From positions 1 to 64,000 of the forward strand of contig JAFDYX010000026.1 in the NCBI GenBank assembly GCA_018267215.1: DNA of 64,000 bases, in the 5' to 3' direction. Under the pieces are notes generated by a model. It saw only the letters and a list, made by a program, of their open reading frames with translations. It was not told the DNA's origin and did not search any database. The DNA comes from Bacteroidota bacterium. Its GTDB lineage: Bacteria > Bacteroidota > Bacteroidia > Cytophagales > Cyclobacteriaceae. Positions 1 through 64,000 of the stretch are shown here, piece by piece (the first letter of the stretch is position 1; each line of letters opens with the position of its first letter). The position numbers and the translations under genes are program-made.

Positions 1-23
1 TTACTGAATAATCTTAATGTTTT

Positions 24-1091
24 TTATTGCAGTTGTTTGAAAATCTTGTCAATGTTTGCACTCTCCTTTGGCTCAATTTTATTCTTTGAACTACTTGCCG
101 AAAGGTTGTTTGCTTTTATCAATGTGTCCTTCTTTGAATAGAAGATTTTTGATTTCTCAATGTTTGCCAATGTGAGGCTATTGAAGTAAGGCATAAACTT
201 ATCAATGCAATAACGGAAGTGTTTTGTTTCGCAGCCCAATTGAATTTTAACTGCACCTGGCAAAATACTTTTTGCGGTGAAGGCTTTTATCAATTCATCA
301 GCACTTGTAACATCATCATTCAGCAACTCTATTTGATAGCACAATTGATTTACCACCGTTTTCAGTTTTTCAATATCATCTTTGAAGCCAAAGCAAACAG
401 TATCTTGATTACCGTTGTACTCTGTATTGCCTTCTGCATCTGCATCATGCTTTCCGATATACTCTATTTGCTGAACTGCGGAAATGGGTAATTCCAAATC
501 CAACAGGTAAAAATCATCCAGTGAAATGGTTTGCTGAAGTTGGGTTTCAAATGCTTTCTGAATGCTGAAATAAAGCAGTATCAATGAATGTTTGAGGTAA
601 TGCAAAGAAAAGTGAATATGATTGCTGCTTTCATCGGGTGTTGTTGTAAAGCCTTGTTCCTGTAATTCGGCTGCTGTTTGTTTGGCTAAAACTTTTATAT
701 CGTTCAGCACTTTGCCAATCTGATATTGTATGTCAACTAAATCGGTAAGTGTTGCTGCTTGCAGCAATACAGTATTGTAAACACGAAGTGTTTCTGCTGT
801 TATTACGAAGTAATAGAAATTTGTAACCGGGTCTTTGTAACTCGGCAAATCTGTTTTGTATTGCAAGGACTGCAATGGGTCTTTAGCATTGGAAGCAACA
901 GGCAGAAGTTTTTGAAGGGTGGGAAAGTCAGTAAGTAATGCTGTGATTTGCTTATGCAAATCTGCATTGGTTACTGGTGAAGCTGCTTTTGCAGCTTTCA
1001 CCAATTCAACAAACCGCCTTGTGTTGGTAGTGTCAAGTTTCCACGGCTTTAAAGCACCGTGCATTATGCTGTCTAATATTTTTACTTCCAT
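24..1091 (-). CDS. Unknown protein encoded downstream of the element's integrase
   Basis: I do not recognise this 355-residue protein. It looks cytosolic and mostly helical, has no signal peptide, and contains one hydrophobic amphipathic stretch at about residues 158-182. Scattered cysteines form no metal-binding pattern. The ATG lies 2 bp after the integrase stop (TAG-aa-ATG), so the two genes are very probably cotranscribed and translationally coupled. The gene therefore belongs to the integrated element and might assist integration or be a conserved cargo gene; no function can be assigned from the sequence. Confidence 0.7.
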   Translation of the reverse strand: MEVKILDSIMHGALKPWKLDTTNTRRFVELVKAAKAASPVTNADLHKQITALLTDFPTLQKLLPVASNAKDPLQSLQYKTDLPSYKDPVTNFYYFVITAETLRVYNTVLLQAATLTDLVDIQYQIGKVLNDIKVLAKQTAAELQEQGFTTTPDESSNHIHFSLHYLKHSLILLYFSIQKAFETQLQQTISLDDFYLLDLELPISAVQQIEYIGKHDADAEGNTEYNGNQDTVCFGFKDDIEKLKTVVNQLCYQIELLNDDVTSADELIKAFTAKSILPGAVKIQLGCETKHFRYCIDKFMPYFNSLTLANIEKSKIFYSKKDTLIKANNLSASSSKNKIEPKESANIDKIFKQLQ

Positions 1092-1093
1092 TT

Positions 1094-2200
1094 CTATAAA
1101 TCAATTTTGATGCGGTTTGCAGCTTCTTTCTTTTTATGGTCAATCACCTTTGCATAAATCTCTGTTGTCTTTAAATGCTTATGCCCTAACATTTTTGATA
1201 CTGTGTAAATATCACTACCTAAAGTTAATTGTAATGTTGCGTAGGTGTGCCTTGCACAGTGAAAGGTGATTGTTTTGCTTATCCCTGCTCTCATTGCCCA
1301 CTGCTGCAACCGAAGGTTGTGCCAGGCTGAATATTTCAATCCTATAAAAACTCTTTCTTTTGGTTCGCCTCTTTCACCTAACAAACCGAAAGCCTGTTCA
1401 GAAATTGGCAATGTTTCAGAGCCTTTGGTTTTCTTTTGGGTGTAGCGGATGTAATGCCCGATTTCATCAGAGTATTGCAACTCCATCCATGTGAGTTTTT
1501 GAATATCACTCCAACGTAAACCAGTTAAGGCACTGAACAAGAAAGCTGTTTTCATTTGTGGTATATCACACTCAGCTTTAGCCATTGCCTGTAATTCTTC
1601 TTGTGTCAAAAATTCTCTCTCCGGTTCACCTGCTTTAATTCCTTCAATGGTATCGCATGGGTTTCGCTGTATGATTTCATCTTTCAAAGCCTGTTTTAGT
1701 GCAGCTCTTACTTTATTAAAATATGAGCTTTGCGAATTTTGAGAAAGTGGCTGATTGGCTGGTGTACGGGCTTGCTTCATCAGGTATTCTTTGAAACCTT
1801 CTAACCATACCTTATCTACTTGGGTAAATGTTATATCATGCTTACAATACTTCTTCATGTGTTTAAGCACACTATCCCAATTGCCATAGTTACCCTGACT
1901 GTCTTTCCTTTCTTCCATGAGGTATTCAAAGTAGCGAAGGAAACTGCCTTTCATCTTGCCCTGGTCTTGGAAACCATAAATACCATTCTGCAACTCCAAA
2001 TGTCTTTTGCTGCGGATGGCTTCTGCAAGTGCTAAGTTCTTACGGTTTTCTTCCTTCTGTTCCTTTGTCAGTTTACCTTTTTCCGGGTCGGGATAAAGTG
2101 TAAGCTGCAAGTGTTCATAGTTGCGTTTGCCTTGATGGTAGTAGTCAAGGTATAAAGTGATTTTATCACCTTTGAGCCGTTGGCGAAGTGTTACTTTCAT
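1094..2200 (-). CDS. Tyrosine recombinase (integrase) of the mnmE-associated element
   Basis: A 368-residue site-specific recombinase that should cut and rejoin the element and chromosomal att sites through a 3'-phosphotyrosine. An N-terminal arm-binding-type domain (about 1-75, rich in basic and aromatic residues) is followed by a SAM-like core-binding domain (about 85-190) and the catalytic domain. The catalytic residues are visible: Arg229 in TGLRWSD, His314 and Arg317 in HCARHTY, His340 in LGHKHLKTT and nucleophile Tyr349 in EIYAKV. All are intact, so the enzyme looks active. It lies 8 bp downstream of the small HTH protein and 2 bp upstream of the unknown gene, forming a three-gene operon read away from the att site. 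Confidence 0.93.
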   Translation of the reverse strand: MKVTLRQRLKGDKITLYLDYYHQGKRNYEHLQLTLYPDPEKGKLTKEQKEENRKNLALAEAIRSKRHLELQNGIYGFQDQGKMKGSFLRYFEYLMEERKDSQGNYGNWDSVLKHMKKYCKHDITFTQVDKVWLEGFKEYLMKQARTPANQPLSQNSQSSYFNKVRAALKQALKDEIIQRNPCDTIEGIKAGEPEREFLTQEELQAMAKAECDIPQMKTAFLFSALTGLRWSDIQKLTWMELQYSDEIGHYIRYTQKKTKGSETLPISEQAFGLLGERGEPKERVFIGLKYSAWHNLRLQQWAMRAGISKTITFHCARHTYATLQLTLGSDIYTVSKMLGHKHLKTTEIYAKVIDHKKKEAANRIKIDL

Positions 2201-2208
2201 TCTTTCAG

Positions 2209-2556
2209 TTATTTAAAAAGATTATTGATTTCTGTTCTTGGAATGATAGTACGACTGCCCAACTTGGAAGCCTTCAAACTTCCTGCATCAATCAGCCTGT
2301 AAATGGTCCATCTGCTGGCTCCGATTAACTGGCAAGTTTCCTGTACACTCAGGAACTCCTTTTGGGTTACAATGGGGTTGAATGGCTTTTGCTCATTCTC
2401 TTTTTGAATGACAGCTTCAACCTTTGCATTTCTTGCCCTCTGTTTGTAGGCTGCACTTGCACAGCGATGGGAACAACATTTAGTTGTTGTCTTCTGTGCA
2501 ATGAATTTTTTGCCGCAGTGCTGACAGGTTTTTTCTACTTTAATCGTACTACTCAT
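2209..2556 (-). CDS. Zinc-ribbon plus excisionase/MerR-type HTH DNA-binding protein
   Basis: A 115-residue protein with two parts. The N-terminus has a cysteine cluster (Cys11, Cys14, Cys27, Cys28, Cys32) that looks like a small zinc-binding finger. The C-terminus (about 67-115) is an HTH_17/excisionase-type winged helix: LSVQETCQLIGASRWTIYRL followed by a basic wing ending in a PRTEI motif. Proteins of this type act as recombination directionality factors or local regulators. Its position as first gene of the integrase operon, next to the GGCAACAA repeats and the att site, fits a role in excision control. The zinc finger fused to a Xis-type domain is less usual than a plain excisionase. Confidence 0.85.
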   Translation of the reverse strand: MSSTIKVEKTCQHCGKKFIAQKTTTKCCSHRCASAAYKQRARNAKVEAVIQKENEQKPFNPIVTQKEFLSVQETCQLIGASRWTIYRLIDAGSLKASKLGSRTIIPRTEINNLFK

Positions 2557-2628
2557 TTTGTTGCTCTTTGTGGCTAACTGTTGCAGGGTGTAGCTGTGTG
2601 TAGCACCATTTCACCACTTACTGAATTT

Positions 2629-2711
2629 TTGTTGCCGGGAAACATTGGCAACAAATCAGGGCAACAATTAGGCAACGAATATAAGTAAAAAAGTAGAGAT
2701 TGGCAACAAAT
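2629..2711. repeat. Cluster of GGCAACAA repeats, likely arm-type or Xis binding sites
   Basis: The 219-bp gap between the excisionase-like gene and mnmE contains an exact 13-bp direct repeat, ATTGGCAACAAAT, at 2644-2656 and 2699-2711. There are two related copies, GGCAACAAT at 2660-2668 and GGCAACGAAT at 2671-2680, plus one inverted copy, TTGTTGCC, at 2629-2636. Five related octamers within 83 bp beside an integrase with an N-terminal arm-binding domain suggest binding sites for the integrase arm domain or the excisionase. The repeats are seen directly; the binding role is inferred. Confidence 0.7.
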
Positions 2712-2775
2712 AAAAGAAGGATAAAACCGTTAAAACCTATGAAAAACAAGCACTTAACAAACAAAAGAAAGATAA

Positions 2776-2793
2776 TTACTTTCCGATACAAAA
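2776..2793 (-). other. Putative attachment site at the mnmE 3' end
   Basis: Read in the mnmE direction, the last 18 bases including the stop are TTTTGTATCGGAAAGTAA. As I remember it, the 18-bp attB used by Salmonella genomic island 1 and its relatives is the equivalent end of mnmE (trmE), close to TTCTGTATCGGTAAGTAA. The base match, together with an integrase operon starting 220 bp beyond, identifies this as the chromosome-element junction. The element regenerates the mnmE end, so the reading frame stays intact. The other junction is outside the window. Confidence 0.65.
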
Positions 2794-4140
2794 CTTAGAA
2801 AAAATATTATCTAATAAGTCTTCTGTGGAGATAGAGCCTGTAATCTCTCCTAAAAAATGCAGTGCTTGTCGAATATCCATCGCCAGAAAATCGCCTGTAA
2901 TGTGGTTGTCCATTCCGAGCAGCACACGGGTAAGAGCCTCATCAGTTTGCAGCAAACATTGGTAATGGCGCAGGTTGGTAACCAGCACATCGCCTTGCTT
3001 TACTTCCTGAATATGAAAGTGAGATAAGATTTTATCTTTTAACTGTTGGATGTTTTTTTGGGAGGAAGCTGAAATAAAAATAAATTCTTCCGGGTTTAAT
3101 TTCTTCAGCAAAGCCGGATCAGCCTTGTCAATTTTATTGCCCACTTTAATGTAGGGTATGTTCAATTTTTTTATTTCCTCTTCTTCTTTTTCGATAGCCT
3201 GCGGGGTGGTGGCGCTCAGGTCGAATAGATATAAAATGAGCGAAGCTTTGCGCAAGTTTTCTTTGGTGCGCTCCACACCGATGGCTTCCACTACATCGCT
3301 GGTTTCTCTCAGCCCGGCAGTATCCATAAACCGGAATGAGATACCGCCCAGCATCATCTCATCTTCAATTACATCGCGCGTGGTGCCCGGCAGGTCGGAC
3401 ACAATGGCCTTCTCTTCATTGAGCAGTGCGTTGAGCAAGGTTGATTTTCCGGCATTGGGCTTTCCGGCTATTACGGTGGGTATTCCGTTTTTAATGACAT
3501 TTCCCTGATCGAATGAATGAATGAGTGTTCGAACAACTGACTGGGTTTTGAGTACCAATTTTCTCAGTTCATCCCGTTGGGCAAACTCTACATCTTCTTC
3601 CGCAAAATCTAGTTCCAGTTCGATGAGCGAAGCAAAGTGGATGAGTTCATCGCGCAGTTTTTTTATTTCGCCCGAAAATCCACCACGCATCTGGTTTAGT
3701 GCAGCCTGCCGGCTGTTGTCGGTTTCTGCGTTTATCATGTCGGCCACAGCTTCTGCTTGTGCCAGATCAAATCGTCCATTAAGAAACGCACGCTTGGTAA
3801 ATTCGCCCGGGCCGGCCAGCCGCGCTCCTTGTTTCAACAAGGCTTTGATTATTTCTTTGGCAATCAGGGGCGAACCGTGACAAGAAATTTCTACAGAATT
3901 TTCGCGGGTAAACGAGTGGGGTTCTTTGAACAGGGAAACCAACACCTCATCAATCGGTTTCTCCTGATCATAGATCATGCCTAAATGAATAGTATGCGAG
4001 GGTGCTGCCAGCAGATTTTTTCCTTTGAAAATTTTCTGAACAATTGAAATACAGTCCTTTCCTGAGAGCCTGATCACCGCCAGTGCGCTTACACCTTGTG
4101 CCGTGGCTAAGGCCACAATGGTATCGTCTGCCTGATTCAA
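2776..4140 (-). CDS. mnmE: tRNA modification GTPase MnmE
   Basis: A 454-residue GTPase which, with MnmG, installs the (carboxymethyl)aminomethyl group on wobble U34 of certain tRNAs using a folate one-carbon unit. The N-terminal folate-binding domain (about 1-120) precedes a helical domain interrupted by the G domain: G1 GKPNAGKS at 226-233, DLPGTTRD at 249-256, DTAG at 273-276 and NKID at 335-338. The diagnostic C-terminal FCIGK, whose Cys is catalytic, ends the protein. Length and motifs are normal. The 3' end is the insertion point of the neighbouring element but still encodes a complete C-terminus. Confidence 0.98.
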   Translation of the reverse strand: MNQADDTIVALATAQGVSALAVIRLSGKDCISIVQKIFKGKNLLAAPSHTIHLGMIYDQEKPIDEVLVSLFKEPHSFTRENSVEISCHGSPLIAKEIIKALLKQGARLAGPGEFTKRAFLNGRFDLAQAEAVADMINAETDNSRQAALNQMRGGFSGEIKKLRDELIHFASLIELELDFAEEDVEFAQRDELRKLVLKTQSVVRTLIHSFDQGNVIKNGIPTVIAGKPNAGKSTLLNALLNEEKAIVSDLPGTTRDVIEDEMMLGGISFRFMDTAGLRETSDVVEAIGVERTKENLRKASLILYLFDLSATTPQAIEKEEEEIKKLNIPYIKVGNKIDKADPALLKKLNPEEFIFISASSQKNIQQLKDKILSHFHIQEVKQGDVLVTNLRHYQCLLQTDEALTRVLLGMDNHITGDFLAMDIRQALHFLGEITGSISTEDLLDNIFSKFCIGK

Positions 4141-4168
4141 ATCTGAAATTTTGGTAAAGGTAAGCGAA

Positions 4169-6049
4169 TTAACGAACGATGAGAACCGGAATGTTTACCC
4201 GGTGGCGCACGATATCAACCGTAGTGCCAAAGATCAAATCTTTTACCCAGTTGTGGCCATGCGCGCCCATTACTAGCAAGTCTGCATTAAATTGATTGAC
4301 AATTTCGGGAATCATCTGGCGCGGGTTTCCATACCCAATTTTAGTTTCGTTGACATAACCCAGCGCGGAGAGTTGGTCGGAGTAATTTTTGAGTGCCACC
4401 GCATCTTCATGGGCTTCGCGGTCGGCTATTTCACTGCCATACCACATGGCCCCGGCAGTTTCTACCACATGTAATAGGATATAAGTTGCTCCTCTGCCGC
4501 CTTGTGCCAAGGCGTTGTGAATAGCTTGTGTATCTACTTTTGTAAAATCAATGGTGATGGCAATCCGTTGATAAGAAGTCTTTGGCAACAGCCCAATGTC
4601 TAAGGCTGCTCCGTGTGGAACAATGTGCTCGAGCTTACGCATATCAAGCAAAGGTTTGAAGATGATGTAAAGCATCAAGGCAGCCACCCCCAGACAAACA
4701 GGGATGACGACACTCCAAATAATCCACCGGTATTCTCCGCTTGTTTCCAGCCAGTTCAATATTTCCTGAGTGACCAGCTTTGCGTTCAGCACAATGATGA
4801 TAGTGGCTATCGCCCAGGCACAGATTTTTACCCATGCTTTGTTGACAAACACTCCCATTTTTTCTTTATCACTTGTAAAATGAATCAAGGGGATGATGGC
4901 AAATCCTAACTGTAAACTCAACACTACTTGGCTCAAAACCAGTAACGACCCGGTTTCTCCTTCACCATATAAAATAATGACGATGTAAGCCGGTACAATG
5001 GCCACGAGGCGAGTGATGAGCCTTCTTAGCCACGGGGCAATGCGCAAGTTCAAGTAGCCTTCCATTACGATTTGCCCGGCAAGTGTGCCGGTGATAGTAG
5101 AACTTTGACCAGCCGCCACTAAAGCAATACCAAAGAGGGTAGATGCCCAGCCCGTGCCGAGCATGGGTGCCAGAAATTTGTAGGCATCTTGTATGTCGGA
5201 CACCTCGAACATTCCGGCTCTGAAAAATGTAGATGCAGCCAGCACCAAGATGGCTGCGTTCACAAAAAACGCTGCGTTCAAGGCAATGCAAGAATCAATC
5301 AGATTATATTTAATAGCAGACCAAATTCCTTTTTCGCTCGTATCAAACCTTCTGGTTTGAACCAGCGAGGAGTGTAAGTACAGATTATGTGGCATGACTG
5401 TGGCGCCAATAATCCCGATGGCAATATACAAGGCTTCGTCTGTGGGCAGCGAAGGGATGAAACCCTTGGCTAACTCGCCCCAGTGTGGCTGTGCCCAAAT
5501 CATTTCGAGCAAAAATGAAAGCCCGATAATAAATACCAACGTCACGATGAAGGCTTCAATCTTGCGCATACCATAGCTTTGCAAGATCAGCAAAAGCAAG
5601 GTATCGAGCACGGTCAGGCTGACTCCCCAAATCAGGGGCAAGCCAAAGAGCAGTTTTAGGCCGATGGCCATGCCGAGCACTTCGGCCAAGTCGCAGGCGG
5701 CAATGGCGATTTCGGCAAAGACCCAGAGACAAAAATTTACTGACGGATGATAGCTGGCGCGCGAAGCTTGTGCTAAATCCATTTGCCGAACTATACCCAA
5801 CTTGGCACTCAGGCTTTGGAGCAGTATGGCCATCAAGTTGCTCATCAGCAAAACCCAAATGAGCGAGTAGCCAAACTTGCTGCCTCCGGCTATGTCGGTG
5901 GCCCAGTTGCCCGGATCCATGTACCCAACGCTCACCAAATACGCTGGCCCCAAAAAGGCAAGTAGCTTGCGCCAGCCTTTTCGGTTGGTGACATCAACAG
6001 ACGCGTGTACTTCGCTGAGAGATTTTCGTTGTGCCGTGGAGCCGTTCAT
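4169..6049 (-). CDS. mntH: NRAMP-type Mn/Fe transporter fused to a universal stress protein domain
   Basis: A 626-residue inner-membrane divalent metal importer coupled to the proton gradient. The NRAMP part (about 25-450) has the metal-site motifs DPGN at 45-48 (TM1) and MPHN at 219-222 (TM6). After the last membrane segment a soluble UspA-like domain (about 485-626) ends with the ATP-binding pattern GAHGHNWVKDLIFGTT at 595-610. Simple MntH proteins are about 410-440 residues, so the fusion adds a cytosolic nucleotide-binding module that may gate or report on transport; this is inferred. The start overlaps the mntR stop by 4 bp (ATGA), so the pair is an operon. Confidence 0.95.
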   Translation of the reverse strand: MNGSTAQRKSLSEVHASVDVTNRKGWRKLLAFLGPAYLVSVGYMDPGNWATDIAGGSKFGYSLIWVLLMSNLMAILLQSLSAKLGIVRQMDLAQASRASYHPSVNFCLWVFAEIAIAACDLAEVLGMAIGLKLLFGLPLIWGVSLTVLDTLLLLILQSYGMRKIEAFIVTLVFIIGLSFLLEMIWAQPHWGELAKGFIPSLPTDEALYIAIGIIGATVMPHNLYLHSSLVQTRRFDTSEKGIWSAIKYNLIDSCIALNAAFFVNAAILVLAASTFFRAGMFEVSDIQDAYKFLAPMLGTGWASTLFGIALVAAGQSSTITGTLAGQIVMEGYLNLRIAPWLRRLITRLVAIVPAYIVIILYGEGETGSLLVLSQVVLSLQLGFAIIPLIHFTSDKEKMGVFVNKAWVKICAWAIATIIIVLNAKLVTQEILNWLETSGEYRWIIWSVVIPVCLGVAALMLYIIFKPLLDMRKLEHIVPHGAALDIGLLPKTSYQRIAITIDFTKVDTQAIHNALAQGGRGATYILLHVVETAGAMWYGSEIADREAHEDAVALKNYSDQLSALGYVNETKIGYGNPRQMIPEIVNQFNADLLVMGAHGHNWVKDLIFGTTVDIVRHRVNIPVLIVR

Positions 6050-6699
6050 TCTTTTACTAAAATATTTTTTGATACTTCGTGCGAAATGAAAACACGCTGC
6101 CCGTCCAACAATGCTTCTACCGATTTATCGTAAGGTTCGCAGGCAATGATTTTGATTTTCTTTCCGGGATGAGCGCCAATTTTATCGAGTAATTTCAACA
6201 GCGAGCCACTGGAATCTTTAACGGCAGTAATGATAGCGCTTTTTCCTTTTTCCAATTGATCGCAGGAGATGGCAGCAGTCTGCTGTATTTTTCCGTTGCG
6301 GTCGGGAATCGGGTCTCCGTGCGGATCAGTTTTTGGGTAATTCAGGAACTCGTCTAATTTTTCTATCAGCCGTTTAGAGTGGATGTGTTCCAGTTGCTCT
6401 GCTACCTCGTGCACTTCATCCCACATAAAACCGAGTGCTTGCACTAAAAAAGTTTCCCAAAGCCTGTGTTTGCGAATGACCATCAGCGCTTCAGTTTTTC
6501 CTTTGGTGGTCAGGTTGGCACCATAATATTTCCGGTATGAAATCAATTTTTTGGCAGCCAATTTTTTTACCATGTCTGTTGCCGATGCTGCTTTTGTGCG
6601 AACGGACTTGGCCAGGTCGTTGGTTAATACTGGCTCGCTGCCTTCTTTCGAAAGATGATAAATGGCTTTGAGGTAATTTTCTTCGGTGAAGCTAAGCAT
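6046..6699 (-). CDS. mntR: DtxR/MntR-family metal-dependent transcriptional repressor
   Basis: A 217-residue regulator of the DtxR/IdeR/MntR family, which binds operator DNA when loaded with Mn(II) or Fe(II). It has an N-terminal winged helix (about 1-60), a metal-binding dimerisation domain with the acidic/His cluster DEVHEVAEQLEHIH (about 94-107), and a C-terminal SH3-like FeoA-type domain (about 145-215). Cotranscription with the NRAMP gene argues for manganese homeostasis rather than general iron control. A palindrome 27-42 bp upstream of the start resembles the operator of this family, suggesting autoregulation of the whole operon. The exact metal cannot be told from sequence alone. Confidence 0.93.
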   Translation of the reverse strand: MLSFTEENYLKAIYHLSKEGSEPVLTNDLAKSVRTKAASATDMVKKLAAKKLISYRKYYGANLTTKGKTEALMVIRKHRLWETFLVQALGFMWDEVHEVAEQLEHIHSKRLIEKLDEFLNYPKTDPHGDPIPDRNGKIQQTAAISCDQLEKGKSAIITAVKDSSGSLLKLLDKIGAHPGKKIKIIACEPYDKSVEALLDGQRVFISHEVSKNILVKE

Positions 6700-6725
6700 A
6701 GAAATTTGTGATGTAAAAATAATAA

Positions 6726-6741
6726 TTTAGATTACCCTAAA
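6726..6741. promoter_or_regulatory. Likely MntR/DtxR operator upstream of mntR-mntH
   Basis: TTTAGATTACCCTAAA is a 16-bp imperfect palindrome (arms TTTAG and CTAAA, 6-bp centre) lying 27-42 bp upstream of the mntR start codon. It resembles the TTAGG...CCTAA type of operators bound by DtxR/MntR regulators. It is the only such palindrome in the 61-bp gap between the glycosyltransferase stop and mntR. The palindrome is seen; binding is inferred. Confidence 0.6.
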
Positions 6742-6760
6742 CTAATGTTAAAAAAAATAT

Positions 6761-7879
6761 TCAGGTGGGCTCCATCAGCGTGTGAACACACCCGATCAGC
6801 TTGGCTTCTTCGTTGACCCAGTGTGCTGTTTGTACTTCGCTTGGGTAAAATGTTAGCTCTTTCATTTTTAACAAGATGGCATCGGCATCAATATTCATCC
6901 AATCAATTGGCAAACAAGCCTGATAGGGAAGGCAGAAGGCCTCCCAGATTGTATTGGTTTGTAAAATGACAGGAAGTTGGCCGGCTAAGTATTCATACAG
7001 TTTGGTGGGCATTTTTTCGGAGGTGTGGGTAGACGGAGGATAGCTGATAATGCCAAAATGAGCTTGGGCTATTTCTATAAAAATAATTTCGTGAGGCACA
7101 AACTCAGAGCCGCCCACCAGTGTGATAAAACGATGGCCTGTTATTTCCTCTTTAATTTTTTTTAGTTCGTGGGGCAAAGAGCAATGCCCAACAATTTTTA
7201 ATCTGATCCGCTCATCTGCGGCAGCCAGTATTTTGGCAAGCCGGATGGCCTCCAACACACCTGTACTTTTTGCCAGCGTACCCGTAAACAACAATTGAAT
7301 ATTTCCCGGCAAGGTGCTTCTTCGATAATCATCCGGCAGCTTGCATTTGTTTTCAATCACTACCGACTTTTTTTTACCAAAGCCCAGATGCCCTTCGTAA
7401 CATTTCTCTGCCAGTAAAAATTGACTGACGAACGGAGCAGTGAGGATTTCTATGCAACGCACAGCCATAGCCAAAAGAGGCCTGACCAACCGCGGGAAAG
7501 CATCAGTATAAAGGATGTTTTTCTTGTAGTCTTCTTGCACATCGTAAATGATTTTGTTTCCGGTGAATATTCGGTAGATAATTGCTGTCGGCAACAGTTC
7601 GTGGGTGGCGATGATCAATACGGATGGCTTTACCTGGAATGCTTTCATCAAAATTTTCCACGGTGCTATCACCCGCCCCCAACTTATCCGGGAAAAACGG
7701 GCATGTGGAATGAGCCGCATGGAGGGCACATCAATTTTTGACGAGGGAGGAAATCCCGCAACAAAAACTTCATACCCGTTTTCAACCAAAGACTGCCCCA
7801 GCCGGCTGTACATGCGCGGTTCATCTACCGGTTTCAATACCGAGGCAATGAGTATTCTGTTTTTTTTTATTTCTTGCAT
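6761..7879 (-). CDS. Family 4-like glycosyltransferase (GT-B fold)
   Basis: A 372-residue protein with the general build of GT4 glycosyltransferases, which move a sugar from a nucleotide-sugar donor to a lipid or polysaccharide acceptor. The C-terminal half holds the expected glycine-bearing strand FTGTLAKSTGVLEAI and the donor-binding E-x7-E motif in EKMPTKLYE. The N-terminal half starts with a Rossmann-like strand (RILIASVLKP) and includes a hydrophobic segment around residues 135-155 that may sit on the membrane. Donor and acceptor cannot be predicted. No other surface-sugar genes are adjacent. The start is 24 bp from the divergent dapD start, an unusually tight arrangement. Confidence 0.85.
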   Translation of the reverse strand: MQEIKKNRILIASVLKPVDEPRMYSRLGQSLVENGYEVFVAGFPPSSKIDVPSMRLIPHARFSRISWGRVIAPWKILMKAFQVKPSVLIIATHELLPTAIIYRIFTGNKIIYDVQEDYKKNILYTDAFPRLVRPLLAMAVRCIEILTAPFVSQFLLAEKCYEGHLGFGKKKSVVIENKCKLPDDYRRSTLPGNIQLLFTGTLAKSTGVLEAIRLAKILAAADERIRLKIVGHCSLPHELKKIKEEITGHRFITLVGGSEFVPHEIIFIEIAQAHFGIISYPPSTHTSEKMPTKLYEYLAGQLPVILQTNTIWEAFCLPYQACLPIDWMNIDADAILLKMKELTFYPSEVQTAHWVNEEAKLIGCVHTLMEPT

Positions 7880-7886
7880 TCCGATT

Positions 7887-7915
7887 TAAATGTAAAACTT
7901 AAAATGCAACTCAAA
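7887..7915 (-). promoter_or_regulatory. Candidate promoter of the glycosyltransferase gene, overlapping the dapD start
   Basis: On the minus strand TTTG (7912-7915), a 17-nt spacer and TACATTTA (7887-7894) resemble the Bacteroidota promoter TTTG-N19-TAnnTTTG with one mismatch in the -7 element. The -33 element would lie within the first codons of dapD. A -7 element only 8 bp from the start codon implies a very short leader, which lowers confidence. Confidence 0.3.
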
Positions 7916-8716
7916 GAAAAAATTGAAAAAGCATGGATTGATCGCGATTTGTTGAAATCGCAAGAGACACAAACTGCTATCCGCGAAGTAATAGACTTGT
8001 TAGACAAAGGAAAGGCACGGGTGGCCGAGCCTACTGCCAACGGATGGCATGTAAATGAGTGGATCAAGAAGGCGGTCATCTTATATTTTCCTATTCAACA
8101 AATGGAAACGATAGAAGTAGGTCCTTTCGAGTTTCACGACAAGATACCTTTGAAAAAAAATTACAAAGCGTTAGGTGTGCGCGTGGTGCCGCATGCGCTG
8201 GCGCGCCACGGTTCTTTTGTAAGTAAAGGAGTGATCTTGATGCCCTCGTATGTAAATATCGGTGCTTATGTGGACGAAGGTACGATGGTAGATACTTGGG
8301 CTACGGTGGGCAGTTGTGCACAAATCGGAAAAAATGTTCATCTCAGTGGCGGGGTAGGTATTGGCGGAGTGCTGGAACCTGTGCAGGCTGCGCCCGTTAT
8401 CATTGAAGATAATGCTTTCATCGGTTCGCGATGCATAGTTGTGGAAGGCGTGCGTGTAGGGAGCGAGGCGGTGTTAGGCGCCAATGTGGTGCTTACCGGC
8501 AGTTCTAAGATTATTGATGTAACCGGAACCACACCCGTAGAATACAAGGGTTTTGTGCCGCCCCGCTCGGTGGTCATACCCGGCACCATGCCAAAGAAGT
8601 TTGTAGCCGGTGAATTTCAAGTTCCCTGCGCGCTGATTATCGGCACACGAAAAGAAAGTACCGACAAAAAAACTTCACTGAACGATGCCCTTCGCGAAAA
8701 CAGCGTTTCGGTATAA
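7904..8716 (+). CDS. dapD: 2,3,4,5-tetrahydropyridine-2,6-dicarboxylate N-succinyltransferase
   Basis: A 270-residue acyl-CoA-dependent enzyme of lysine and meso-diaminopimelate biosynthesis, supplying the cell-wall crosslinking amino acid. The N-terminal helical domain (about 1-90) is followed by left-handed beta-helix hexapeptide turns, for example VNIGAYVDEGTMVDTWATVG and IIEDNAFIGSRCIVVEGVRV. The ATG at 7904 was chosen over an upstream in-frame TTG at 7874, which would overlap the divergent neighbour; the resulting N-terminus MQLKEKIEKAWIDRD matches the usual start of the family. No other dap gene is in the window. Confidence 0.97.
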   Translation: MQLKEKIEKAWIDRDLLKSQETQTAIREVIDLLDKGKARVAEPTANGWHVNEWIKKAVILYFPIQQMETIEVGPFEFHDKIPLKKNYKALGVRVVPHALARHGSFVSKGVILMPSYVNIGAYVDEGTMVDTWATVGSCAQIGKNVHLSGGVGIGGVLEPVQAAPVIIEDNAFIGSRCIVVEGVRVGSEAVLGANVVLTGSSKIIDVTGTTPVEYKGFVPPRSVVIPGTMPKKFVAGEFQVPCALIIGTRKESTDKKTSLNDALRENSVSV

Positions 8717-8774
8717 TATCCCTCGAAAGAAAAAACCTTGTTGAGAATTTGACGGATAGATTTTAATTTCGTGT

Positions 8775-9590
8775 ATGCGTTGGATAATATTTTTGGGAAT
8801 TGTTGCTCTTTTCGGTGGGTTTAGGCAAACTGACTCCACCGGTTTTGTGCGTACAAAAGTAAAAACCATTAGCACGGGCGAGCAACTTGACTACCGGATG
8901 TATTTGGGCTTTTTTACGGTAGGAAAAGGAGTGACCACCGTAGATCGTAATTACTACACAAAAAACGAGCAGGCATGCTATAAAGTAGATGCCTACATGC
9001 AGACATTAGGCTTGGCTACGTGGATATCGAAAGTAGATGATAACTGGGGCGCTTACATAGATACAACCCATCTGGTTACTCACGAATCATATCGCAAGCT
9101 GAAAGAAGGAAACTACCGCCTCAACGAGGTGATTACCTACGACCACTCGCTGGCACAGGCTACGGTTAACGTAGCCGATAAACAAACCGGTAAGTTTGGC
9201 AAACCTAAAACTTACCCTATCCCCAAAGAAGTGAGAGATATTGTAGCAGGGTTTATGTACTTGCGCATCATCGATTTTTCAAAACATAAAGTAAAAGACA
9301 CACTTACCGTATCCGGTTTTTTTGAAGATAAATCGTACAGCTTTAAAATTATTTATTTTGGAAAGGAAACTGTAGAAATGGATTTTGGAAAAGTGCCTTG
9401 CTACAAGCTAATTCCTATTATGCCCGATAATCAGCTCTTCCGTGGAAAAAACTCCATCACAGCTTGGATATCGGCAGACGATAATCAAGTTCCGGTGAAG
9501 GTAGATGCCAAAATGTTTGTCGGCCATGCTGGCACTGAGTTGGTCAGCTTTCGCGGCTTAAAAAACCAGTTTAAAGTTTTGCCAAAATAA
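8775..9590 (+). CDS. DUF3108-family protein with N-terminal signal/anchor
   Basis: A 271-residue protein recognised as DUF3108 by its overall pattern: a YRMYLGFFTVGKGVTTV-type opening strand, a mid-protein TYPIPKEVRDIVAGFMYLR segment and a C-terminal run of beta strands ending in VDAKMFVGHAGTELVSF. A hydrophobic N-terminus (about 1-17) suggests export to the periplasm. DUF3108 proteins are thought to be periplasmic beta-rich proteins related to envelope-lipid-binding folds; no precise function is established. The gene follows dapD by 58 bp on the same strand and precedes mscL. Confidence 0.8.
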   Translation: MRWIIFLGIVALFGGFRQTDSTGFVRTKVKTISTGEQLDYRMYLGFFTVGKGVTTVDRNYYTKNEQACYKVDAYMQTLGLATWISKVDDNWGAYIDTTHLVTHESYRKLKEGNYRLNEVITYDHSLAQATVNVADKQTGKFGKPKTYPIPKEVRDIVAGFMYLRIIDFSKHKVKDTLTVSGFFEDKSYSFKIIYFGKETVEMDFGKVPCYKLIPIMPDNQLFRGKNSITAWISADDNQVPVKVDAKMFVGHAGTELVSFRGLKNQFKVLPK

Positions 9591-9651
9591 GCCGTGCATT
9601 GTGTTGTTAAATTGAATTTGGTATTTTTAAAATCAAACTAAACCTTTTTTT

Positions 9652-10026
9652 ATGTTCAAAGAATTTAAAGCTTTTGCCATGCGCGGCAGTGTTATTGACT
9701 TGGCCGTGGGTGTGGTAATCGGTACAGCGTTTAATAAAATTGTAGGGTCGCTCATTGATGATGTGATCACCCCCCTGATTCTGAAACCTGCCTTAGAGGC
9801 TGCCAACCTCTCTCGCCTAAGCGAACTCACCATTTTGGGTACGGTAAAATACGGTGTGTTTCTGGCGGCAGTATTGAATTTTGTTATCGTGGCCTTCGTC
9901 TTGTTTTTGATTATTAAAGGCATTAACACGGCTCAGCGAAAAGAAAAAGAAGCACCGGCCGCCCCCGCACCACCTCCCGCAGATATTCAGTTGCTGACAG
10001 AGATACGCGATTTGTTAAAAAAATAA
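9652..10026 (+). CDS. mscL: Large-conductance mechanosensitive channel MscL
   Basis: A 124-residue inner-membrane channel that opens under high membrane tension and releases solutes on osmotic downshock. The family N-terminus is clear: amphipathic FKEFKAFAMRG, then TM1 with the conserved VIDLAVGVVIGTAFNKIV. TM2 lies around residues 65-90, and a charged C-terminal bundle (about 100-124) follows a proline/alanine linker. Length is somewhat below the 136 residues of the E. coli protein because the periplasmic loop and tail are short. A strong hairpin with a T-tract follows 20 bp after the stop. Confidence 0.97.
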   Translation: MFKEFKAFAMRGSVIDLAVGVVIGTAFNKIVGSLIDDVITPLILKPALEAANLSRLSELTILGTVKYGVFLAAVLNFVIVAFVLFLIIKGINTAQRKEKEAPAAPAPPPADIQLLTEIRDLLKK

Positions 10027-10046
10027 TATCCTCAAGGACTCAACAC

Positions 10047-10079
10047 AGGCATCGCTCGTTTTTCAGTGATGCCTTTTTT
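10047..10079 (+). terminator. Rho-independent terminator after mscL
   Basis: AGGCATCGCT (10047-10056) pairs with AGTGATGCCT (10065-10074) with one G-U pair across an 8-nt loop, and the stem runs into a T-tract to 10079. The next gene's ATG starts at 10080, directly after the tract, so the thioesterase needs its own transcript start or readthrough. Confidence 0.85.
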
Positions 10080-10472
10080 ATGAAGCATATTTTTAAAACC
10101 GGAGATCAGAAAATTTTTAAGAAAATAATCAGCAAAGAAGATTGTGCCATCTTTAACGGAGAGTTACTGCACCCCGTCTATGCTACCTTCGCCCTGGCCC
10201 GCGATTTTGAGTGGTCTTCGCGATTGTTTTTTCTTGAAATGAAAGACGATGACGAAGAAGGCGTAGGCACAATGCTCTCGATTACTCACCAATCTCCGGC
10301 CTTTGTGGGCGAGGAGGTAACGATAACAGCCACAGTCGAACACATAGATGGCCATGAATTGATTTGCTCGATTCAGGCAAAAACAAGAAACCGCGTGATA
10401 GCCACAGGTCAAACCGGTCAAAAAATGTTAACAAAAGAAAAGCTGAACCGTCTTTTTAATCCAACGAACTAA
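10080..10472 (+). CDS. Hotdog-fold thioesterase-like protein (FlK-like)
   Basis: A 130-residue protein with the hotdog pattern of the fluoroacetyl-CoA thioesterase-like group: an acidic segment near residue 27 (FNGELLHPVYATFALARDFE), a central strand GVGTMLSITHQSPAFVGEEV and a second strand TITATVEHIDGHELICSIQA. It probably hydrolyses an acyl-CoA or is a related binding protein; the substrate is unknown. The FlK name denotes family resemblance only and does not imply fluoroacetate detoxification. The ATG abuts the T-tract of the mscL terminator, so the leader is either absent or lies in the terminator. Confidence 0.75.
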   Translation: MKHIFKTGDQKIFKKIISKEDCAIFNGELLHPVYATFALARDFEWSSRLFFLEMKDDDEEGVGTMLSITHQSPAFVGEEVTITATVEHIDGHELICSIQAKTRNRVIATGQTGQKMLTKEKLNRLFNPTN

Positions 10473-10569
10473 TCTGTAGAATTTTTAGTTGTCTCGGCTA
10501 AAATAAATATTCTTCTTTTTCCGACTTTCTATGTTGTGCAGTATTAAATCAAATATCTAACACCCGTCA

Positions 10570-12330
10570 ATGCCTAAATCAAAATCTAAATCTAAATCTA
10601 AATCTAAATCTAAATCCAAAGTAACAATCGGCCATGTTTTTAAAACGATCGTTTGGCCTCGCAAAAAACTTCTTTTTATAGGTCTGGTGTTAATCATCAT
10701 CAGCCGCCTAGCCGGGCTGGTTCCTCCATGGGCAACCAAACCTTTTATGGATGAAATTCTGGTGAAAAAAAATATGCACATGCTCCCATCAATTTTGATT
10801 GGAGTTACGGTGGCAATTTTGATACAAGCTATTACCTCGTTTTTGCTGACCAAGCTGCTCAGTGTAGAGGCACAACATCTGATTTCTGTTTTGCGCTCGC
10901 GAGTGCAACAACATTTGCTCAGGCTCCCCACCCGCTTTTTTGATGATCAAAAATCAGGAGCGTTGGTTTCGCGTGTGATGAACGATGTGGAGGGAGTGAG
11001 GAATCTGGTAGGTACCGGACTGGTGCAATTGATTGGTGGGGTATTGACGGCTGTGATCTCCATCATTTTTTTAATTAAGATCAGTCCCCTTATGACACTC
11101 TTTGTTTTGTTGCCCATGTCCATTTTTGGATTGATCACACTTAAAGCTTTCTCCATCATCCGCCCTGTTTTCAGAGAACGCGGCAAAATTACGGCCGATG
11201 TTACCGGCCGCCTGACGGAAACACTCAACGGCATTCGTGTGATTAAAGGGTTTAATGCCGAGCCGCAGGAAGTGAAAGTCTTTGAAGCCGGTGTAGAAAA
11301 ACTTTTCCTCAACGTAAAGAAAAGTCTGACATCCACCAGTTTTGTTACCAGCTCAGGCACTTTTTTAGTGGGGCTGGCCAGCGTGGGCATCATGGGCTTG
11401 AGCGGCTATTTTAATTTAACGGCTGGCGACTTTCTGCAATTCACCATGTTCATGGTTTTTATGATTGCGCCCATCGTGCAGATGAGCAACATCGGCAGCC
11501 AGTTGACGGAAGCTTTTGCGGGGCTTGATCGCACGGAAGAACTGATGAACATACCCGTTGAAGACGACCCACTCCATCGCACAGAAAAAATTGGTCTGAT
11601 AAAAGGAGAAATTATTTTCAACCATGTTTCTTTTGCCTATGAAGAGGGTAAAACAGTTTTAAACGATGTCAGCTTTCAGGCACCGGAGGGTTCTGTTACC
11701 GCGCTGGTGGGCACCTCGGGCTCTGGCAAAACTACCATTGCCGGATTAGCAGCTTCTTTTTTAAACCCGGCAAGCGGCACAATAACAGTAGATGGCATTG
11801 ACTTATCTAAAATTGCTTTGAACAGCTACCGCAGTCAATTGGGCGTAGTGCTGCAAGATGATTTTCTTTTTGAAGGAACTATACGCGAAAATATTTTATT
11901 CCCCAGACCGCAGTCATCAAACGAAGAGTTACTCCAGGCAGTGAAGGCAGGGTATGTGGATGAATTTACCTCGCGCTTCGAAGCCGGGCTCGATACCGTT
12001 ATTGGCGAACGAGGTGTAAAACTTTCGGGTGGGCAGCGCCAACGTATTGCTATTGCCCGGGCCATTTTGGCCAACCCGCGTATCCTTATTTTAGATGAGG
12101 CAACCTCCAACCTCGATACCGAAAGCGAAAGCCTGATCCAGGAAAGCTTGCGCACTTTGATGAGAGGGAGAACCACGTTTGTTATCGCCCACAGGTTAAG
12201 CACCATCCGACAGGCTGATCAGATCCTTGTCATAGAAAACGGCCAGATTGCAGAGCATGGCAAGCATGATGAACTGATAACTAAAAAAGGTAGATACTTC
12301 GAATTATATACCTATCAGGCAAGAATTTAA
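10570..12330 (+). CDS. MsbA-like ABC exporter (fused membrane and ATPase domains)
   Basis: A 586-residue half-transporter that should dimerise and export a lipid or other hydrophobic substrate. Six membrane helices (about 35-320) precede a nucleotide-binding domain with Walker A GTSGSGKTT, signature LSGGQRQRIAIARA, Walker B ILILDEATSNLD and H-loop IAHRL, all intact. The closest functional description is the MsbA-type lipid flippase, but substrate assignment is inferred. The N-terminus is odd: MP followed by seven Lys-Ser pairs before VTIGHVFKTIVWPRK, encoded by a hexanucleotide repeat. The repeat gives a strongly basic tail on the cytosolic side. Confidence 0.92.
   Translation: MPKSKSKSKSKSKSKSKVTIGHVFKTIVWPRKKLLFIGLVLIIISRLAGLVPPWATKPFMDEILVKKNMHMLPSILIGVTVAILIQAITSFLLTKLLSVEAQHLISVLRSRVQQHLLRLPTRFFDDQKSGALVSRVMNDVEGVRNLVGTGLVQLIGGVLTAVISIIFLIKISPLMTLFVLLPMSIFGLITLKAFSIIRPVFRERGKITADVTGRLTETLNGIRVIKGFNAEPQEVKVFEAGVEKLFLNVKKSLTSTSFVTSSGTFLVGLASVGIMGLSGYFNLTAGDFLQFTMFMVFMIAPIVQMSNIGSQLTEAFAGLDRTEELMNIPVEDDPLHRTEKIGLIKGEIIFNHVSFAYEEGKTVLNDVSFQAPEGSVTALVGTSGSGKTTIAGLAASFLNPASGTITVDGIDLSKIALNSYRSQLGVVLQDDFLFEGTIRENILFPRPQSSNEELLQAVKAGYVDEFTSRFEAGLDTVIGERGVKLSGGQRQRIAIARAILANPRILILDEATSNLDTESESLIQESLRTLMRGRTTFVIAHRLSTIRQADQILVIENGQIAEHGKHDELITKKGRYFELYTYQARI
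10576..10617 (+). repeat. Hexanucleotide repeat AAATCT encoding a (Lys-Ser)7 tail
   Basis: Seven in-frame units of AAATCN: AAATCA, five perfect AAATCT, then AAATCC. Because the unit is two codons long, gain or loss of copies would change tail length without shifting the frame. Confidence 0.95.
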
Positions 12331-12473
12331 GTCATTTTGTCTTATTATTTAACTAATCAGTTACTCATAAATGCCATATTGTCTATTTTAATTATATTTT
12401 TTTGATCGGCATGCTTTTCCCTAAGGTATGGGCAGAGTTCAAAAAAAATGTATAACAATAAAAATTAAACACT

Positions 12474-12902
12474 ATGAGCATCATCCGTTATAGCCCAAAT
12501 GATTTTGTACCGGCTTCTTTCAGCAGCATGGTAGATCGGTTCTTCAATGAAACATTGACCCGCAACGGGGGTAGCGTTTTCTCTCCGAAGGTAGATGTCA
12601 TTGAAAATGACAATTCGTTCGAAGTTCACTTGGCAGTACCCGGCCTGAACAAAGAGGACTTTAATATTGAAGTGAATGATCATTTACTGACAGTGAGCGG
12701 GGAGCGCAAGTTTACAAACGAGAAAAAAGAAAAAAACTATCGTTCGATCGAAACGCAATATGGTTCTTTCAGCCGCTCGTTTTCACTGCCTGAAAATGTT
12801 GACAGCACAAAAATCAACGCTAAGTACAACAATGGCATTTTAGAGTTACAGATTCCCAAAGACGAAAAGAAAGCGCTGAAACAAGTAATTAAAGTAGGCT
12901 AA
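12474..12902 (+). CDS. Small heat shock protein, Hsp20/alpha-crystallin family
   Basis: A 142-residue ATP-independent chaperone that holds unfolded proteins in a refoldable state. The alpha-crystallin domain (about 36-135) begins at PKVDVIENDNSFEVHLAVPG and contains the family's LTVSGERK and SRSFSLPENVD strands. The C-terminus is IPKDEKKALKQVIKVG; the usual I/L-x-I/V anchor is represented by LQI just before it. Length is typical. It stands alone with a 143-bp upstream gap, in which I see no clear promoter or CIRCE element, and a strong terminator follows. Confidence 0.96.
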   Translation: MSIIRYSPNDFVPASFSSMVDRFFNETLTRNGGSVFSPKVDVIENDNSFEVHLAVPGLNKEDFNIEVNDHLLTVSGERKFTNEKKEKNYRSIETQYGSFSRSFSLPENVDSTKINAKYNNGILELQIPKDEKKALKQVIKVG

Positions 12903-12928
12903 TTTTTAGAGATTTATTTTTGGGAGAA

Positions 12929-12963
12929 AGTCTGCACGGTGTTGGCCGTGCAGACTTTTTTTT
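12929..12963. terminator. Strong hairpin terminator between hsp20 and the PAP2 gene
   Basis: AGTCTGCACGG (12929-12939) pairs perfectly with CCGTGCAGACT (12946-12956) across a 6-nt loop and is followed by a T-tract on the plus strand. It lies between convergent genes; on the minus strand it is followed only by CTTTCT, so termination there is weaker. Confidence 0.9.
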
Positions 12964-12974
12964 ATTTCGTTACT

Positions 12975-13610
12975 TCATCTCAGCGAGTCCCACTTGTATT
13001 TTTTATACAAAAATTTAAAAAACAAAATAGATGAAGATGACCCGATCAGCATACCCACTGAAATATCGAAGGGATAATGTACGCCAAGATAGATGCGGGA
13101 AGCGCCCACCAACATAGCCCAAGAAAAAAGTGGCAGGATAACAAACCACTCGGGTATCAACAAGGCCATGGCCATGGCTGATGCAAATGCTTCTGTGGTA
13201 TGGCCTGATGGCATGGAGTAGCCTCCGCCTACACTCAGTTGCATGATGCGGCTATCTACTTCGTAGGGGCGGGGCTCGGCCACGGTCTCTTTAATGATAC
13301 GCGATACTAAGCCGGCCACGGCAATGCTCAACACAACATATAAAAAGGAGAGGAGCACTTGTTTTTTGTTGGCATTACTTTTAGAAACTTTAACGAGTGT
13401 GAATATGAGCGGCACACCAAAACTGATAAAGCTGATAGAGTCAGAAAAAAACTGAAAGAACATGACGGTTTTATGCGCAGAAGGATCTTGCCAGCCGGCA
13501 ATGAAATCTAATTGATTGGTAAAAGGAGTGATACATACTGCCAAGAAAACGACTGTGATGTAAACGTTTAGTGTTTTCGAGTTTGTTGGGGTTGTTGAGA
13601 TGCCTTCCAT
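12975..13610 (-). CDS. PAP2-family membrane phosphatase
   Basis: A 211-residue integral membrane phosphatase of the type-2 phosphatidic acid phosphatase superfamily, which dephosphorylates lipid phosphates such as undecaprenyl pyrophosphate or phosphatidate at the outer face of the inner membrane. The three-part active site is present: KETVAEPRPY, PSGHTTEA and SRIYLGVHYPFD. About five to six hydrophobic segments are visible. The ATG at 13610 was chosen over an upstream TTG because MEGISTTPTN is a normal cytosolic start and the longer version would begin close to the preceding gene's stop. Substrate is not predictable. Confidence 0.92.
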   Translation of the reverse strand: MEGISTTPTNSKTLNVYITVVFLAVCITPFTNQLDFIAGWQDPSAHKTVMFFQFFSDSISFISFGVPLIFTLVKVSKSNANKKQVLLSFLYVVLSIAVAGLVSRIIKETVAEPRPYEVDSRIMQLSVGGGYSMPSGHTTEAFASAMAMALLIPEWFVILPLFSWAMLVGASRIYLGVHYPFDISVGMLIGSSSSILFFKFLYKKYKWDSLR

Positions 13611-13659
13611 TAATAAACAAAGTTGCAACAAAAGAAATGACAAAAGCAGAATTCTATTA

Positions 13660-15303
13660 TCATGGAGTACCCAGTATTTTTTTTGCTAACGAAGTGTTGT
13701 TGATAGCCTCAACGGCTTTGGATACTTCTGCATTATGGCTGATCGTATATTCGGCAGCACCCCGTTCGAGATAATACCGGGCAACGATTTCCTGTTCCAG
13801 TGCTGACTTGATCAGGTCTTGATAAGTAGTAAAATCTTCTTTGTGAATGTTGGTTATGTTTTTTTGAATGTCATTTACTTGTTCCTGAATGATGGGTAGA
13901 TATTGTTCGCGCCCGGCAATATCTCTTAGTTCGTTTAAATCCGATTCTACTTTAGTTTGATAGACCAGCTTTTGGGTATTCACCCAACTGACGAATGCCT
14001 GATATTCGCTCGCAGTCAGCGAAAAATTTTTAGGAGGGGCAATGGAAGCGTGTGCTGCTGCGTAGCGAGTGGCATAATCAAAAATATAACCTTGGCGAAC
14101 TAAGGCAGTGGCCAGTTCGCTCGAATTGGTGTTGTCGTACACGATATCGGGCTCAATTCCTCCGCCATCAAAAACCGATCGGCCATGCGATGTTTTAAAT
14201 TCTTTTTTGATGGAATCGGGCACAGCGCCTACGCTGCCATCTGGCCTGCGGTGCGAGTAGTCCAACACTTGTATGCACCGGCCGCTCGGAGTGTAGTATT
14301 TGGCCGTGGTAATCTTGATGTAGGAATTATAAATGAATGGCTTACCCATTTGCACCAATCCCTTGCCATACGATTTTTCGCCCATGATCACAGCCCGGTC
14401 GTAGTCTTGTAAGGTGCCGGCCACAATTTCGGAGGCAGAGGCACTGCCGCGGTTGATCAATACAATGAGAGGAATAGTTTCGTCCAGCGGGTTGTTCTGC
14501 GTTTCGTATTCGCGCTGCTCGCTTTTGCCTTTGGTGGCTACCACCAGTTTTCCTTTGGGGATAAAAAAGTTACAGATTTCTACTGCTTCATTTAGGTGAC
14601 CGCCCGGGTTTCCGCGCAAATCTAAAATCAATTTTTTAGCACCTTGGTCTTTCAGCGAATGTATTCCTTTTTTTAATTCCTTGCTGCATTCGTTGGTGAA
14701 CTCTGTGAGTTGAATGAAACCCACATCTGAGTTGGGGATCATGCCAAAGTAAGGCACACTGTTGATCCTGATCTTTTCGCGTTTAAACTCAAGGTCAATC
14801 AGGGTAGGATGGTTCAGTCGTTTTACACTTATCTTTACTGATGTGCCCACTTGCCCTTTCATCAGCCGGTTAGATTCATCTACTGAAATTTTGGATAAAT
14901 CAATGTCGTTTATTCTTACAATTTCATCGCCAATTTTCAACCCGTTTTTATAAGCCGGATAGTTTTCGAATACCATGTTTACCACAATCCTATTGCCTAA
15001 GTTGATAGTTGAGGCGCCAATGCCACCATACTGGCCGGTATTGAGCGTGCGGTAATCTTCAATCTCATCTTCGGGAATGTAGTTGGTGTAGGGGTCGAGC
15101 GAGCTGAGCATGGCATCAATGCCATGGCGCACCATGCGGTTGGGGTTGGTGTCGTCCACATACAGCGCATTTACTTCTTTGAAGAGCGAACTAAAAATTT
15201 CCAGGTTTTTGGCGATCTCAAAAAAACGGTCGGCAGGAGGGGAGAAGGCAAACAATGTCAACCCCAAGATAACAACAGCGCTAATAATAATTTTTTTCTT
15301 CAT
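13660..15303 (-). CDS. S41-family C-terminal processing protease (PDZ protease)
   Basis: A 547-residue periplasmic serine protease of the CtpA/Prc type, which trims or degrades exported proteins by recognising their C-termini. An uncleaved or signal-type hydrophobic segment (about 4-20) is followed by a PDZ domain (about 90-165) and the peptidase domain. The nucleophile lies in SASASE (287-292), and the catalytic Lys is Lys314 in GEKSYGKG. The carboxylate-end motif LRGNPGG is also present. Length is typical for Bacteroidota S41 enzymes. PAP2 follows 49 bp downstream on the same strand. Confidence 0.95.
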   Translation of the reverse strand: MKKKIIISAVVILGLTLFAFSPPADRFFEIAKNLEIFSSLFKEVNALYVDDTNPNRMVRHGIDAMLSSLDPYTNYIPEDEIEDYRTLNTGQYGGIGASTINLGNRIVVNMVFENYPAYKNGLKIGDEIVRINDIDLSKISVDESNRLMKGQVGTSVKISVKRLNHPTLIDLEFKREKIRINSVPYFGMIPNSDVGFIQLTEFTNECSKELKKGIHSLKDQGAKKLILDLRGNPGGHLNEAVEICNFFIPKGKLVVATKGKSEQREYETQNNPLDETIPLIVLINRGSASASEIVAGTLQDYDRAVIMGEKSYGKGLVQMGKPFIYNSYIKITTAKYYTPSGRCIQVLDYSHRRPDGSVGAVPDSIKKEFKTSHGRSVFDGGGIEPDIVYDNTNSSELATALVRQGYIFDYATRYAAAHASIAPPKNFSLTASEYQAFVSWVNTQKLVYQTKVESDLNELRDIAGREQYLPIIQEQVNDIQKNITNIHKEDFTTYQDLIKSALEQEIVARYYLERGAAEYTISHNAEVSKAVEAINNTSLAKKILGTP

Positions 15304-15388
15304 GTTACTTTCCGTAGGAACTATTTAAAAAGATAGTTCACTATTGTTTGTCAAGATTCGGTCTTTATAATTGATACAAAAAGGCATA

Positions 15389-15613
15389 CTAAAACTTATC
15401 TGGTATCTGCACAATCCTCACCACAATTTCGTGCGGGTCTCCATCTTTATCGAGCAAATGGAATTTTACCATGGGGTTATCGCGCTGAATGTTGGTTTCT
15501 ACATGGATGACTTCGTTTTCTTGCAGGTGTTTTTGGATTTCCTTTTGCAGGATGAAGAGGGCATTGGCTATATCTACTTCGAGCGGGCTGGGGTTGTAGG
15601 AGGATGTCTTCAT
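15389..15613 (-). CDS. Small conserved protein of unknown function
   Basis: A 74-residue soluble protein starting MKTSSYNPSPLEVDIANAL, with a predicted helix in the middle and two beta strands near the end (MVKFHLLDKDGDPHEIVVRI). I recognise the shape as a small protein conserved in Bacteroidota but know no function. It lies between fabH and the S41 protease on the same strand, separated from fabH by a 98-bp repeat-bearing spacer. ATG start; no membrane segment or metal motif. Confidence 0.7.
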   Translation of the reverse strand: MKTSSYNPSPLEVDIANALFILQKEIQKHLQENEVIHVETNIQRDNPMVKFHLLDKDGDPHEIVVRIVQIPDKF

Positions 15614-15614
15614 T

Positions 15615-15700
15615 GGATTACAGATTGTAAATTACAGATTACAGGTTGTAGATTTTTTCGGAATGAAGAATCTGAAATTTGTAATCTGAAATTTGAAATT
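15615..15700. repeat. Repeat-rich spacer with imperfect hairpin between fabH and the small protein gene
   Basis: AATCTGAAATTTG occurs twice exactly, at 15669-15681 and 15683-15695. Near-inverse copies (GATTACAGATTGTAA and AATTACAGATTACAG) lie at 15616-15645, so the transcript could fold into a long AT-rich hairpin with arms around 15628-15640 and 15669-15680. No T-tract terminator is seen. Confidence 0.7.
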
Positions 15701-15711
15701 TTAAAATCAAG

Positions 15712-16713
15712 TTACCACCGGATCAGCGCAGAAGCCCATGTAAAACCACTGCCGAAAGCGGCTAAACAAAGTACGTCATTTTCTTTGATTCTTCCTTGCC
15801 CCCAGGCTTCGCTTAGGGCAATGGGTATGGAGGCGGCCGTGGTGTTGCCGTAATGTTGAATGTTGTTATACACCTGCTCGTCTTTCAAAGAAAGTTTGTG
15901 CTGAATGTACTGGCTGATGCGCAGGTTAGCCTGATGGGGCACTAATAAACTGATGTCTTCTTTTTTAAGGTGGTTGGCCTCCAACGCCTCCTGTATCACT
16001 TCCATAAATCTGACTGTAGCATGTTTGAAAACCTGAGATCCGTTCATCACTACTTTGTAGGTGGTGGTATCTAAAATCTGGTCGGGCTGGCGCTCGGCAT
16101 GAGGGCGGCTGCTGCCGGGGTCTTTCACATAAAGTTCTTCAGCAAATTTTCCGTCTGAGTGCAGGTGGGTGGATAGTACCCCAGCCTTATCAGCTCTTTG
16201 CAAAATGGCGGCACCGGCACCATCGCCAAAAATTACGGCTGTATTTCTGCCGCGTGTGGTAATGTCTAATGCTGTTGATTGGATTTCTGCGCCCACCACC
16301 AAAATATTTTTATACATACCGGTTTTAATAAATTGATCGGCTACCGATAGCGCATAGATAAAGCCGGAGCAGGCATTGCGGATGTCGAGCGCACCGATGC
16401 GCCCGTCAAGTCCCAGCTCACGTTGCAATAATACGCCTGAGCCGGGGAAAAAATAATCGGGTGTGATGGTGGCAAATACAATAAAGTCAATGTCTGTTTC
16501 TTTTAGGTTGGCGCGTTGCAGTGCCATCCTGGAAGCTTTGGCTGACATGTTGGCTACCGTGTCTTGCGCGGGGTTTATCCACCTGCGCTCTGTAATGCCT
16601 GTGCGTTCTACGATCCACTCATTAGTGGTTTCCATTAAGGTAGATAAATATTGGTTGGTGATGACGGTGTCCGGCACATGATGACCGAGACCGACTATCT
16701 TGGATGAATACAT
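15712..16713 (-). CDS. fabH: 3-oxoacyl-[acyl-carrier-protein] synthase III
   Basis: A 333-residue condensing enzyme that starts fatty acid synthesis by joining acetyl-CoA (or a branched acyl-CoA) to malonyl-ACP. The catalytic triad is visible: Cys115 in RNACSGFIYAL, His260 in PHQANLRI and Asn290 in YGNTTAAS. Length is typical. The gene is not in a fab cluster; in Bacteroidota additional FabH copies also serve in other acyl pathways, so this may not be the only initiator. It lies downstream of the DUF5686 gene with a 96-bp gap. Confidence 0.95.
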   Translation of the reverse strand: MYSSKIVGLGHHVPDTVITNQYLSTLMETTNEWIVERTGITERRWINPAQDTVANMSAKASRMALQRANLKETDIDFIVFATITPDYFFPGSGVLLQRELGLDGRIGALDIRNACSGFIYALSVADQFIKTGMYKNILVVGAEIQSTALDITTRGRNTAVIFGDGAGAAILQRADKAGVLSTHLHSDGKFAEELYVKDPGSSRPHAERQPDQILDTTTYKVVMNGSQVFKHATVRFMEVIQEALEANHLKKEDISLLVPHQANLRISQYIQHKLSLKDEQVYNNIQHYGNTTAASIPIALSEAWGQGRIKENDVLCLAAFGSGFTWASALIRW

Positions 16714-16809
16714 AAACAGATTCTTTTAACAGATGCCAATTTAAGGAAATGTTTTTTGGAAACGAACGGGTGATAGTTTATGCAAAAAGAAATACGGAAT
16801 GTTCTCATC

Positions 16810-19308
16810 CTAAAAAGTAAAGCTGAAAGTAATCCGAAAAAAAGTATTTGCCGAAGGGTTAGCTAATTGATAGGGGCCGTAGCGATAAAACACGGCTCCG
16901 CCAAAACCCCAGTATGCCACGTTCGCATAATTTCCGCGAACGATATTGTTTAACCCCACACCTGATTCAATGTACCCTTTATCAAAACTTTGCAATGGCA
17001 CTCCCTGATGGGCGAGGGCATGATCCATCCGGCCGATGCCCGCGTTGTGGTATAGTACTAACTCTGGTTTAGAAAATTTTTTGTTGAGCAGCACGTTGCC
17101 GAAATTATGGTTTAAGAAAACAGATGCGTACTGCGTAGCCGTAAACTCATAAAGATCCATCGTTTGAAAATAATCGTCCACCAGATAGCTGATAGACCGT
17201 GTGCCCCGGCCATTGTAAAGTTTTCCGTACGGAGCCAGCCCGTCAATGTATCCGGCAGCCAGAAAAAATCTTGTCTTGCTGCCGTTGCGGTGGGTAAACA
17301 ATTGCTTGGCAGAAAAGTCTATCCGTTTGTAATTGAAATACAAGGCATCAAGCCACGGAGCTGCCTGTGCCAGCGACAAGGTGATGACCGGAAACTGCTG
17401 GCCGATAAAAACTTTTTTACCATTTAAGAGCAGGTAACTTTCATTACGGATGTACCGCAGCGCAATTCCAGTTTCGGCAATGGTAAAATGATTGATCATC
17501 TCACCGTTAAAGTTCAACTGATAGTTGTAGGTAGGCTCAATTTTGTTGTACGAGAAAAAAACCTGCGCATGCAAATTAGGCCTGACCAGGTAGCCCAGTT
17601 CTGCCTTTTGGTATTCGATGCGGTCGTACTGATACGCAGCCCACGACCGATAGCTGTCGGCACCCAGCAGTTGCCCTTCTTTGATGATGTGTGAAGAGCC
17701 TGTTTCGTAAATGTCTTTGGCGTACGAAAATTTCAAATAGAAATCTTTGTTCGTATTAAAATTAAAACGCACTTCGCCACCATATTTCCATTGCTTATCG
17801 AGAAAACCATAACCGGCATAACCGCCCAACCGCAGCCAGGATATAAACCGGCCGTTGGTGTACAGGCCAACACCCAAACGCCTGGATTCGTATTTATTTA
17901 TTCGCAAGAAACGGCTGATGTCAAAATCCAAAGGCCCCATCGGAACGGTTTGGGTAACCATCATTTCTAAAAAATGATCGAGCCAGCGCACCTTGCGCAT
18001 CACGCTGTCCATCATCGTGTAGGTTCTCTTCTCTTTCACATCTAAACTGTCGTTTCGAAAATGGTTTAATACTAAATTATTTTCTTTCTCCTTCGGCATA
18101 GTTAGGTCAATCTTCAAGTCACCAAATTGCGAACGGTTCAGGTGCGGATTGATTTTAATATCTTTTAAAAAACTACGTTGCCGGATTGTCATGTAGCGGC
18201 TGGCAAAATTTATTTGTCGCAGGGTAAGGTCGGTATTGAGTTGTGCCGGAAACCAATGCCCGTCTGTCTTTTCATAGTTTTGTTGCACCCGGATGCCCAC
18301 CTTGGCCAATGAGTCGGCCGATGAGGCAATCACATTTTTAATAGCCCAACCATCGGTGGTGATCGAAAGCATTCCCTTCAAGCCATTAAAAAATGTTTTG
18401 GGCTTGGGTTGGTAATGGATAATGTAAATCGTGTCGTTGCCGGCATACGTGGTATCGGCCAGTTGAAACTGGTAGCGGCCGAAAGTACCGCGGCTCACGG
18501 GGTTGACATAATTCTTGTCGAGCAGAAAAATATTGTCCTGATAAAATGAGATGGGTTGATAATTATTAGCCAAGCTGGTAAACATCGGACTTTTAAAACC
18601 TGACACCTGCAAGCCGATGAGCTTTTCTTTTTCCTTGTCGGGATTGACGACTTGTTTTTCTGTGACCGACTCACTCAGAAACAGATGTGAATGTTGCAAC
18701 ATGCTATCGAAACTAAGCAAATTTTTTTGCGACTCTTTCAGTTTCATGGTATCGGGTCTGTTTTTTAAAGCTTGCACAATGGAATCCATTTTTTTGGAGG
18801 CCGGCCCCATGGTTACCAAAAACTTATTGTACGAAGTATATTGGTATGATGAGAGGTAAGCCGGATCGTTATCTTTTTTGTGGGCAATAGCTTGGCGGAT
18901 GATACGGAATGCGGGGTTCTCTGCTTTTGTGCCGGTGATCGTAATTTCTCTTAGCTGCGTGGAGGCAGGCACCAGCCTGACCACCGGGTTGCTTTTCAAT
19001 TGTAAATACGAAACGCGCCTGCTTTTGTAACTGATATGTGTAATGGTGATGATGCCTGAATAATCTGCCGGAACTGACAACGTATAAGTTCCTTCAATAT
19101 CGGTCGTGCTGCCGTTTCGGCCATCACTTAAGGTCAGGTTGGCAAAAGCAATACCTTGGGTGTTGAGACTATCAATTATTTTTCCTTTGATAACCGATTG
19201 GCTGAATGTGTTGGTGACAGAAAGTATCACCATGAGTAGGCACACACCAATAACATCAATGTAAACAGTGAAAGACTTTCGACAAGGAAATTCAATTGCT
19301 TCAGCCAT
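16810..19308 (-). CDS. DUF5686 outer-membrane protein with carboxypeptidase-regulatory-like N-terminal domain
   Basis: A predicted 832-residue envelope protein. A hydrophobic signal region (about 19-36) precedes a CarboxypepD_reg-like beta-sandwich (GKIIDSLNTQGIAFANLTL and DIEGTYTLSV), as in TonB-dependent receptors. The rest matches DUF5686, with many aromatic-ended strands and a final FRITFSFTF typical of a beta-barrel closing strand. It is probably an outer-membrane barrel of unknown role. The ATG at 19308 was preferred to a GTG at 19323. The signal peptide begins unusually late, so the true start could be further inside. Confidence 0.85.
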   Translation of the reverse strand: MAEAIEFPCRKSFTVYIDVIGVCLLMVILSVTNTFSQSVIKGKIIDSLNTQGIAFANLTLSDGRNGSTTDIEGTYTLSVPADYSGIITITHISYKSRRVSYLQLKSNPVVRLVPASTQLREITITGTKAENPAFRIIRQAIAHKKDNDPAYLSSYQYTSYNKFLVTMGPASKKMDSIVQALKNRPDTMKLKESQKNLLSFDSMLQHSHLFLSESVTEKQVVNPDKEKEKLIGLQVSGFKSPMFTSLANNYQPISFYQDNIFLLDKNYVNPVSRGTFGRYQFQLADTTYAGNDTIYIIHYQPKPKTFFNGLKGMLSITTDGWAIKNVIASSADSLAKVGIRVQQNYEKTDGHWFPAQLNTDLTLRQINFASRYMTIRQRSFLKDIKINPHLNRSQFGDLKIDLTMPKEKENNLVLNHFRNDSLDVKEKRTYTMMDSVMRKVRWLDHFLEMMVTQTVPMGPLDFDISRFLRINKYESRRLGVGLYTNGRFISWLRLGGYAGYGFLDKQWKYGGEVRFNFNTNKDFYLKFSYAKDIYETGSSHIIKEGQLLGADSYRSWAAYQYDRIEYQKAELGYLVRPNLHAQVFFSYNKIEPTYNYQLNFNGEMINHFTIAETGIALRYIRNESYLLLNGKKVFIGQQFPVITLSLAQAAPWLDALYFNYKRIDFSAKQLFTHRNGSKTRFFLAAGYIDGLAPYGKLYNGRGTRSISYLVDDYFQTMDLYEFTATQYASVFLNHNFGNVLLNKKFSKPELVLYHNAGIGRMDHALAHQGVPLQSFDKGYIESGVGLNNIVRGNYANVAYWGFGGAVFYRYGPYQLANPSANTFFRITFSFTF

Positions 19309-19331
19309 CACCTCAATTGGCACAAGATCAA

Positions 19332-22300
19332 CTACAACACAATATTCACAATTTTCCCGGGCACGATAATTACTTTTTTAGGCGCTTTACCTTCGCTCCA
19401 CTTTTGCAAAACTTCCGAAGCCAGCACGTGCTTCTCTATGTCTTCCTTCGGCATATCAAGGGCGAAGTTCATTTTGGCACGCACTTTTCCATTGATGGAA
19501 ATGGGATATTCAAACGAGCTTTCGGTCAGGTATTGCTCATCGTATGCCGGATAGCTGGCATCGAAAACTGTTTCGGTGTGGCCGAGTTTTTCCCATAATT
19601 CTTCCGCGATGTGCGGGGCGAACGATGACAACGCAATGGTGAGCGGCTCCAGTACTTTCCGTTTGTTGCACTTAAGCGATGACAGTTCGTTGGCACAGAT
19701 CATAAACTCGCTCACCGAAGTGTTGAAAGAATAATGCTCGATGTCGTACGCTATTTTTTTAATTGTCTTGTGCAGCGCCTTCAGTTCTTCGCGGGTGGGC
19801 TCGGCATTGCTTAGGTTTACGTTGCCGTTGGCATCGTGAAACAAATTCCAAACCCGTCTTAAAAATTTATACACGCCATCAATGCCGCTGGTGCTCCACG
19901 GCTTGCTGGCTTCCAGCGGGCCGAGAAACATTTCGTACAAACGCAGTGTGTCTGCACCGTAGGCATCAATCACATCATCGGGGTTGACAACATTAAAATA
20001 CGACTTGCTCATTTTTTCGATGGCAGAACCGCAGATGTACACCTCACCCTGACCCTCTCCGGAGGAGAGAGAATTTTTATTTTCCAGAATGAATTCTGCA
20101 TGAGCAAAATCCGGCTTCCATTTTTTGAAGGCTTCGGTATCAAGTTCTAAGCCGTTAACAATATTTACATCAACATGCAAATCATCGTATTGCCCTTCAT
20201 GATGTTTTAATAAGCCTGCAGACACAAATTTGTTGGTTCCGCGTAAGCGATAAACAAACCTCGAATCGCCCGTAATCTTTCCTTGGTTAATCAGTTTCTT
20301 AAACGGCTCATCAAAATTTAAGTAACCTAAGTCGTGCAGAATTTTTACCCAAAGTCTTGAGTACAGCAAGTGTGCTACGGCATGCTCAGACCCACCGATG
20401 TACACATCTACCTGGTTCCAGTAGTCGAGTGCTTTTTTGCTCGCAAATTCTTTGCTGTTGTGCGGATCCATGTAGCGCAAAAAATACCAGGCAGCTCCCG
20501 CGTGCGTGGGCATGGTGTTGCTGTCGCGCTTGGCATTTTCAGAAAAATGAATCCAGTCTTTCAGGTTGGCGAGCGGGCCTTCGCCCGTGCCGCTTGGTTT
20601 AAAGTTGTTGGTGTCGGGCAGCGTGAGCGGCAAGTCTTTTTCATCCATGGCATAAGGCATGTCATCGCGGTACACTACAGGGAAGGGCTCGCCCCAGTAG
20701 CGTTGGCGGCTCCAGCCTGCATCGCGCATTTTGTAGTTTACCTGGCGCTTGCCAATTTTTTTCTCTTCCAGTTTGTTGATCACCACGTCAATTGCCTGAT
20801 GCATCGCCATACCGTTCAGAAAATCTGAATTTTCGAGGATGGCATCTTTGGTAGGGTTGGCGTCTGTGCCGTTATAATGTTTGCCTATAATGTTGGTGAT
20901 CGGCAGGTTAAAATGTTTGGCAAATTTATGATCGCGTTCATCGCCACAAGGCACGGCCATGATGGCGCCTGTGCCGTAGCCGGCCAATACATATTCGCTG
21001 ATCCACACCGGAATTTTTTTTTCGTTGAATGGGTTGACTGCGTAAGCACCGGTGAAGCATCCGGTTATTTTTTTTACCTCGGCCATGCGATCAACCTCCG
21101 AGCGGCTTTCCACATACTTCAAATAATTTTCTACTTCAGTTTTTTGTTCTTTCGTGGTGATGGATTTCACCAAGTCGTGTTCGGGCGCCAGCACCATGAA
21201 GTCCACCCCAAAGATAGTGTCGGGTCGGGTGGTGAAGACACGAATGACCTCACCCCCGGACCCCCTCTCCACAGGAGAGGGGGCGTTGAGCGCCTGTTTA
21301 ATTTCATGTAATACTTTTGGCAATGAATTGAGAATTTGATCGTTGGTAAATCGTATTACCTGAAATCCATCATCGCTGATTATTTGCTCTCGCTCCTTGT
21401 CTTCCCGCTGTTGGTTTTGATGGATAAGACCATCAACCTCAACCACTAATTTTTTTTCGATACAGACAAAATCCACTATAAACCGGCCGATGGCATGTTG
21501 TCTCCTAAACTTAGAGCCCAATTTATTATTCCTTACTTCTTGCCATAATATTTTCTCAGCTTCTGTCGGGTTGCCCCGGTTATCCTTTACATTTTCTTTT
21601 AAAGAATTCCATGTCTTGGAGTCAGTAGTGAAAATAAAATCTTGTGCATGAATTTCATTTTTCAAGGAGACACTCTCTTTATTCTTATCCTGTTCACTTC
21701 CCTCTCCTGTGGAGAGGGGTAGGGGTGAGGTCGCAAGGCGAAACTCTACTAACGCGCCCACACTTTTTCCGATCCAGTTGCGCTGGATTTCTTTCATCGA
21801 ATCGCTGAAGTCTATTTCTTCCAACCCCTTCAGCAGCCGGTCGGCATATTCGGTGATGCGCAAGCTCCACTGGCGCATTTGTTTTTTTACTACCGGAAAC
21901 CCTCCGCGGTAGCTTACGCCATTGATTACTTCATCGTTGGCCAGCACGGTACCCAGCGCTTCGCACCAGTTGACATCCGTGTAAGCCAGATAAGCCAGCC
22001 GGTATTCCATCAAAATTTCTTGCCGCAGTTTTTGATTGAACGACTTCCATTCTGAGGCGCTAAAATGTTGGAGCTTAAATTTGGAATTAGGAAAAGGATG
22101 ATTGGCATTTCCTTCATTTTCGAAAATCCAGGTGAGCGTAGTGATGCGTTCGGCCTTGTTGCTTTGGCGGTTGAACCAGCTATCAAAGATTTGCAAAAAT
22201 ATCCACTGTGTCCATTTATAATAGGAGGGGTCGCAGGTTTGCACTTCGCGGTTCCAGTCGTAGCAAAAGCCGATCTTCCCCATTTGTCTTTTAAAGTTCT

Positions 22301-22625
22301 GAATATTTTCCTGTGTGGATTTGGCCGGGTGCACACCATGTTCAATGGCATATTGTTCGGCCGGCAAGCCGAAAGCATCGAAGCCCATTGGGTGGAGTAC
22401 ATTAAACCCTTTTAATCTTTTAAATCGCGCCACAATATCGGAAGCGATGTACCCCAGCGGATGCCCTACATGCAAGCCCGCCCCGGAAGGGTAGGGAAAC
22501 ATATCGAGCACATAATACTTTGGCTTGGGGGAATCATTAGGAACTTGATAGGTCTGGTCTTTTGCCCACTTCGTGCGCCACTTCCCTTCAATGTGTTTAA
22601 TCTCTTCTTTGCTGTAATCGGCCAT
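19332..22625 (-). CDS. leuS: Leucyl-tRNA synthetase with an in-frame DUF559 nuclease-domain insertion
   Basis: A 1097-residue class I synthetase that charges tRNA-Leu; family members are about 800-950 residues. HVGH (52-55), the editing-domain TTRPDT motif and KMSKS (about 870) are present. About 160 extra residues (about 299-460) lie just before IRVFTTRPDTIFG in the CP1 editing domain. They contain a DUF559 fold with NPTEAEKILW (352-361), VDFVC (384-388) and VEVDG (395-399). A second, smaller insertion of about 12 residues precedes KMSKS. The reading frame is unbroken, so one long protein should be made. The start at MADYSKEE was chosen over an upstream TTG because the -7 promoter element lies at 22653. 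Confidence 0.95.
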   Translation of the reverse strand: MADYSKEEIKHIEGKWRTKWAKDQTYQVPNDSPKPKYYVLDMFPYPSGAGLHVGHPLGYIASDIVARFKRLKGFNVLHPMGFDAFGLPAEQYAIEHGVHPAKSTQENIQNFKRQMGKIGFCYDWNREVQTCDPSYYKWTQWIFLQIFDSWFNRQSNKAERITTLTWIFENEGNANHPFPNSKFKLQHFSASEWKSFNQKLRQEILMEYRLAYLAYTDVNWCEALGTVLANDEVINGVSYRGGFPVVKKQMRQWSLRITEYADRLLKGLEEIDFSDSMKEIQRNWIGKSVGALVEFRLATSPLPLSTGEGSEQDKNKESVSLKNEIHAQDFIFTTDSKTWNSLKENVKDNRGNPTEAEKILWQEVRNNKLGSKFRRQHAIGRFIVDFVCIEKKLVVEVDGLIHQNQQREDKEREQIISDDGFQVIRFTNDQILNSLPKVLHEIKQALNAPSPVERGSGGEVIRVFTTRPDTIFGVDFMVLAPEHDLVKSITTKEQKTEVENYLKYVESRSEVDRMAEVKKITGCFTGAYAVNPFNEKKIPVWISEYVLAGYGTGAIMAVPCGDERDHKFAKHFNLPITNIIGKHYNGTDANPTKDAILENSDFLNGMAMHQAIDVVINKLEEKKIGKRQVNYKMRDAGWSRQRYWGEPFPVVYRDDMPYAMDEKDLPLTLPDTNNFKPSGTGEGPLANLKDWIHFSENAKRDSNTMPTHAGAAWYFLRYMDPHNSKEFASKKALDYWNQVDVYIGGSEHAVAHLLYSRLWVKILHDLGYLNFDEPFKKLINQGKITGDSRFVYRLRGTNKFVSAGLLKHHEGQYDDLHVDVNIVNGLELDTEAFKKWKPDFAHAEFILENKNSLSSGEGQGEVYICGSAIEKMSKSYFNVVNPDDVIDAYGADTLRLYEMFLGPLEASKPWSTSGIDGVYKFLRRVWNLFHDANGNVNLSNAEPTREELKALHKTIKKIAYDIEHYSFNTSVSEFMICANELSSLKCNKRKVLEPLTIALSSFAPHIAEELWEKLGHTETVFDASYPAYDEQYLTESSFEYPISINGKVRAKMNFALDMPKEDIEKHVLASEVLQKWSEGKAPKKVIIVPGKIVNIVL
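20041..20071. repeat. Solo copy of the palindromic element end, in frame inside leuS
   Basis: ACCTCACCCTGACCCTCTCC followed by GGAGGAGAGAG matches the inverted ends of the DUF559 element at 21247-21731, including the internal CTCTCC/GGAGAG palindrome. On the leuS strand it encodes SLSSGEGQGEV directly before YICGSAIEKMSK. Related synthetases read roughly EDGKYICG here, so about 12 residues have been added. There is no partner end nearby. Confidence 0.8.
21247..21282. repeat. Left inverted end of the DUF559 element
   Basis: Begins ACCTCACCCC, then a 7-nt variable spacer, then the palindrome CCTCTCCACAGGAGAGGG. On the leuS strand it encodes PSPVERGSGGEV. Confidence 0.85.
21700..21731. repeat. 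Right inverted end of the DUF559 element
   Basis: Begins CCCTCTCCTGTGGAGAGG and ends GGGGTGAGGT, the reverse complement of the left end with a shorter spacer. On the leuS strand it encodes TSPLPLSTGEG. Confidence 0.85.
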
Positions 22626-22652
22626 AATACCTGAAAAAATATTAGTGAACCG

Positions 22653-22683
22653 CAAAAGTAACTCAATCCTGCAAATCAGGAAA
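22653..22683 (-). promoter_or_regulatory. Bacteroidota-type promoter of leuS
   Basis: On the minus strand TTTC (22680-22683), a 19-nt spacer and a perfect TACTTTTG (22653-22660) fit TTTG-N19-TAnnTTTG with one mismatch in the -33 element. Transcription would start a few bases downstream, leaving a leader of about 20 nt before the ATG at 22625. Confidence 0.6.
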
Positions 22684-22713
22684 CTTCAAGATGCTGGCAC
22701 ATCTCTCGCTATA

Positions 22714-24021
22714 CTACTTCACGGTAGCCTTGTCAATCCGTTTGGGTGTGTCGGTTCCCTCAACGATGGAGCGAGCGCTCAGAGCGATGGCTTTAATTGC
22801 CTTGGTCAAGTTATCGGTATCTAAAGATTCAAATTCATCGTCCACCGAATGATAGAGTTTGTCGGTATCAATCTGGTCAGTAGAAATACTATGAGCCGGA
22901 ACTCCTAAGCGGGCAAGGGTGGCGTTGTCTGACCGATAAAAAAGTTGTTGTTCAGGATACGGATCAGGATGAAATTGAAAGGGAGTTCCTTCTAAGTTTT
23001 TTTGCAGTATGCTTCCAAAGTCAGACCGCTCGAAACCGGTAATGAACGCACTGCTCTTTCCCCACTTGGAAGGTTTGCCGATCATTTCAATATTAAACAT
23101 AGCCACCACATTGTCGGCATTCAGTTGTTGAGAGAAATATTGCGAGCCGTAGCCACCTATTTCTTCTGCCGTAAAGGCCACAAAGATGAGCGTGCGATTG
23201 TTGTTCTTTTGTTTCTTAAAATATTTTGCCAGCTCGATCACGGCTGTGGTGCCGGAGGCATCATCGTCTGCACCGTTGGCAATGGAGTCGCCATTGACAG
23301 GCTTTCGTATGCCGAGGTGGTCGTAGTGCCCGGAAAAAACCACGATCTCATGGGGCTTGCTTTTCCCTTCCAGCCTACCGGCTACGTTATTCATTTTGAT
23401 GGTGGTGATGTGTTGCTTGGCTTTTACCGAATAGGTTGTGGCCGTGCTTTTGCCCAGCACAAAAACCTTGGTGGATTTTCCGCCCTGAGCAAACCGGTCT
23501 TTCATAAACCCTTCCAATTCTTTAAAGTTAGATTCAAACTCAGGAGCAACCAATACGAGTGACGAGGAAGTATCGCGGATAAAAGAAAAAGCCTTACCAA
23601 AAAAATAGCGGCTATTGTTGGTAGCTTCTTTGTCAAAAGGAATGGATTGAATAGTCAGGCCTTTGGTAAAATGGATTTCAGCTTTCTCAGAGACAATCAC
23701 TATGTGGTCGGAGGCAATTTTTTCATCATCGAGTGTTACATTCACTTCAGCGGGGCTGATCATTTCTTTTTTAAATTCCTGCCGAAAGCCTGAGAGCCCA
23801 TTGAGCGGCTTCAATCCTATCTTTTTAAATTCATGTTCTATAAAGGAAGTGGCCTTGTCAATCTGGTCGGGGTGTTTGGCCGGACGCCCCATCATGTCAT
23901 CGGCCGATAAAGTTTTAATGATGCGCGTTACATCTTTCTCCTTAATAATCTTATCCACTTTTTGGGAAAACGCTGAGCCGCAGATAAGCAGCAGGAAGAT
24001 AGTGGGTTTGTTGAGAGTCAT
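22714..24021 (-). CDS. Secreted M28-family zinc metallopeptidase
   Basis: A 435-residue exported aminopeptidase-like enzyme. A signal peptide (about 1-19, ending CGSAFSQ) precedes an N-terminal region with a PA-like segment and the M28 catalytic core. The metal and catalytic residues appear in order: His232/Asp234 in GHYDHLG, the bridging Asp in NGADDDASG (about 249-257), Glu286/Glu287 in FTAEEIGG, an acidic residue in FNIEMIG (about 312) and a final His in LYHSVDDE. All are intact, so it should bind two zinc ions. Peptide specificity is unknown. It precedes leuS on the same strand, but leuS has its own promoter. Confidence 0.93.
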   Translation of the reverse strand: MTLNKPTIFLLLICGSAFSQKVDKIIKEKDVTRIIKTLSADDMMGRPAKHPDQIDKATSFIEHEFKKIGLKPLNGLSGFRQEFKKEMISPAEVNVTLDDEKIASDHIVIVSEKAEIHFTKGLTIQSIPFDKEATNNSRYFFGKAFSFIRDTSSSLVLVAPEFESNFKELEGFMKDRFAQGGKSTKVFVLGKSTATTYSVKAKQHITTIKMNNVAGRLEGKSKPHEIVVFSGHYDHLGIRKPVNGDSIANGADDDASGTTAVIELAKYFKKQKNNNRTLIFVAFTAEEIGGYGSQYFSQQLNADNVVAMFNIEMIGKPSKWGKSSAFITGFERSDFGSILQKNLEGTPFQFHPDPYPEQQLFYRSDNATLARLGVPAHSISTDQIDTDKLYHSVDDEFESLDTDNLTKAIKAIALSARSIVEGTDTPKRIDKATVK

Positions 24022-24059
24022 AATAGATAATTTTTTACTGATGAAATAGCCGATGGCAG

Positions 24060-25304
24060 TTACTTTTCATTTTTATAAAGATCATCGTAGGTAAGGCTGT
24101 TAGTGGGTGGGCGCCTGCTCTTGACGAGGTTCATCTGCATAGACAGTGCCCAGCCTAACATCATAAATAAAATGATGTATCCAATACCAAATATAACAGG
24201 GTTATAGGTAGAGAACCCTTGGTACACAAAAATATCGTAAGAGAATAAAATCAGACCGAAAATAATTGAGAGAGTGAGAATGCCCGAGCCGGTTCTTTCA
24301 TTTACCCAAGCTCTGATCACGATGTAACCGACATACGCAAGCAGCAAGCCCGAGGTGATCAGGTAGATATTGAGCCCTTTTGTAAACAGCCGCGTATCAG
24401 TAGATAATGTAAAGATGATAAAAACAAGATTGGCCAGAATAAAAGTGTATTTGATGATCAGGTTAGTTTCATTTTGGAATAAATTTCCCGCGAAGAGGAC
24501 AGCCCAAATCATAGTGAAGTAAAGTGTAAGGTATTCGATGCGTACAGTGGCCAGCCAACTGAAGTCCGGGTACAGAGCAGTAAATAAATAGTTGTTAGAG
24601 AAAACCGACCGTACAGACCAGGTAGCGCACAACAGAGCAAAGTAGAGTGCGGCTTCTTTTTTTTGAACGATTAAGAATATAAAAAAGAAGAAGACGGCTG
24701 TAATCATCAAAACAGAAAATTCAATGGTATTGAATAGTGTGATGATTTTGCTTTTATATTTTATTTGGTGGGCAGAAGAAAGAAATATGGGGTTCTTGAT
24801 GCCGGCCTTGTAATGATAAAAGTTGGCAATCTGCAGTACCAGCGAAAGCGTGTCGCCAGCAGGTTTGAAAGAAGCGGTAAGCGGAAGCCACTGTGGTTTG
24901 GTTTTCTCCCGGGTAAGCCCTACGTTGCCATTTTGGGCAATGAGTTTACCGTTCACGTAGAGGCTGAAGGAACTATACATGGTAGGCATGGCCAAGGCCA
25001 GGCTATCGGTAGTGTTGGGTGGAAGCAATACTTTTATTAAGTAGGTGCCTACTTCTATCGGTGTGCCGTTTTCCTTTTCTCCCCATAGCCGTGGAAAGTA
25101 AGTTACTGAAGAAGGCTGCCGGGCACAGTCTTCGGGGGCAACGATTTTGTCTTCATAAAAAGAAGCCGGCCCTTCAATCCGAAAAGGAGAGCCATCAACA
25201 GACCAAGTAGAGGCATCAATCAGAGAAACTGATTGCTCAGAATTTTGGGCGTAGCAAAAACCAACCGCACTCAGAAGCCATGCAAGGAATAATAACCGTA
25301 CCAA
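24060..25304 (-). CDS. 7TM-DISM receptor-like membrane protein without output domain
   Basis: A 414-residue protein: signal peptide (MVRLLFLAWLLSAVGFCYAQ), a periplasmic galactose-binding-like sensor (about 21-190) and seven membrane helices (about 190-395) of the 7TMR-DISM type, then a short basic tail. Such receptors normally carry a kinase, GGDEF or HTH output domain after the helices; here only about 20 residues follow, so it would need a partner or acts as a pure sensor. The only in-frame start is TTG, directly after a TGA. An out-of-frame ATG 31 nt upstream would give a more usual N-terminus if one base were lost, so a start or frameshift problem is possible. Confidence 0.85.
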   Translation of the reverse strand: MVRLLFLAWLLSAVGFCYAQNSEQSVSLIDASTWSVDGSPFRIEGPASFYEDKIVAPEDCARQPSSVTYFPRLWGEKENGTPIEVGTYLIKVLLPPNTTDSLALAMPTMYSSFSLYVNGKLIAQNGNVGLTREKTKPQWLPLTASFKPAGDTLSLVLQIANFYHYKAGIKNPIFLSSAHQIKYKSKIITLFNTIEFSVLMITAVFFFFIFLIVQKKEAALYFALLCATWSVRSVFSNNYLFTALYPDFSWLATVRIEYLTLYFTMIWAVLFAGNLFQNETNLIIKYTFILANLVFIIFTLSTDTRLFTKGLNIYLITSGLLLAYVGYIVIRAWVNERTGSGILTLSIIFGLILFSYDIFVYQGFSTYNPVIFGIGYIILFMMLGWALSMQMNLVKSRRPPTNSLTYDDLYKNEK

Positions 25305-25706
25305 TCAGAAGTTGTTTAAATTTTGTAATCATTTTTTTTTGCCAAGCCAACAGCACAAAATTGACAATTTATTTAACATACAGAAAGCGAAGCGGAATGA
25401 ACGTGTATATTTAATACGGTACGGGTCGGGCAGCGAGGAAAGAGCAATGAGGCAGCGGCAGTTATAGTGAGCAGACAAATCAAAGATAAAATTTATAGTC
25501 AGGTCAGGATGAGTAATTTTTCCCGCCATTCTAATCTCGTCTTAAGATTTAGATGTTGGGCAACTCAGAGTTAGAATGATTTTAGATAACAATCTCATCC
25601 CACACAGTAAGTAGATATTTTAAGCCTAACTTTTTGATGCAACGGAGATTAACCGAGTGTTTTTTCAGGCCGACATAAAAATAATTAGCCATGTGGATAA
25701 AATAAA
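25305..25706. other. Intergenic region without a supported gene
   Basis: About 450 bp separate the two divergent starts at 25304 and 25758. I see no convincing gene or RNA here; short reading frames in it lack start signals and coding character. The one structure is an 8-bp inverted repeat, CATTCTAA (25527-25534) and TTAGAATG (25571-25578). The end of the region carries the promoter of the respiratory operon. Confidence 0.6.
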
Positions 25707-25737
25707 TTTGAAAAAATGGCTCTGAGGTGTAGATTTG
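25707..25737 (+). promoter_or_regulatory. Promoter of the actABCDEF-cox operon
   Basis: TTTG (25707-25710), a 19-nt spacer and TAGATTTG (25730-25737) match the Bacteroidota housekeeping promoter TTTG-N19-TAnnTTTG exactly. It lies 20 bp before the actA ATG, giving a short leader. This is the best promoter match in the window. Confidence 0.75.
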
Positions 25738-25757
25738 TGCGGTTTCATTTATAGCGG

Positions 25758-27038
25758 ATGTCTAAACCTACCAAGATGAAGGAAAAATTAGTTGGTCTCT
25801 TCAAGTTACTCACCTTCGCTCTTTTCGTCTCTGTTACTACTGTTTCTTTAGCACAAGAAATCTCCAAAGACGCAGCCGTTATCAAGGCTGGCGAAGAGTT
25901 GTTCAATGGCAATTGTAAAGCTTGCCACCGGGTTAAACAAAAATTAGTTGGCCCTGCTTTGGCAGGCGTGGAAACACGGGTGCCATCTATCGCCTGGATT
26001 AAAAGCTGGGTGCGCAACTCGGCCAAAGTAATTGCCAGTGGCGATAAGTATGCAAACAACATATTTAATGAGTATAGCAAAAGCCCGATGACGGCTTTTA
26101 CCAGTTATACCGATGATCAGATCATGAGCATTTTGGCTTATGTAAAATCAGAAGCCGATAAACCCGATGCCGCACCGGCCGCTTCACCCGCAGCAGGAGC
26201 TGATGGAGGCAACCAACCCGGTGTGCCTTCCGGCTATTTAGACGTTATTATGGGCGGGATGATTGTAATCCTGATCCTGATGCTCGTCATCTTGGGGTTG
26301 ATCAGCAATACACTGAAAAGGTATTTGAATGAAAAACAACTGGGTGAAGAAGACAAAGAGATTGTAAACAGCCCCTACACATTGGGTGGTTTTGTAAAAA
26401 GCCCCGGCTTTATTTTCTTAGTTGTATTTTTGGTAGGGGCTATCACTTTCAAGACAGTAATAGACGGACTGTACTCTATAGGTATCCAACAAGGATATCA
26501 ACCGAAACAGCCCATTGCCTTTTCGCATAAACTGCATGCCGGAGCATACGAGATCAACTGCGTGTATTGCCATACCGGAGCTACCAAAGACAAACAAGCT
26601 AATATTCCTTCACCCAACATCTGCATGAACTGCCACTCGCAGATCAAAAAAGAGTCGCCCGAAATTCAGAAGATATATGCAGCCATCGGTTACGATGCCA
26701 AGACGGCATCATATACCGGAAAACAAAAGCCGATTGAGTGGGTACGTATCCACAACTTACCTGACTTAGCTTACTTCAACCATTCGCAACACTATAATGT
26801 AGCGGGTATCCAATGCCAAACCTGCCATGGCCCCATTGAAGAAATGGAAGTAGTGAAACAATACTCGTTGCTCACGATGGGCTGGTGCATAGATTGCCAT
26901 CGCAAAACCGATGTCAACACGCAAGGCAATGCTTATTACGATAAGCTGGTACAAGTACACAATGCAGCAAAAGGCAGTAAATCAAAAATGAAAGTGGAAG
27001 ACATTGGCGGGCTCGAGTGCTCTAAATGTCATTATTAA
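25758..27038 (+). CDS. actA: Alternative complex III subunit ActA, multiheme cytochrome c
   Basis: A 426-residue subunit of the quinol:cytochrome c oxidoreductase that replaces bc1 in this phylum. A signal peptide (about 11-32) is followed by a monoheme cytochrome c domain with CKACH (53-57) and a likely Met ligand in KSPMTAF, two membrane helices (about 162-185 and 214-235), and a periplasmic pentaheme domain with CVYCH, CMNCH, CQTCH, CIDCH and CSKCH. That makes six CxxCH motifs, one more than the pentaheme core known for ActA. It is first in the operon, 24 bp before actB. Confidence 0.95.
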   Translation: MSKPTKMKEKLVGLFKLLTFALFVSVTTVSLAQEISKDAAVIKAGEELFNGNCKACHRVKQKLVGPALAGVETRVPSIAWIKSWVRNSAKVIASGDKYANNIFNEYSKSPMTAFTSYTDDQIMSILAYVKSEADKPDAAPAASPAAGADGGNQPGVPSGYLDVIMGGMIVILILMLVILGLISNTLKRYLNEKQLGEEDKEIVNSPYTLGGFVKSPGFIFLVVFLVGAITFKTVIDGLYSIGIQQGYQPKQPIAFSHKLHAGAYEINCVYCHTGATKDKQANIPSPNICMNCHSQIKKESPEIQKIYAAIGYDAKTASYTGKQKPIEWVRIHNLPDLAYFNHSQHYNVAGIQCQTCHGPIEEMEVVKQYSLLTMGWCIDCHRKTDVNTQGNAYYDKLVQVHNAAKGSKSKMKVEDIGGLECSKCHY

Positions 27039-27062
27039 TAGAACCAATCCTATCATCTCATT

Positions 27063-30000
27063 ATGAGCGGAAATAAAAAGACATACTGGAAAGGGTTAGC
27101 CCAACTAAAGAATGATCCTAACTATGTAAAGCATGCCGACAACGAGTTTGTTGACTTGGGCGTAGCCGAAGACCCGGGACATTCCCGCAGGGATTTCCTT
27201 CGCATGATGGGCTTCAGCGTGGCAGTTGCTTCATTGGCAGCTTGCGAAGCACCCGTTAGAAAAGCGATCCCTTATATATCTAAACCAATAGATGTTGATC
27301 CGGGCATTCCCAATTACTATGCTTCTTCTTATGTAAACGGAGGCGACTACTGTAGCATCGTTGTAAAAGTTCGCGATGGCCGCCCGATTAAAGTAGAAGG
27401 CAATAGCTTATCTCCGGTAACACAGGGTGGTACCAGTGCTCAGGTAGAAGCCTCGGTTCTTTCGTTGTATGACAACTTCCGCCTTCGCGGCCCCCAAAAG
27501 GGAGATGCTAAAGCAGATTGGGAAACGATTGACAAAGAAGTTATTTCCAAGTTAGAAGAAGCAGCTGCCAAAGGAGCAGCCATACGGATTGTAAGCAACA
27601 CCATTTTAAGCCCGAGTACACTGGCGAGCATTGCTAAGTTTAAAGCTAAATACCCTACTACTGAACACATTCAATACGATCAGGTGTCGGCCTATGGCAT
27701 AGCTAAAGCCAATGAAGAGAATTTCGGTAAAGCTTTTATACCATCTTACGATTTCAGTAAAGCCAAAACAATTGTCAGCATTGATGCCGACTTTTTAGGT
27801 ACTTGGGTATCCCCGATCGAGTTTACCAAACAATATGCAACCACCCGTGTGGTGAATGAAGATAAGCGTGAGATGTCGCGGCATTATCAGTTTGAGTCAA
27901 ACCTGTCTATGACTGGCGCTAATGCAGATTACCGCACCATGATCAAACCTTCCCAGTTGGGGCTGATAGCAGCACAGTTATATAACTTGGTTGCGGTAAA
28001 GGCTGGCAAGTCGGCATTAGCTGCCGGTATAGAGAAGGTAGCCAATTTAGAAAAAGCGGCCGAAGAACTGTGGAGCAACAAAGGTAGCGCGTTGGTGGTT
28101 TGCGGATCGAACGACAAAGCAGTACAGATAGTAGTCAACGGCATCAATGATATGTTGGGTAGCTATGGCTCAACAATCAATACAAGTTTGCCGGTAAACT
28201 TCCGTAAAGGAAATGACGAGGCCATGGCAGCTTTTGTAAATGACGCCAAAGAAGGTAAGTTGGGTGCTGTCATCTTTTACAATTGCAATCCGGTTTATGA
28301 TTATCCTACCGGAGAAGAGTTGGGCAACGCATTAAAAAATATATCGCTTACCGTTTCTACTTCTTACACGCCCGATGAGACGGCTTCAGCTTCGGCTTAC
28401 ATGGCTCCCGACCATCATTACTTAGAGTCTTGGAATGATTTTGAACCCAAACCAAATTCGTATAGCTTATCACAGCCGGCCATTACGCCCATATTTAGAA
28501 CACGCCAGGCACAGGTGAGTTTATTGACTTGGGCTGGCGAAAAAGTAGAAGATTATTTTAACGTACTGCAGGAAAACTGGAAAACATGGTTTGCAGAGAA
28601 AGGAACTGATTTTCAAACCTTTTGGGATAAATGCTTGTACGAAGGCGTCTATCAATCGAACACAGTAAAGGTTGTAGAAAGCCCGAAAGGAAAAGAGAAG
28701 GGGAAAGAAAAAACACCTGCAACAGAGAAAGCCTTAACCTATACAGGCAAGGAGCAAGAAGCAGCCACCTCCATAGCATCTAATTACAAAGCCACCAGCG
28801 ATGGTGTTGAGTTAGTGATTTATGAAAGCTATGGCGTTGGCAATGGCTCACAAGCCAATAATCCGTTATTGCAAGAGTTGCCCGATCCGATCACAAAAGC
28901 TGTGTGGGATCATTACGTAACCATCTCACAAAAAGATGCTACCAAGTGGGGAATAGACAATGATGCGGAAGGTAACACACAAAAAGTGAAACTGACGGCA
29001 AACGGAAAAACAGTTATCGTGGCAGCATTGGTTCAGCCCGGTCAGGCAGAAGGAACCGTTGGCATTGCGCTCGGATACGGAAGAACAAGAGTAGGCACGG
29101 TGGCACAAGGTATTGGCGTCAATGTTTATCCGCTTGTATCTAATCTGAATGGCTCGTTGAATTACAATGCTTCAACCGGAGTGCTCATTGAAAAAACCAA
29201 TGAAGATTTCCAGTTAGCTCAAACCCAGATACATCAAACCTACATGGGCAGGGAGAATGTAATACAGGAAGCTACGTTAGCAGAGTTTAAAGAAAACCCG
29301 GCAGCAGGAAGAGAGTATGCCAAAGTAACCAAGGGCGATGAAAGGGTAGATGCATCTACGGTGAGCATGTGGAAAGGCCACGCTTACCCCAACCACCATT
29401 GGGCAATGTCCATAGACCTGAATTCGTGTACCGGATGTGGTGCTTGTGTAGTAGCTTGTAATGTAGAAAATAACGTATCGCTGGTAGGCAAAGATGAAGT
29501 AATACGTAGGCGTGAAATGCACTGGCTGCGGATAGACCGCTATTACAGCAGCGATGCCGCACACGATGATTACAAAGGTTTAGAACAAGCAGCCGAAAAC
29601 CCGGAGGTAACATTCCAGCCGATGCTGTGCCAGCATTGCAATAATGCATCTTGCGAAACGGTTTGCCCGGTAGCGGCTACCACACACAGCACAGAGGGAT
29701 TAAACCAAATGACCTATAACCGTTGTATCGGTACACGTTATTGTGCCAACAACTGTCCTTATAAAGTACGCAGGTTTAACTGGTTTAAGTATCACGACAA
29801 CCAGAAATTCTATCAGTCTAACCCGGCCATGAATACCGATCTTGGAAGGATGGTATTGAACCCGGACGTAACCGTACGCTCGCGCGGTGTAATGGAAAAA
29901 TGCTCGTTCTGCATACAACGTATTCAGGCAGGGAAACTGAATGCCAAACGAGAGCGCAGAGAGGTAAAGGATGGCGAAGTGGTAACCGCTTGCCAGGCTT

Positions 30001-30254
30001 CTTGTACTTCGGGCGCTATTGTATTTGGCGATATCAATAACCCGGAAAGTGCGATTAGCAAACTGTTAAAAATAGATCACTACATCGAAGTTAAAAAAGA
30101 GGACGGCACGAAAGAAAAAGTGTTTAACCACACAATTGATAAAAAGATAGGCAACCCCCGTGCTTACCGTGTATTGGAAGAACTGGGAGAAAAGCCTAAC
30201 GTCTTTTACTTAACCAAGATCAGGAACAAAGACAAAGCAGTTGAAAAGGCTTAA
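27063..30254 (+). CDS. actB: Alternative complex III subunit ActB, molybdopterin-like and Fe-S protein
   Basis: A 1063-residue periplasm-facing subunit made of an N-terminal molybdopterin-oxidoreductase-like part without evident cofactor role and a C-terminal ferredoxin-like part. The N-terminus has a Tat-type SRRDFLRMMG (41-50) followed by LAAC with Cys61, suggesting lipid anchoring. Cysteine groups for Fe-S clusters are seen in CTGCGACVVAC, CQHCNNASCETVCP, CIGTRYCANNCP and CSFCIQ. In this family the clusters carry electrons from the quinol site to the ActA hemes. A low-complexity Lys/Glu-rich linker occurs at about 545-565. Confidence 0.96.
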   Translation: MSGNKKTYWKGLAQLKNDPNYVKHADNEFVDLGVAEDPGHSRRDFLRMMGFSVAVASLAACEAPVRKAIPYISKPIDVDPGIPNYYASSYVNGGDYCSIVVKVRDGRPIKVEGNSLSPVTQGGTSAQVEASVLSLYDNFRLRGPQKGDAKADWETIDKEVISKLEEAAAKGAAIRIVSNTILSPSTLASIAKFKAKYPTTEHIQYDQVSAYGIAKANEENFGKAFIPSYDFSKAKTIVSIDADFLGTWVSPIEFTKQYATTRVVNEDKREMSRHYQFESNLSMTGANADYRTMIKPSQLGLIAAQLYNLVAVKAGKSALAAGIEKVANLEKAAEELWSNKGSALVVCGSNDKAVQIVVNGINDMLGSYGSTINTSLPVNFRKGNDEAMAAFVNDAKEGKLGAVIFYNCNPVYDYPTGEELGNALKNISLTVSTSYTPDETASASAYMAPDHHYLESWNDFEPKPNSYSLSQPAITPIFRTRQAQVSLLTWAGEKVEDYFNVLQENWKTWFAEKGTDFQTFWDKCLYEGVYQSNTVKVVESPKGKEKGKEKTPATEKALTYTGKEQEAATSIASNYKATSDGVELVIYESYGVGNGSQANNPLLQELPDPITKAVWDHYVTISQKDATKWGIDNDAEGNTQKVKLTANGKTVIVAALVQPGQAEGTVGIALGYGRTRVGTVAQGIGVNVYPLVSNLNGSLNYNASTGVLIEKTNEDFQLAQTQIHQTYMGRENVIQEATLAEFKENPAAGREYAKVTKGDERVDASTVSMWKGHAYPNHHWAMSIDLNSCTGCGACVVACNVENNVSLVGKDEVIRRREMHWLRIDRYYSSDAAHDDYKGLEQAAENPEVTFQPMLCQHCNNASCETVCPVAATTHSTEGLNQMTYNRCIGTRYCANNCPYKVRRFNWFKYHDNQKFYQSNPAMNTDLGRMVLNPDVTVRSRGVMEKCSFCIQRIQAGKLNAKRERREVKDGEVVTACQASCTSGAIVFGDINNPESAISKLLKIDHYIEVKKEDGTKEKVFNHTIDKKIGNPRAYRVLEELGEKPNVFYLTKIRNKDKAVEKA

Positions 30255-30298
30255 TTAATTTATTGAATTCAGTTCAAAACGAATAACGACCAACGAAC

Positions 30299-31669
30299 AT
30301 GCAAGTAACCTCATCAATACGCGAACCCCTGATAACCGGAGGAAAAACCGTTCGTGATGTTTCGGAAGACATCAGCAGGCAAGTAGAAGGAAAACCCACA
30401 AACTTGTGGTGGGTAGCTTTTGGCATTTCATCTATCTTGTTACTCTTTGGCGCTTACTGTTTTTGGATTTTGCTGTGGGATGGCGTAGGCGTGTGGGGGC
30501 TTAACAAAACAATAGGATGGGCGTGGGATATTACCAACTTTGTGTGGTGGGTCGGTATTGGTCATGCCGGTACTTTGATTTCCGCAATCTTATTACTATT
30601 CCGCCAACGCTGGCGTATGTCTATTAACAGGGCTGCGGAAGCTATGACAATTTTTGCTGTGATCTGTGCCGCCACATTTCCATTGGCACACATGGGACGT
30701 CTGTGGATTGGCCCGGTATGGTCACTGCCGCTTCCCAACACGTTTGGCTCTCTGTGGGTAAACTTTAACTCACCTTTGTTATGGGACGTGTTTGCTATCT
30801 CCACTTATTTTTCAGTATCGTTACTCTTCTGGTACATGGGGCTGATCCCTGATTTTGCCGTTATTCGCGACAGAGCAGTACGCACAGGTCATAATGTACG
30901 GGCAGCTATTTATAATGCCATGAGTTTTGGTTGGAGCGGTGGTGCTAAAGCGTGGATGCGCTATGAGTCAGTAGCACTGATTTTAGCAGGTCTATCAACA
31001 CCCCTTGTTTTGTCTGTTCACACCATTGTGTCAATGGACTTTGCCACTTCTGTAATCCCCGGTTGGCATGCTACCATTTTTCCTCCCTACTTTGTGGCAG
31101 GAGCTATTTTTTCAGGGTTTGCCATGGTACTCACCTTATTGCTCATCACCCGTAAATTATTCCGCTTGGAGGATTACATTACAATTTACCATGTAGAGTT
31201 GATGAACATTATCATTATCATAACAGGCTCAATCGTGGGGATAGCTTATATCACAGAATTTTTTATCGCTTGGTACGGACAAGTGCCGGCCGAACAATAC
31301 ACATTTATTAACCGAGCCTTCGGCCCTTACTGGTGGGCTTATGCCTCGATGATGACGTGCAATGTAATCTCACCACAACTTTTCTGGTTTAAGAAAATCA
31401 GAACGAATTTAGTATCAACATTTGTTATCTCAATCATTGTTAATATCGGTATGTGGTTCGAACGTTTTGTGATTATTGCCACATCTATTCACCGCGACTT
31501 TTTACCATCCAGTTGGTCAATGTTCTACCCGACCATGTATGATGTAGGACAGTATATTTTTACCTTTGGGTTGTTCTTCTGTGCCTTCCTGTTGTTTGCG
31601 AAGTACTTTCCTGTTATCAATATGGCGGAAGTTAAAAGCATTTTAAAATCAACATCTGAAAAGAAATAG
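30299..31669 (+). CDS. actC: Alternative complex III subunit ActC, NrfD/PsrC-like membrane protein
   Basis: A 456-residue integral membrane protein with about ten helices of the NrfD/PsrC (polysulfide reductase) family; it forms the quinol-oxidising membrane part of alternative complex III. Features include the conserved [21 protein letters not shown] stretch early in the protein, which holds His and Arg residues typical of the quinone site. It follows actB by 44 bp and is separated from actD by 4 bp, consistent with one operon. Confidence 0.96.
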
Positions 31670-31673
31670 AGAT

Positions 31674-32198
31674 ATGCAAAGCAATAAAAATTTTGTAGTC
31701 GGAATTTTTGATGATGAAGACGTGTTGCTTCATGCCGTAGAAAAAATACGCCACAGTGGTGTACGGATTGATGAAGTATATTCTCCCTTCCCTGTTCACG
31801 GACTGGATGATGCCTTGGGTTACCGTAGGACTCGCCTTCCCATCGCTTCGTTTATGTTCGGCTTGATGGGTACAATTCTGGCTCTCTTTACACAAACATG
31901 GATGCTGGGATACGATTGGCCAATGGATATTGGCGGAAAAAACTATGCCTCATTACCTCCGTTTATCCCCGTTACTTTTGAGTTTACGGTGCTTTGTGCT
32001 TCGTGGGGATTAGTCATAACTTTTTTAATCGTGAGCAACATGAAGCCTTATTCCTGGCCTCGTTCTTATGACATCCGCAGCACAGACGACAAGCATGTGA
32101 TGGCCATTGACTTAGCTCACAATAAAATGAGTAAAGATGAGATTGGCCGGGTATTGAAAGAAAATGGAGCATCAGAAGTTAATGAAAAGAATTTTTAA
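31674..32198 (+). CDS. actD: Alternative complex III subunit ActD (DUF3341)
   Basis: A 174-residue subunit of the DUF3341 family. The cytosolic N-terminal domain (about 1-50, KNFVVGIFDDEDVLLHAVEK) is followed by two membrane helices (about 58-80 and 100-122) and a cytosolic C-terminal tail. It has no cofactor and is a structural subunit of ACIII. Spacing of 4 bp from actC and 3 bp to the next possible start supports translational coupling. Confidence 0.94.
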   Translation: MQSNKNFVVGIFDDEDVLLHAVEKIRHSGVRIDEVYSPFPVHGLDDALGYRRTRLPIASFMFGLMGTILALFTQTWMLGYDWPMDIGGKNYASLPPFIPVTFEFTVLCASWGLVITFLIVSNMKPYSWPRSYDIRSTDDKHVMAIDLAHNKMSKDEIGRVLKENGASEVNEKNF

Positions 32199-32207
32199 TT
32201 CGTGAAT

Positions 32208-32861
32208 ATGCGTTTGATAGCAATTGTAGTATGGAGTGCATCTGCCTCGGTTTTTTTAGCCGGCTGCAAAGCAGGTGGCGATTATCAAGGTACAGAGTAT
32301 GCACCTAACATGTATCATTCAGTGGCTTATGAGCCGCTGTCGCAAATTACAGATCAGAATGCCGGATGGTATTTCAATGCACTAGATGCCAGAACGGGAG
32401 AGTTTTATAACTCTAATCCGTATAACCCTCATAAAATGAACCTGCGCCAGCCACCCAAGCACGTGGTAAGGAGAAACGCACATGGCTGGTTGCCCTATCG
32501 TGGCACAGACGACACCACCGGCCTCCGGTTAGCTAACCGGCTGGTAAACCCTTACGAGGCAACACCCGAAGTGTTGGATCGAGGCAAGGTTTTATTCGAA
32601 ACATATTGCAAGCATTGCCACGGTGCCAAAGGTGGGGGAGATGGAAAGGTGGCTCAGGGGGTTAAAATTGATGGCGTAGAACATAGCTCTTATCCCGGGG
32701 TGGCCAACCTGAAAGGAGATGCTTATAAAACGATTACTGAAGGGCACATCTTTCATGTAATTACCTATGGCAAAGGACTGATGGGCGCACACGGTTCGCA
32801 AGTAAGCGAAGAAGACCGATGGAAAATTGCCAAGTATGTAAAAGAACTTCAGAAGAATTGA
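32208..32861 (+). CDS. actE: Alternative complex III subunit ActE, lipoprotein monoheme cytochrome c
   Basis: A 217-residue cytochrome c. A lipoprotein signal ends in VFLAGCKAG, and a single heme motif sits in ETYCKHCHGAKG with a likely Met ligand in the GKGLMGAHG segment. It should accept electrons from ActA and pass them to the oxidase. An in-frame GTG two codons upstream (32202) is a possible alternative start; ATG was preferred. Gene order and size match ActE. Confidence 0.95.
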   Translation: MRLIAIVVWSASASVFLAGCKAGGDYQGTEYAPNMYHSVAYEPLSQITDQNAGWYFNALDARTGEFYNSNPYNPHKMNLRQPPKHVVRRNAHGWLPYRGTDDTTGLRLANRLVNPYEATPEVLDRGKVLFETYCKHCHGAKGGGDGKVAQGVKIDGVEHSSYPGVANLKGDAYKTITEGHIFHVITYGKGLMGAHGSQVSEEDRWKIAKYVKELQKN

Positions 32862-32880
32862 TTTATAAAACTGCACACCA

Positions 32881-34227
32881 ATGATTGCTGACGAAAAATA
32901 CGACTTCAAATCGCAGACCAAAACCAAGCTTTTTATTCTTGGTGCTGTGGGGCTTCTTTTTTTGATCGTGGGAATTTTTATGGCCAAAAATTCGGGAGGC
33001 CACGAAGAACATCACGCATCCACAGAAATTTCAAAGACACTGACTGCCAGTGTAGCGCCCCAAGAGGCAGATCACCAGATGGCTGCTGCCGAAGAACATC
33101 ATGGAAGCCCTGTTTGGTTGAAAAGGGTTTATGCTGCTGTTTGGCATAACAACATATTTTTTATAGGACTTGGAATAATAGGTTTGTTTTTTGTGGCCAT
33201 ACAGTATGCTGCACAAGCCGGCTGGTCTGCCCCGATTAAACGCATACCGCTAGCCATGGGAAGTTGGATTCTAGTAGGTGGTATTATCATGATTTTAGTA
33301 TGGTTTGTGGCGAAGTCTGATATCTTTCATTGGACACATGCAGATTTGTTCGATAAATCCAGTAAATCGTACGACCCTATTATAGATGGAAAAGGAGGGT
33401 TCTTTTATTGGCCATTACAACATGGTGGATTTCCGATCTTCTTCTTTTTAAGAATGGTTTTGTTTTTTGGCTTGTGGTATCTCTTTTTTGCCTGGATTAA
33501 AAAAGAAATGCTGGCAGAAGATTTGAATGGTGGATCAACACATTGGTTTAAAGCCAGAAAATTTTCAGCCATCTTTTTAGTGATTTTTGCAGTATCCTCA
33601 TCTATAGCAGCTTGGGATTGGGTGATGAGCATAGATACACACTGGTACAGCACCATGTTCGGTTGGTATGTATTTGCCAGCTGGTGGGTAACAGGATTGA
33701 CAGCAATAACGCTCATTGTTATTTATCTGAAAGATGCCGGATACCTGAAGGTAGTAAACGCTAATCACCTGCATGACTTAGGTAAATTTATTTTTGCATT
33801 CAGTATTTTCTGGACTTATATCTGGTTTGGTCAGTTTTTGTTGATCTACTATGCCAACATCCCTGAAGAAACTATTTACTTCATCAATCAGATGCACACG
33901 GCTCCATATAACTGGATATTTTATGCTAATCTGTTTTTAAATTTTGTCTTCCCCTTCCTATTGCTAATGACTCGCGATTCCAAGCGACACGAATCTATGT
34001 TGAAGGTAGTTTGCTTTATTGTGATTATCGGACATTGGTTTGATTTTTATAACATGGTAACCCCCGGTGTCATGAAACTTGAGGGAGGCATGGGCTTTTT
34101 GGAAATTGGCATGGGTTTGATATTTACGGTTGTATTCTTATTCGTGGTGTTAAGTGCACTTTCAAAAATGCAATTAGTGGCCAAGCACCATCCTTTTATG
34201 GAAGAAAGTTTACATTATCATATTTAA
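32881..34227 (+). CDS. actF: Alternative complex III subunit ActF
   Basis: A 448-residue membrane protein with about ten helices, related to ActC/NrfD in fold. The N-terminal helix (about 18-38) is followed by a His-rich soluble loop (GGHEEHHAS) and the helical bundle. Like ActC it faces the quinol pool, but whether it binds quinol is not settled. It is the last act gene, 23 bp before coxB. Confidence 0.94.
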   Translation: MIADEKYDFKSQTKTKLFILGAVGLLFLIVGIFMAKNSGGHEEHHASTEISKTLTASVAPQEADHQMAAAEEHHGSPVWLKRVYAAVWHNNIFFIGLGIIGLFFVAIQYAAQAGWSAPIKRIPLAMGSWILVGGIIMILVWFVAKSDIFHWTHADLFDKSSKSYDPIIDGKGGFFYWPLQHGGFPIFFFLRMVLFFGLWYLFFAWIKKEMLAEDLNGGSTHWFKARKFSAIFLVIFAVSSSIAAWDWVMSIDTHWYSTMFGWYVFASWWVTGLTAITLIVIYLKDAGYLKVVNANHLHDLGKFIFAFSIFWTYIWFGQFLLIYYANIPEETIYFINQMHTAPYNWIFYANLFLNFVFPFLLLMTRDSKRHESMLKVVCFIVIIGHWFDFYNMVTPGVMKLEGGMGFLEIGMGLIFTVVFLFVVLSALSKMQLVAKHHPFMEESLHYHI

Positions 34228-34250
34228 GCATACTTTAAAAAGACGACATT

Positions 34251-35315
34251 ATGAATATGATTATTGGTTTGGGGGTTGTTTTGGTAATAGGCATCCTGCT
34301 TATGATTTTCCGGATAGGAAGACTCATGGATGTAGCCAAAGAAAAGAAAGAAGATAATTCTTGGAATAACATCAATGCTATTTTGCTCCTGATCTTCATG
34401 ATCCTTGGGTTGGGCTGGTTTTATTATTATTCATTTAAACATTTCAGCTCGTATGATCTCCCTGTAGCTTCTGAGCATGGTGTAGCCACTGATAATTTAT
34501 TTTGGATCACCATGGCGATTACCGTTGTTGCATTTACGGTCATTTTTATCGCTATGTTTTGGTTTACCTACATTTATCGGTACGATAAAAATAGAAGAGC
34601 AGCCTTTTTTGCCGACAACCATTATTTGGAAATTATTTGGACTGCTATTCCGGCCATTGTTTTGGCATTACTCATCATTAAAGGATTGCGGGTGTGGGGC
34701 GATATTACCGGCCCTGCCTCGAAAGATGCATACATTATTGAAATGGTGGGACAGCAGTTTGCATGGACAGCCCGATACCCAGGGGTAAAAGACAGAGAAC
34801 TGGGACATCAAAATTACAAATTGATTGATGCGTCTAACGAATTTGGTTTAGACCTGACCGACAAAAATTCTTTTGATGACTTTAAGTCGCTGACTTTGTA
34901 TTTGCCTAAAGGCAAAGAAGTGTTGTTGAAGATACGGGCAAAGGATGTTATTCACAGCGTATTTCTGCCCCACTTCAGAGTAAAGATGGATGCGGTGCCC
35001 GGTATGGAAACTCAATTTAAGTTTACACCCACAAAAACAACAGAAGAAATGCGCACAGAAACAGGTAATGCTAATTTCAATTATGAAATGGCTTGTACTG
35101 AGCTTTGTGGACGCGGACACTTCTCTATGCGTTTTCCGGTAGTGGTAGTGGAGCCCGATGAGTATGAAAAATGGATGGCAGCACAAGAGTCATGGCTCAA
35201 GCAAAATCCAGACTACATGAAATATGTGCCGGATAATTTGAAAGATGCAGCAGCTATTAAAGCCGGATTACCAATAAATGGAATACAAGCAACTAATTCA
35301 GTTTCACTGAAATAA
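34251..35315 (+). CDS. coxB: Cytochrome c oxidase subunit II
   Basis: A 354-residue subunit with two or three N-terminal membrane helices and a periplasmic cupredoxin domain that carries the CuA centre. CuA ligands are visible in IHSVFLPHFRV (His) and CTELCGRGHFSM (two Cys, Glu, His, Met). There is no C-terminal cytochrome c fusion, so the enzyme is aa3 rather than caa3 and must take electrons from ActE or another cytochrome. The N-terminal extension with an extra helix is common in this phylum. Confidence 0.96.
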   Translation: MNMIIGLGVVLVIGILLMIFRIGRLMDVAKEKKEDNSWNNINAILLLIFMILGLGWFYYYSFKHFSSYDLPVASEHGVATDNLFWITMAITVVAFTVIFIAMFWFTYIYRYDKNRRAAFFADNHYLEIIWTAIPAIVLALLIIKGLRVWGDITGPASKDAYIIEMVGQQFAWTARYPGVKDRELGHQNYKLIDASNEFGLDLTDKNSFDDFKSLTLYLPKGKEVLLKIRAKDVIHSVFLPHFRVKMDAVPGMETQFKFTPTKTTEEMRTETGNANFNYEMACTELCGRGHFSMRFPVVVVEPDEYEKWMAAQESWLKQNPDYMKYVPDNLKDAAAIKAGLPINGIQATNSVSLK

Positions 35316-35318
35316 ATT

Positions 35319-37178
35319 ATGTCAACAATGGAGAATCATTCGCACGAGGATCATGGTCATGAACACCATGGCAATTTTTGGACTACTTATATCTTTAGTG
35401 AAGATCATAAAGTCATAGCCAAACAATTCCTGATCACCGGTATGGCGTGGGCGTTGATTGGTGGTCTTCTTTCTGTACTTTTTAGGTTACAGTTGGGTTT
35501 TCCTGATGCCAATCTGAGTTGGTTAAAACCATTGTTGGGAGGATGGCTTACGGCAGATGGTAAGATTGACCCTGAATTTTATCTGGCGTTAGTTACTATG
35601 CACGGCACAATCATGGTATTTTTTGTATTGACTGCCGGGTTGAGCGGGACTTTTAGCAACTTTTTAATACCCTTGCAAATTGGAGCTAGAGATATGGCTT
35701 CCGGTTTTATGAATATGCTTTCGTATTGGTTTTTCTTCCTTTCGAGTAGTATCATGTTCACGTCACTTTTTCTCTCCACCGGGCCTGCCGGTGGCGGGTG
35801 GACAATTTATCCGCCTTTAAGTGCCCTGCCACAGGCTATCTCAGGTTCCGGACTGGGTATGACGCTTTGGCTTGTGTCTATGGCGTTTTTCATTGTGAGT
35901 TCTTTATTGGGTAGCATCAATTACATCACAACAGTTATTAACCTTCGCACAGTAGGTATGTCGTTTACCAAACTACCACTTACTATATGGGCATTCTTTT
36001 TTACAGCTATCATAGGCGTTTTATCGTTTCCGGTTCTTTTTGCTGCTGTATTGCTATTGATTTTTGACAGAGGGTTTGGTACCAGTTTTTATCTCTCTGA
36101 TATCTATATTGGAGGTGAAGCATTGCCTAATCAGGGTGGGAGCCCTATTCTCTTCCAGCATTTATTTTGGTTTTTAGGACACCCCGAAGTGTACATTGTG
36201 ATATTACCTTCTTTGGGAATTACTTCTGAAATTATCTCTACCAATTCACGTAAACCGATTTTTGGTTACAAAGCAATGGTTGGTTCATTGCTTTTCATTG
36301 CCATTCTTTCTTTTGTGGTGTGGGCACACCACATGTTTGTAACGGGTATGAATCCATTCTTGGGTTCAATCTTTACCCTGTTGACATTGATTATTGCGAT
36401 ACCATCTGCGGTGAAAATATTTAATTACGTAACAACCATGTGGCGAGGCAACATACGCTTTACGCCTGCCATGCTCTTCTCTATTGGTATGGTATCTTAT
36501 TTCCTCACAGGAGGAATTACAGGCTTGTTTGTGGGTAACTCGGCAGTAGATATTCAGCTACATGACACATATTTTATAGTTGCTCACTTTCACTTGGTAA
36601 TGGGAGTTGCTGCCTTCTTTGGTATGTTTGCCGGGGTATATCACTGGTTCCCAAAAATGTTTGGGCGTATGATGAATGAAAAACTCGGGTACATCCACTT
36701 CTGGCTTACATTTATTGGAGGGTATTTGATATTTTTCCCGATGCACTACATAGGCATTGCGGGATTCCCCAGACGTTATTACACATGGACGAATTTTGAA
36801 ACATTTAGTGGGTTCACCGATTTGAATTTGCTGGTTTCTATTGCAGCCATTGTTACATTCTTTACTCAGTTTATATTCGTATTCAATTTTATATACAGCA
36901 TTTTCAGAGGCAAGTTAGCACCTGCCAATCCTTGGGAATCAAATGCTTTGGAGTGGACGACACCACGCTTCCCTGGCCATGGCAATTGGCCTGGCGAAAT
37001 CCCGACAGTCTATCGTTGGCCTTATGATTACAGCAAGCCGGGTGCTAAAGAAGATTTTATTCCGCAACATATTCCGTATTCAGAAACCCCTGAATCGAAT
37101 TTACCCCATGAGAATGAGCTGATTAAGTTGGAGGGGATGGATGCCACCATTCATGTTGAAGAAAAGAAACATCATTAG
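35319..37178 (+). CDS. coxA: Cytochrome c oxidase subunit I
   Basis: A 619-residue heme-copper oxidase catalytic subunit with about twelve core helices. The CuB/Tyr motif is GHPEVYIVILPSLG (with the Glu of type A1 oxidases), the second CuB pair is in WAHHMF, and the heme a/a3 ligands are in HDTYFIVAHFHLVMG. A His-rich N-terminus (MENHSHEDHGHEHHGN) is unusual and could buffer copper. It starts 3 bp after coxB. Confidence 0.97.
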   Translation: MSTMENHSHEDHGHEHHGNFWTTYIFSEDHKVIAKQFLITGMAWALIGGLLSVLFRLQLGFPDANLSWLKPLLGGWLTADGKIDPEFYLALVTMHGTIMVFFVLTAGLSGTFSNFLIPLQIGARDMASGFMNMLSYWFFFLSSSIMFTSLFLSTGPAGGGWTIYPPLSALPQAISGSGLGMTLWLVSMAFFIVSSLLGSINYITTVINLRTVGMSFTKLPLTIWAFFFTAIIGVLSFPVLFAAVLLLIFDRGFGTSFYLSDIYIGGEALPNQGGSPILFQHLFWFLGHPEVYIVILPSLGITSEIISTNSRKPIFGYKAMVGSLLFIAILSFVVWAHHMFVTGMNPFLGSIFTLLTLIIAIPSAVKIFNYVTTMWRGNIRFTPAMLFSIGMVSYFLTGGITGLFVGNSAVDIQLHDTYFIVAHFHLVMGVAAFFGMFAGVYHWFPKMFGRMMNEKLGYIHFWLTFIGGYLIFFPMHYIGIAGFPRRYYTWTNFETFSGFTDLNLLVSIAAIVTFFTQFIFVFNFIYSIFRGKLAPANPWESNALEWTTPRFPGHGNWPGEIPTVYRWPYDYSKPGAKEDFIPQHIPYSETPESNLPHENELIKLEGMDATIHVEEKKHH

Positions 37179-37276
37179 ATAATAGCAAGATATCCATTAA
37201 CAACAAACGGTCGGGTTTCTTGCAGTTTGAACTTGTTACTAGGATTGTTTAAAGATTAGTTAGCGCTTAAAGTGAA

Positions 37277-38164
37277 ATGATCGCAGCCCAATCCATTTTT
37301 GTTAACCTCTTATTCAAGGCAAAGGCATTCGTTGAGCTTTTGAAGTTTAGATTATCTCTGTTGGTAGCATTCTCATGTGCGTTTGGTTATGGCTTAGCTA
37401 CACATGGTCATGTAGGCTGGGGTAAGTTGATTATGCTGACAGTAGGTGGCTTTTTATTATCGGGTGGCTCGGGTTGCATCAATCAGATATTAGAAAAGGA
37501 TTTTGATAAAGTAATGAAGCGAACCATGCACAGGCCCATCCCCACAGGCCGCGTGTCAGTAAGGCAGGCTATCTATTTTGCTGTCGTTTGTATTGTTGCT
37601 AGTTTGCTTATCCTTTCCATTTACACAAATACATTAACAGTGGTGTTGTCGTTAGTATCTATGATACTATATAGTTTTGTGTACACACCTTTAAAAAGAG
37701 TAGGACCCATTGCAGTTTTTGTAGGAGCTATTCCCGGGGCTTTACCTCCTTTGCTCGGATGGATTGCCGCCACCGGCACGATCAGCCACGAAGCCATGAT
37801 TATCTTTGGCATCCAATTTATTTGGCAGTTTCCTCATTTTTGGGCTATTGCCTGGGTAGCTGATGATGATTACAAAAAGGCAGGCTTTAAATTGCTTCCG
37901 TCAGGTGGTGGAAAAGATTTGAATACGGCTATTCAAATTATGATCTACACCATGTTCTTAATCCCGTTGGGCTTACTGCCGACTCGTTTCGGATTGACCG
38001 GATTAAACTCTGCCATTGTAGCTACAGTATGCGGAGTAGCTTTCTTTGCACAGACATTTTCTTTAATGAAAACAGGCAATAGACAATCGGCTATGCGTAT
38101 TATGTTTGGTTCTTTTTTGTATTTGCCAATTGTGCAGATTGCCTATTTGTTAGATAAAGTTTAA
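37277..38164 (+). CDS. ctaB: Protoheme IX farnesyltransferase (heme O synthase)
   Basis: A 295-residue UbiA-family prenyltransferase that adds a farnesyl group to heme B to make heme O, the precursor of heme A needed by the aa3 oxidase. The Asp-rich region NQILEKDFDKVMKRTMHRPI holds the substrate-binding D and MxRTxxRP motif. About eight to nine helices are visible. It sits between coxA and the subunit III genes; no heme A synthase (CtaA) is in the window. Confidence 0.95.
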   Translation: MIAAQSIFVNLLFKAKAFVELLKFRLSLLVAFSCAFGYGLATHGHVGWGKLIMLTVGGFLLSGGSGCINQILEKDFDKVMKRTMHRPIPTGRVSVRQAIYFAVVCIVASLLILSIYTNTLTVVLSLVSMILYSFVYTPLKRVGPIAVFVGAIPGALPPLLGWIAATGTISHEAMIIFGIQFIWQFPHFWAIAWVADDDYKKAGFKLLPSGGGKDLNTAIQIMIYTMFLIPLGLLPTRFGLTGLNSAIVATVCGVAFFAQTFSLMKTGNRQSAMRIMFGSFLYLPIVQIAYLLDKV

Positions 38165-38166
38165 AC

Positions 38167-38754
38167 ATGGAAAACACTGTTGATTTACGTATTGTAGAGG
38201 AGCCGAAAAGATCTCTTTCCATGGATCCCAAAAAATTTGGGATGTGGCTTTTTCTTTCTACGGTGATGATGTTGTTCATGGCAATTACCTCCGCCTACAT
38301 CGTACGCCAGGCTGAAGGCAATTGGGTTTACTTTGAACTGCCTTTTTCTTTTTATGTTACGTCATTTGTGATTGTAGCAAGCAGTGTAACCATGCAGTTG
38401 GCTTACCGTGCTTCAAAAAGAGATAGAGTACAGCAAAGCAAATTGTTTATCACACTCACGTCAGTTTTAGGTGTTGTTTTTTTAGCGGGTCAGTTTATGG
38501 GGTGGCAGCAGTTGGTTGCATCCAATATCTATTTAGTGGGCAACCCCTCGGGCTCATTTCTTTATGTTATTACAGGACTTCATGGACTTCATCTGATCAG
38601 TGCCATCGCTTTTTTATTCATCATACTGGCGGCCGTTTTTAAAGGAAATGTATCTTCTAAAAATATGACCAAGATGGAAATGTGTACCACGTACTGGCAT
38701 TTTTTAGGAGGTCTTTGGCTATATTTATTCATCTTCTTAATATTGTACAGGTAA
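38167..38754 (+). CDS. Cytochrome c oxidase subunit III-type protein (short copy)
   Basis: A 195-residue membrane protein of the heme-copper oxidase subunit III family with about five helices (MWLFLSTVMMLFMAITSAYI and TGLHGLHLISAIAFLFI are typical). It lacks cofactors and normally stabilises the catalytic core. It starts 3 bp after ctaB and is followed by a second, longer subunit III gene, so the oxidase may contain both or use one as an assembly factor. Confidence 0.93.
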   Translation: MENTVDLRIVEEPKRSLSMDPKKFGMWLFLSTVMMLFMAITSAYIVRQAEGNWVYFELPFSFYVTSFVIVASSVTMQLAYRASKRDRVQQSKLFITLTSVLGVVFLAGQFMGWQQLVASNIYLVGNPSGSFLYVITGLHGLHLISAIAFLFIILAAVFKGNVSSKNMTKMEMCTTYWHFLGGLWLYLFIFLILYR

Positions 38755-38764
38755 ACTAATTAAC

Positions 38765-39532
38765 ATGTCACAATCAACAGCAGCAACAATTCCGGGCAGG
38801 ACAGAGTGGGATGGCGGGGTATCACCCATGGGGGTGAGCTACGGCAAACTCATGATGTGGTTTTTTCTTTTGTCGGATGCATTCACCTTTTCCGGACTAC
38901 TGGTGTCTTACGGATTGATCCGTTCTCAGCATCAGGCTTTTACGGGTGATCATGCCAAGTTTGTGTTTTCGCATGAATACTGGCCAGTACCAGAGCGAGT
39001 GTTTGAGGCTGTACCTTTTTTCCACGGTGTAGAATTGCCGCTGGTATTTGTAGGTATTATGACTTTTGTTCTGATCATGTCGAGCGTTACGATGGTGTTG
39101 GCTGTAGAAGCCGGACACCGGATGGACAGGAAAGCAGTTGAGAAGTGGATGTTGTGGACGATTTTGGGTGGTGTAACTTTTTTAAGCTGTCAGGCGTGGG
39201 AGTGGACGCACTTCATTATTGGTACTGATGCCGGAACAACGATAAAAGAATTTGTGAATGGCAGTTGGACTACCCGCGTAATCCATGGAGCCAATATGCA
39301 CGAAAACCAATACGGCCCTCAGGCTTTTGCCGATTTCTTTTTCTTTATCACCGGCTTCCACGGTTTTCACGTATTCAGTGGAGTTATGTTGAATTTCTTG
39401 ATCTACTACCGAACCGTAACAGGTATGTATGACCGCAGAGGAAGCTATGAGATGGTTGAAAAAGTTGGGTTATATTGGCACTTTGTAGATTTAGTTTGGG
39501 TATTTGTATTCACTTTTTATTACCTCGTTTAA
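38765..39532 (+). CDS. coxC: Cytochrome c oxidase subunit III
   Basis: A 255-residue subunit III with five or more helices and family signatures such as MMWFFLLSDAFTFSGLLVSY near the start, ITGFHGFHVFSGV in the middle, and VGLYWHFVDLVWVFVFTFYY at the end. The usual Glu in a helix (WEWTHF) is present. It lies 10 bp after the shorter paralogue. Confidence 0.95.
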   Translation: MSQSTAATIPGRTEWDGGVSPMGVSYGKLMMWFFLLSDAFTFSGLLVSYGLIRSQHQAFTGDHAKFVFSHEYWPVPERVFEAVPFFHGVELPLVFVGIMTFVLIMSSVTMVLAVEAGHRMDRKAVEKWMLWTILGGVTFLSCQAWEWTHFIIGTDAGTTIKEFVNGSWTTRVIHGANMHENQYGPQAFADFFFFITGFHGFHVFSGVMLNFLIYYRTVTGMYDRRGSYEMVEKVGLYWHFVDLVWVFVFTFYYLV

Positions 39533-39549
39533 AAAAAATATAATATAAC

Positions 39550-39885
39550 ATGGCACATCACTCGCACGAGCCGGAGGTTATAGTAGCTCCTCCCAACAAA
39601 GAAAAAATTATGCACCTGTGGAAGGTAGCAGGTATCCTGCTGGTCATCACTATTTTCGAATTTATTGTAGCTTTCACCATGCACCATGGAAGCATGAAAA
39701 CGTTCATTTTTGTGGTGATGACTATCGTAAAGGCGACCTACATCGTTGGTGAGTTTATGCATCTGAGGCATGAAGTAAAAGTGTTGATTTGGGCAATTTT
39801 GTTCCCTGTCATATTTATCAGTTGGATGATAGGTGCGTTGGTATTTGAAGGAATGAAAATGTCTGATATCAATTTCTTGCGTTAA
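39550..39885 (+). CDS. Cytochrome c oxidase subunit IV-family protein
   Basis: A 111-residue small membrane subunit with three helices and a His-rich start (MAHHSHEPEV). It matches bacterial prokaryotic-type cytochrome C oxidase subunit IV proteins and closes the oxidase gene set. A perfect palindrome with T-tract follows 22 bp after the stop, ending the main operon. Confidence 0.9.
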   Translation: MAHHSHEPEVIVAPPNKEKIMHLWKVAGILLVITIFEFIVAFTMHHGSMKTFIFVVMTIVKATYIVGEFMHLRHEVKVLIWAILFPVIFISWMIGALVFEGMKMSDINFLR

Positions 39886-39907
39886 AATTTTGTACAATAG
39901 TAAACAC

Positions 39908-39940
39908 AAAAGCTAAAGTTTAAACTTTAGCTTTTTTTTT
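39908..39940 (+). terminator. Terminator after the act-cox operon
   Basis: The 26-base perfect palindrome at 39908-39933 (AAAGCTAAAGTTT and its complement) has no unpaired loop in sequence and is followed by a run of ten T (39932-39940). It separates the oxidase genes from the SCO-like gene. Confidence 0.9.
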
Positions 39941-39954
39941 GCGATCAGTTCAAT

Positions 39955-40422
39955 ATGAAAAAAAAATATATTTTTCTTTTTTTAGCATTGCTGTTACCAA
40001 TTTTGGTTTTTCTTTTTCTTAAATTTTTCGGCAGAAACGAATTTGATATCCCCATCCAGTTTGTGAATGGCGTTCCGGATTCACTTCAGTGCGAAGCCCT
40101 TCATTCCAAAGGCCAGTATATTTTGCCAGACTCTATTTTTAAAGTAAATACGCTGATGGGCGCCAACCTGATTGTCGGAGGTGATGAGAGTTTTGTGAGC
40201 AGGCTTAAAGAAGATTTTACAGGAAAGGATTGGCAAATCATTTTTACAAAAGACATGACCGATTCGTTGAAGATAAAAAACTGTATTTTATTTCTAAAAA
40301 AACCATGGACGGCTGTTCTGGTTGATAACCAGAAACGAATTAGGGGTTACTATGCGCTTCACCATCGTGATGATATGGATCGTTTGATCGTTGAAATGGC
40401 TATCCTTACCAAAAAATATTGA
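39955..40422 (+). CDS. SCO-like membrane-anchored protein lacking the copper motif
   Basis: A 155-residue protein with an N-terminal membrane anchor (about 5-24) and a soluble periplasmic part. Its beginning (FLFLKFFGRNEFDIPIQF) and end (VDNQKRIRGYYALHHRDDMD) resemble those of Bacteroidota SCO1/SenC copper chaperones, which usually sit at this place in the oxidase cluster. But it is only about 155 residues instead of 200-230 and has no CxxxC or copper-ligand His; the only cysteines are isolated. I infer a degenerate SCO family member, perhaps a structural or assembly protein. It starts just after the operon terminator. Confidence 0.7.
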   Translation: MKKKYIFLFLALLLPILVFLFLKFFGRNEFDIPIQFVNGVPDSLQCEALHSKGQYILPDSIFKVNTLMGANLIVGGDESFVSRLKEDFTGKDWQIIFTKDMTDSLKIKNCILFLKKPWTAVLVDNQKRIRGYYALHHRDDMDRLIVEMAILTKKY

Positions 40423-40423
40423 T

Positions 40424-40939
40424 ATGAATAAGCCTGAGCCATATAAAAAGTTGATTACGCTCTTATCTATTGCTATTCCGATAGCCGTTGCTCTTTTGTT
40501 TAGAGTAAAAATGAAGGGGTATGATTTTTCTTTTTTGCCACCCATCTATGCTTCTATTAATGCGCTGACAGCTGTGCTGCTTGTTATTTCGGTTGTCTCC
40601 ATTCGGCAAGGAAAAAGAAAGAGGCATGAAGTAATCAATATAACTTGCCTGGGTTTATCCGCTTTGTTTTTGTTGATGTATCTGTTGTATCATGCTACAT
40701 CTACCGAAACTCATTACGGTGGGGTAGGTATGATAAAGTATGTTTATTATTTTATTCTGGCGACACACATTATTCTTTCTATAGCAGTGATTCCCCTTAT
40801 TTTATTGACGTTTTCCAGAGCGCTAGCCGGCAATTTTGAAAGACATAAACGTTTGGCTAAATTTACTTTCCCGTTGTGGTTATATGTAGCTGTTACGGGT
40901 GTGTTGGTTTATGTGATGATCAGGCCTTACTACCCATGA
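40424..40939 (+). CDS. DUF420-family membrane protein
   Basis: A 171-residue protein with five predicted helices. DUF420 proteins are found with heme-copper oxidases and SCO genes and are thought to support oxidase assembly (CtaM-like). His residues in helices (YLLYHATSTETHYGG, ILATHIILS, ERHKRLAKFTFPLWLY) match the family. The ATG at 40424, one base after the preceding stop, was chosen over a longer in-frame start that would overlap the upstream gene. Confidence 0.9.
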   Translation: MNKPEPYKKLITLLSIAIPIAVALLFRVKMKGYDFSFLPPIYASINALTAVLLVISVVSIRQGKRKRHEVINITCLGLSALFLLMYLLYHATSTETHYGGVGMIKYVYYFILATHIILSIAVIPLILLTFSRALAGNFERHKRLAKFTFPLWLYVAVTGVLVYVMIRPYYP

Positions 40940-41193
40940 AATTAAAATTTCTTTTTATTCTCGCCTTCTTGATGAGTCATTCGTTATTAGTACCTGCCCA
41001 ATGTGCTATGTGCCGGGCTACATTAGAGAATAACCTCAGCAATGGCAATATCGGTATAGCTGCGGGAATTAATTTTGGTATCCTCTATCTGTTTGTGGCT
41101 CCTTATTTATTTGTAAGCCTATTAGCCTTTTTTTGGTATCGTACCAGTAAACGAAATGCAAACAAATCTGTTCAAAGCTATCGGGCAAGGTAG
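40936..41193 (+). CDS. Small two-helix membrane protein of the oxidase cluster
   Basis: An 85-residue protein with a signal-like N-terminus (MKLKFLFILAFLMSHSLLVPAQ), then a CAMCRATLENN segment whose CxxC could bind metal or form a disulfide, and one more helix (about 46-70). I recognise the layout from oxidase clusters but know no function. Its ATG overlaps the DUF420 stop by 4 bp (ATGA), and its last 38 bases overlap the DUF983 gene, so it is tightly coupled to both. Confidence 0.8.
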   Translation: MKLKFLFILAFLMSHSLLVPAQCAMCRATLENNLSNGNIGIAAGINFGILYLFVAPYLFVSLLAFFWYRTSKRNANKSVQSYRAR

Positions 41194-41521
41194 GTGTCCG
41201 CGTTGCCGTCAAGGCAAGATGTTTAAATACCCAATGTTTTATCTTACCCGCATGGGTGAGATGAATCGTGTTTGCAAAAAGTGCGAAGCTCCTTTTGAGC
41301 CTGAGCCGGGTTTTTATTTTGGTGCTATGTACATCAGCTATGCTTTTACCATAGCCTTGTTTATAGCTGTATCATTGGTGCTATATCATTTTTACGATCC
41401 GCCCGACTGGGTTTATTTTACGGCCATTGTTGCATTATCTATACTCTTCATTCCTGTCAGTTTCCGTTACTCACGTATTTTATTTTTGTACTGTTTTGGT
41501 GGGTTGAGAAATCGCGACTAA
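41156..41521 (+). CDS. DUF983-family zinc-ribbon membrane protein
   Basis: A 121-residue protein with an N-terminal zinc-ribbon-like pair CPRC and CKKC (about 14-17 and 40-43) and two membrane helices in the second half. DUF983 proteins commonly accompany oxidase genes; their role is unknown. It overlaps the preceding small membrane protein gene by 38 bp in a different frame, longer than a coupling overlap usually is. Confidence 0.88.
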   Translation: MQTNLFKAIGQGRCPRCRQGKMFKYPMFYLTRMGEMNRVCKKCEAPFEPEPGFYFGAMYISYAFTIALFIAVSLVLYHFYDPPDWVYFTAIVALSILFIPVSFRYSRILFLYCFGGLRNRD

Positions 41522-41549
41522 AATATTTTTTGTTTACTACCTTTGGTTA

Positions 41550-44500
41550 ATGCTCAAAAATGCTGGCATTCTTTTTACGTCTTTTATATTATTGGCCGGG
41601 GCAATGCTTTCCGACCACTTTGAGCAACGAAGTTTTTCTGTTTCATCACTTAGCCGCCAGGTTGAATCCCGTTTGGCTGCAACAACTAAGCTGCTAAAAC
41701 AAGAGGCATCGCATATTGAAAGCGACCCTGATTTACGCTGGTCGTCATTAAAGTTTCCCTTTTTTCTTTTTGAAAATGATACTATTAAGATGTGGAGCCA
41801 AACAGATGTACCTATCCGGTTGAGCGATGTGCGGGGTAATTTTGAGTGGAAGTTGGCACAAAGCATTACATCTGATTTTTTATTGTTTAAAAAATACATT
41901 ACACCAAACCGCTTTTTGGTGGGAGTGATTGTGTTGAGAAAAGGATATTCACTCGAAAATAGATATCTGGCGGCAGAGTGGAATAGAAATATATTCCCTG
42001 CGGACGGAATTGCCGTTAAGGCAGAGCCGAAAGGAGAAAACCCATCTGTGATGGTGGAAGGTATTCGTTTGCGTTTACAAATTCCTGATGTTATGCATCC
42101 GGAAAATTTATTTTCTGTTTGGTTAGCAGTTGGTTCCATTGTTTTTTTACTGCTGTTTCTCTACAGGTCTGTAAGGTATTTTCATAAAATAGAAAAACAC
42201 ACAGAAGGTTTTTTAATCCTGTCTGGGGTGTTGGTGTTGCTCAGAATTTCTATGGTAACATTTTCTTTTCCATCGAGGTGGATTAAGTCTGATTTTTTCG
42301 ACCCACGCTATTTTGCCTCTTCTTCATTTAATGCATCGGCTGGCGATTTTTTGTTAAACTCGGTGGTAGTGACAGTGGCGTGCGCCTATTTATTTTTTAA
42401 TATAGATCGGATCAAGATACCACTATTCTCTTACCAAACTTCTTGGCGGGAATCTTTGCTGGCAGTAGTTGTAGTGGCAGCAGCTTACTTTGCATTTCTT
42501 TTTCCCAACCTTTTTATAGAAGCCATTTTTCATGATTCTTCACTTTCTTTTGATATTACATCAATAACACCTTTTACGTTACTCCAGCTGGCAGTAGTTG
42601 TTGCCTTTGCGCTTGGATGTTTAAGTTCCTTTTTTGTGGTATCGGTCTGTATTCAATTTGTTAAAAGGCTGGTTGCTCAGAAATATTTTATAATTATTAC
42701 TCTTTCAGGTGCTTTTATTTTTTTATGTTATTTTATTATCTCACAACTTAATTACTGGCCTACTTTTTTGATTGGGTCTGTTTATTTTTTAATCCTACTT
42801 TTTACTTCCGGTATTGAACCGGCTGAAGATGGAGCATACAGTAGTTTTCCTGTACTACTGCTGATTATATTTTTTTACTCCGTTCAGGCTACTTGGGTTA
42901 CGGTTCGGTTTTCTGAGGAAAGAAAATTAAAATTAATGCTTCGGGCGGCAAATAATTTAATATCAAACGATGTGCTGGCTGAATACCTGCTATCCAAACA
43001 GATACCCCAGATAGCTCGTGATTCAACCGGTTATTTTAAAAAGAATAATCCTATCCTGTATTCACAAGAGAGACAGCGCATGACTAAGCTTTTGTCAAAC
43101 GAATATCTGGATCGCTACAAAATTAGTATAGACTTGTTTCAGGCAGACGGGTTGCCGGTAGATGGGCTTAACACAGATGATTTTGCCACGGCCTTAAAAA
43201 AAATTGAAGGGCAATCCAATTCTACAGCATACGCAGGAATTTACCTCATCCGAAGGCGTAATGCAGAGGTGCTCAGACATTACACAGCCGTAGTCCCTGT
43301 TAAAAGAAACAATATTGTACAAGGATATGCCTTGGTTCATTTGTATTTAACAAAAGCTTTCTCTGATCGTGTCTATCCAGAGCTGACACTCGACAGCCGT
43401 TTTGCCCGGTCTATCCGAAACAATGATTATAGCTATGCTTTTTACAATCAAACCGGCTTGCTTGATCAATTTGGTGAAATGAATTTTTTGCGTGATGTTG
43501 ACCCGGATCGTCTTTTTGATGGTGAATTATACAGTAAGGGAAAAGCCGTAGGCGGATATTTATTTGCCGGAGCCGAAGACGAAACAAACCTTGCTGTGGT
43601 GGTGGCGGCCAAGCAGGCACGTTTTTTTCTGGTGGCAGCCAATTTTTCTTTTCTATTTGTTATCGGTGTAGCCTTGTCTTTTACCTTCTTTATCTTTCAT
43701 TTTTTAAAACGCACACTTAGCCGGTCTTCAGTCAATTACTCAACGCGCATTCGCTTTTTTGCTTACCTCTCATTTGGCCTACCGTTACTGGCGGTAAGTA
43801 TTATCAGTTTGCGCATGATTTCTCAATCAAATGAATCTGAACAAGAAAAGGAGATAAATAACAAGGGTATCTATTTTACGGAGCGGTTGTCTTTATTTTT
43901 TGATTCTTCAAGTGACAGTGCCAAACAGATGCAAGAGACGAAATGGAAGGAGCTGGTTTCCCCTGCTGAAATGGATGTTAACCTCTATGATGCAGAGGGG
44001 CACTTAGTAAAAACCAATCAGCCATCCCTTTTTCAAAATCAACTGACTATGCCCTTGATTGACAGGCTGGCATTTGAAACAATAGCCGGGCAGCGGTATA
44101 TGACATTCGAGTTAAAGCATCGTATCGGAACATTAGAATACAACAGCCGTTTCTTTGCCATTCACAATAACCGACATAAACTGGCTGGTATTTTAGAGTT
44201 GCCTTTTTTCGAACCTACAGCCGGAAATTTAAAAGTTAATCTACTGGCTAATATTTTAATTACGTTTACCATTGTTTTCATTTTGTTTTCACTAGCAACT
44301 GAGTCGTCTGTTAGACGGTTGATAGCCCCTTTGCAGTTTATTACTAAAAAATTGAACGAAACCAAGCTGACGGGCAATAAACCGATTGAATGGAAACCCC
44401 ATGATGAAATTGGCCGGCTAATAACAGAGTATAACCGGATGATTGAAAATCTGGCAGCCAGCAGAAACGAACTCGCACGCACCCAAAAGGAGAGCGCCTG

Positions 44501-45146
44501 GCGTGAGATAGCCCAACAAGTAGCCCATGAGATTAAAAATCCACTTACACCGATGAAGCTTACCTTGCAGCGGCTCGAGCAAATGGAGACAGAAGATGCA
44601 TATACGAAAGAACGGATCGGCCCATCTTTGAAAACACTTTTAACACAACTGAACGTGCTTAATGAGATAGCTAACTCTTTCAGCGCCTTTGCTACCATGC
44701 CTCAACCGGTTATGTCGAAGGTGAATTTAACTAAAGTATTAAGTGATATAGCAACACTTTTTCAGAACCATTCAATGGGCATGGTACTTTATCAAAATGG
44801 AACAGAAACTTTTTATGTATGGTCGGATGAGCCATTGTTAACCCGGAGTATTTCAAATATTGTTTTAAATGCACTTCAGTCAGGCGACAGGGGCAAGCCT
44901 GTTAGAGTTGAAATATTTTTAACTACTGATAGTGAAGGAGTGGTGATCTCTGTGAAAGACAATGGCACAGGCATCAGCCCCGATATGGTTGATAAAATTT
45001 TTTTACCACACTTCACTACCAAAAAATCAGGCTCTGGGTTGGGGCTTGCAATCGCCAAGCGGGGGATAGAACAAATGGAAGGCGCCATCTGGTATAATAC
45101 TTCGACAGATGGAACAACATTTTTTATTCGACTGAAACGAGCTTAA
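41550..45146 (+). CDS. Large multi-spanning sensor histidine kinase (NtrY-like)
   Basis: A 1198-residue membrane kinase. Many hydrophobic segments lie in the N-terminal 450 residues (about 1-20, 190-210, 215-240, 265-285, 300-450), then a long extracytoplasmic region (about 450-700), another helix pair (about 695-755), a second sensor segment, a helix near 905-925 and a HAMP-like stretch. The kinase core has the H-box QVAHEIKNPLTPM (His at about 992), an N-box near 1101, DNGTGIS and the G-box KSGSGLGLAI. No response regulator is adjacent, so it is an orphan here. Its stop overlaps the convergent mlaF-like gene by 4 bp. Confidence 0.93.
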   Translation: MLKNAGILFTSFILLAGAMLSDHFEQRSFSVSSLSRQVESRLAATTKLLKQEASHIESDPDLRWSSLKFPFFLFENDTIKMWSQTDVPIRLSDVRGNFEWKLAQSITSDFLLFKKYITPNRFLVGVIVLRKGYSLENRYLAAEWNRNIFPADGIAVKAEPKGENPSVMVEGIRLRLQIPDVMHPENLFSVWLAVGSIVFLLLFLYRSVRYFHKIEKHTEGFLILSGVLVLLRISMVTFSFPSRWIKSDFFDPRYFASSSFNASAGDFLLNSVVVTVACAYLFFNIDRIKIPLFSYQTSWRESLLAVVVVAAAYFAFLFPNLFIEAIFHDSSLSFDITSITPFTLLQLAVVVAFALGCLSSFFVVSVCIQFVKRLVAQKYFIIITLSGAFIFLCYFIISQLNYWPTFLIGSVYFLILLFTSGIEPAEDGAYSSFPVLLLIIFFYSVQATWVTVRFSEERKLKLMLRAANNLISNDVLAEYLLSKQIPQIARDSTGYFKKNNPILYSQERQRMTKLLSNEYLDRYKISIDLFQADGLPVDGLNTDDFATALKKIEGQSNSTAYAGIYLIRRRNAEVLRHYTAVVPVKRNNIVQGYALVHLYLTKAFSDRVYPELTLDSRFARSIRNNDYSYAFYNQTGLLDQFGEMNFLRDVDPDRLFDGELYSKGKAVGGYLFAGAEDETNLAVVVAAKQARFFLVAANFSFLFVIGVALSFTFFIFHFLKRTLSRSSVNYSTRIRFFAYLSFGLPLLAVSIISLRMISQSNESEQEKEINNKGIYFTERLSLFFDSSSDSAKQMQETKWKELVSPAEMDVNLYDAEGHLVKTNQPSLFQNQLTMPLIDRLAFETIAGQRYMTFELKHRIGTLEYNSRFFAIHNNRHKLAGILELPFFEPTAGNLKVNLLANILITFTIVFILFSLATESSVRRLIAPLQFITKKLNETKLTGNKPIEWKPHDEIGRLITEYNRMIENLAASRNELARTQKESAWREIAQQVAHEIKNPLTPMKLTLQRLEQMETEDAYTKERIGPSLKTLLTQLNVLNEIANSFSAFATMPQPVMSKVNLTKVLSDIATLFQNHSMGMVLYQNGTETFYVWSDEPLLTRSISNIVLNALQSGDRGKPVRVEIFLTTDSEGVVISVKDNGTGISPDMVDKIFLPHFTTKKSGSGLGLAIAKRGIEQMEGAIWYNTSTDGTTFFIRLKRA

Positions 45147-45898
45147 ACTTTCCCGTCTCGCATTTTACTCATCACTTTGTTGGCGAAAACAAAATCGTCT
45201 AATTCGGGAACGTTGGAGTGGGTAATGTCTTTGTGGTGACCTTCCCATAACTTCATGCCTTTGTACAAAAAAATAATTTTTTCGCCTATCCCCATCACAG
45301 AATTCATGTCGTGGGTAACTACAATGGTAGTGATGTCCAACTCATGTGTTATTTCGCTGATAAGCTCGTCAATTAAAACAGAAGTTTGCGGATCGAGGCC
45401 GGAGTTGGGCTCATCGCAAAATAAGTAATTGGGGTTGTTGACAATCGCCCGGGCAATACCTACCCGTTTCTTCATGCCACCACTGATTTCTGATATGTAT
45501 TTTTTATTAACGTTTTCCAACCCGACACGCTTTAAGCAATGATTGGCACGGTCTAGTTTTTCATCGTAAGACATCTTCGTGAGGACATCTAAGGGGAACA
45601 TTACATTGTCTTCTACATTCTTAGAGTCAAACAAAGCCCCGCCTTGGAAGAGCATGCCTATCTCCCTGCGTATTTCAGATTTCGTTTCTTTATCGGCTTC
45701 AGTAAAATTTCTTAAATCATAATAAACCCAGCCATCATCTGGTTTGATTAATCCAACGATACATTTAAGCAGCACGCTTTTACCTGTTCCGCTGGCACCA
45801 ATAATCAAATTGGTTTTCCCTTTTTCAAATTCGGCATTAATGTTTTGCAAGACTATTTTTTTGCCAAATGTCTTAGATATGTCTTTGATCTTAATCAT
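45143..45898 (-). CDS. mlaF: MlaF-like ABC transporter ATPase
   Basis: A 251-residue ATPase of the Mla/Ttg2-type phospholipid or sterol transport systems of Gram-negative envelopes. Walker A is GASGTGKS (37-44), the signature region is ISGGMKKRVGIARA, and Walker B is YLFCDEPNSGLDP, the form characteristic of MlaF. It follows the permease gene with a 1-bp overlap (TAATG), so the two are one operon. No MlaD substrate-binding gene is present in the window. Confidence 0.92.
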   Translation of the reverse strand: MIKIKDISKTFGKKIVLQNINAEFEKGKTNLIIGASGTGKSVLLKCIVGLIKPDDGWVYYDLRNFTEADKETKSEIRREIGMLFQGGALFDSKNVEDNVMFPLDVLTKMSYDEKLDRANHCLKRVGLENVNKKYISEISGGMKKRVGIARAIVNNPNYLFCDEPNSGLDPQTSVLIDELISEITHELDITTIVVTHDMNSVMGIGEKIIFLYKGMKLWEGHHKDITHSNVPELDDFVFANKVMSKMRDGKV

Positions 45899-46626
45899 TA
45901 CAATAGAATATTGACAAGGAAATAATCCATCAGCAGAATGGCAATCACGCTGGTTGTTACTGCTTCGGTGGTGGCAATGCCTACTTCTAACGCACCTCCT
46001 TTTGTAAAATATCCTTTGAACGAGGAAATGGATGCAATTAGAAAAGCGAAGACTATACCTTTGATGAGCGCAACAGATATTTCGGTAGGGTTAAATGCGA
46101 AGCGAAGCCCTGCAACATATTCGTTGGGTGTAACAATATGAATGAATGTACCCACGATGTATCCACCCACCAACGAACACACGCCCGATAAAATGACAAG
46201 CATGGGGTACATGAGCATGGAGGCAATAATTTTAGGAAGTACCAAGTAGGAGGATGAATTGATGCCCATGACCTCAAGCGCATCAATTTGCTCTGTGATG
46301 CGCATGGTGCCTAATCCGCCTGCCATGCTGGATCCTATTTTACCTGCATAGATCAGCGCCATAACGGTAGGAGCAAGTTCAAGCACCGTCATTTCACGCA
46401 CAACCTGAGATATAACAAAACGTGGAATGAGCGGATTGACCATGTTGAAAGCCGTTTGCACCGTAGTTACCGCTCCGATAAAAGTAGAAACCAACATAAA
46501 AAGAAAAGCAGAGTTCACACCTATCTGAACGCACTCTTCCAGCACTAATTTGTAGTATGTTTTAAACGACTCTCGCCTGACAAACAACGAGCCAAGGAAG
46601 ATAACATAACGACCGAATCCTTTCAT
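45898..46626 (-). CDS. mlaE: MlaE-like ABC transporter permease
   Basis: A 242-residue membrane permease of the MlaE/YrbE family with about five to six helices. The conserved ELAPTVMALIYAGKIGSSMA stretch and the EQIDALEVMGIN motif that contacts the ATPase are clear. It works with the adjacent ATPase to move lipids between the inner and outer membrane. In Bacteroidota the MlaE and MlaF genes often occur as a pair with MlaD elsewhere. Confidence 0.93.
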   Translation of the reverse strand: MKGFGRYVIFLGSLFVRRESFKTYYKLVLEECVQIGVNSAFLFMLVSTFIGAVTTVQTAFNMVNPLIPRFVISQVVREMTVLELAPTVMALIYAGKIGSSMAGGLGTMRITEQIDALEVMGINSSSYLVLPKIIASMLMYPMLVILSGVCSLVGGYIVGTFIHIVTPNEYVAGLRFAFNPTEISVALIKGIVFAFLIASISSFKGYFTKGGALEVGIATTEAVTTSVIAILLMDYFLVNILL

Positions 46627-46715
46627 CTGAATGCTGGATTAATCATAGACGATGAACTGAAATTTTTCATTCAAGATGACGATGTAGTATATTGCCCAAA
46701 GATAAATAATTTATC

Positions 46716-47420
46716 ATGAACGAATTAGTTGTGGTCTCTGGCGCTACCAAAGGGATAGGAAAGGCGGTAGCCGAGCGTTTTGCCCGTGCCGGATATAACA
46801 TAGCCATTTGTGCACGCAACGGAGATGAACTTCGACAGATTAAAAATGATATGGAGAAGAAATATAAAATTCTTGTCCACATTAAACAGACGGATATGTC
46901 TGACCGAGCGCAGGTAAAAGATTTTTGCTATTTTGTTCTGGCTATTCAGCAGCCTGTTGCTGTGTTGGTTAATAACGCTGGTTATTTTTTATCAGGAGAA
47001 ACGATGTCAGAGAAAGAGGGAGCTTTAGAAAGCCTGATGGAATCGAATGTTTACAGCGCCTACTACCTGACGAGAGGACTAATTGACGCTATGAAGAGAA
47101 ACAAGAATGGTCATATCTTTAATATGTGTTCTATTGCCAGCATCATCGCTTACCCTCATGGAGGCTCTTATACCATATCTAAATTTGCACTGTTGGGATT
47201 TTCTAAAGTGTTGCGCGAAGAAATGAAACCTCATGGGATCAGGGTAACAGCCGTACTGCCAGGAGCAACCAAAACTGCCAGTTGGGATGGGGTTGATCTT
47301 CCGGAAGATCGTTTCATGAAACCTGAAGATGTAGCCGAAGTTATCTTCAATGCTTATTCAATTTCTGATAGGAGTGTGGTGGAAGAGGTAATCATCCGCC
47401 CACAGTTGGGAGACATTTAA
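46716..47420 (+). CDS. Short-chain dehydrogenase/reductase
   Basis: A 234-residue Rossmann-fold oxidoreductase. The cofactor motif is SGATKGIGKAV (variant of TGxxxGxG), NNAG follows in VLVNNAGYF, and the catalytic YTISK is in place with an upstream Ser in MCSIAS. Arg after the second strand (CARNG) suggests NADP preference. Substrate is unknown. It diverges from mlaE with a 89-bp gap and converges on pgk. Confidence 0.92.
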   Translation: MNELVVVSGATKGIGKAVAERFARAGYNIAICARNGDELRQIKNDMEKKYKILVHIKQTDMSDRAQVKDFCYFVLAIQQPVAVLVNNAGYFLSGETMSEKEGALESLMESNVYSAYYLTRGLIDAMKRNKNGHIFNMCSIASIIAYPHGGSYTISKFALLGFSKVLREEMKPHGIRVTAVLPGATKTASWDGVDLPEDRFMKPEDVAEVIFNAYSISDRSVVEEVIIRPQLGDI

Positions 47421-47427
47421 GATTTTT

Positions 47428-47453
47428 GATGTGTGATTTTACAAAATCACCAT
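47428..47453. terminator. Possible bidirectional hairpin between the SDR gene and pgk
   Basis: GTGATTTT (47433-47440) and AAAATCAC (47443-47450) form a perfect 8-bp stem with a 2-nt turn, extendable by TGATG/CATCA with one bulged base. It lies in the 43-bp gap between convergent genes. There is no long T-tract, so it is weaker than the other terminators. Confidence 0.5.
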
Positions 47454-47463
47454 CAACCGAAAA

Positions 47464-48648
47464 TTACTCTAACGCTTTTACGCCCGGCAATATTTTGCCT
47501 TCAAAATATTCCAGCAAAGCGCCACCTCCGGTAGAAACATAACTTACCTTTTCTTCGAAACCGAATTTAGCCACTGCGGCTGCCGAATCGCCACCTCCTA
47601 TTAATGAAAAAGCGCCTTTGCCCGTTGCACGTACTACGGCTTCGGCAATTGTCTTAGTACCTTTTTCGAATTTCTCCATTTCAAAGACACCCATCGGGCC
47701 ATTCCATAAAATAGTTTTTGAGTTTTCAATTACGTTACTGAAAACCTGGCACGCTTGCGGGCCGATATCTAAGCCCATCCAGTCGGGTTTAATGGCGTTG
47801 TTGTTGGCAATGTCGGTATGGGCTTGAGCATCGAATTGATCGGCAATGACCGAGTCAATCGGGAGGTGCAATTCTACACCTTTATTTTTTGCTTTTTGAA
47901 TCAGTTCTTTGGCCAACTCCAGTTTGTCTTCTTCTACCAGCGACTTACCGATGTTTCCTCCTAATGCTTTAAAAAATGTATAGGCCATACCTCCGCCTAT
48001 GATGAGGTGGTTTACTTTATCGAGCAGCTTTTCGATGATTAAAATTTTATCTGATATTTTGGCTCCGCCCATGATGGCAGTAAACGGTTTGGCGGCATTC
48101 TCCAAAACTTTTTTTGCGTTGCTCAGCTCTGCAGCCATTACCAATCCCGCGCACTTCTCTTTAAAAAATTGTGCTACAATGGTGGTGCTGGCGTGCGCAC
48201 GGTGTGCTGTGCCGAAGGCATCGTTTACATAGATATCACCGTGCTTCGATAATTTTTCTGCAAAGGTTAAATCTCCTTTTTCTTCTTGTTTATAAAAACG
48301 AAGGTTCTCCAACAGCAGCACTTCACCCGGTTTTAGTGATGAAGATTGAGCAAATGCATCTTCACCGACACAGTCACCGGCAAATTTTACCGTAGTGCCC
48401 AGCAGATGCTCAGTGGTTTTAATGGTGTGCTTCAAAGAATATTTTTCTTCCGGTCCTTCCTTCGGCCTGCCTAAGTGCGACATCAAAACGCAACTGCCTC
48501 CATCACTCAATATTTTTTTCAATGTAGGAATGGTAGCACGGATGCGGTTGTCATCGGTAACATGAAAGCTTTTATCCAAGGGCACATTAAAATCAACACG
48601 GATGAGCGCACGTTTGTTTTTAAAATTGATGTCATTCACTGTTTTCAT
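47464..48648 (-). CDS. pgk: Phosphoglycerate kinase
   Basis: A 394-residue glycolytic enzyme that transfers a phosphate from 1,3-bisphosphoglycerate to ADP. The N-terminal RVDFNVPL motif, the substrate-binding SHLGRPKEG, and the C-terminal nucleotide-binding GGGDSAAA are present. Length is typical. The ATG at 48648 was chosen because MKTVNDINFKNKRALIRVDF is the normal family start; the longer reading frame adds ten residues that do not fit. Confidence 0.98.
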   Translation of the reverse strand: MKTVNDINFKNKRALIRVDFNVPLDKSFHVTDDNRIRATIPTLKKILSDGGSCVLMSHLGRPKEGPEEKYSLKHTIKTTEHLLGTTVKFAGDCVGEDAFAQSSSLKPGEVLLLENLRFYKQEEKGDLTFAEKLSKHGDIYVNDAFGTAHRAHASTTIVAQFFKEKCAGLVMAAELSNAKKVLENAAKPFTAIMGGAKISDKILIIEKLLDKVNHLIIGGGMAYTFFKALGGNIGKSLVEEDKLELAKELIQKAKNKGVELHLPIDSVIADQFDAQAHTDIANNNAIKPDWMGLDIGPQACQVFSNVIENSKTILWNGPMGVFEMEKFEKGTKTIAEAVVRATGKGAFSLIGGGDSAAAVAKFGFEEKVSYVSTGGGALLEYFEGKILPGVKALE

Positions 48649-48702
48649 CGGGCATAAATTTGATTGCGAAGATAACAAAACACATAAACCGATGAAGAAA
48701 TT

Positions 48703-48731
48703 TTTGTTGTCTTCGTTAAAGAATATTTTTA
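48703..48731 (+). promoter_or_regulatory. Candidate promoter of the secreted Asp-box protein gene
   Basis: TTTG (48703-48706), a 17-nt spacer and TATTTTTA (48724-48731) resemble the Bacteroidota promoter with one mismatch in the -7 element. It lies in the 105-bp divergent gap between pgk and the plus-strand gene starting at 48754. Confidence 0.4.
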
Positions 48732-48753
48732 CCTTCCTGCACTATCCAATTCT

Positions 48754-51700
48754 ATGAAAAAACTATTGATCATTTTTCTGTTATTCAACACAGTTGCATC
48801 GATTGCACAAGTTGATCCTGCCCTCATTCACGATATGAAGTGGCGTATGATAGGCCCGCATCGGGCGGGGCGAACCATTGGCGCAGTAGGTGTGCCACAA
48901 CAGCCCAATGTATTTTATATGGCCACCAATAATGGCGGTGTTTGGAAAACTACCGATTATGGAAGAACGTGGGATCCTATTTTTGACGACCAGCCCACGG
49001 GCTCTATTGGCGATATTGTGGTGGCTCCGTCTAACCCCAACGTAATTTATGTAGGTAGCGGAGAGGGTGTGCAGCGCCCTGACCTCTCGGTAGGCGATGG
49101 AATGTATAAATCAGTTGATGCCGGAAAAACATGGAAACATATCGGGTTGAATGATGCACAACAAATTGGTGGTTTAGCGGTTGACCCGCTCAATGAAAAT
49201 AAAATATTTGCTGCCGTGCTCGGCCATCCCTATGGTGCCAATGCTGAACGTGGTGTGTTCAGAAGCACAGATGGAGGCGCGTCTTGGCAGAAAGTATTGT
49301 ACATAGATGAAAATACGGGAGCAGTGCAAGTAACTGTTGACCCAAACAATTCCAATATTGTGTTTGCCGATCTATGGTCGTCTCGCCAAGGGCCGTGGGA
49401 GAACGGAGCCTGGCAAGGGCCTGGCAGTGGTTTATACAAATCAACAGATGGAGGTACAAACTGGAAGAAAATTTCCAATGGCTTGCCCACTTTCGAGCAA
49501 GGGCTGGGGCGCATCGGTTTTTGTATTGCCCCCAGCAATTCCAACAGAATGTATGCTACCGTAGATGCGGGTGATCATGGTGGGATTTATCGCTCGGATG
49601 ATGCAGGCGAAACATGGATGAGGGTGTCGGCCGATGGAAGGCATTGGAGTCGCGGTTCTGATTTTGCCGAAGTAAAGGTTCATCCTAAAAATCCCGATAT
49701 CGTATTTAGCGCCAATGTGGTAACATGGAAATCGGAAGACGGTGGAAAGACCTGGACAGGTATTAGGGGAGCACCGGGTGGAGATGACTACCACCGCATT
49801 TGGATCAACCCCAACAATCCGGATATCATGCTGTTTGCCGTAGATCAGGGAGCTATCATTACCGTTAATGGTGGGCAAACTTTCAGCACCTGGTTCAACC
49901 AGCCTACGGCTCAGTTTTATCATGTTAGCACCGATAATGCATTTCCCTACAATGTGTATGGCGGGCAGCAGGAGAATGGATCGGTGGGAATTGCTTCGCG
50001 CGGAAATGATGGTGCCATTACGTTTCGCGAATGGCATCCGGTAGGCGTGGAGGAGTATGGCTATGTAGCAGCCGATCCGCTTGATCCTAACATTATCTAC
50101 GGAGGCAAAGTAACCAAGTACGACAAACGTACAGGGCAGATTCAAAATGTGGCACCCGAGGCCGTGCATAGCGGTAAGTACCGTTTTCTCAGAACAGCTC
50201 CGGTACTGTTTTCGCCAGTTGATCCCAAGACCTTATATTTTGCAGGCAACGTAATTTTTAAGACACAGACAGGTGGCCATTCGTGGGAGGTAATCAGTCC
50301 CGATTTATCGCGCGAAAGTTGGGATGTGCCGGATAACATCGGTGTTTTTAAGAATGATAAAATGAAGACCATGCGCAGAAGGGGAGTAGTCTATACCCTG
50401 GCGCCTTCTCCTTTAGATGTAAACCTGATTTGGGCAGGCACGGATGACGGTTTGATTCACGTTACCCGCGATGGCGGAAAAACATGGACTAATGTAACAC
50501 CTCCTGAAATTACTTCGTGGAGCAAAGTTTCTATAATGGATGCCAGTCATTTCGATAAAAATGTAGCCTATGCGGCCGTTAACCGGATACGTTTAGATGA
50601 TCAACGCCCTCATATTTATAAAACAACAGATGGCGGAAAAACATGGAAAGAAATTGTAAGCGGACTGTCGAACGATCCGATTAATACTGTGAAAGAAGAT
50701 ACCCAGACAAAAGGATTGTTGTTTGCCGGCTCCGAACGATTTGTCAATGTTTCTTTCGATGATGGCGAACATTGGCAAAGCCTGCGCTTGAATATGCCGT
50801 GCACATCAATTCGCGATTTGGTGATAAAAGATGATGATTTGGTGGTAGGCACTCATGGCCGGTCGTTTTGGATTTTGGATAACATTACCCCATTAAGGCA
50901 GGTAAAAAAAGAAATGGCAGCACAACAGATATTGTACAAACCGCAAACTGCTTTGCGTATCCGGTGGAATATGAACCCGGATACCCCGCTGCCACAGGAA
51001 GAACCTGCCGGCCAAAATCCACCAGATGGCGCCATCATTGATTATTACCTAAAGGGTAATGCTAAAGAAGTGTTACTGCAAATCTTAAATGATAAGAATG
51101 AAGTGATCAGAACCTATTCTTCCAATGATAAACCTTACAATATTCCTGAGTTAAATATTCCGCTGTATTGGATCAGACCGCAGCAAATTTTACAAACAAC
51201 CCAAGGCCACCACCGGTTCTTGTGGAACATACAATACCAACCGCTGGATGTTGAAGTTTCTTTCCCGATGTCTGCTATTTATCGCGACACACCGCCTGAG
51301 TCAACTTCACCTTGGGTAATGCCGGGCGAGTATCAGGTGAGGCTTATAGTTGATGGCCAAGCCTTCACGCAAAAAATATTGATAAAGATGGATCCACGGG
51401 TTCAATCAACCAGGGCTCAGTTGCAAGAACAATTTGATTTGTCAATGATTTGTTATCAGGGAAGAAAGATATCAGTAGATGCGCTGAATACTATTGCTAA
51501 CTGGGAAAACCAGTTGGGTGCAGTTAAGGCTACAGGCAGCCTTGAAAAAGCTATCAATGAATTTAAGGAGAAAATAAATTCTATAAAAGGCGCAGGGGGC
51601 TGGGGGCGTGATCTGAGCGCAATGTCATTAAACAATGTGGCTACCCGGTGCGAACAGCTTTTTGGTATTTTACAGGGAACTGATATGCCGGTAACATCGC

Positions 51701-51831
51701 AAACACATCAGTCGGTAAACGACTTAGAACCCGCCATCAAAAAAATATCGGAGATGTGGAATCATGTTTTGACAGTTGATTTGCCGAAAGTCAATGCCGT
51801 ATTGAAAGCCAAGCATATCAAACTAAGCTGA
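48754..51831 (+). CDS. Secreted VPS10/sortilin-like Asp-box beta-propeller protein
   Basis: A 1025-residue exported protein. After a signal peptide (about 1-19) there are many Asp-box repeats of the SxDxGxTW kind (for example TTDYGRTW, SVDAGKTW, STDGGASW, SEDGGKTW, TTDGGKTW), which build a VPS10/sialidase-like beta-propeller over about residues 20-720. The C-terminal part (about 760-1025) contains a beta-sandwich followed by helices. Annotations often call these proteins glycosyl hydrolases, but the catalytic residues of sialidases are not apparent; binding or an exported scaffold role is equally likely. It stands alone with its own candidate promoter. Confidence 0.88.
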   Translation: MKKLLIIFLLFNTVASIAQVDPALIHDMKWRMIGPHRAGRTIGAVGVPQQPNVFYMATNNGGVWKTTDYGRTWDPIFDDQPTGSIGDIVVAPSNPNVIYVGSGEGVQRPDLSVGDGMYKSVDAGKTWKHIGLNDAQQIGGLAVDPLNENKIFAAVLGHPYGANAERGVFRSTDGGASWQKVLYIDENTGAVQVTVDPNNSNIVFADLWSSRQGPWENGAWQGPGSGLYKSTDGGTNWKKISNGLPTFEQGLGRIGFCIAPSNSNRMYATVDAGDHGGIYRSDDAGETWMRVSADGRHWSRGSDFAEVKVHPKNPDIVFSANVVTWKSEDGGKTWTGIRGAPGGDDYHRIWINPNNPDIMLFAVDQGAIITVNGGQTFSTWFNQPTAQFYHVSTDNAFPYNVYGGQQENGSVGIASRGNDGAITFREWHPVGVEEYGYVAADPLDPNIIYGGKVTKYDKRTGQIQNVAPEAVHSGKYRFLRTAPVLFSPVDPKTLYFAGNVIFKTQTGGHSWEVISPDLSRESWDVPDNIGVFKNDKMKTMRRRGVVYTLAPSPLDVNLIWAGTDDGLIHVTRDGGKTWTNVTPPEITSWSKVSIMDASHFDKNVAYAAVNRIRLDDQRPHIYKTTDGGKTWKEIVSGLSNDPINTVKEDTQTKGLLFAGSERFVNVSFDDGEHWQSLRLNMPCTSIRDLVIKDDDLVVGTHGRSFWILDNITPLRQVKKEMAAQQILYKPQTALRIRWNMNPDTPLPQEEPAGQNPPDGAIIDYYLKGNAKEVLLQILNDKNEVIRTYSSNDKPYNIPELNIPLYWIRPQQILQTTQGHHRFLWNIQYQPLDVEVSFPMSAIYRDTPPESTSPWVMPGEYQVRLIVDGQAFTQKILIKMDPRVQSTRAQLQEQFDLSMICYQGRKISVDALNTIANWENQLGAVKATGSLEKAINEFKEKINSIKGAGGWGRDLSAMSLNNVATRCEQLFGILQGTDMPVTSQTHQSVNDLEPAIKKISEMWNHVLTVDLPKVNAVLKAKHIKLS

Positions 51832-51868
51832 TACGTCAATTTATAGTTAATAATTAATTTATCGAGGT

Positions 51869-52681
51869 ATGTCATCACAACCTTTTAAATTTTCCGGTGC
51901 CCGTTCTGTTTATTACGAAAACTATCTGGGCCCGTTTTTGTTTGAACCCTATGGCAAAGAGATGGCACGCAGGGCTTCGTTCATTCATGCCGGTTCGGTT
52001 TTAGAAATGGCTTGCGGAACAGGACGCGTAACACGCCATTTGCGCAATCAGTTGCCCACGTCAGTTAAACTAGTTGCTTCAGATCTTAGCCCTGATATGA
52101 TGAATGTCGCTCAGGTAAAATTTAATCAATCTGATGCCACAGAATTTATCTTAGCCGATATGCAAAACTTGCCGATGAATGAAAATTCATTTGACCTTGT
52201 GGTGTGCCAGTTTGGTATCATGTTTCCACCGGATAAGCAAAAAGTTTTTGACGAGGCTTATCGGGTGCTTAAACCGGGTGGCCAATTTTTATTTAGTACA
52301 TGGGATAAGATTGAGAACGTAGGCATATTTAATCTTATATTTAATGAGCATGTCATTCCCTTTTTTAAAGGAGAAGATACTAGCCGTTTCTTAGTTCCGT
52401 TTTCGCTTTATGATACCAGGCAACTAAACAATTTTTTACTTCATAGTAAGTTTAGCAATACTAAATTAGAGCAGGTTGTATTGAAAGGTATTGGCCGTTC
52501 GGCTGAAGATTTGGTAAAAGGCTTTTTTACTACCCATTCTGTTGGGGAAGAGGTAGCTGCCAGAAATCCAGAAGAGTTTGAGCTAATAGCAGAACGGATG
52601 GAAAAAGAAATTCGGGCGAGGTTTTCAGACAAGCCCGAATGTGAGTTAAGTGCTTTTTATGGAGCAGGCGTTAAACGTTGA
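51869..52681 (+). CDS. Class I SAM-dependent methyltransferase
   Basis: A 270-residue methyltransferase with motif I VLEMACGTGRVTRHL, the acidic ribose-binding Asp in VASDLSPDMM, and LPMNENSFDLVVCQFGIMF as motif II/III. It belongs to the UbiE/Methyltransf_11-like group, but the substrate is unknown. No biosynthetic neighbours suggest one. The C-terminus has an unusual extension with helical segments (about 160-270). Confidence 0.9.
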   Translation: MSSQPFKFSGARSVYYENYLGPFLFEPYGKEMARRASFIHAGSVLEMACGTGRVTRHLRNQLPTSVKLVASDLSPDMMNVAQVKFNQSDATEFILADMQNLPMNENSFDLVVCQFGIMFPPDKQKVFDEAYRVLKPGGQFLFSTWDKIENVGIFNLIFNEHVIPFFKGEDTSRFLVPFSLYDTRQLNNFLLHSKFSNTKLEQVVLKGIGRSAEDLVKGFFTTHSVGEEVAARNPEEFELIAERMEKEIRARFSDKPECELSAFYGAGVKR

Positions 52682-52693
52682 TTTTTATAGATT

Positions 52694-53011
52694 TTATTCT
52701 TCGTAGTATCGAACCTTTAGTCCGATCATAGCGTTGCAGTTGCTATTATAGATTTGACTGTAAACTTCTCTCTCAAAGCCTTTACCCATAAACTTATCCA
52801 TGTATTTCTTTGATTATCTTCTTGGGAAAGAAATATTTTAATCTTAACCTCAGTGCCATTAGATATTATCAGGTTATTATCTTTTCCAATACTCCCTAAA
52901 AATTCTACACCAATTACTAATCCGTCTTTTGGAAATGGTAATTTTTGCAAGCTCTAATTTTAAGCCCGTGAAATTTTCTTCATAAAATTTGCCATTCATT
53001 TGTAACCCGCA
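52694..53011 (-). pseudogene. Frameshifted C-terminal remnant of a Bacteroidota protein
   Basis: Reading the minus strand from 53011, a frame encoding NGKFYEENFTGLKLELA is continued in a second frame by KLPFPKDGLVIGVEFLGS and then in a third by KGFEREVYSQIYNSNCNAMI, ending GLKVRYYEE and a stop at 52694. Each piece looks like conserved protein, so at least two frameshifts have broken a gene. An in-frame stop lies just beyond 53011, and no upstream part survives. The pieces remind me of the C-terminus of carboxypeptidase-regulatory-like proteins of the phylum, but I am not certain. A 74-codon frame from 52950 is only the middle part. Confidence 0.6.
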
Positions 53012-53060
53012 TCAGATCGTCTGCGCTATGGCTACTACGTGGCTGTAGACGAACACGCAT
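53004..53060. other. GC-richer block of unknown origin next to the gene remnant
   Basis: This stretch is clearly more GC-rich than its flanks (the flanks are mostly A/T). It contains an inverted pair TCGTCT (53017-53022) and AGACGA (53047-53052) and smaller inverted pieces. It could be the scar of an insertion. No gene is supported between 53012 and the patatin gene. Confidence 0.4.
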
Positions 53061-53120
53061 ACTGTTTTTATTCGTTGTTTATTTTAATCTTTTGTGTATG
53101 CCCGGTCTTTCTGTCTAACA

Positions 53121-53948
53121 ATGGGTACATTCTTTAGACAATTACCCACACTGATTAGAAAAGAACAACTGCAAAACGATTATCTTGCGGTGGTGAAAAT
53201 CGGCATCGCATTATCGGGAGGAGGGGCGCGCGGTATTGCCCACATCGGAGTTTTAAAAGCGCTGGAAGAGATGGGTGTAGAAATTGCAGTTATCTCAGGC
53301 ACCAGCGCGGGGTCTATCGTGGCATCGCTGTATGCGCAGGGACTCAAGCCCGATCAGATTTTTCAGTTGGTTGCCCAACTTAGTTTACGCAAGTCCGTGC
53401 GCCCGGCTTGGTCTATGGCGGGTTTGTTTACCATGGATGGGGTGCGAGATTTGATTTTGAAAAACATACCAGGCAATAATTTCAGTACATTGAAAATCCC
53501 TCTTACCATTGCTGCTACTGACTTGCGCAAAGGCGAAGCGGTTTATTTTAACTCGGGCGAGTTGGCCACGGCCGTGGTTTCTTCGTGCAGCATTCCGGTC
53601 GTATTCAACCCGGTTTCGCTCAATGGAAATGTATATGCTGATGGTGGCCTGCTCGATAACCTTCCCGCCCGTTGCATTCGCCATCAATGCGATTTTTTGA
53701 TCGGCTCGCACTGCAATGAAATCAGCAAAGAGTTCGATCCGAAAAATTTTAAAAACATTATTGAGCGCAGCTTGCTGATAGCTATCTATGCTAACACACA
53801 GCAGAGTAAAAACCTGTGCAACCTCTCCATTGCGCCTCCTAACATGGATCGGTTTACCGTCTTTGATATAGGAAAGGCCAAAGAAATTTTTGAGGCGGGG
53901 TATCAATTTACAAAAAGTAACTTTATACGCGAACACTTTCAAAAATAA
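53121..53948 (+). CDS. Patatin-like phospholipase
   Basis: A 275-residue serine lipase-like hydrolase. The oxyanion-hole GGGARG, nucleophile-elbow GTSAG and the DGG of DGGLLDN form the patatin catalytic dyad region, all intact. Proteins of this family cleave phospholipids or lysophospholipids; no signal peptide is evident. Homologues usually begin just before KIGIALSGGGARG, so the start is uncertain: the ATG at 53121 was taken over a GTG at 53094, but GTG codons near 53193 are also possible. The gene ends 4 bp before hutU. Confidence 0.85.
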   Translation: MGTFFRQLPTLIRKEQLQNDYLAVVKIGIALSGGGARGIAHIGVLKALEEMGVEIAVISGTSAGSIVASLYAQGLKPDQIFQLVAQLSLRKSVRPAWSMAGLFTMDGVRDLILKNIPGNNFSTLKIPLTIAATDLRKGEAVYFNSGELATAVVSSCSIPVVFNPVSLNGNVYADGGLLDNLPARCIRHQCDFLIGSHCNEISKEFDPKNFKNIIERSLLIAIYANTQQSKNLCNLSIAPPNMDRFTVFDIGKAKEIFEAGYQFTKSNFIREHFQK

Positions 53949-53952
53949 AATA

Positions 53953-55959
53953 ATGACAAAAGTTGAGCTTTCTTTCAGAGAACAAATCCTTCAAGGAATA
54001 CCTAACGAGCTTCCTGAAGTAAAACTATTTGATACATCAGTAAGTCATGCGCCAAAGCGGAAAGATATTTTGTCGGTGGAGGAGAAGAAGCTTGCACTGA
54101 AAAACGCGTTGCGCTATTTTCACCCGAAGCATCATGAAATTTTGGCTAAAGAATTTTATGAAGAGCTTCAGAAATTCGGGCGTATCTACATGTATCGCTT
54201 CCGCCCCGAGTATAAAATGTTTGCGCGGCCAATCAATGATTATCCATTTCAAAGTTTACAAGCCGGAGCTATTCAGGTGATGATTCAAAATAATTTGGAT
54301 CCGGCCGTGGCACAACATCCGCACGAATTGATAACCTATGGCGGCAATGGAGCTGTATTTCAAAACTGGGCACAGTATTTATTGACGATGAAATACCTTG
54401 CCACGATGACTGATGAACAAACTCTGCACATGTATTCCGGTCACCCGATGGGTTTGTTTCCCTCATCGAAAGAAGCGCCCCGGGTTGTGGTTACCAACGG
54501 CATGATGATCCCCAATTATTCGAAGCAAGATGATTGGGAAAAATATAATGCACTGGGCGTAACACAATATGGGCAGATGACTGCGGGCAGCTATATGTAC
54601 ATTGGGCCGCAGGGAATTGTGCATGGCACCAACATTACGATATTAAATGCCGGGAGAAAAATTTCAAAAAATGGAGAAGGGCTGGCCGGAAAATTATTTG
54701 TTACCTCCGGACTGGGCGGCATGAGCGGGGCGCAACCCAAGGCTGGAAATATTGCCGGTGTGATTACAGTGATTGCTGAGGTGAATGAAAAGGCAACACA
54801 GAAAAGACACTCGCAGGGTTGGGTAGATGAAGTAATTAACGATTTGGACAAACTTTGTGTGCGAGTAAATACTGCGAAGAAAAACAAAGAGGTCGTTTCC
54901 ATCGCGTATCAGGGAAATATTGTCGATGTGTGGGAAAAATTTTTGAAAGAAAATATTTACATTGATCTCGGCTCTGATCAAACATCATTGCACAATCCAT
55001 GGGCGGGTGGATATTACCCCGTGGGTTTATCGTTTGAAGAATCGAATAAACTGATGGCATCGCAGCCGGAAGAATTTCAGAAACAAGTGCAAGCATCGTT
55101 GCGAAGACAAGCTACCGCAATCAATGAACACACCAAACGTGGAACTTATTTCTTCGATTACGGAAATGCTTTTTTGCTCGAGGCATCGCGCGCGGGTGCA
55201 GACGTGATGGCAAGCGATGGAATTAATTTCAAATATCCATCGTATGTGCAAGACATCATGGGGCCGATGTGTTTTGACTATGGCTTTGGCCCGTTCCGCT
55301 GGGTTTGTGTTTCGGGCAAGCAAGAAGATTTGGATTACACCGATCAATTGGCAACTGATGTTTTATCTGATATAAAAAAATCTGCACCGCAAGAAATTCA
55401 ATCGCAGCTTTCTGATAACATTAATTGGATCAAAGCAGCAAAGGCAAACAAATTAGTGGTAGGCTCAAAAGCGCGTATTCTTTATGCCGATGCCAAAGGA
55501 AGAATCAAAATTGCAAAAGCATTTAATGACGCCATCAAAAATAAAAAGATTGGTTCCGTTGTTTTAGGAAGAGATCATCATGATGTTTCAGGAACGGATT
55601 CGCCTTATCGTGAGACATCGAATATTTATGACGGCTCTCGTTTTACGGCCGATATGGCTATCCATAATGTAATTGGCGATTCTTTCCGTGGCGCTACGTG
55701 GGTGTCCATACACAACGGAGGTGGTGTAGGCTGGGGCGAAGTAATCAATGGTGGCTTTGGCTTGCTGCTGGATGGCACAGACGAAGCGGCAAGAAAATTA
55801 GAGAACATGTTATATTTTGATGTGAACAATGGCATTGCCCGAAGAGCTTGGGCGCGAAATGATGGCGCTATAAAAACGATGCAAAGAGAAATGAACCCTG
55901 CGCTTCAGTTCACAGTTCCGAATTGGGTAAATGAAAAAATCTTAAATTCAATAATCTGA
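53953..55959 (+). CDS. hutU: Urocanate hydratase
   Basis: A 668-residue NAD-dependent enzyme that hydrates urocanate to imidazolonepropionate in histidine breakdown. Urocanase signatures are present: GGNGAVFQNWAQYL, TNGMMIPNYS, TSGLGGMSGAQPKAGNIAGV, and the C-terminal GRDHHDVSGTDSPYRETSNI. It is the longer (about 670-residue) Bacteroidota form rather than the 550-residue form. The ATG at 53953 was preferred to an upstream start inside patatin. Other hut genes are not present in the window, so the pathway genes are dispersed. Spacing suggests cotranscription with the patatin gene. Confidence 0.96.
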   Translation: MTKVELSFREQILQGIPNELPEVKLFDTSVSHAPKRKDILSVEEKKLALKNALRYFHPKHHEILAKEFYEELQKFGRIYMYRFRPEYKMFARPINDYPFQSLQAGAIQVMIQNNLDPAVAQHPHELITYGGNGAVFQNWAQYLLTMKYLATMTDEQTLHMYSGHPMGLFPSSKEAPRVVVTNGMMIPNYSKQDDWEKYNALGVTQYGQMTAGSYMYIGPQGIVHGTNITILNAGRKISKNGEGLAGKLFVTSGLGGMSGAQPKAGNIAGVITVIAEVNEKATQKRHSQGWVDEVINDLDKLCVRVNTAKKNKEVVSIAYQGNIVDVWEKFLKENIYIDLGSDQTSLHNPWAGGYYPVGLSFEESNKLMASQPEEFQKQVQASLRRQATAINEHTKRGTYFFDYGNAFLLEASRAGADVMASDGINFKYPSYVQDIMGPMCFDYGFGPFRWVCVSGKQEDLDYTDQLATDVLSDIKKSAPQEIQSQLSDNINWIKAAKANKLVVGSKARILYADAKGRIKIAKAFNDAIKNKKIGSVVLGRDHHDVSGTDSPYRETSNIYDGSRFTADMAIHNVIGDSFRGATWVSIHNGGGVGWGEVINGGFGLLLDGTDEAARKLENMLYFDVNNGIARRAWARNDGAIKTMQREMNPALQFTVPNWVNEKILNSII

Positions 55960-55997
55960 TCAGCCATTGATAAACTGAAAATGGAATCGTAAAAAAT

Positions 55998-56543
55998 ATG
56001 CTGCGCCCTTTTTACTTGTTGCTTTTCAAACTAGCCGGCTGGTCGGTTGAGGGCTCGTTTCCACCTGAGTTAAAAAAATACATTGTGGCAGTAGCTCCCC
56101 ACACCAGCAACTGGGATTTTGTGGTGGGCGTAATGGCACGAAGTATCCTGCGTATGCAAAACACAAAATATCTGGGCAAAAGCCAATTATTTAAACCACC
56201 TTTTGGTTGGCTCTTTCGTTGGCTGGGCGGGTATCCTGTAGAGCGTTCATCTTCGCACGACATGGTCAGCCAGGTGGTAGCGTTGTTTAACGGGCATGAA
56301 CAATTTATACTGGCCATCGCCCCGGAAGGCACCCGCAAAAAAGTAGATAGGTTGAAGACAGGGTTTTATTATATCGCCCGGCAAGCTCAGGTACCCATTA
56401 TCCCGTGTGGGTTTGATTATGCAAAAAAGAAAGTTGTTATCGGCCAGCCCTTGTATGCTTCGGAAAATATGGAGCAAGATATCCTGACGTTGCTAAATTT
56501 TTATCAGTCTATTACCGGAAGAAATCCTGCGCTTGGAATTTAA
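55998..56543 (+). CDS. 1-acyl-glycerol-3-phosphate acyltransferase-like protein (PlsC family)
   Basis: A 181-residue membrane-associated acyltransferase. The HxxxxD catalytic motif appears as PHTSNWDF and the second motif as APEGTRKK; a GGYPVERS segment provides the Arg-binding site. It is shorter than typical PlsC (about 240) and lacks the first membrane helix seen in many, so it may be one of the smaller acyltransferases that act on other lipids or glycolipids. It lies 38 bp after hutU on the same strand. Confidence 0.88.
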   Translation: MLRPFYLLLFKLAGWSVEGSFPPELKKYIVAVAPHTSNWDFVVGVMARSILRMQNTKYLGKSQLFKPPFGWLFRWLGGYPVERSSSHDMVSQVVALFNGHEQFILAIAPEGTRKKVDRLKTGFYYIARQAQVPIIPCGFDYAKKKVVIGQPLYASENMEQDILTLLNFYQSITGRNPALGI

Positions 56544-56590
56544 TGAGCCTTACTTTTTGTAAATTTCGCGCTTAAAGTATTCTAAAATTT

Positions 56591-57268
56591 ATGAAAAATG
56601 TGCTGAGAGCCTCTGGTGTTGTGTTGCTGTTCTGTTTAAAAGGGTATGCGCAAGTTCCGCTCCGCTTTGATGTGGGCATCAAAGCCGGCTATAATTTAGC
56701 GAGCATCAATTCCAGCTCTGCCGCCTCCTTAAACCCTAATTTTTTTCAGGGTTATCATGCCGGAATTTATACCATGTTTAAGATTTCCAATTTTGCCATC
56801 CAGCCTGAGTTTGTTTACTCGGCACAAGGCCAGACATTTCAATACCCTATTACGGCCGCAATGCCTTCGCTAACTACTCAGATTAACTATCTGACATTTC
56901 CCATTATATTGAAAGCATACGTGGCCGGAGGGTTTAATTTGCAGGCTGGCCCGCAACTGGGTATGCTGTTAAGTTCGCAGGGGTCTGTTCAGACATTGGC
57001 CACCGGCCAGCCAACCGTCAGTACACAATCATTAAATCAATACATTAAATCGAACGATGCGGGCGCAGTTTTTGGATTGGGGTGGGACTTGCCTTTGGGG
57101 CTGAACCTTACGGCACGGTATTACATCGGGTTGGCCAATATCAATTATTATTCTACCGGTTACCCTAACACATTTGTAACTACTTCCTTGGGTACATCGA
57201 GAGCTAATAATCATGTGTTCCAGTTTTCTGTTGGCTACCGTTTGTTTAAGTGGGAGAATGACAACTAA
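56591..57268 (+). CDS. PorT/OmpW-like outer-membrane beta-barrel protein (copy 1)
   Basis: A 225-residue exported protein: signal peptide (about 1-20, ending GYAQ) and a series of amphipathic strands ending in VFQFSVGYRLFKW, the aromatic-ended last strand of an eight-stranded barrel. QPEFVYSAQGQ and LQAGPQLGMLLS are family marks shared with the two following genes. Members of this OMP_b-brl_2/PorT-like family are common and of unknown individual function. Confidence 0.88.
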   Translation: MKNVLRASGVVLLFCLKGYAQVPLRFDVGIKAGYNLASINSSSAASLNPNFFQGYHAGIYTMFKISNFAIQPEFVYSAQGQTFQYPITAAMPSLTTQINYLTFPIILKAYVAGGFNLQAGPQLGMLLSSQGSVQTLATGQPTVSTQSLNQYIKSNDAGAVFGLGWDLPLGLNLTARYYIGLANINYYSTGYPNTFVTTSLGTSRANNHVFQFSVGYRLFKWENDN

Positions 57269-57291
57269 CCCAATGGTATAAAAACATTTTT

Positions 57292-57299
57292 TACCTTTG
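57292..57299 (+). promoter_or_regulatory. Candidate -7 element (TACCTTTG) of barrel gene 2
   Basis: TACCTTTG fits TAnnTTTG and lies 22 bp before the ATG. No TTTG is found at the right distance upstream, so the promoter is only half supported. Confidence 0.4.
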
Positions 57300-57321
57300 A
57301 ATCAAACTAAAACAAATTACT

Positions 57322-57930
57322 ATGAAACTAATGGTTAAAGTTTTTCTGATCGGCTTGGCTTGTTCAGTATCACAATTAGTATCGGCTCAGTCTGTGGGCA
57401 TTGGTATTAAAGGAGGACTTAATTTTGCTAATCTGAGCGGAAGCCAAAGTTTAAGTGGTGCCTATAATAACCGTACGGGTTACCACTTTGGCGCTTTTGC
57501 ACTCTTTAAGCTTGGCAAAATAGGCATTCAGCCTGAGATACTTTATTCGAAACAAGGTTCGAGTTATGCAATTAGCACAACAAATTTTGATGCCAACTTT
57601 GATTACATCAATGTTCCTATTTTATTTAAATTATACACCGTTGCGGGTATCAACTTGCAGGTAGGGCCGCAATTAGGGTTTGCCTCGGGCGGACAACTCA
57701 CCTCAACATTTAATGGTGTTACCGTTACCAAAAACTACTCCCAATTAATAAAAAACAACGACTTTAGCTTGGCCATGGGCTTAGGCTGGGATCTGCCCTT
57801 TGGCTTGAGCATTGACGCCCGCTACAACCTAGGACTTTCAAATAATAATAACACGGCCATTGCAGGAGAAATTAAAAACCAAGTGATCATGGCTTCGGTA
57901 GGATACCGGTTGTTTAAATTAGGTAAGTAA
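57322..57930 (+). CDS. PorT/OmpW-like outer-membrane beta-barrel protein (copy 2)
   Basis: A 202-residue barrel protein similar in layout to its neighbours: signal peptide ending in VSAQSVG, the strand GIGIKGGLNFANLSG, QPEILYSKQGS, NLQVGPQLGFASGG, and the final MASVGYRLFKLGK. It is the shortest of the three paralogues. A terminator follows directly, so copy 3 is expressed separately. Confidence 0.88.
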   Translation: MKLMVKVFLIGLACSVSQLVSAQSVGIGIKGGLNFANLSGSQSLSGAYNNRTGYHFGAFALFKLGKIGIQPEILYSKQGSSYAISTTNFDANFDYINVPILFKLYTVAGINLQVGPQLGFASGGQLTSTFNGVTVTKNYSQLIKNNDFSLAMGLGWDLPFGLSIDARYNLGLSNNNNTAIAGEIKNQVIMASVGYRLFKLGK

Positions 57931-57950
57931 TTTCTTTTAGGATCGTTTTA

Positions 57951-57977
57951 AAAAATCCCGCTAAGCGGGATTTTTTT
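57951..57977 (+). terminator. Rho-independent terminator after barrel gene 2
   Basis: AAAAATCCCGC (57951-57961) pairs with GCGGGATTTTT (57965-57975) across a TAA loop, followed by further T. It is a near-perfect intrinsic terminator. Confidence 0.9.
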
Positions 57978-58000
57978 ATTTTATCACATTTCAGTTTTCG

Positions 58001-58008
58001 TATTTTTG
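58001..58008 (+). promoter_or_regulatory. Candidate -7 element (TATTTTTG) of barrel gene 3
   Basis: TATTTTTG matches TAnnTTTG 20 bp before the ATG of copy 3 and directly after the terminator of copy 2. The -33 region is only T-rich. Confidence 0.4.
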
Positions 58009-58028
58009 CCACCTAATAAATTAAAACT

Positions 58029-58736
58029 ATGAACGCAAAAGTGTTGGTGCTGACTTTGATTGGTATGGTGCTGTTGATCAATATTTCGGAAGCACAAAAG
58101 CAAATAGATTTTGGGGTAAAAGGTGGTCTGAATATTTCAGGGCTTGATTTGAGCCAGATAGGAAAACTGGTGGGGGTGAGCTATAACGTACGGCAAGGAT
58201 ATCATTTTGGGATATATGCACAAGCCAGACGTAAAAATCTGGCACTGCAACCCGAACTGATTTTTTCGAACCAGGGCCAGAATTTTACCACACCTTATTA
58301 TTCTAATCTCTACACACAACTAAATTACATTCAGTTGCCAGTGATGGTTAAGTATTATCTGACAGGAGGATTATATGTACAAGCCGGTCCGCAGATCAGC
58401 AGACTTACAGGGGCTAATGGATACATTATGCCGGTAGATAACCAAGGAAACGTAGGCCAGCCTACCGTAGCTGATTTAAAAAGGTACATTCATCAATACG
58501 ATTTTTCATTTGGGTTTGGGGCTGGATTAGAGTTGCCTTTTGGTGGAGGTATTTCCTTTCGTTATACCAACGGTATTTCGGATATAAACAAATACTCCGG
58601 CTCAACGTCTTTTCCTACCAACGGGCAAGGGCAAGTGCTTACCCACTCGCTCAGCACATCGTATGCTCGTAACCAGGTTTTTCAGATTTCACTCACTTAT
58701 AAAATAGAGAAACTGAAAATCAAATTGGAAAAATAA
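58029..58736 (+). CDS. PorT/OmpW-like outer-membrane beta-barrel protein (copy 3)
   Basis: A 235-residue paralogue: signal peptide (about 1-22, ending SEAQ), DFGVKGGLNISGLDL, QPELIFSNQGQ, YVQAGPQISRLTG and the closing strand NQVFQISLTYKIEK. It has a longer extracellular loop around residues 185-220. Its stop is only 5 bp from that of the convergent permease, and no terminator is visible there, so the two transcripts probably overlap. Confidence 0.88.
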   Translation: MNAKVLVLTLIGMVLLINISEAQKQIDFGVKGGLNISGLDLSQIGKLVGVSYNVRQGYHFGIYAQARRKNLALQPELIFSNQGQNFTTPYYSNLYTQLNYIQLPVMVKYYLTGGLYVQAGPQISRLTGANGYIMPVDNQGNVGQPTVADLKRYIHQYDFSFGFGAGLELPFGGGISFRYTNGISDINKYSGSTSFPTNGQGQVLTHSLSTSYARNQVFQISLTYKIEKLKIKLEK

Positions 58737-58741
58737 GCAGA

Positions 58742-60403
58742 TCAAGAGGCCAGCTTACTTTTCTTTCGGCCGTAGCTGAAATAAATCAGCAAGCCGGTTG
58801 TCATCCAAAAAAAGAACAACAGCCAACTCTTAGCCGGAATCTCGATCATCAGATAAAGACAAAACAGAAGGCCAAGTACGGGTATCAATGAAAGCTTTTT
58901 TACGAAAGTCAAACCGGCCACGAAAATAGCTGCCAGTAAAAAAACAAGGAACAGAATTTCCTGATATGATTCGCCCGTGAGGTTGATAAGGGCATCACTA
59001 ATCCGGTGGCGATATCCGAAGACAAATACGATCAGCAATAATAATACAATCCAGCGGCCATTGATGTAGGGGAGATGAAACGATTTGTCGCCCGGCATTT
59101 TTTTTCTACGGGGCAACTTCAGCACACCGGCACATACCAAAATAAAGGCGAACAACGTGCCGATGCTGGTAAGATCCGTCACCAATCCAATATCAATAAA
59201 CAGTGCAGGCACAGCAACGGCCACACCGGTAATGATGGTGGCAAACGAAGGCGTCAAAAATTTGGGATGGATGACACTGAATTTTTTTGGCAGCAGGCCA
59301 TCGCGGCTCATACTCATCCATATCCGTGGCTGTCCGAGTTGATACACCAACATAGCACTGGTGGCGGCAATGACTGCTCCGACAGAGATGATGTAACCAA
59401 TTTTTTGCAAATGGATTTTATCAAATACATAAGCCAACGGGTCTGCAATATCTTTAAACTCCGAATAGTTGACCATACCTACAATAGTAAGGGTTACCAC
59501 AATATAAATGGCCGAGCAAATCAGTAGTGAGTAGATCATACCACGCGGCATGTCGCGCTGTGGGTTGGCACATTCTTCTGCGGTGGTAGAGATGGAATCA
59601 AAACCAATGTAGGCGAAAAAAATAGCTGACACACCATGCATCACTCCTGTAAAACCGTTAGGCAAAAACGGGCTCCAGTTATCGGTGTCTATGTAGAATG
59701 CACCCAACCCAACAATAAAGGCCAGCACTGCCAGCTTGAGGGCCACCATCCAGTTGGCACTCTTCTTACTTTCTCTGATGCCGATGTAAGCGATGATGGT
59801 GATGAGCACTACGATCACAAATGCCGGAACATTTAAAATCAATTTACTCCCGGCTATTTCAGGAGCCGTTGCCCACGCCATGGCTTCAGTAGGTTTGCCC
59901 TGAGCCAAGGCCGACTCATATAACACATGGGCAGTTTTCGGGTCGGTGGTCATCCAGGCCGGCAAATGAATGTGCAGGCCTTCCAATAGGTTTACAAAAT
60001 AGCTGCTCCACGAAATGGAAACCACTACGTTGCTGATGGCGTATTCTAAGATCAAAGCCCAACCGATAATCCAGGCGGCAATTTCCCCAATGGTTACATA
60101 CGTGTAGGTGTAAGCACTGCCCGCTACAGGCACACGTGCGGCAAATTCGGCATAGCATAAGGCTGTAAAGCCACAGGTAACGGCAATGATGAGAAACAGA
60201 AAGACAACCCCGGGGCCACCGTTGTAGGCTGCCTGCCCGATGGTGGAGAAAATCCCCGCACCAATTACTGCGGCAATTCCCATCGAGGTGAGGTCGCGAA
60301 CACTCAGCACCCTGCGCAGGGCAGGTGTGGCATCTCCGTTATTTGAATGAGTATTCTGGATCAGTTGATCCAATGATTTTTTTCGGAGCAGGGAATGTCG
60401 CAT
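58742..60403 (-). CDS. APC-family amino-acid permease (CAT-like)
   Basis: A 553-residue membrane transporter with 12 or more helices. The TM1 consensus is IAAVIGAGIFSTIGQAA, and the overall length with extra C-terminal helices resembles bacterial homologues of cationic amino-acid transporters. Substrate is not determinable from sequence. It is divergent from a second, smaller APC permease, with a 160-bp gap between them. Confidence 0.92.
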   Translation of the reverse strand: MRHSLLRKKSLDQLIQNTHSNNGDATPALRRVLSVRDLTSMGIAAVIGAGIFSTIGQAAYNGGPGVVFLFLIIAVTCGFTALCYAEFAARVPVAGSAYTYTYVTIGEIAAWIIGWALILEYAISNVVVSISWSSYFVNLLEGLHIHLPAWMTTDPKTAHVLYESALAQGKPTEAMAWATAPEIAGSKLILNVPAFVIVVLITIIAYIGIRESKKSANWMVALKLAVLAFIVGLGAFYIDTDNWSPFLPNGFTGVMHGVSAIFFAYIGFDSISTTAEECANPQRDMPRGMIYSLLICSAIYIVVTLTIVGMVNYSEFKDIADPLAYVFDKIHLQKIGYIISVGAVIAATSAMLVYQLGQPRIWMSMSRDGLLPKKFSVIHPKFLTPSFATIITGVAVAVPALFIDIGLVTDLTSIGTLFAFILVCAGVLKLPRRKKMPGDKSFHLPYINGRWIVLLLLIVFVFGYRHRISDALINLTGESYQEILFLVFLLAAIFVAGLTFVKKLSLIPVLGLLFCLYLMIEIPAKSWLLFFFWMTTGLLIYFSYGRKKSKLAS

Positions 60404-60511
60404 GAAAGAATAGTTCGGTTAAAAATAGTAAAAAAAGCATGAGGCAAACAAACGGTATAAGCCCAGCGGTAGATTAGCGTATTATTTTTTTTGCGTTAGG
60501 AGTATTCATCT

Positions 60512-60543
60512 TTTGCTCGTTTTTTAGGCGATTAAAAAATTTG
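60512..60543 (+). promoter_or_regulatory. Candidate promoter of the plus-strand APC permease
   Basis: TTTG (60512-60515), 20 nt and AAAATTTG (60536-60543) resemble the Bacteroidota promoter with one mismatch at the first base of the -7 element. It ends 20 bp before the ATG at 60564. Confidence 0.4.
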
Positions 60544-60563
60544 CATCTTCGCGCCTTTTGCAC

Positions 60564-61850
60564 ATGACACCCAAAAGCCAGTATTCTCTTTCAGTCGGTA
60601 TCACGGTAGTAATTGCCAACATGATCGGCACAGGCGTATTCACTTCATTAGGTTATCAGGTGGGGCCGTTGCCATCGGGTTTTTCCATCTTATTTCTTTG
60701 GGGACTCGGTGGGGTAGTGGCTTTGTGTGGCGCTTTTACTTATGCTGAGATTGCCGCCAGATTTAAAAAATCGGGTGGAGAATATTACTATTTAGGGCAA
60801 CTCTATCATCCGTCTGTGGGGTTTGCTGCCGGATGGATCAGCCTGTTGGTAGGGTTTGCCGGAGCCATATCGGCAGTGGCCATCGCCATTGGCGAGTATG
60901 CCCATAAATTAATAGGTGTGCCTGTTTCTGTTATTGCTATTGCAGCCATTGTATTGGTTACATCTATTCACTGGTTTGGTGTAAAGGCCGGAGGGTTGGC
61001 TCAAAATATTCTCACCTCCCTGAAGCTGCTTTTGATTTTGGTGTTTTGTGTAGCGCCTTTTATTATTTCCAATGCTCCTGTTTCAGGCAACACTTTTTTG
61101 CCGCAGATGAGCGATGTGGACATGATTTTTTCCGGGGGGTTTGCCGTTTCGCTGGTTTATGTGGTGTATGCTTACTCGGGCTGGAATGCCGCAGCCTACA
61201 TTGCCGGAAACCTGGAGAATCAGGAAAAGAATTTACCCCGCTCGTTGATCTTGGGAACTCTGGTTGTGGTTACATCTTACATTTTACTGAATGCCACTTT
61301 TCTGAGAGTAGCCGACTTTCATGAACTGGAAGGCAAAAATGATATTGGTAATGTAGTGGCATTCAAATTATTTGGGCCGGCCATCGGGGCGGTTTTTGCA
61401 GCGCTGTTTAGTACGGCATTGCTCTCTACGCTCAGCGCCATGACGATTGCAGGCCCGCGTGTATTGGAAGCCATGGGAGACGATTACCCCAAGTTGAAAC
61501 AATTTTCTGCCACAAACCGGTTTGAGATGCCCTACATCGCTTTGTTAGTGCAGGGCGCATGGTCAATCTTTTTGGTGTTGGTCAGCGATTTTAAAGTAAT
61601 CATCCAATACATTTCGGTGAGTTTGTCTTTTTTTACATTGCTTACCGTGGCGGGAGTTTTCATCGTACGAAAAAAATATCCTGCCAGTTCGTACCGCATG
61701 CCGTTATATCCTCTTGTGCCTATTTTCTTTATGGCTGTTACACTTTGGATGATCTACTTCGAGTTTGATAAAAACCCATGGGTTATTTTATACTCCGTGG
61801 CAACCGTTCTGTCCGGCTTTTTGATTTATTTATGGGTTTCAAAAAAATAA
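60564..61850 (+). CDS. APC-family amino-acid permease (LAT-like)
   Basis: A 428-residue transporter with twelve predicted helices. TM1 carries VVIANMIGTGVFTSLGYQ, and the unwound glycine region is conserved; TM6 includes LVYVVYAYSGWNAAAYIAGN, typical of LAT-like members of the family. It probably exchanges or imports amino acids. The ATG at 60564 was chosen over a TTG two codons upstream. Confidence 0.92.
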   Translation: MTPKSQYSLSVGITVVIANMIGTGVFTSLGYQVGPLPSGFSILFLWGLGGVVALCGAFTYAEIAARFKKSGGEYYYLGQLYHPSVGFAAGWISLLVGFAGAISAVAIAIGEYAHKLIGVPVSVIAIAAIVLVTSIHWFGVKAGGLAQNILTSLKLLLILVFCVAPFIISNAPVSGNTFLPQMSDVDMIFSGGFAVSLVYVVYAYSGWNAAAYIAGNLENQEKNLPRSLILGTLVVVTSYILLNATFLRVADFHELEGKNDIGNVVAFKLFGPAIGAVFAALFSTALLSTLSAMTIAGPRVLEAMGDDYPKLKQFSATNRFEMPYIALLVQGAWSIFLVLVSDFKVIIQYISVSLSFFTLLTVAGVFIVRKKYPASSYRMPLYPLVPIFFMAVTLWMIYFEFDKNPWVILYSVATVLSGFLIYLWVSKK

Positions 61851-61898
61851 GTTGACCGAAGTCATTCTATGGTTGCTTTTTCTCTTCGTATTTTAAAA

Positions 61899-61906
61899 TA
61901 TCTTTG
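61899..61906 (+). promoter_or_regulatory. Candidate -7 element (TATCTTTG) of the lipoprotein gene
   Basis: TATCTTTG, followed by CGCC, is a perfect TAnnTTTG box 18 bp before the ATG. A TTG sits 23 nt upstream (61873-61875). Its position argues that translation starts at 61925, not at the upstream TTG inside the box. Confidence 0.5.
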
Positions 61907-61924
61907 CGCCACAATTTTCTACCT

Positions 61925-63142
61925 ATGAAGAAGTCTCTTTTGTTTTTTGTCTTATCCGGTCTGGTTTTCATCATCTCATGTAACGGGAAAAAAGATGCCC
62001 ATACTCAACGCGCAGCCGACTCTCTTCGCAGAGTGGATTCTATTGCCAAAATTGATTCTGCCCGCAAAGCCGCGGAATTGGCGATACCCAGAGATACCGC
62101 ACTCGACAACGTAGCCCGTTTTATTGCCGGCCTTCCGCAATTAGAAAATAATTCGCTGGCTAAATTGGAAAAAGATAAATACTGGATTGACTACCGCACT
62201 TCGATGGACGAAAACTGGAAAAAAATGTACACCGGCCGGTTGGTGAAGATGCAAGAATGGGAGCGCGATGTTTTTTCTAAATCCGTAAACGATACGTTGA
62301 GATTGTTTTATCCCTTCTCAGGCCCTGATTTTCTTCATGCTAATTTCTTGTACCCCCGCACCAAAGAATACATCATGGCAGCACTGGAGCCTATCCGCGA
62401 AGTTCCGTCATTTGAAAAAATTTCTGAAAGAGACCGCGATCGTTTTTTAGACAGCCTCGGTCGCTCGCTGCGAGATATTTTTGGAAAGAGTTATTTCATT
62501 ACAAATCACATGCAAAAAGATTTGTGGCAGATAAAAGGTGTGTTGCCGCTCTTTTATTTTTTTATTGAACGCTCCGGCTACGAAATGTTGGAACAAAAAT
62601 TCATTAGCCTCGATACAACCGGCAAAGAGCAAGTCATCGAAGGAAAAAATATTAACAAAGTAAAAACCCCGGGCGTGAAATTTAAACTGCGCAACACAGA
62701 AACAAAGCAACTGAAAACGGTTTACTATTTTGCTGTGAGCATTTCCAATGACGGGCTGAAAATCAGGCCGGGGTTGGTGAAGTTTATTAAAGAGCGCGGC
62801 CCCTACAACACCTTTGTAAAATCTGCCTCTTACCTGATGCACGATGGCAAGCAGTTCAGCAACATCCGTTCTCTTGTATTAAGTAATGCGGTCTCTTTGT
62901 TTCAAGACGATACCGGTGTGCCGTACCGCTTCTTTGAAAATAAGCCCGAATGGAAAGGTATGTTTTTTGGCAACTATGTTCCTCCGGTGGAAGATTTTGC
63001 GCGAGGCCTGTATCAGGCATCGTTGGATTCAGCGTTTAAGAAAAGCGCTCAGCCAATGCCTTTTTCTTTGGGCTACCATTGGAGCACCCGCAAGCAGCAT
63101 TACATGTTGTTTGCCAAAGAACACGTGGGCAAGAACAAGTAA
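61925..63142 (+). CDS. Predicted lipoprotein of unknown function
   Basis: A 405-residue exported protein. The signal peptide ends in the lipobox GLVFIISC, so Cys20 or so is lipidated and the protein sits on the envelope. A charged, helical linker (about 26-55) precedes a mixed alpha/beta body without recognisable catalytic motif. I do not recognise the family. The start at 61925 follows the -7 box; the upstream TTG would place six extra residues before a normal signal peptide. Confidence 0.8.
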   Translation: MKKSLLFFVLSGLVFIISCNGKKDAHTQRAADSLRRVDSIAKIDSARKAAELAIPRDTALDNVARFIAGLPQLENNSLAKLEKDKYWIDYRTSMDENWKKMYTGRLVKMQEWERDVFSKSVNDTLRLFYPFSGPDFLHANFLYPRTKEYIMAALEPIREVPSFEKISERDRDRFLDSLGRSLRDIFGKSYFITNHMQKDLWQIKGVLPLFYFFIERSGYEMLEQKFISLDTTGKEQVIEGKNINKVKTPGVKFKLRNTETKQLKTVYYFAVSISNDGLKIRPGLVKFIKERGPYNTFVKSASYLMHDGKQFSNIRSLVLSNAVSLFQDDTGVPYRFFENKPEWKGMFFGNYVPPVEDFARGLYQASLDSAFKKSAQPMPFSLGYHWSTRKQHYMLFAKEHVGKNK

Positions 63143-63162
63143 GTGCCTGTTGAGGTAAACAC

Positions 63163-63921
63163 TCAGAAAATAAACGTTACCTCTTTCATGGCATAAACGG
63201 ATTGGGTTGTTGAGCGGTCAATAACCAATCGCCCGATTTCGTCTATGCCTTTAATTACACCTTCAAATCTTTCGCCTTGCGATTCAAATAACAGCAATTC
63301 ATTTCTTCCGTATAGATGTTGCAAGTACATAGATTTGAGCCATTCATTATTACCAGCACGCAGTTGCAAATAAACTGACTCAAGTTCGGACAACAGTATT
63401 TGTAGCACTTCATTGAGGTCATGTTCTTTTCCTGTTTGCCTGCACAGTGAAGTGGCCCGAGCAGCCTGAAACTCATGCTGGTTGATATTTACTCCGATAC
63501 CGATAATGCTATGTTGGATTTTTTCGTCCTGAATAGAATTTTCAATAAGGATGCCGCATATCTTTTCTCTGTCTGTCAGGATGTCGTTAGGCCATTTTAT
63601 TTTGGCATTCTCCAAACCACATTTTTTTAAAAAGAGGCAAACAGCTACTGATACTGCCATGGTGAGTTGAAATTGTTGTTTTACGGTTAAGAACATTGGT
63701 TTCAACAAGATGGAGAAAGTCAGGTTTAGCCCGGCAACAGTTTGCCAGGTGTTTCCACGTTGCCCGCGGCCTGCCGTTTGGTGAGAGGTGATCATAACCG
63801 TGCCTTCCGGTAATGGTGATTTTGTGACTAATTCGGCAAGCAGTGTATTGGTGGACTGACATTCAGGCACAAAAATTAAGTTTTGACCAGCGAAAAGCGT
63901 GTTGGCAGGGATTTTATACAA
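63163..63921 (-). CDS. birA: Biotin-[acetyl-CoA-carboxylase] ligase
   Basis: A 252-residue enzyme that activates biotin and attaches it to the carrier protein of acetyl-CoA carboxylase. The biotin-binding motifs are ECQSTNTLL, HQTAGRGQRGNTW and KWPNDILTDREKICGILIE. It lacks the N-terminal HTH of E. coli BirA, so it has no repressor function. The only in-frame start that keeps the conserved N-terminus is TTG at 63921; an in-frame stop lies further upstream without any ATG in between. Confidence 0.95.
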   Translation of the reverse strand: MYKIPANTLFAGQNLIFVPECQSTNTLLAELVTKSPLPEGTVMITSHQTAGRGQRGNTWQTVAGLNLTFSILLKPMFLTVKQQFQLTMAVSVAVCLFLKKCGLENAKIKWPNDILTDREKICGILIENSIQDEKIQHSIIGIGVNINQHEFQAARATSLCRQTGKEHDLNEVLQILLSELESVYLQLRAGNNEWLKSMYLQHLYGRNELLLFESQGERFEGVIKGIDEIGRLVIDRSTTQSVYAMKEVTFIF

Positions 63922-64000
63922 GAGAAATTGGTTAAATTTGTGGTTTAGCCTCCGGGCTTTCGCGCAACTTAATTAAAAAAGCACAAGAGGTTAATGCCAA

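Follow-up and report, generated by a model that had tools for sequence, protein, structure and literature searches.

How does a nuclease-like domain come to lie in frame inside a gene as essential as leuS, and how does it persist there? The window analysed here, i.e. the whole stretch of 64,000 nucleotides, comes from a draft Bacteroidota genome of 35 contigs, and its leucyl-tRNA synthetase gene carries a palindrome-ended segment encoding a DUF559 domain. In our view the segment is probably a copy of a mobile nuclease cassette that lies in frame, does not splice, and persists as a nested, translated domain of its host protein. The features concerned are as follows (coordinates of the window).

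19332..22655, minus strand: leuS, host of the cassette; leucyl-tRNA synthetase, single-copy, 1107 aa, frame uninterrupted
20041..20072, unstranded: second palindrome without DUF559, in frame in leuS; ACCTCACCC..CCTCTCCGGAGGAGAGA, read as SSGEGQGEV
21246..21732, unstranded: palindrome-ended in-frame cassette; GACCTCACCCC and GGGGTGAGGTC, its outer ends, form inverted repeats; relatives have loops without it
21247..21256, plus strand: terminal tag ACCTCACCCC, outermost 10 bp
21262..21281, unstranded: palindromic arm on the C-terminal side of DUF559, CCCCTCTCCACAGGAGAGGG
21288..21602, minus strand: Vsr/EDxHD-like nuclease domain DUF559 (PF04480), fused to LeuS and read in its frame
21700..21719, unstranded: palindromic arm on the N-terminal side of DUF559, inverse of the 21262..21281 arm
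21722..21731, minus strand: terminal tag, inverse copy, reading GGGGTGAGGT on the plus strand, outermost 10 bp

An ATG start ten codons into the frame gives a LeuS of 1097 aa (protein P0001). LeuS matches the NCBIfam model leuS_bact with 931.5 bits. The DUF559-bearing segment lies between residues ~305 and ~469, with the Pfam DUF559 match at aa 352-456 (E 3.3e-32; 111 bits against a cut-off of 20.6); the LeuRS editing-domain match follows directly at aa 469-630, and the cassette occupies the loop preceding the editing motif TTRPDT. Its arms form a perfect inverted repeat of 20 bp, each arm being itself palindromic (CCCTCTCC-n3-GGAGAGGG), and the longer inverted ends, of 33-36 bp, show 86% identity. 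The full-length structure model of LeuS was of modest confidence (mean pLDDT 71.1, pTM 0.54). The preliminary description had reported a DUF559 element in frame inside leuS with inverted ends of about 30 bp, each palindromic, and both observations were borne out; the second leuS palindrome (20041-20072) and a further DUF559 copy in ileS, described below, are additional to it.

Could the arrangement be an assembly artefact, or the gene a dead second copy of leuS? The draft state of the genome speaks for this, whereas leuS was the only match of its kind in a search of the genome, leuS and ileS are each single, the host frames stay open, and the same insertion type recurs in many independent genomes, named strains included; we consider the probability of an artefact negligible. 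That the element had entered an essential gene without breaking it, as claimed beforehand, agrees with a single-copy leuS read in one frame, and the second copy that had been named as a concern was not found in this genome. Splicing, the other concern raised there, would make the segment an intein, an intron or something similar. It shares with inteins and homing introns its location in a conserved gene; against this, the frame is open end-to-end, no Hint/intein family was found across the whole LeuS protein in Pfam and NCBIfam profile scans, and positions 19300-22700 matched nothing in Rfam at E values up to 0.1, which leaves a spliced insert very improbable.

Comparison with close relatives, which had been proposed as a search for empty sites, did find LeuS loops devoid of DUF559. 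Measured between shared protein anchors, the loop is 549 nt long in the window, versus 78-102 nt in 15 same-genus loops without DUF559 (78 nt in nine of them), and the cassette therefore contributes about 450-470 nt. Among 30 LeuS loci, which were the best matches of the search and not a random sample, 12 were filled and 18 empty at the same position; within the own genus this site (site 1) was filled in 12 of 36 genomes, our own included; LeuS was recovered, in full or in part, from 33 of the 36. A LeuS tree from which the insert had been left out (36 rows) required 10 changes of the filled/not filled label, at least nine of them forced by starred branches, and the label's pattern was scattered like that of shuffled labels, 272 of 500 shuffles being equally low. 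Two cassette types, A and B, take turns on this tree (support of their clades in the DUF559 tree 98/97 and 98/69, respectively), and the LeuS proteins of loci L059 and L052 are 92% identical over their first 600 residues while their inserts are only 47% identical. The scatter, the alternation of types and this discrepancy in identity exclude simple vertical descent of one LeuS insertion; the cassette has been repeatedly gained, lost or replaced at one leuS loop. As judged from sequences, the trees would fit both nuclease-driven homing and plain interspecies recombination, and cannot tell the two apart.

Other insertions were seen in LeuS as well. Protein P0085 has, by eye, cassettes at two sites simultaneously. 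The empty loops of L066, L155, L156, L157 and L158 are composed of AATTCAAAATTC-like repeats, and the same loop thus seems open to other repeat insertions. Short in-frame inserts of the palindrome type without a nuclease lie at LeuS site 2 of L164, L087 and L108, and near the KMSKS motif of L052, L127, L131 and L084; these are possibly scars or small relatives of the cassette.

Similar cassettes are by no means confined to leuS. The own genome has only two DUF559 matches, the leuS copy and G000:C16:133361-133687, the latter within the single-copy gene of isoleucyl-tRNA synthetase (ileS; one open frame, 1300 aa), so all DUF559 domains of this bacterium sit within tRNA synthetases. Sampling across the Bacteroidota gave a DUF559 match in 222 of 392 genomes; for the best 150 matches (ranked best first, i.e. 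no random sample) the surrounding open frame was 280 aa or longer in 52 cases and 600 aa or longer in 41. More than 20 host families, mainly of Bacteroidota, are interrupted by or fused to such cassettes, the hosts having been named by Pfam scans of 38 chosen proteins, a few of which gave DUF559 alone. They comprise tRNA synthetases (IleS, LeuS, MetG, ValS); repair proteins and helicases (RecG, RecJ, UvrC, UvrD-like helicases), as well as RNase H; restriction-modification proteins (HsdR, HsdM, HsdS, type ISP, PglX-like with DUF7149/DUF7814/Eco57I, DNA methylases); further enzymes (MetH, methylmalonyl-CoA mutase, HemF, HemD, HisF, QueG, CoA-transferase); and an amidohydrolase, N-formylglutamate amidohydrolase, adenine deaminase, an M23 peptidase, an orotidine-5'-phosphate-decarboxylase-family protein (labelled PyrF) and a CobB/CobQ-type glutamine amidotransferase, probably PurL. 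Copies are thus present in unrelated host genes. Embedded copies were defined by a frame of at least 280 aa; 112 of the 140 distinct ones are flanked on each side, outside the linkers, by 80 aa or more of open frame, and the rest are terminal fusions, for which the stop-to-stop frame may exaggerate the fusion (in this count 8 copies are without a host label and the LeuS group includes MetG and ValS). Named carriers include Gillisia mitskevichiae, Maribacter luteus, Tamlana nanhaiensis and Flavobacterium indicum, and cassettes were also found in a Paceibacterota LeuS and a Dehalococcoidia PyrF. By eye, one IleS protein (P0079) has two cassettes. In the HsdR of L113 (G318) a GIY-YIG nuclease and a DUF559 insert were observed at aa 251-316 and 443-547; two distinct nuclease domains may be nested in this one host protein.

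Occupancy was also followed in RecG. Searching a database with the RecG insert as query yielded 1074 proteins (E up to 1e-8, candidates of 0.55-1.75 times the query length), and the best 120 of these were nearly all RecG; in the genus of G140, probably Flavobacterium to judge from the names of near RecG proteins, 119 of 121 genomes had a match in the RecG search. Six of the 30 RecG loci that were fetched were filled and the remainder had no DUF559. The RecG tree, whose 35 rows include five taken from other searches, needs five changes of the filled label, three of them forced, and its filled and empty rows cluster beyond chance (none of 500 shuffles as low), which points to a longer residence in RecG than in LeuS. 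The recG of L259 (G531) has a short palindrome-like piece without DUF559 at the insertion site, possibly an excision or deletion scar.

In the tree of the DUF559 domain itself, which has 100 rows, few columns and many open forks, many clades track the host site. Jumps between genes therefore look rare, and vertical inheritance with loss could explain part of the distribution. The tree also places the own IleS copy within a MetH clade, the HsdS copy of L044 as sister to the PglX-like copy of L147, and the LeuS site-2 copies inside site-1 type B. DUF559 was rare both on phage records (2 of 50,697) and on plasmid records (39 of 72,556, 16 of the 30 listed being larger than 1 Mb), so neither is an obvious carrier of the cassette.

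The nuclease domain is preserved in these surroundings. The putative catalytic residues Asp385, Glu396 and Asp398, which the preliminary description had found intact, are all present in the LeuS of the window, and its numbering is right when counted from the ATG start of the 1097-aa protein. Across 100 DUF559 cores, D385 and E396 occur in all and D398 in 97, and 45 database LeuS rows filled at the same site include one N385 and one A396. The catalytic residues are retained in nearly all embedded copies, a result biased towards intact residues by the under-sampling of weak or decayed DUF559 matches. Synonymous divergence (dS) was saturated in all 66 pairs from LeuS site 1, and three of eight other chosen pairs gave no value. 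The DUF559 domain and its catalytic residues are under constraint inside their hosts. DUF559 is related to the homing endonuclease I-Bth0305I (PDB 3r3p) and, by fold, to Vsr, and the cassette domain has the EDxHD/Vsr-like catalytic fold; the idea that it may act as a homing enzyme gains support from this homology together with the scattered occurrence on the LeuS tree.

Constraint in situ would also be expected if DUF559 had been domesticated, i.e. recruited as a functional part of the enzyme, for example linking translation or repair enzymes to nucleic-acid cleavage, and some sites, such as that of the MetH clade, are indeed common to members of different families. The patchy occurrence among closest relatives, the two cassette lineages at one site, the functional unrelatedness of the more than 20 hosts and the palindromic ends of mobile type all argue otherwise, and we consider domestication improbable. 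Repeat ends, which had been proposed as a point to check, proved frequent at DUF559 loci. An inverted-end score of at least 14 was reached at 44 of 101 DUF559 loci, compared with none of 101 mononucleotide shuffles and 6 of 101 cross-pairs, by which chance is excluded as a source of the inverted ends. The corresponding figures were 59 of 139 for embedded copies (none shuffled, 10 cross-pairs) and 18 of 33 for short loci (none shuffled, 3 cross-pairs). Hairpins with a stem of at least 8 within 150 bp lie on one or both sides of 90 of the 139 embedded copies (4 in mononucleotide shuffles) and on both sides of 52 (none shuffled); 49 copies have no 8-bp hairpin nearby.

The palindromes belong to the cassette unit and travel along with it. 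Similarity between different sites ends at the palindrome, on at least one side, in the comparisons of LeuS site 1 with site 2 (L054/L123), of two MetH sites (L214/L239) and of HsdS with a PglX-like protein (L044/L147). At 47 of 172 DUF559 loci the exact tag CCTCACCCC stands, on one side or both, in the orientation expected for it, versus 13 in the wrong orientation and 1 for the reversed control, and the tag thus characterises a subset; the letters of ACCTCACCCC recur at the Dehalococcoidia PyrF locus and an Anaerolineales locus (L177, L203). Discrimination by the tag comes from exact matches only. A search allowing one mismatch was rejected as unspecific (72 loci upstream and 70 downstream of 172, against 48 and 44 for the reversed control). 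Along with the inverted ends, no clear target-site duplication was seen at the compared empty LeuS or RecG sites.

Palindromes of this kind also occur apart from DUF559. In the own genome, MITE-like copies of ~107 bp share the cassette's ends, ACCTCACCCC/GGGGTGAGGT, around a central CCCCTCTCCnnnGGAGAGGGG palindrome; they contain no DUF559, lie outside any long frame and include L006, L008, L009 and L014 (contigs C2, C11, C13 and C21). The palindromes outside leuS at L006-L019 lie in frames of at most 135 aa, and that of L020 near the start of a 322-aa frame. The genome has three Y1_Tnp matches, none of them on either contig that carries a cassette, and one lies ~1.1 kb from the MITE on C11. 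One could accordingly propose that another enzyme, e.g. a RAYT-type Y1 transposase, moves the palindromes, with DUF559 as cargo and ordinary recombination of host genes accounting for interspecies spread. Such a passenger would resemble the nuclease-free, in-frame palindromic elements known from Rickettsia (RPEs; PMC10969869), and the REPs which, according to PMC3733652, lie within repair and tRNA synthetase genes. With a strong DUF559 match taken as a best E per genome of up to 1.1e-16, the palindrome CCTCTCCN{2,5}GGAGAGG is, moreover, present in 29 of the 226 genomes that lack such a match and absent from 87 of the 166 that have one. On the other side stand its presence in the remaining 79 of these 166, an association with an odds ratio of 6.2 and p of 3e-14 in a statistic that ignores relatedness, the excess of DUF559-flanking palindromes far above shuffles in embedded and short loci alike, and the conservation of catalytic residues within hosts. 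On balance we hold a passenger role to be unlikely, though it is the most serious of the alternatives.

We return to the mobile nuclease cassette. Its unit is a DUF559 nuclease domain of ~110 residues between inverted palindromic ends, with the frame open throughout. It occupies loops or linkers of long enzymes, which are often essential, and is kept as a nested, translated domain. DUF559 may cut DNA at empty alleles or at related palindromes, whereupon repair would copy the cassette in, as in homing, or move it elsewhere. An insertion that shifts the frame of an essential gene would be lost, in-frame ones in tolerant loops would remain, and splicing would not be needed. The preliminary description had seen in the open ends a selection for coding-compatible insertion; the ends are indeed open in frame, and the selection is better described as survivorship of tolerated in-frame insertions. 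Short in-frame pieces consisting of the palindrome alone are probably deletion products or small relatives. In-frame cassettes within leuS and many other enzymes suggest that a mobile element can survive by remaining in the protein as an additional domain, where others are spliced out. It is quite possible, if short of likely, that such elements form a general class of autonomous homing elements, palindrome-ended nuclease cassettes lying in frame in tolerated loops and always translated, for which the host enzyme would be the expression vehicle and DUF559 the mobiliser of such palindromic repeats.

If so, DUF559, a large family without known function, would gain a biological role, and nucleases would have a third way, beside introns and inteins, to inhabit conserved genes. 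Palindromic repeats that have no transposase would gain a candidate enzyme. LeuRS, IleRS, RecG, MetH and other core enzymes would be seen to tolerate repeatedly a foreign domain of ~110 residues, and the insertion sites would be ready maps of fused-domain tolerance in host enzymes.

In searches of the open-licence PMC literature we recognised no account of in-frame DUF559 cassettes, and the known systems nearest to them differ in several respects. Inteins sit in frame at conserved positions in essential enzymes and frequently include a nuclease domain. The cassette likewise lies in frame in conserved enzymes and carries a nuclease domain, but no splicing domain was found in it and the host protein must function with the insert present. 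Homing-type mobile elements occupy a given site in a patchy manner that conflicts with the tree of the host, as does the cassette in LeuS and, more weakly, in RecG. The EDxHD/Vsr-like homing endonucleases, among them I-Bth0305I (3r3p, deposited as a mobile intron protein), are intron- or intein-encoded or free-standing, whereas the cassette nuclease is none of these: without intron or intein, it stays joined to the host enzyme, and palindromic ends flank it. VsrA of Caulobacter is a DUF559 protein which, according to PMC12907096, is tied to DNA damage by in vivo evidence; it differs from the cassette in being a separate gene with a proposed role in mismatch repair. The likeness in idea to Rickettsia palindromic elements, noted in the preliminary description, is apt: RPEs, according to PMC10969869, are elements of ~150 bp that encode a conserved peptide, lie in frame in unrelated genes and are translated with the host, and the cassette is similarly palindromic, in frame in unrelated genes and co-translated. 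It is longer (~450-470 bp), and encodes a nuclease domain of ~110 residues in place of a short peptide. REPs, according to PMC3733652, are short tagged palindromes that flank a nucleic-acid enzyme in the REPtron and occur inside repair and tRNA synthetase genes. The cassette is built alike, from short tagged palindromes around a nucleic-acid enzyme, but its tag, in the window and part of the set, is CCTCACCCC and not the GTAG or CGTC described there for REPs, and its enzyme is DUF559, nested in host proteins, in place of the Y1 transposase of the REP/RAYT REPtron. The overlap in host genes of the cassettes with RPEs and intragenic REPs is consistent with a common process.
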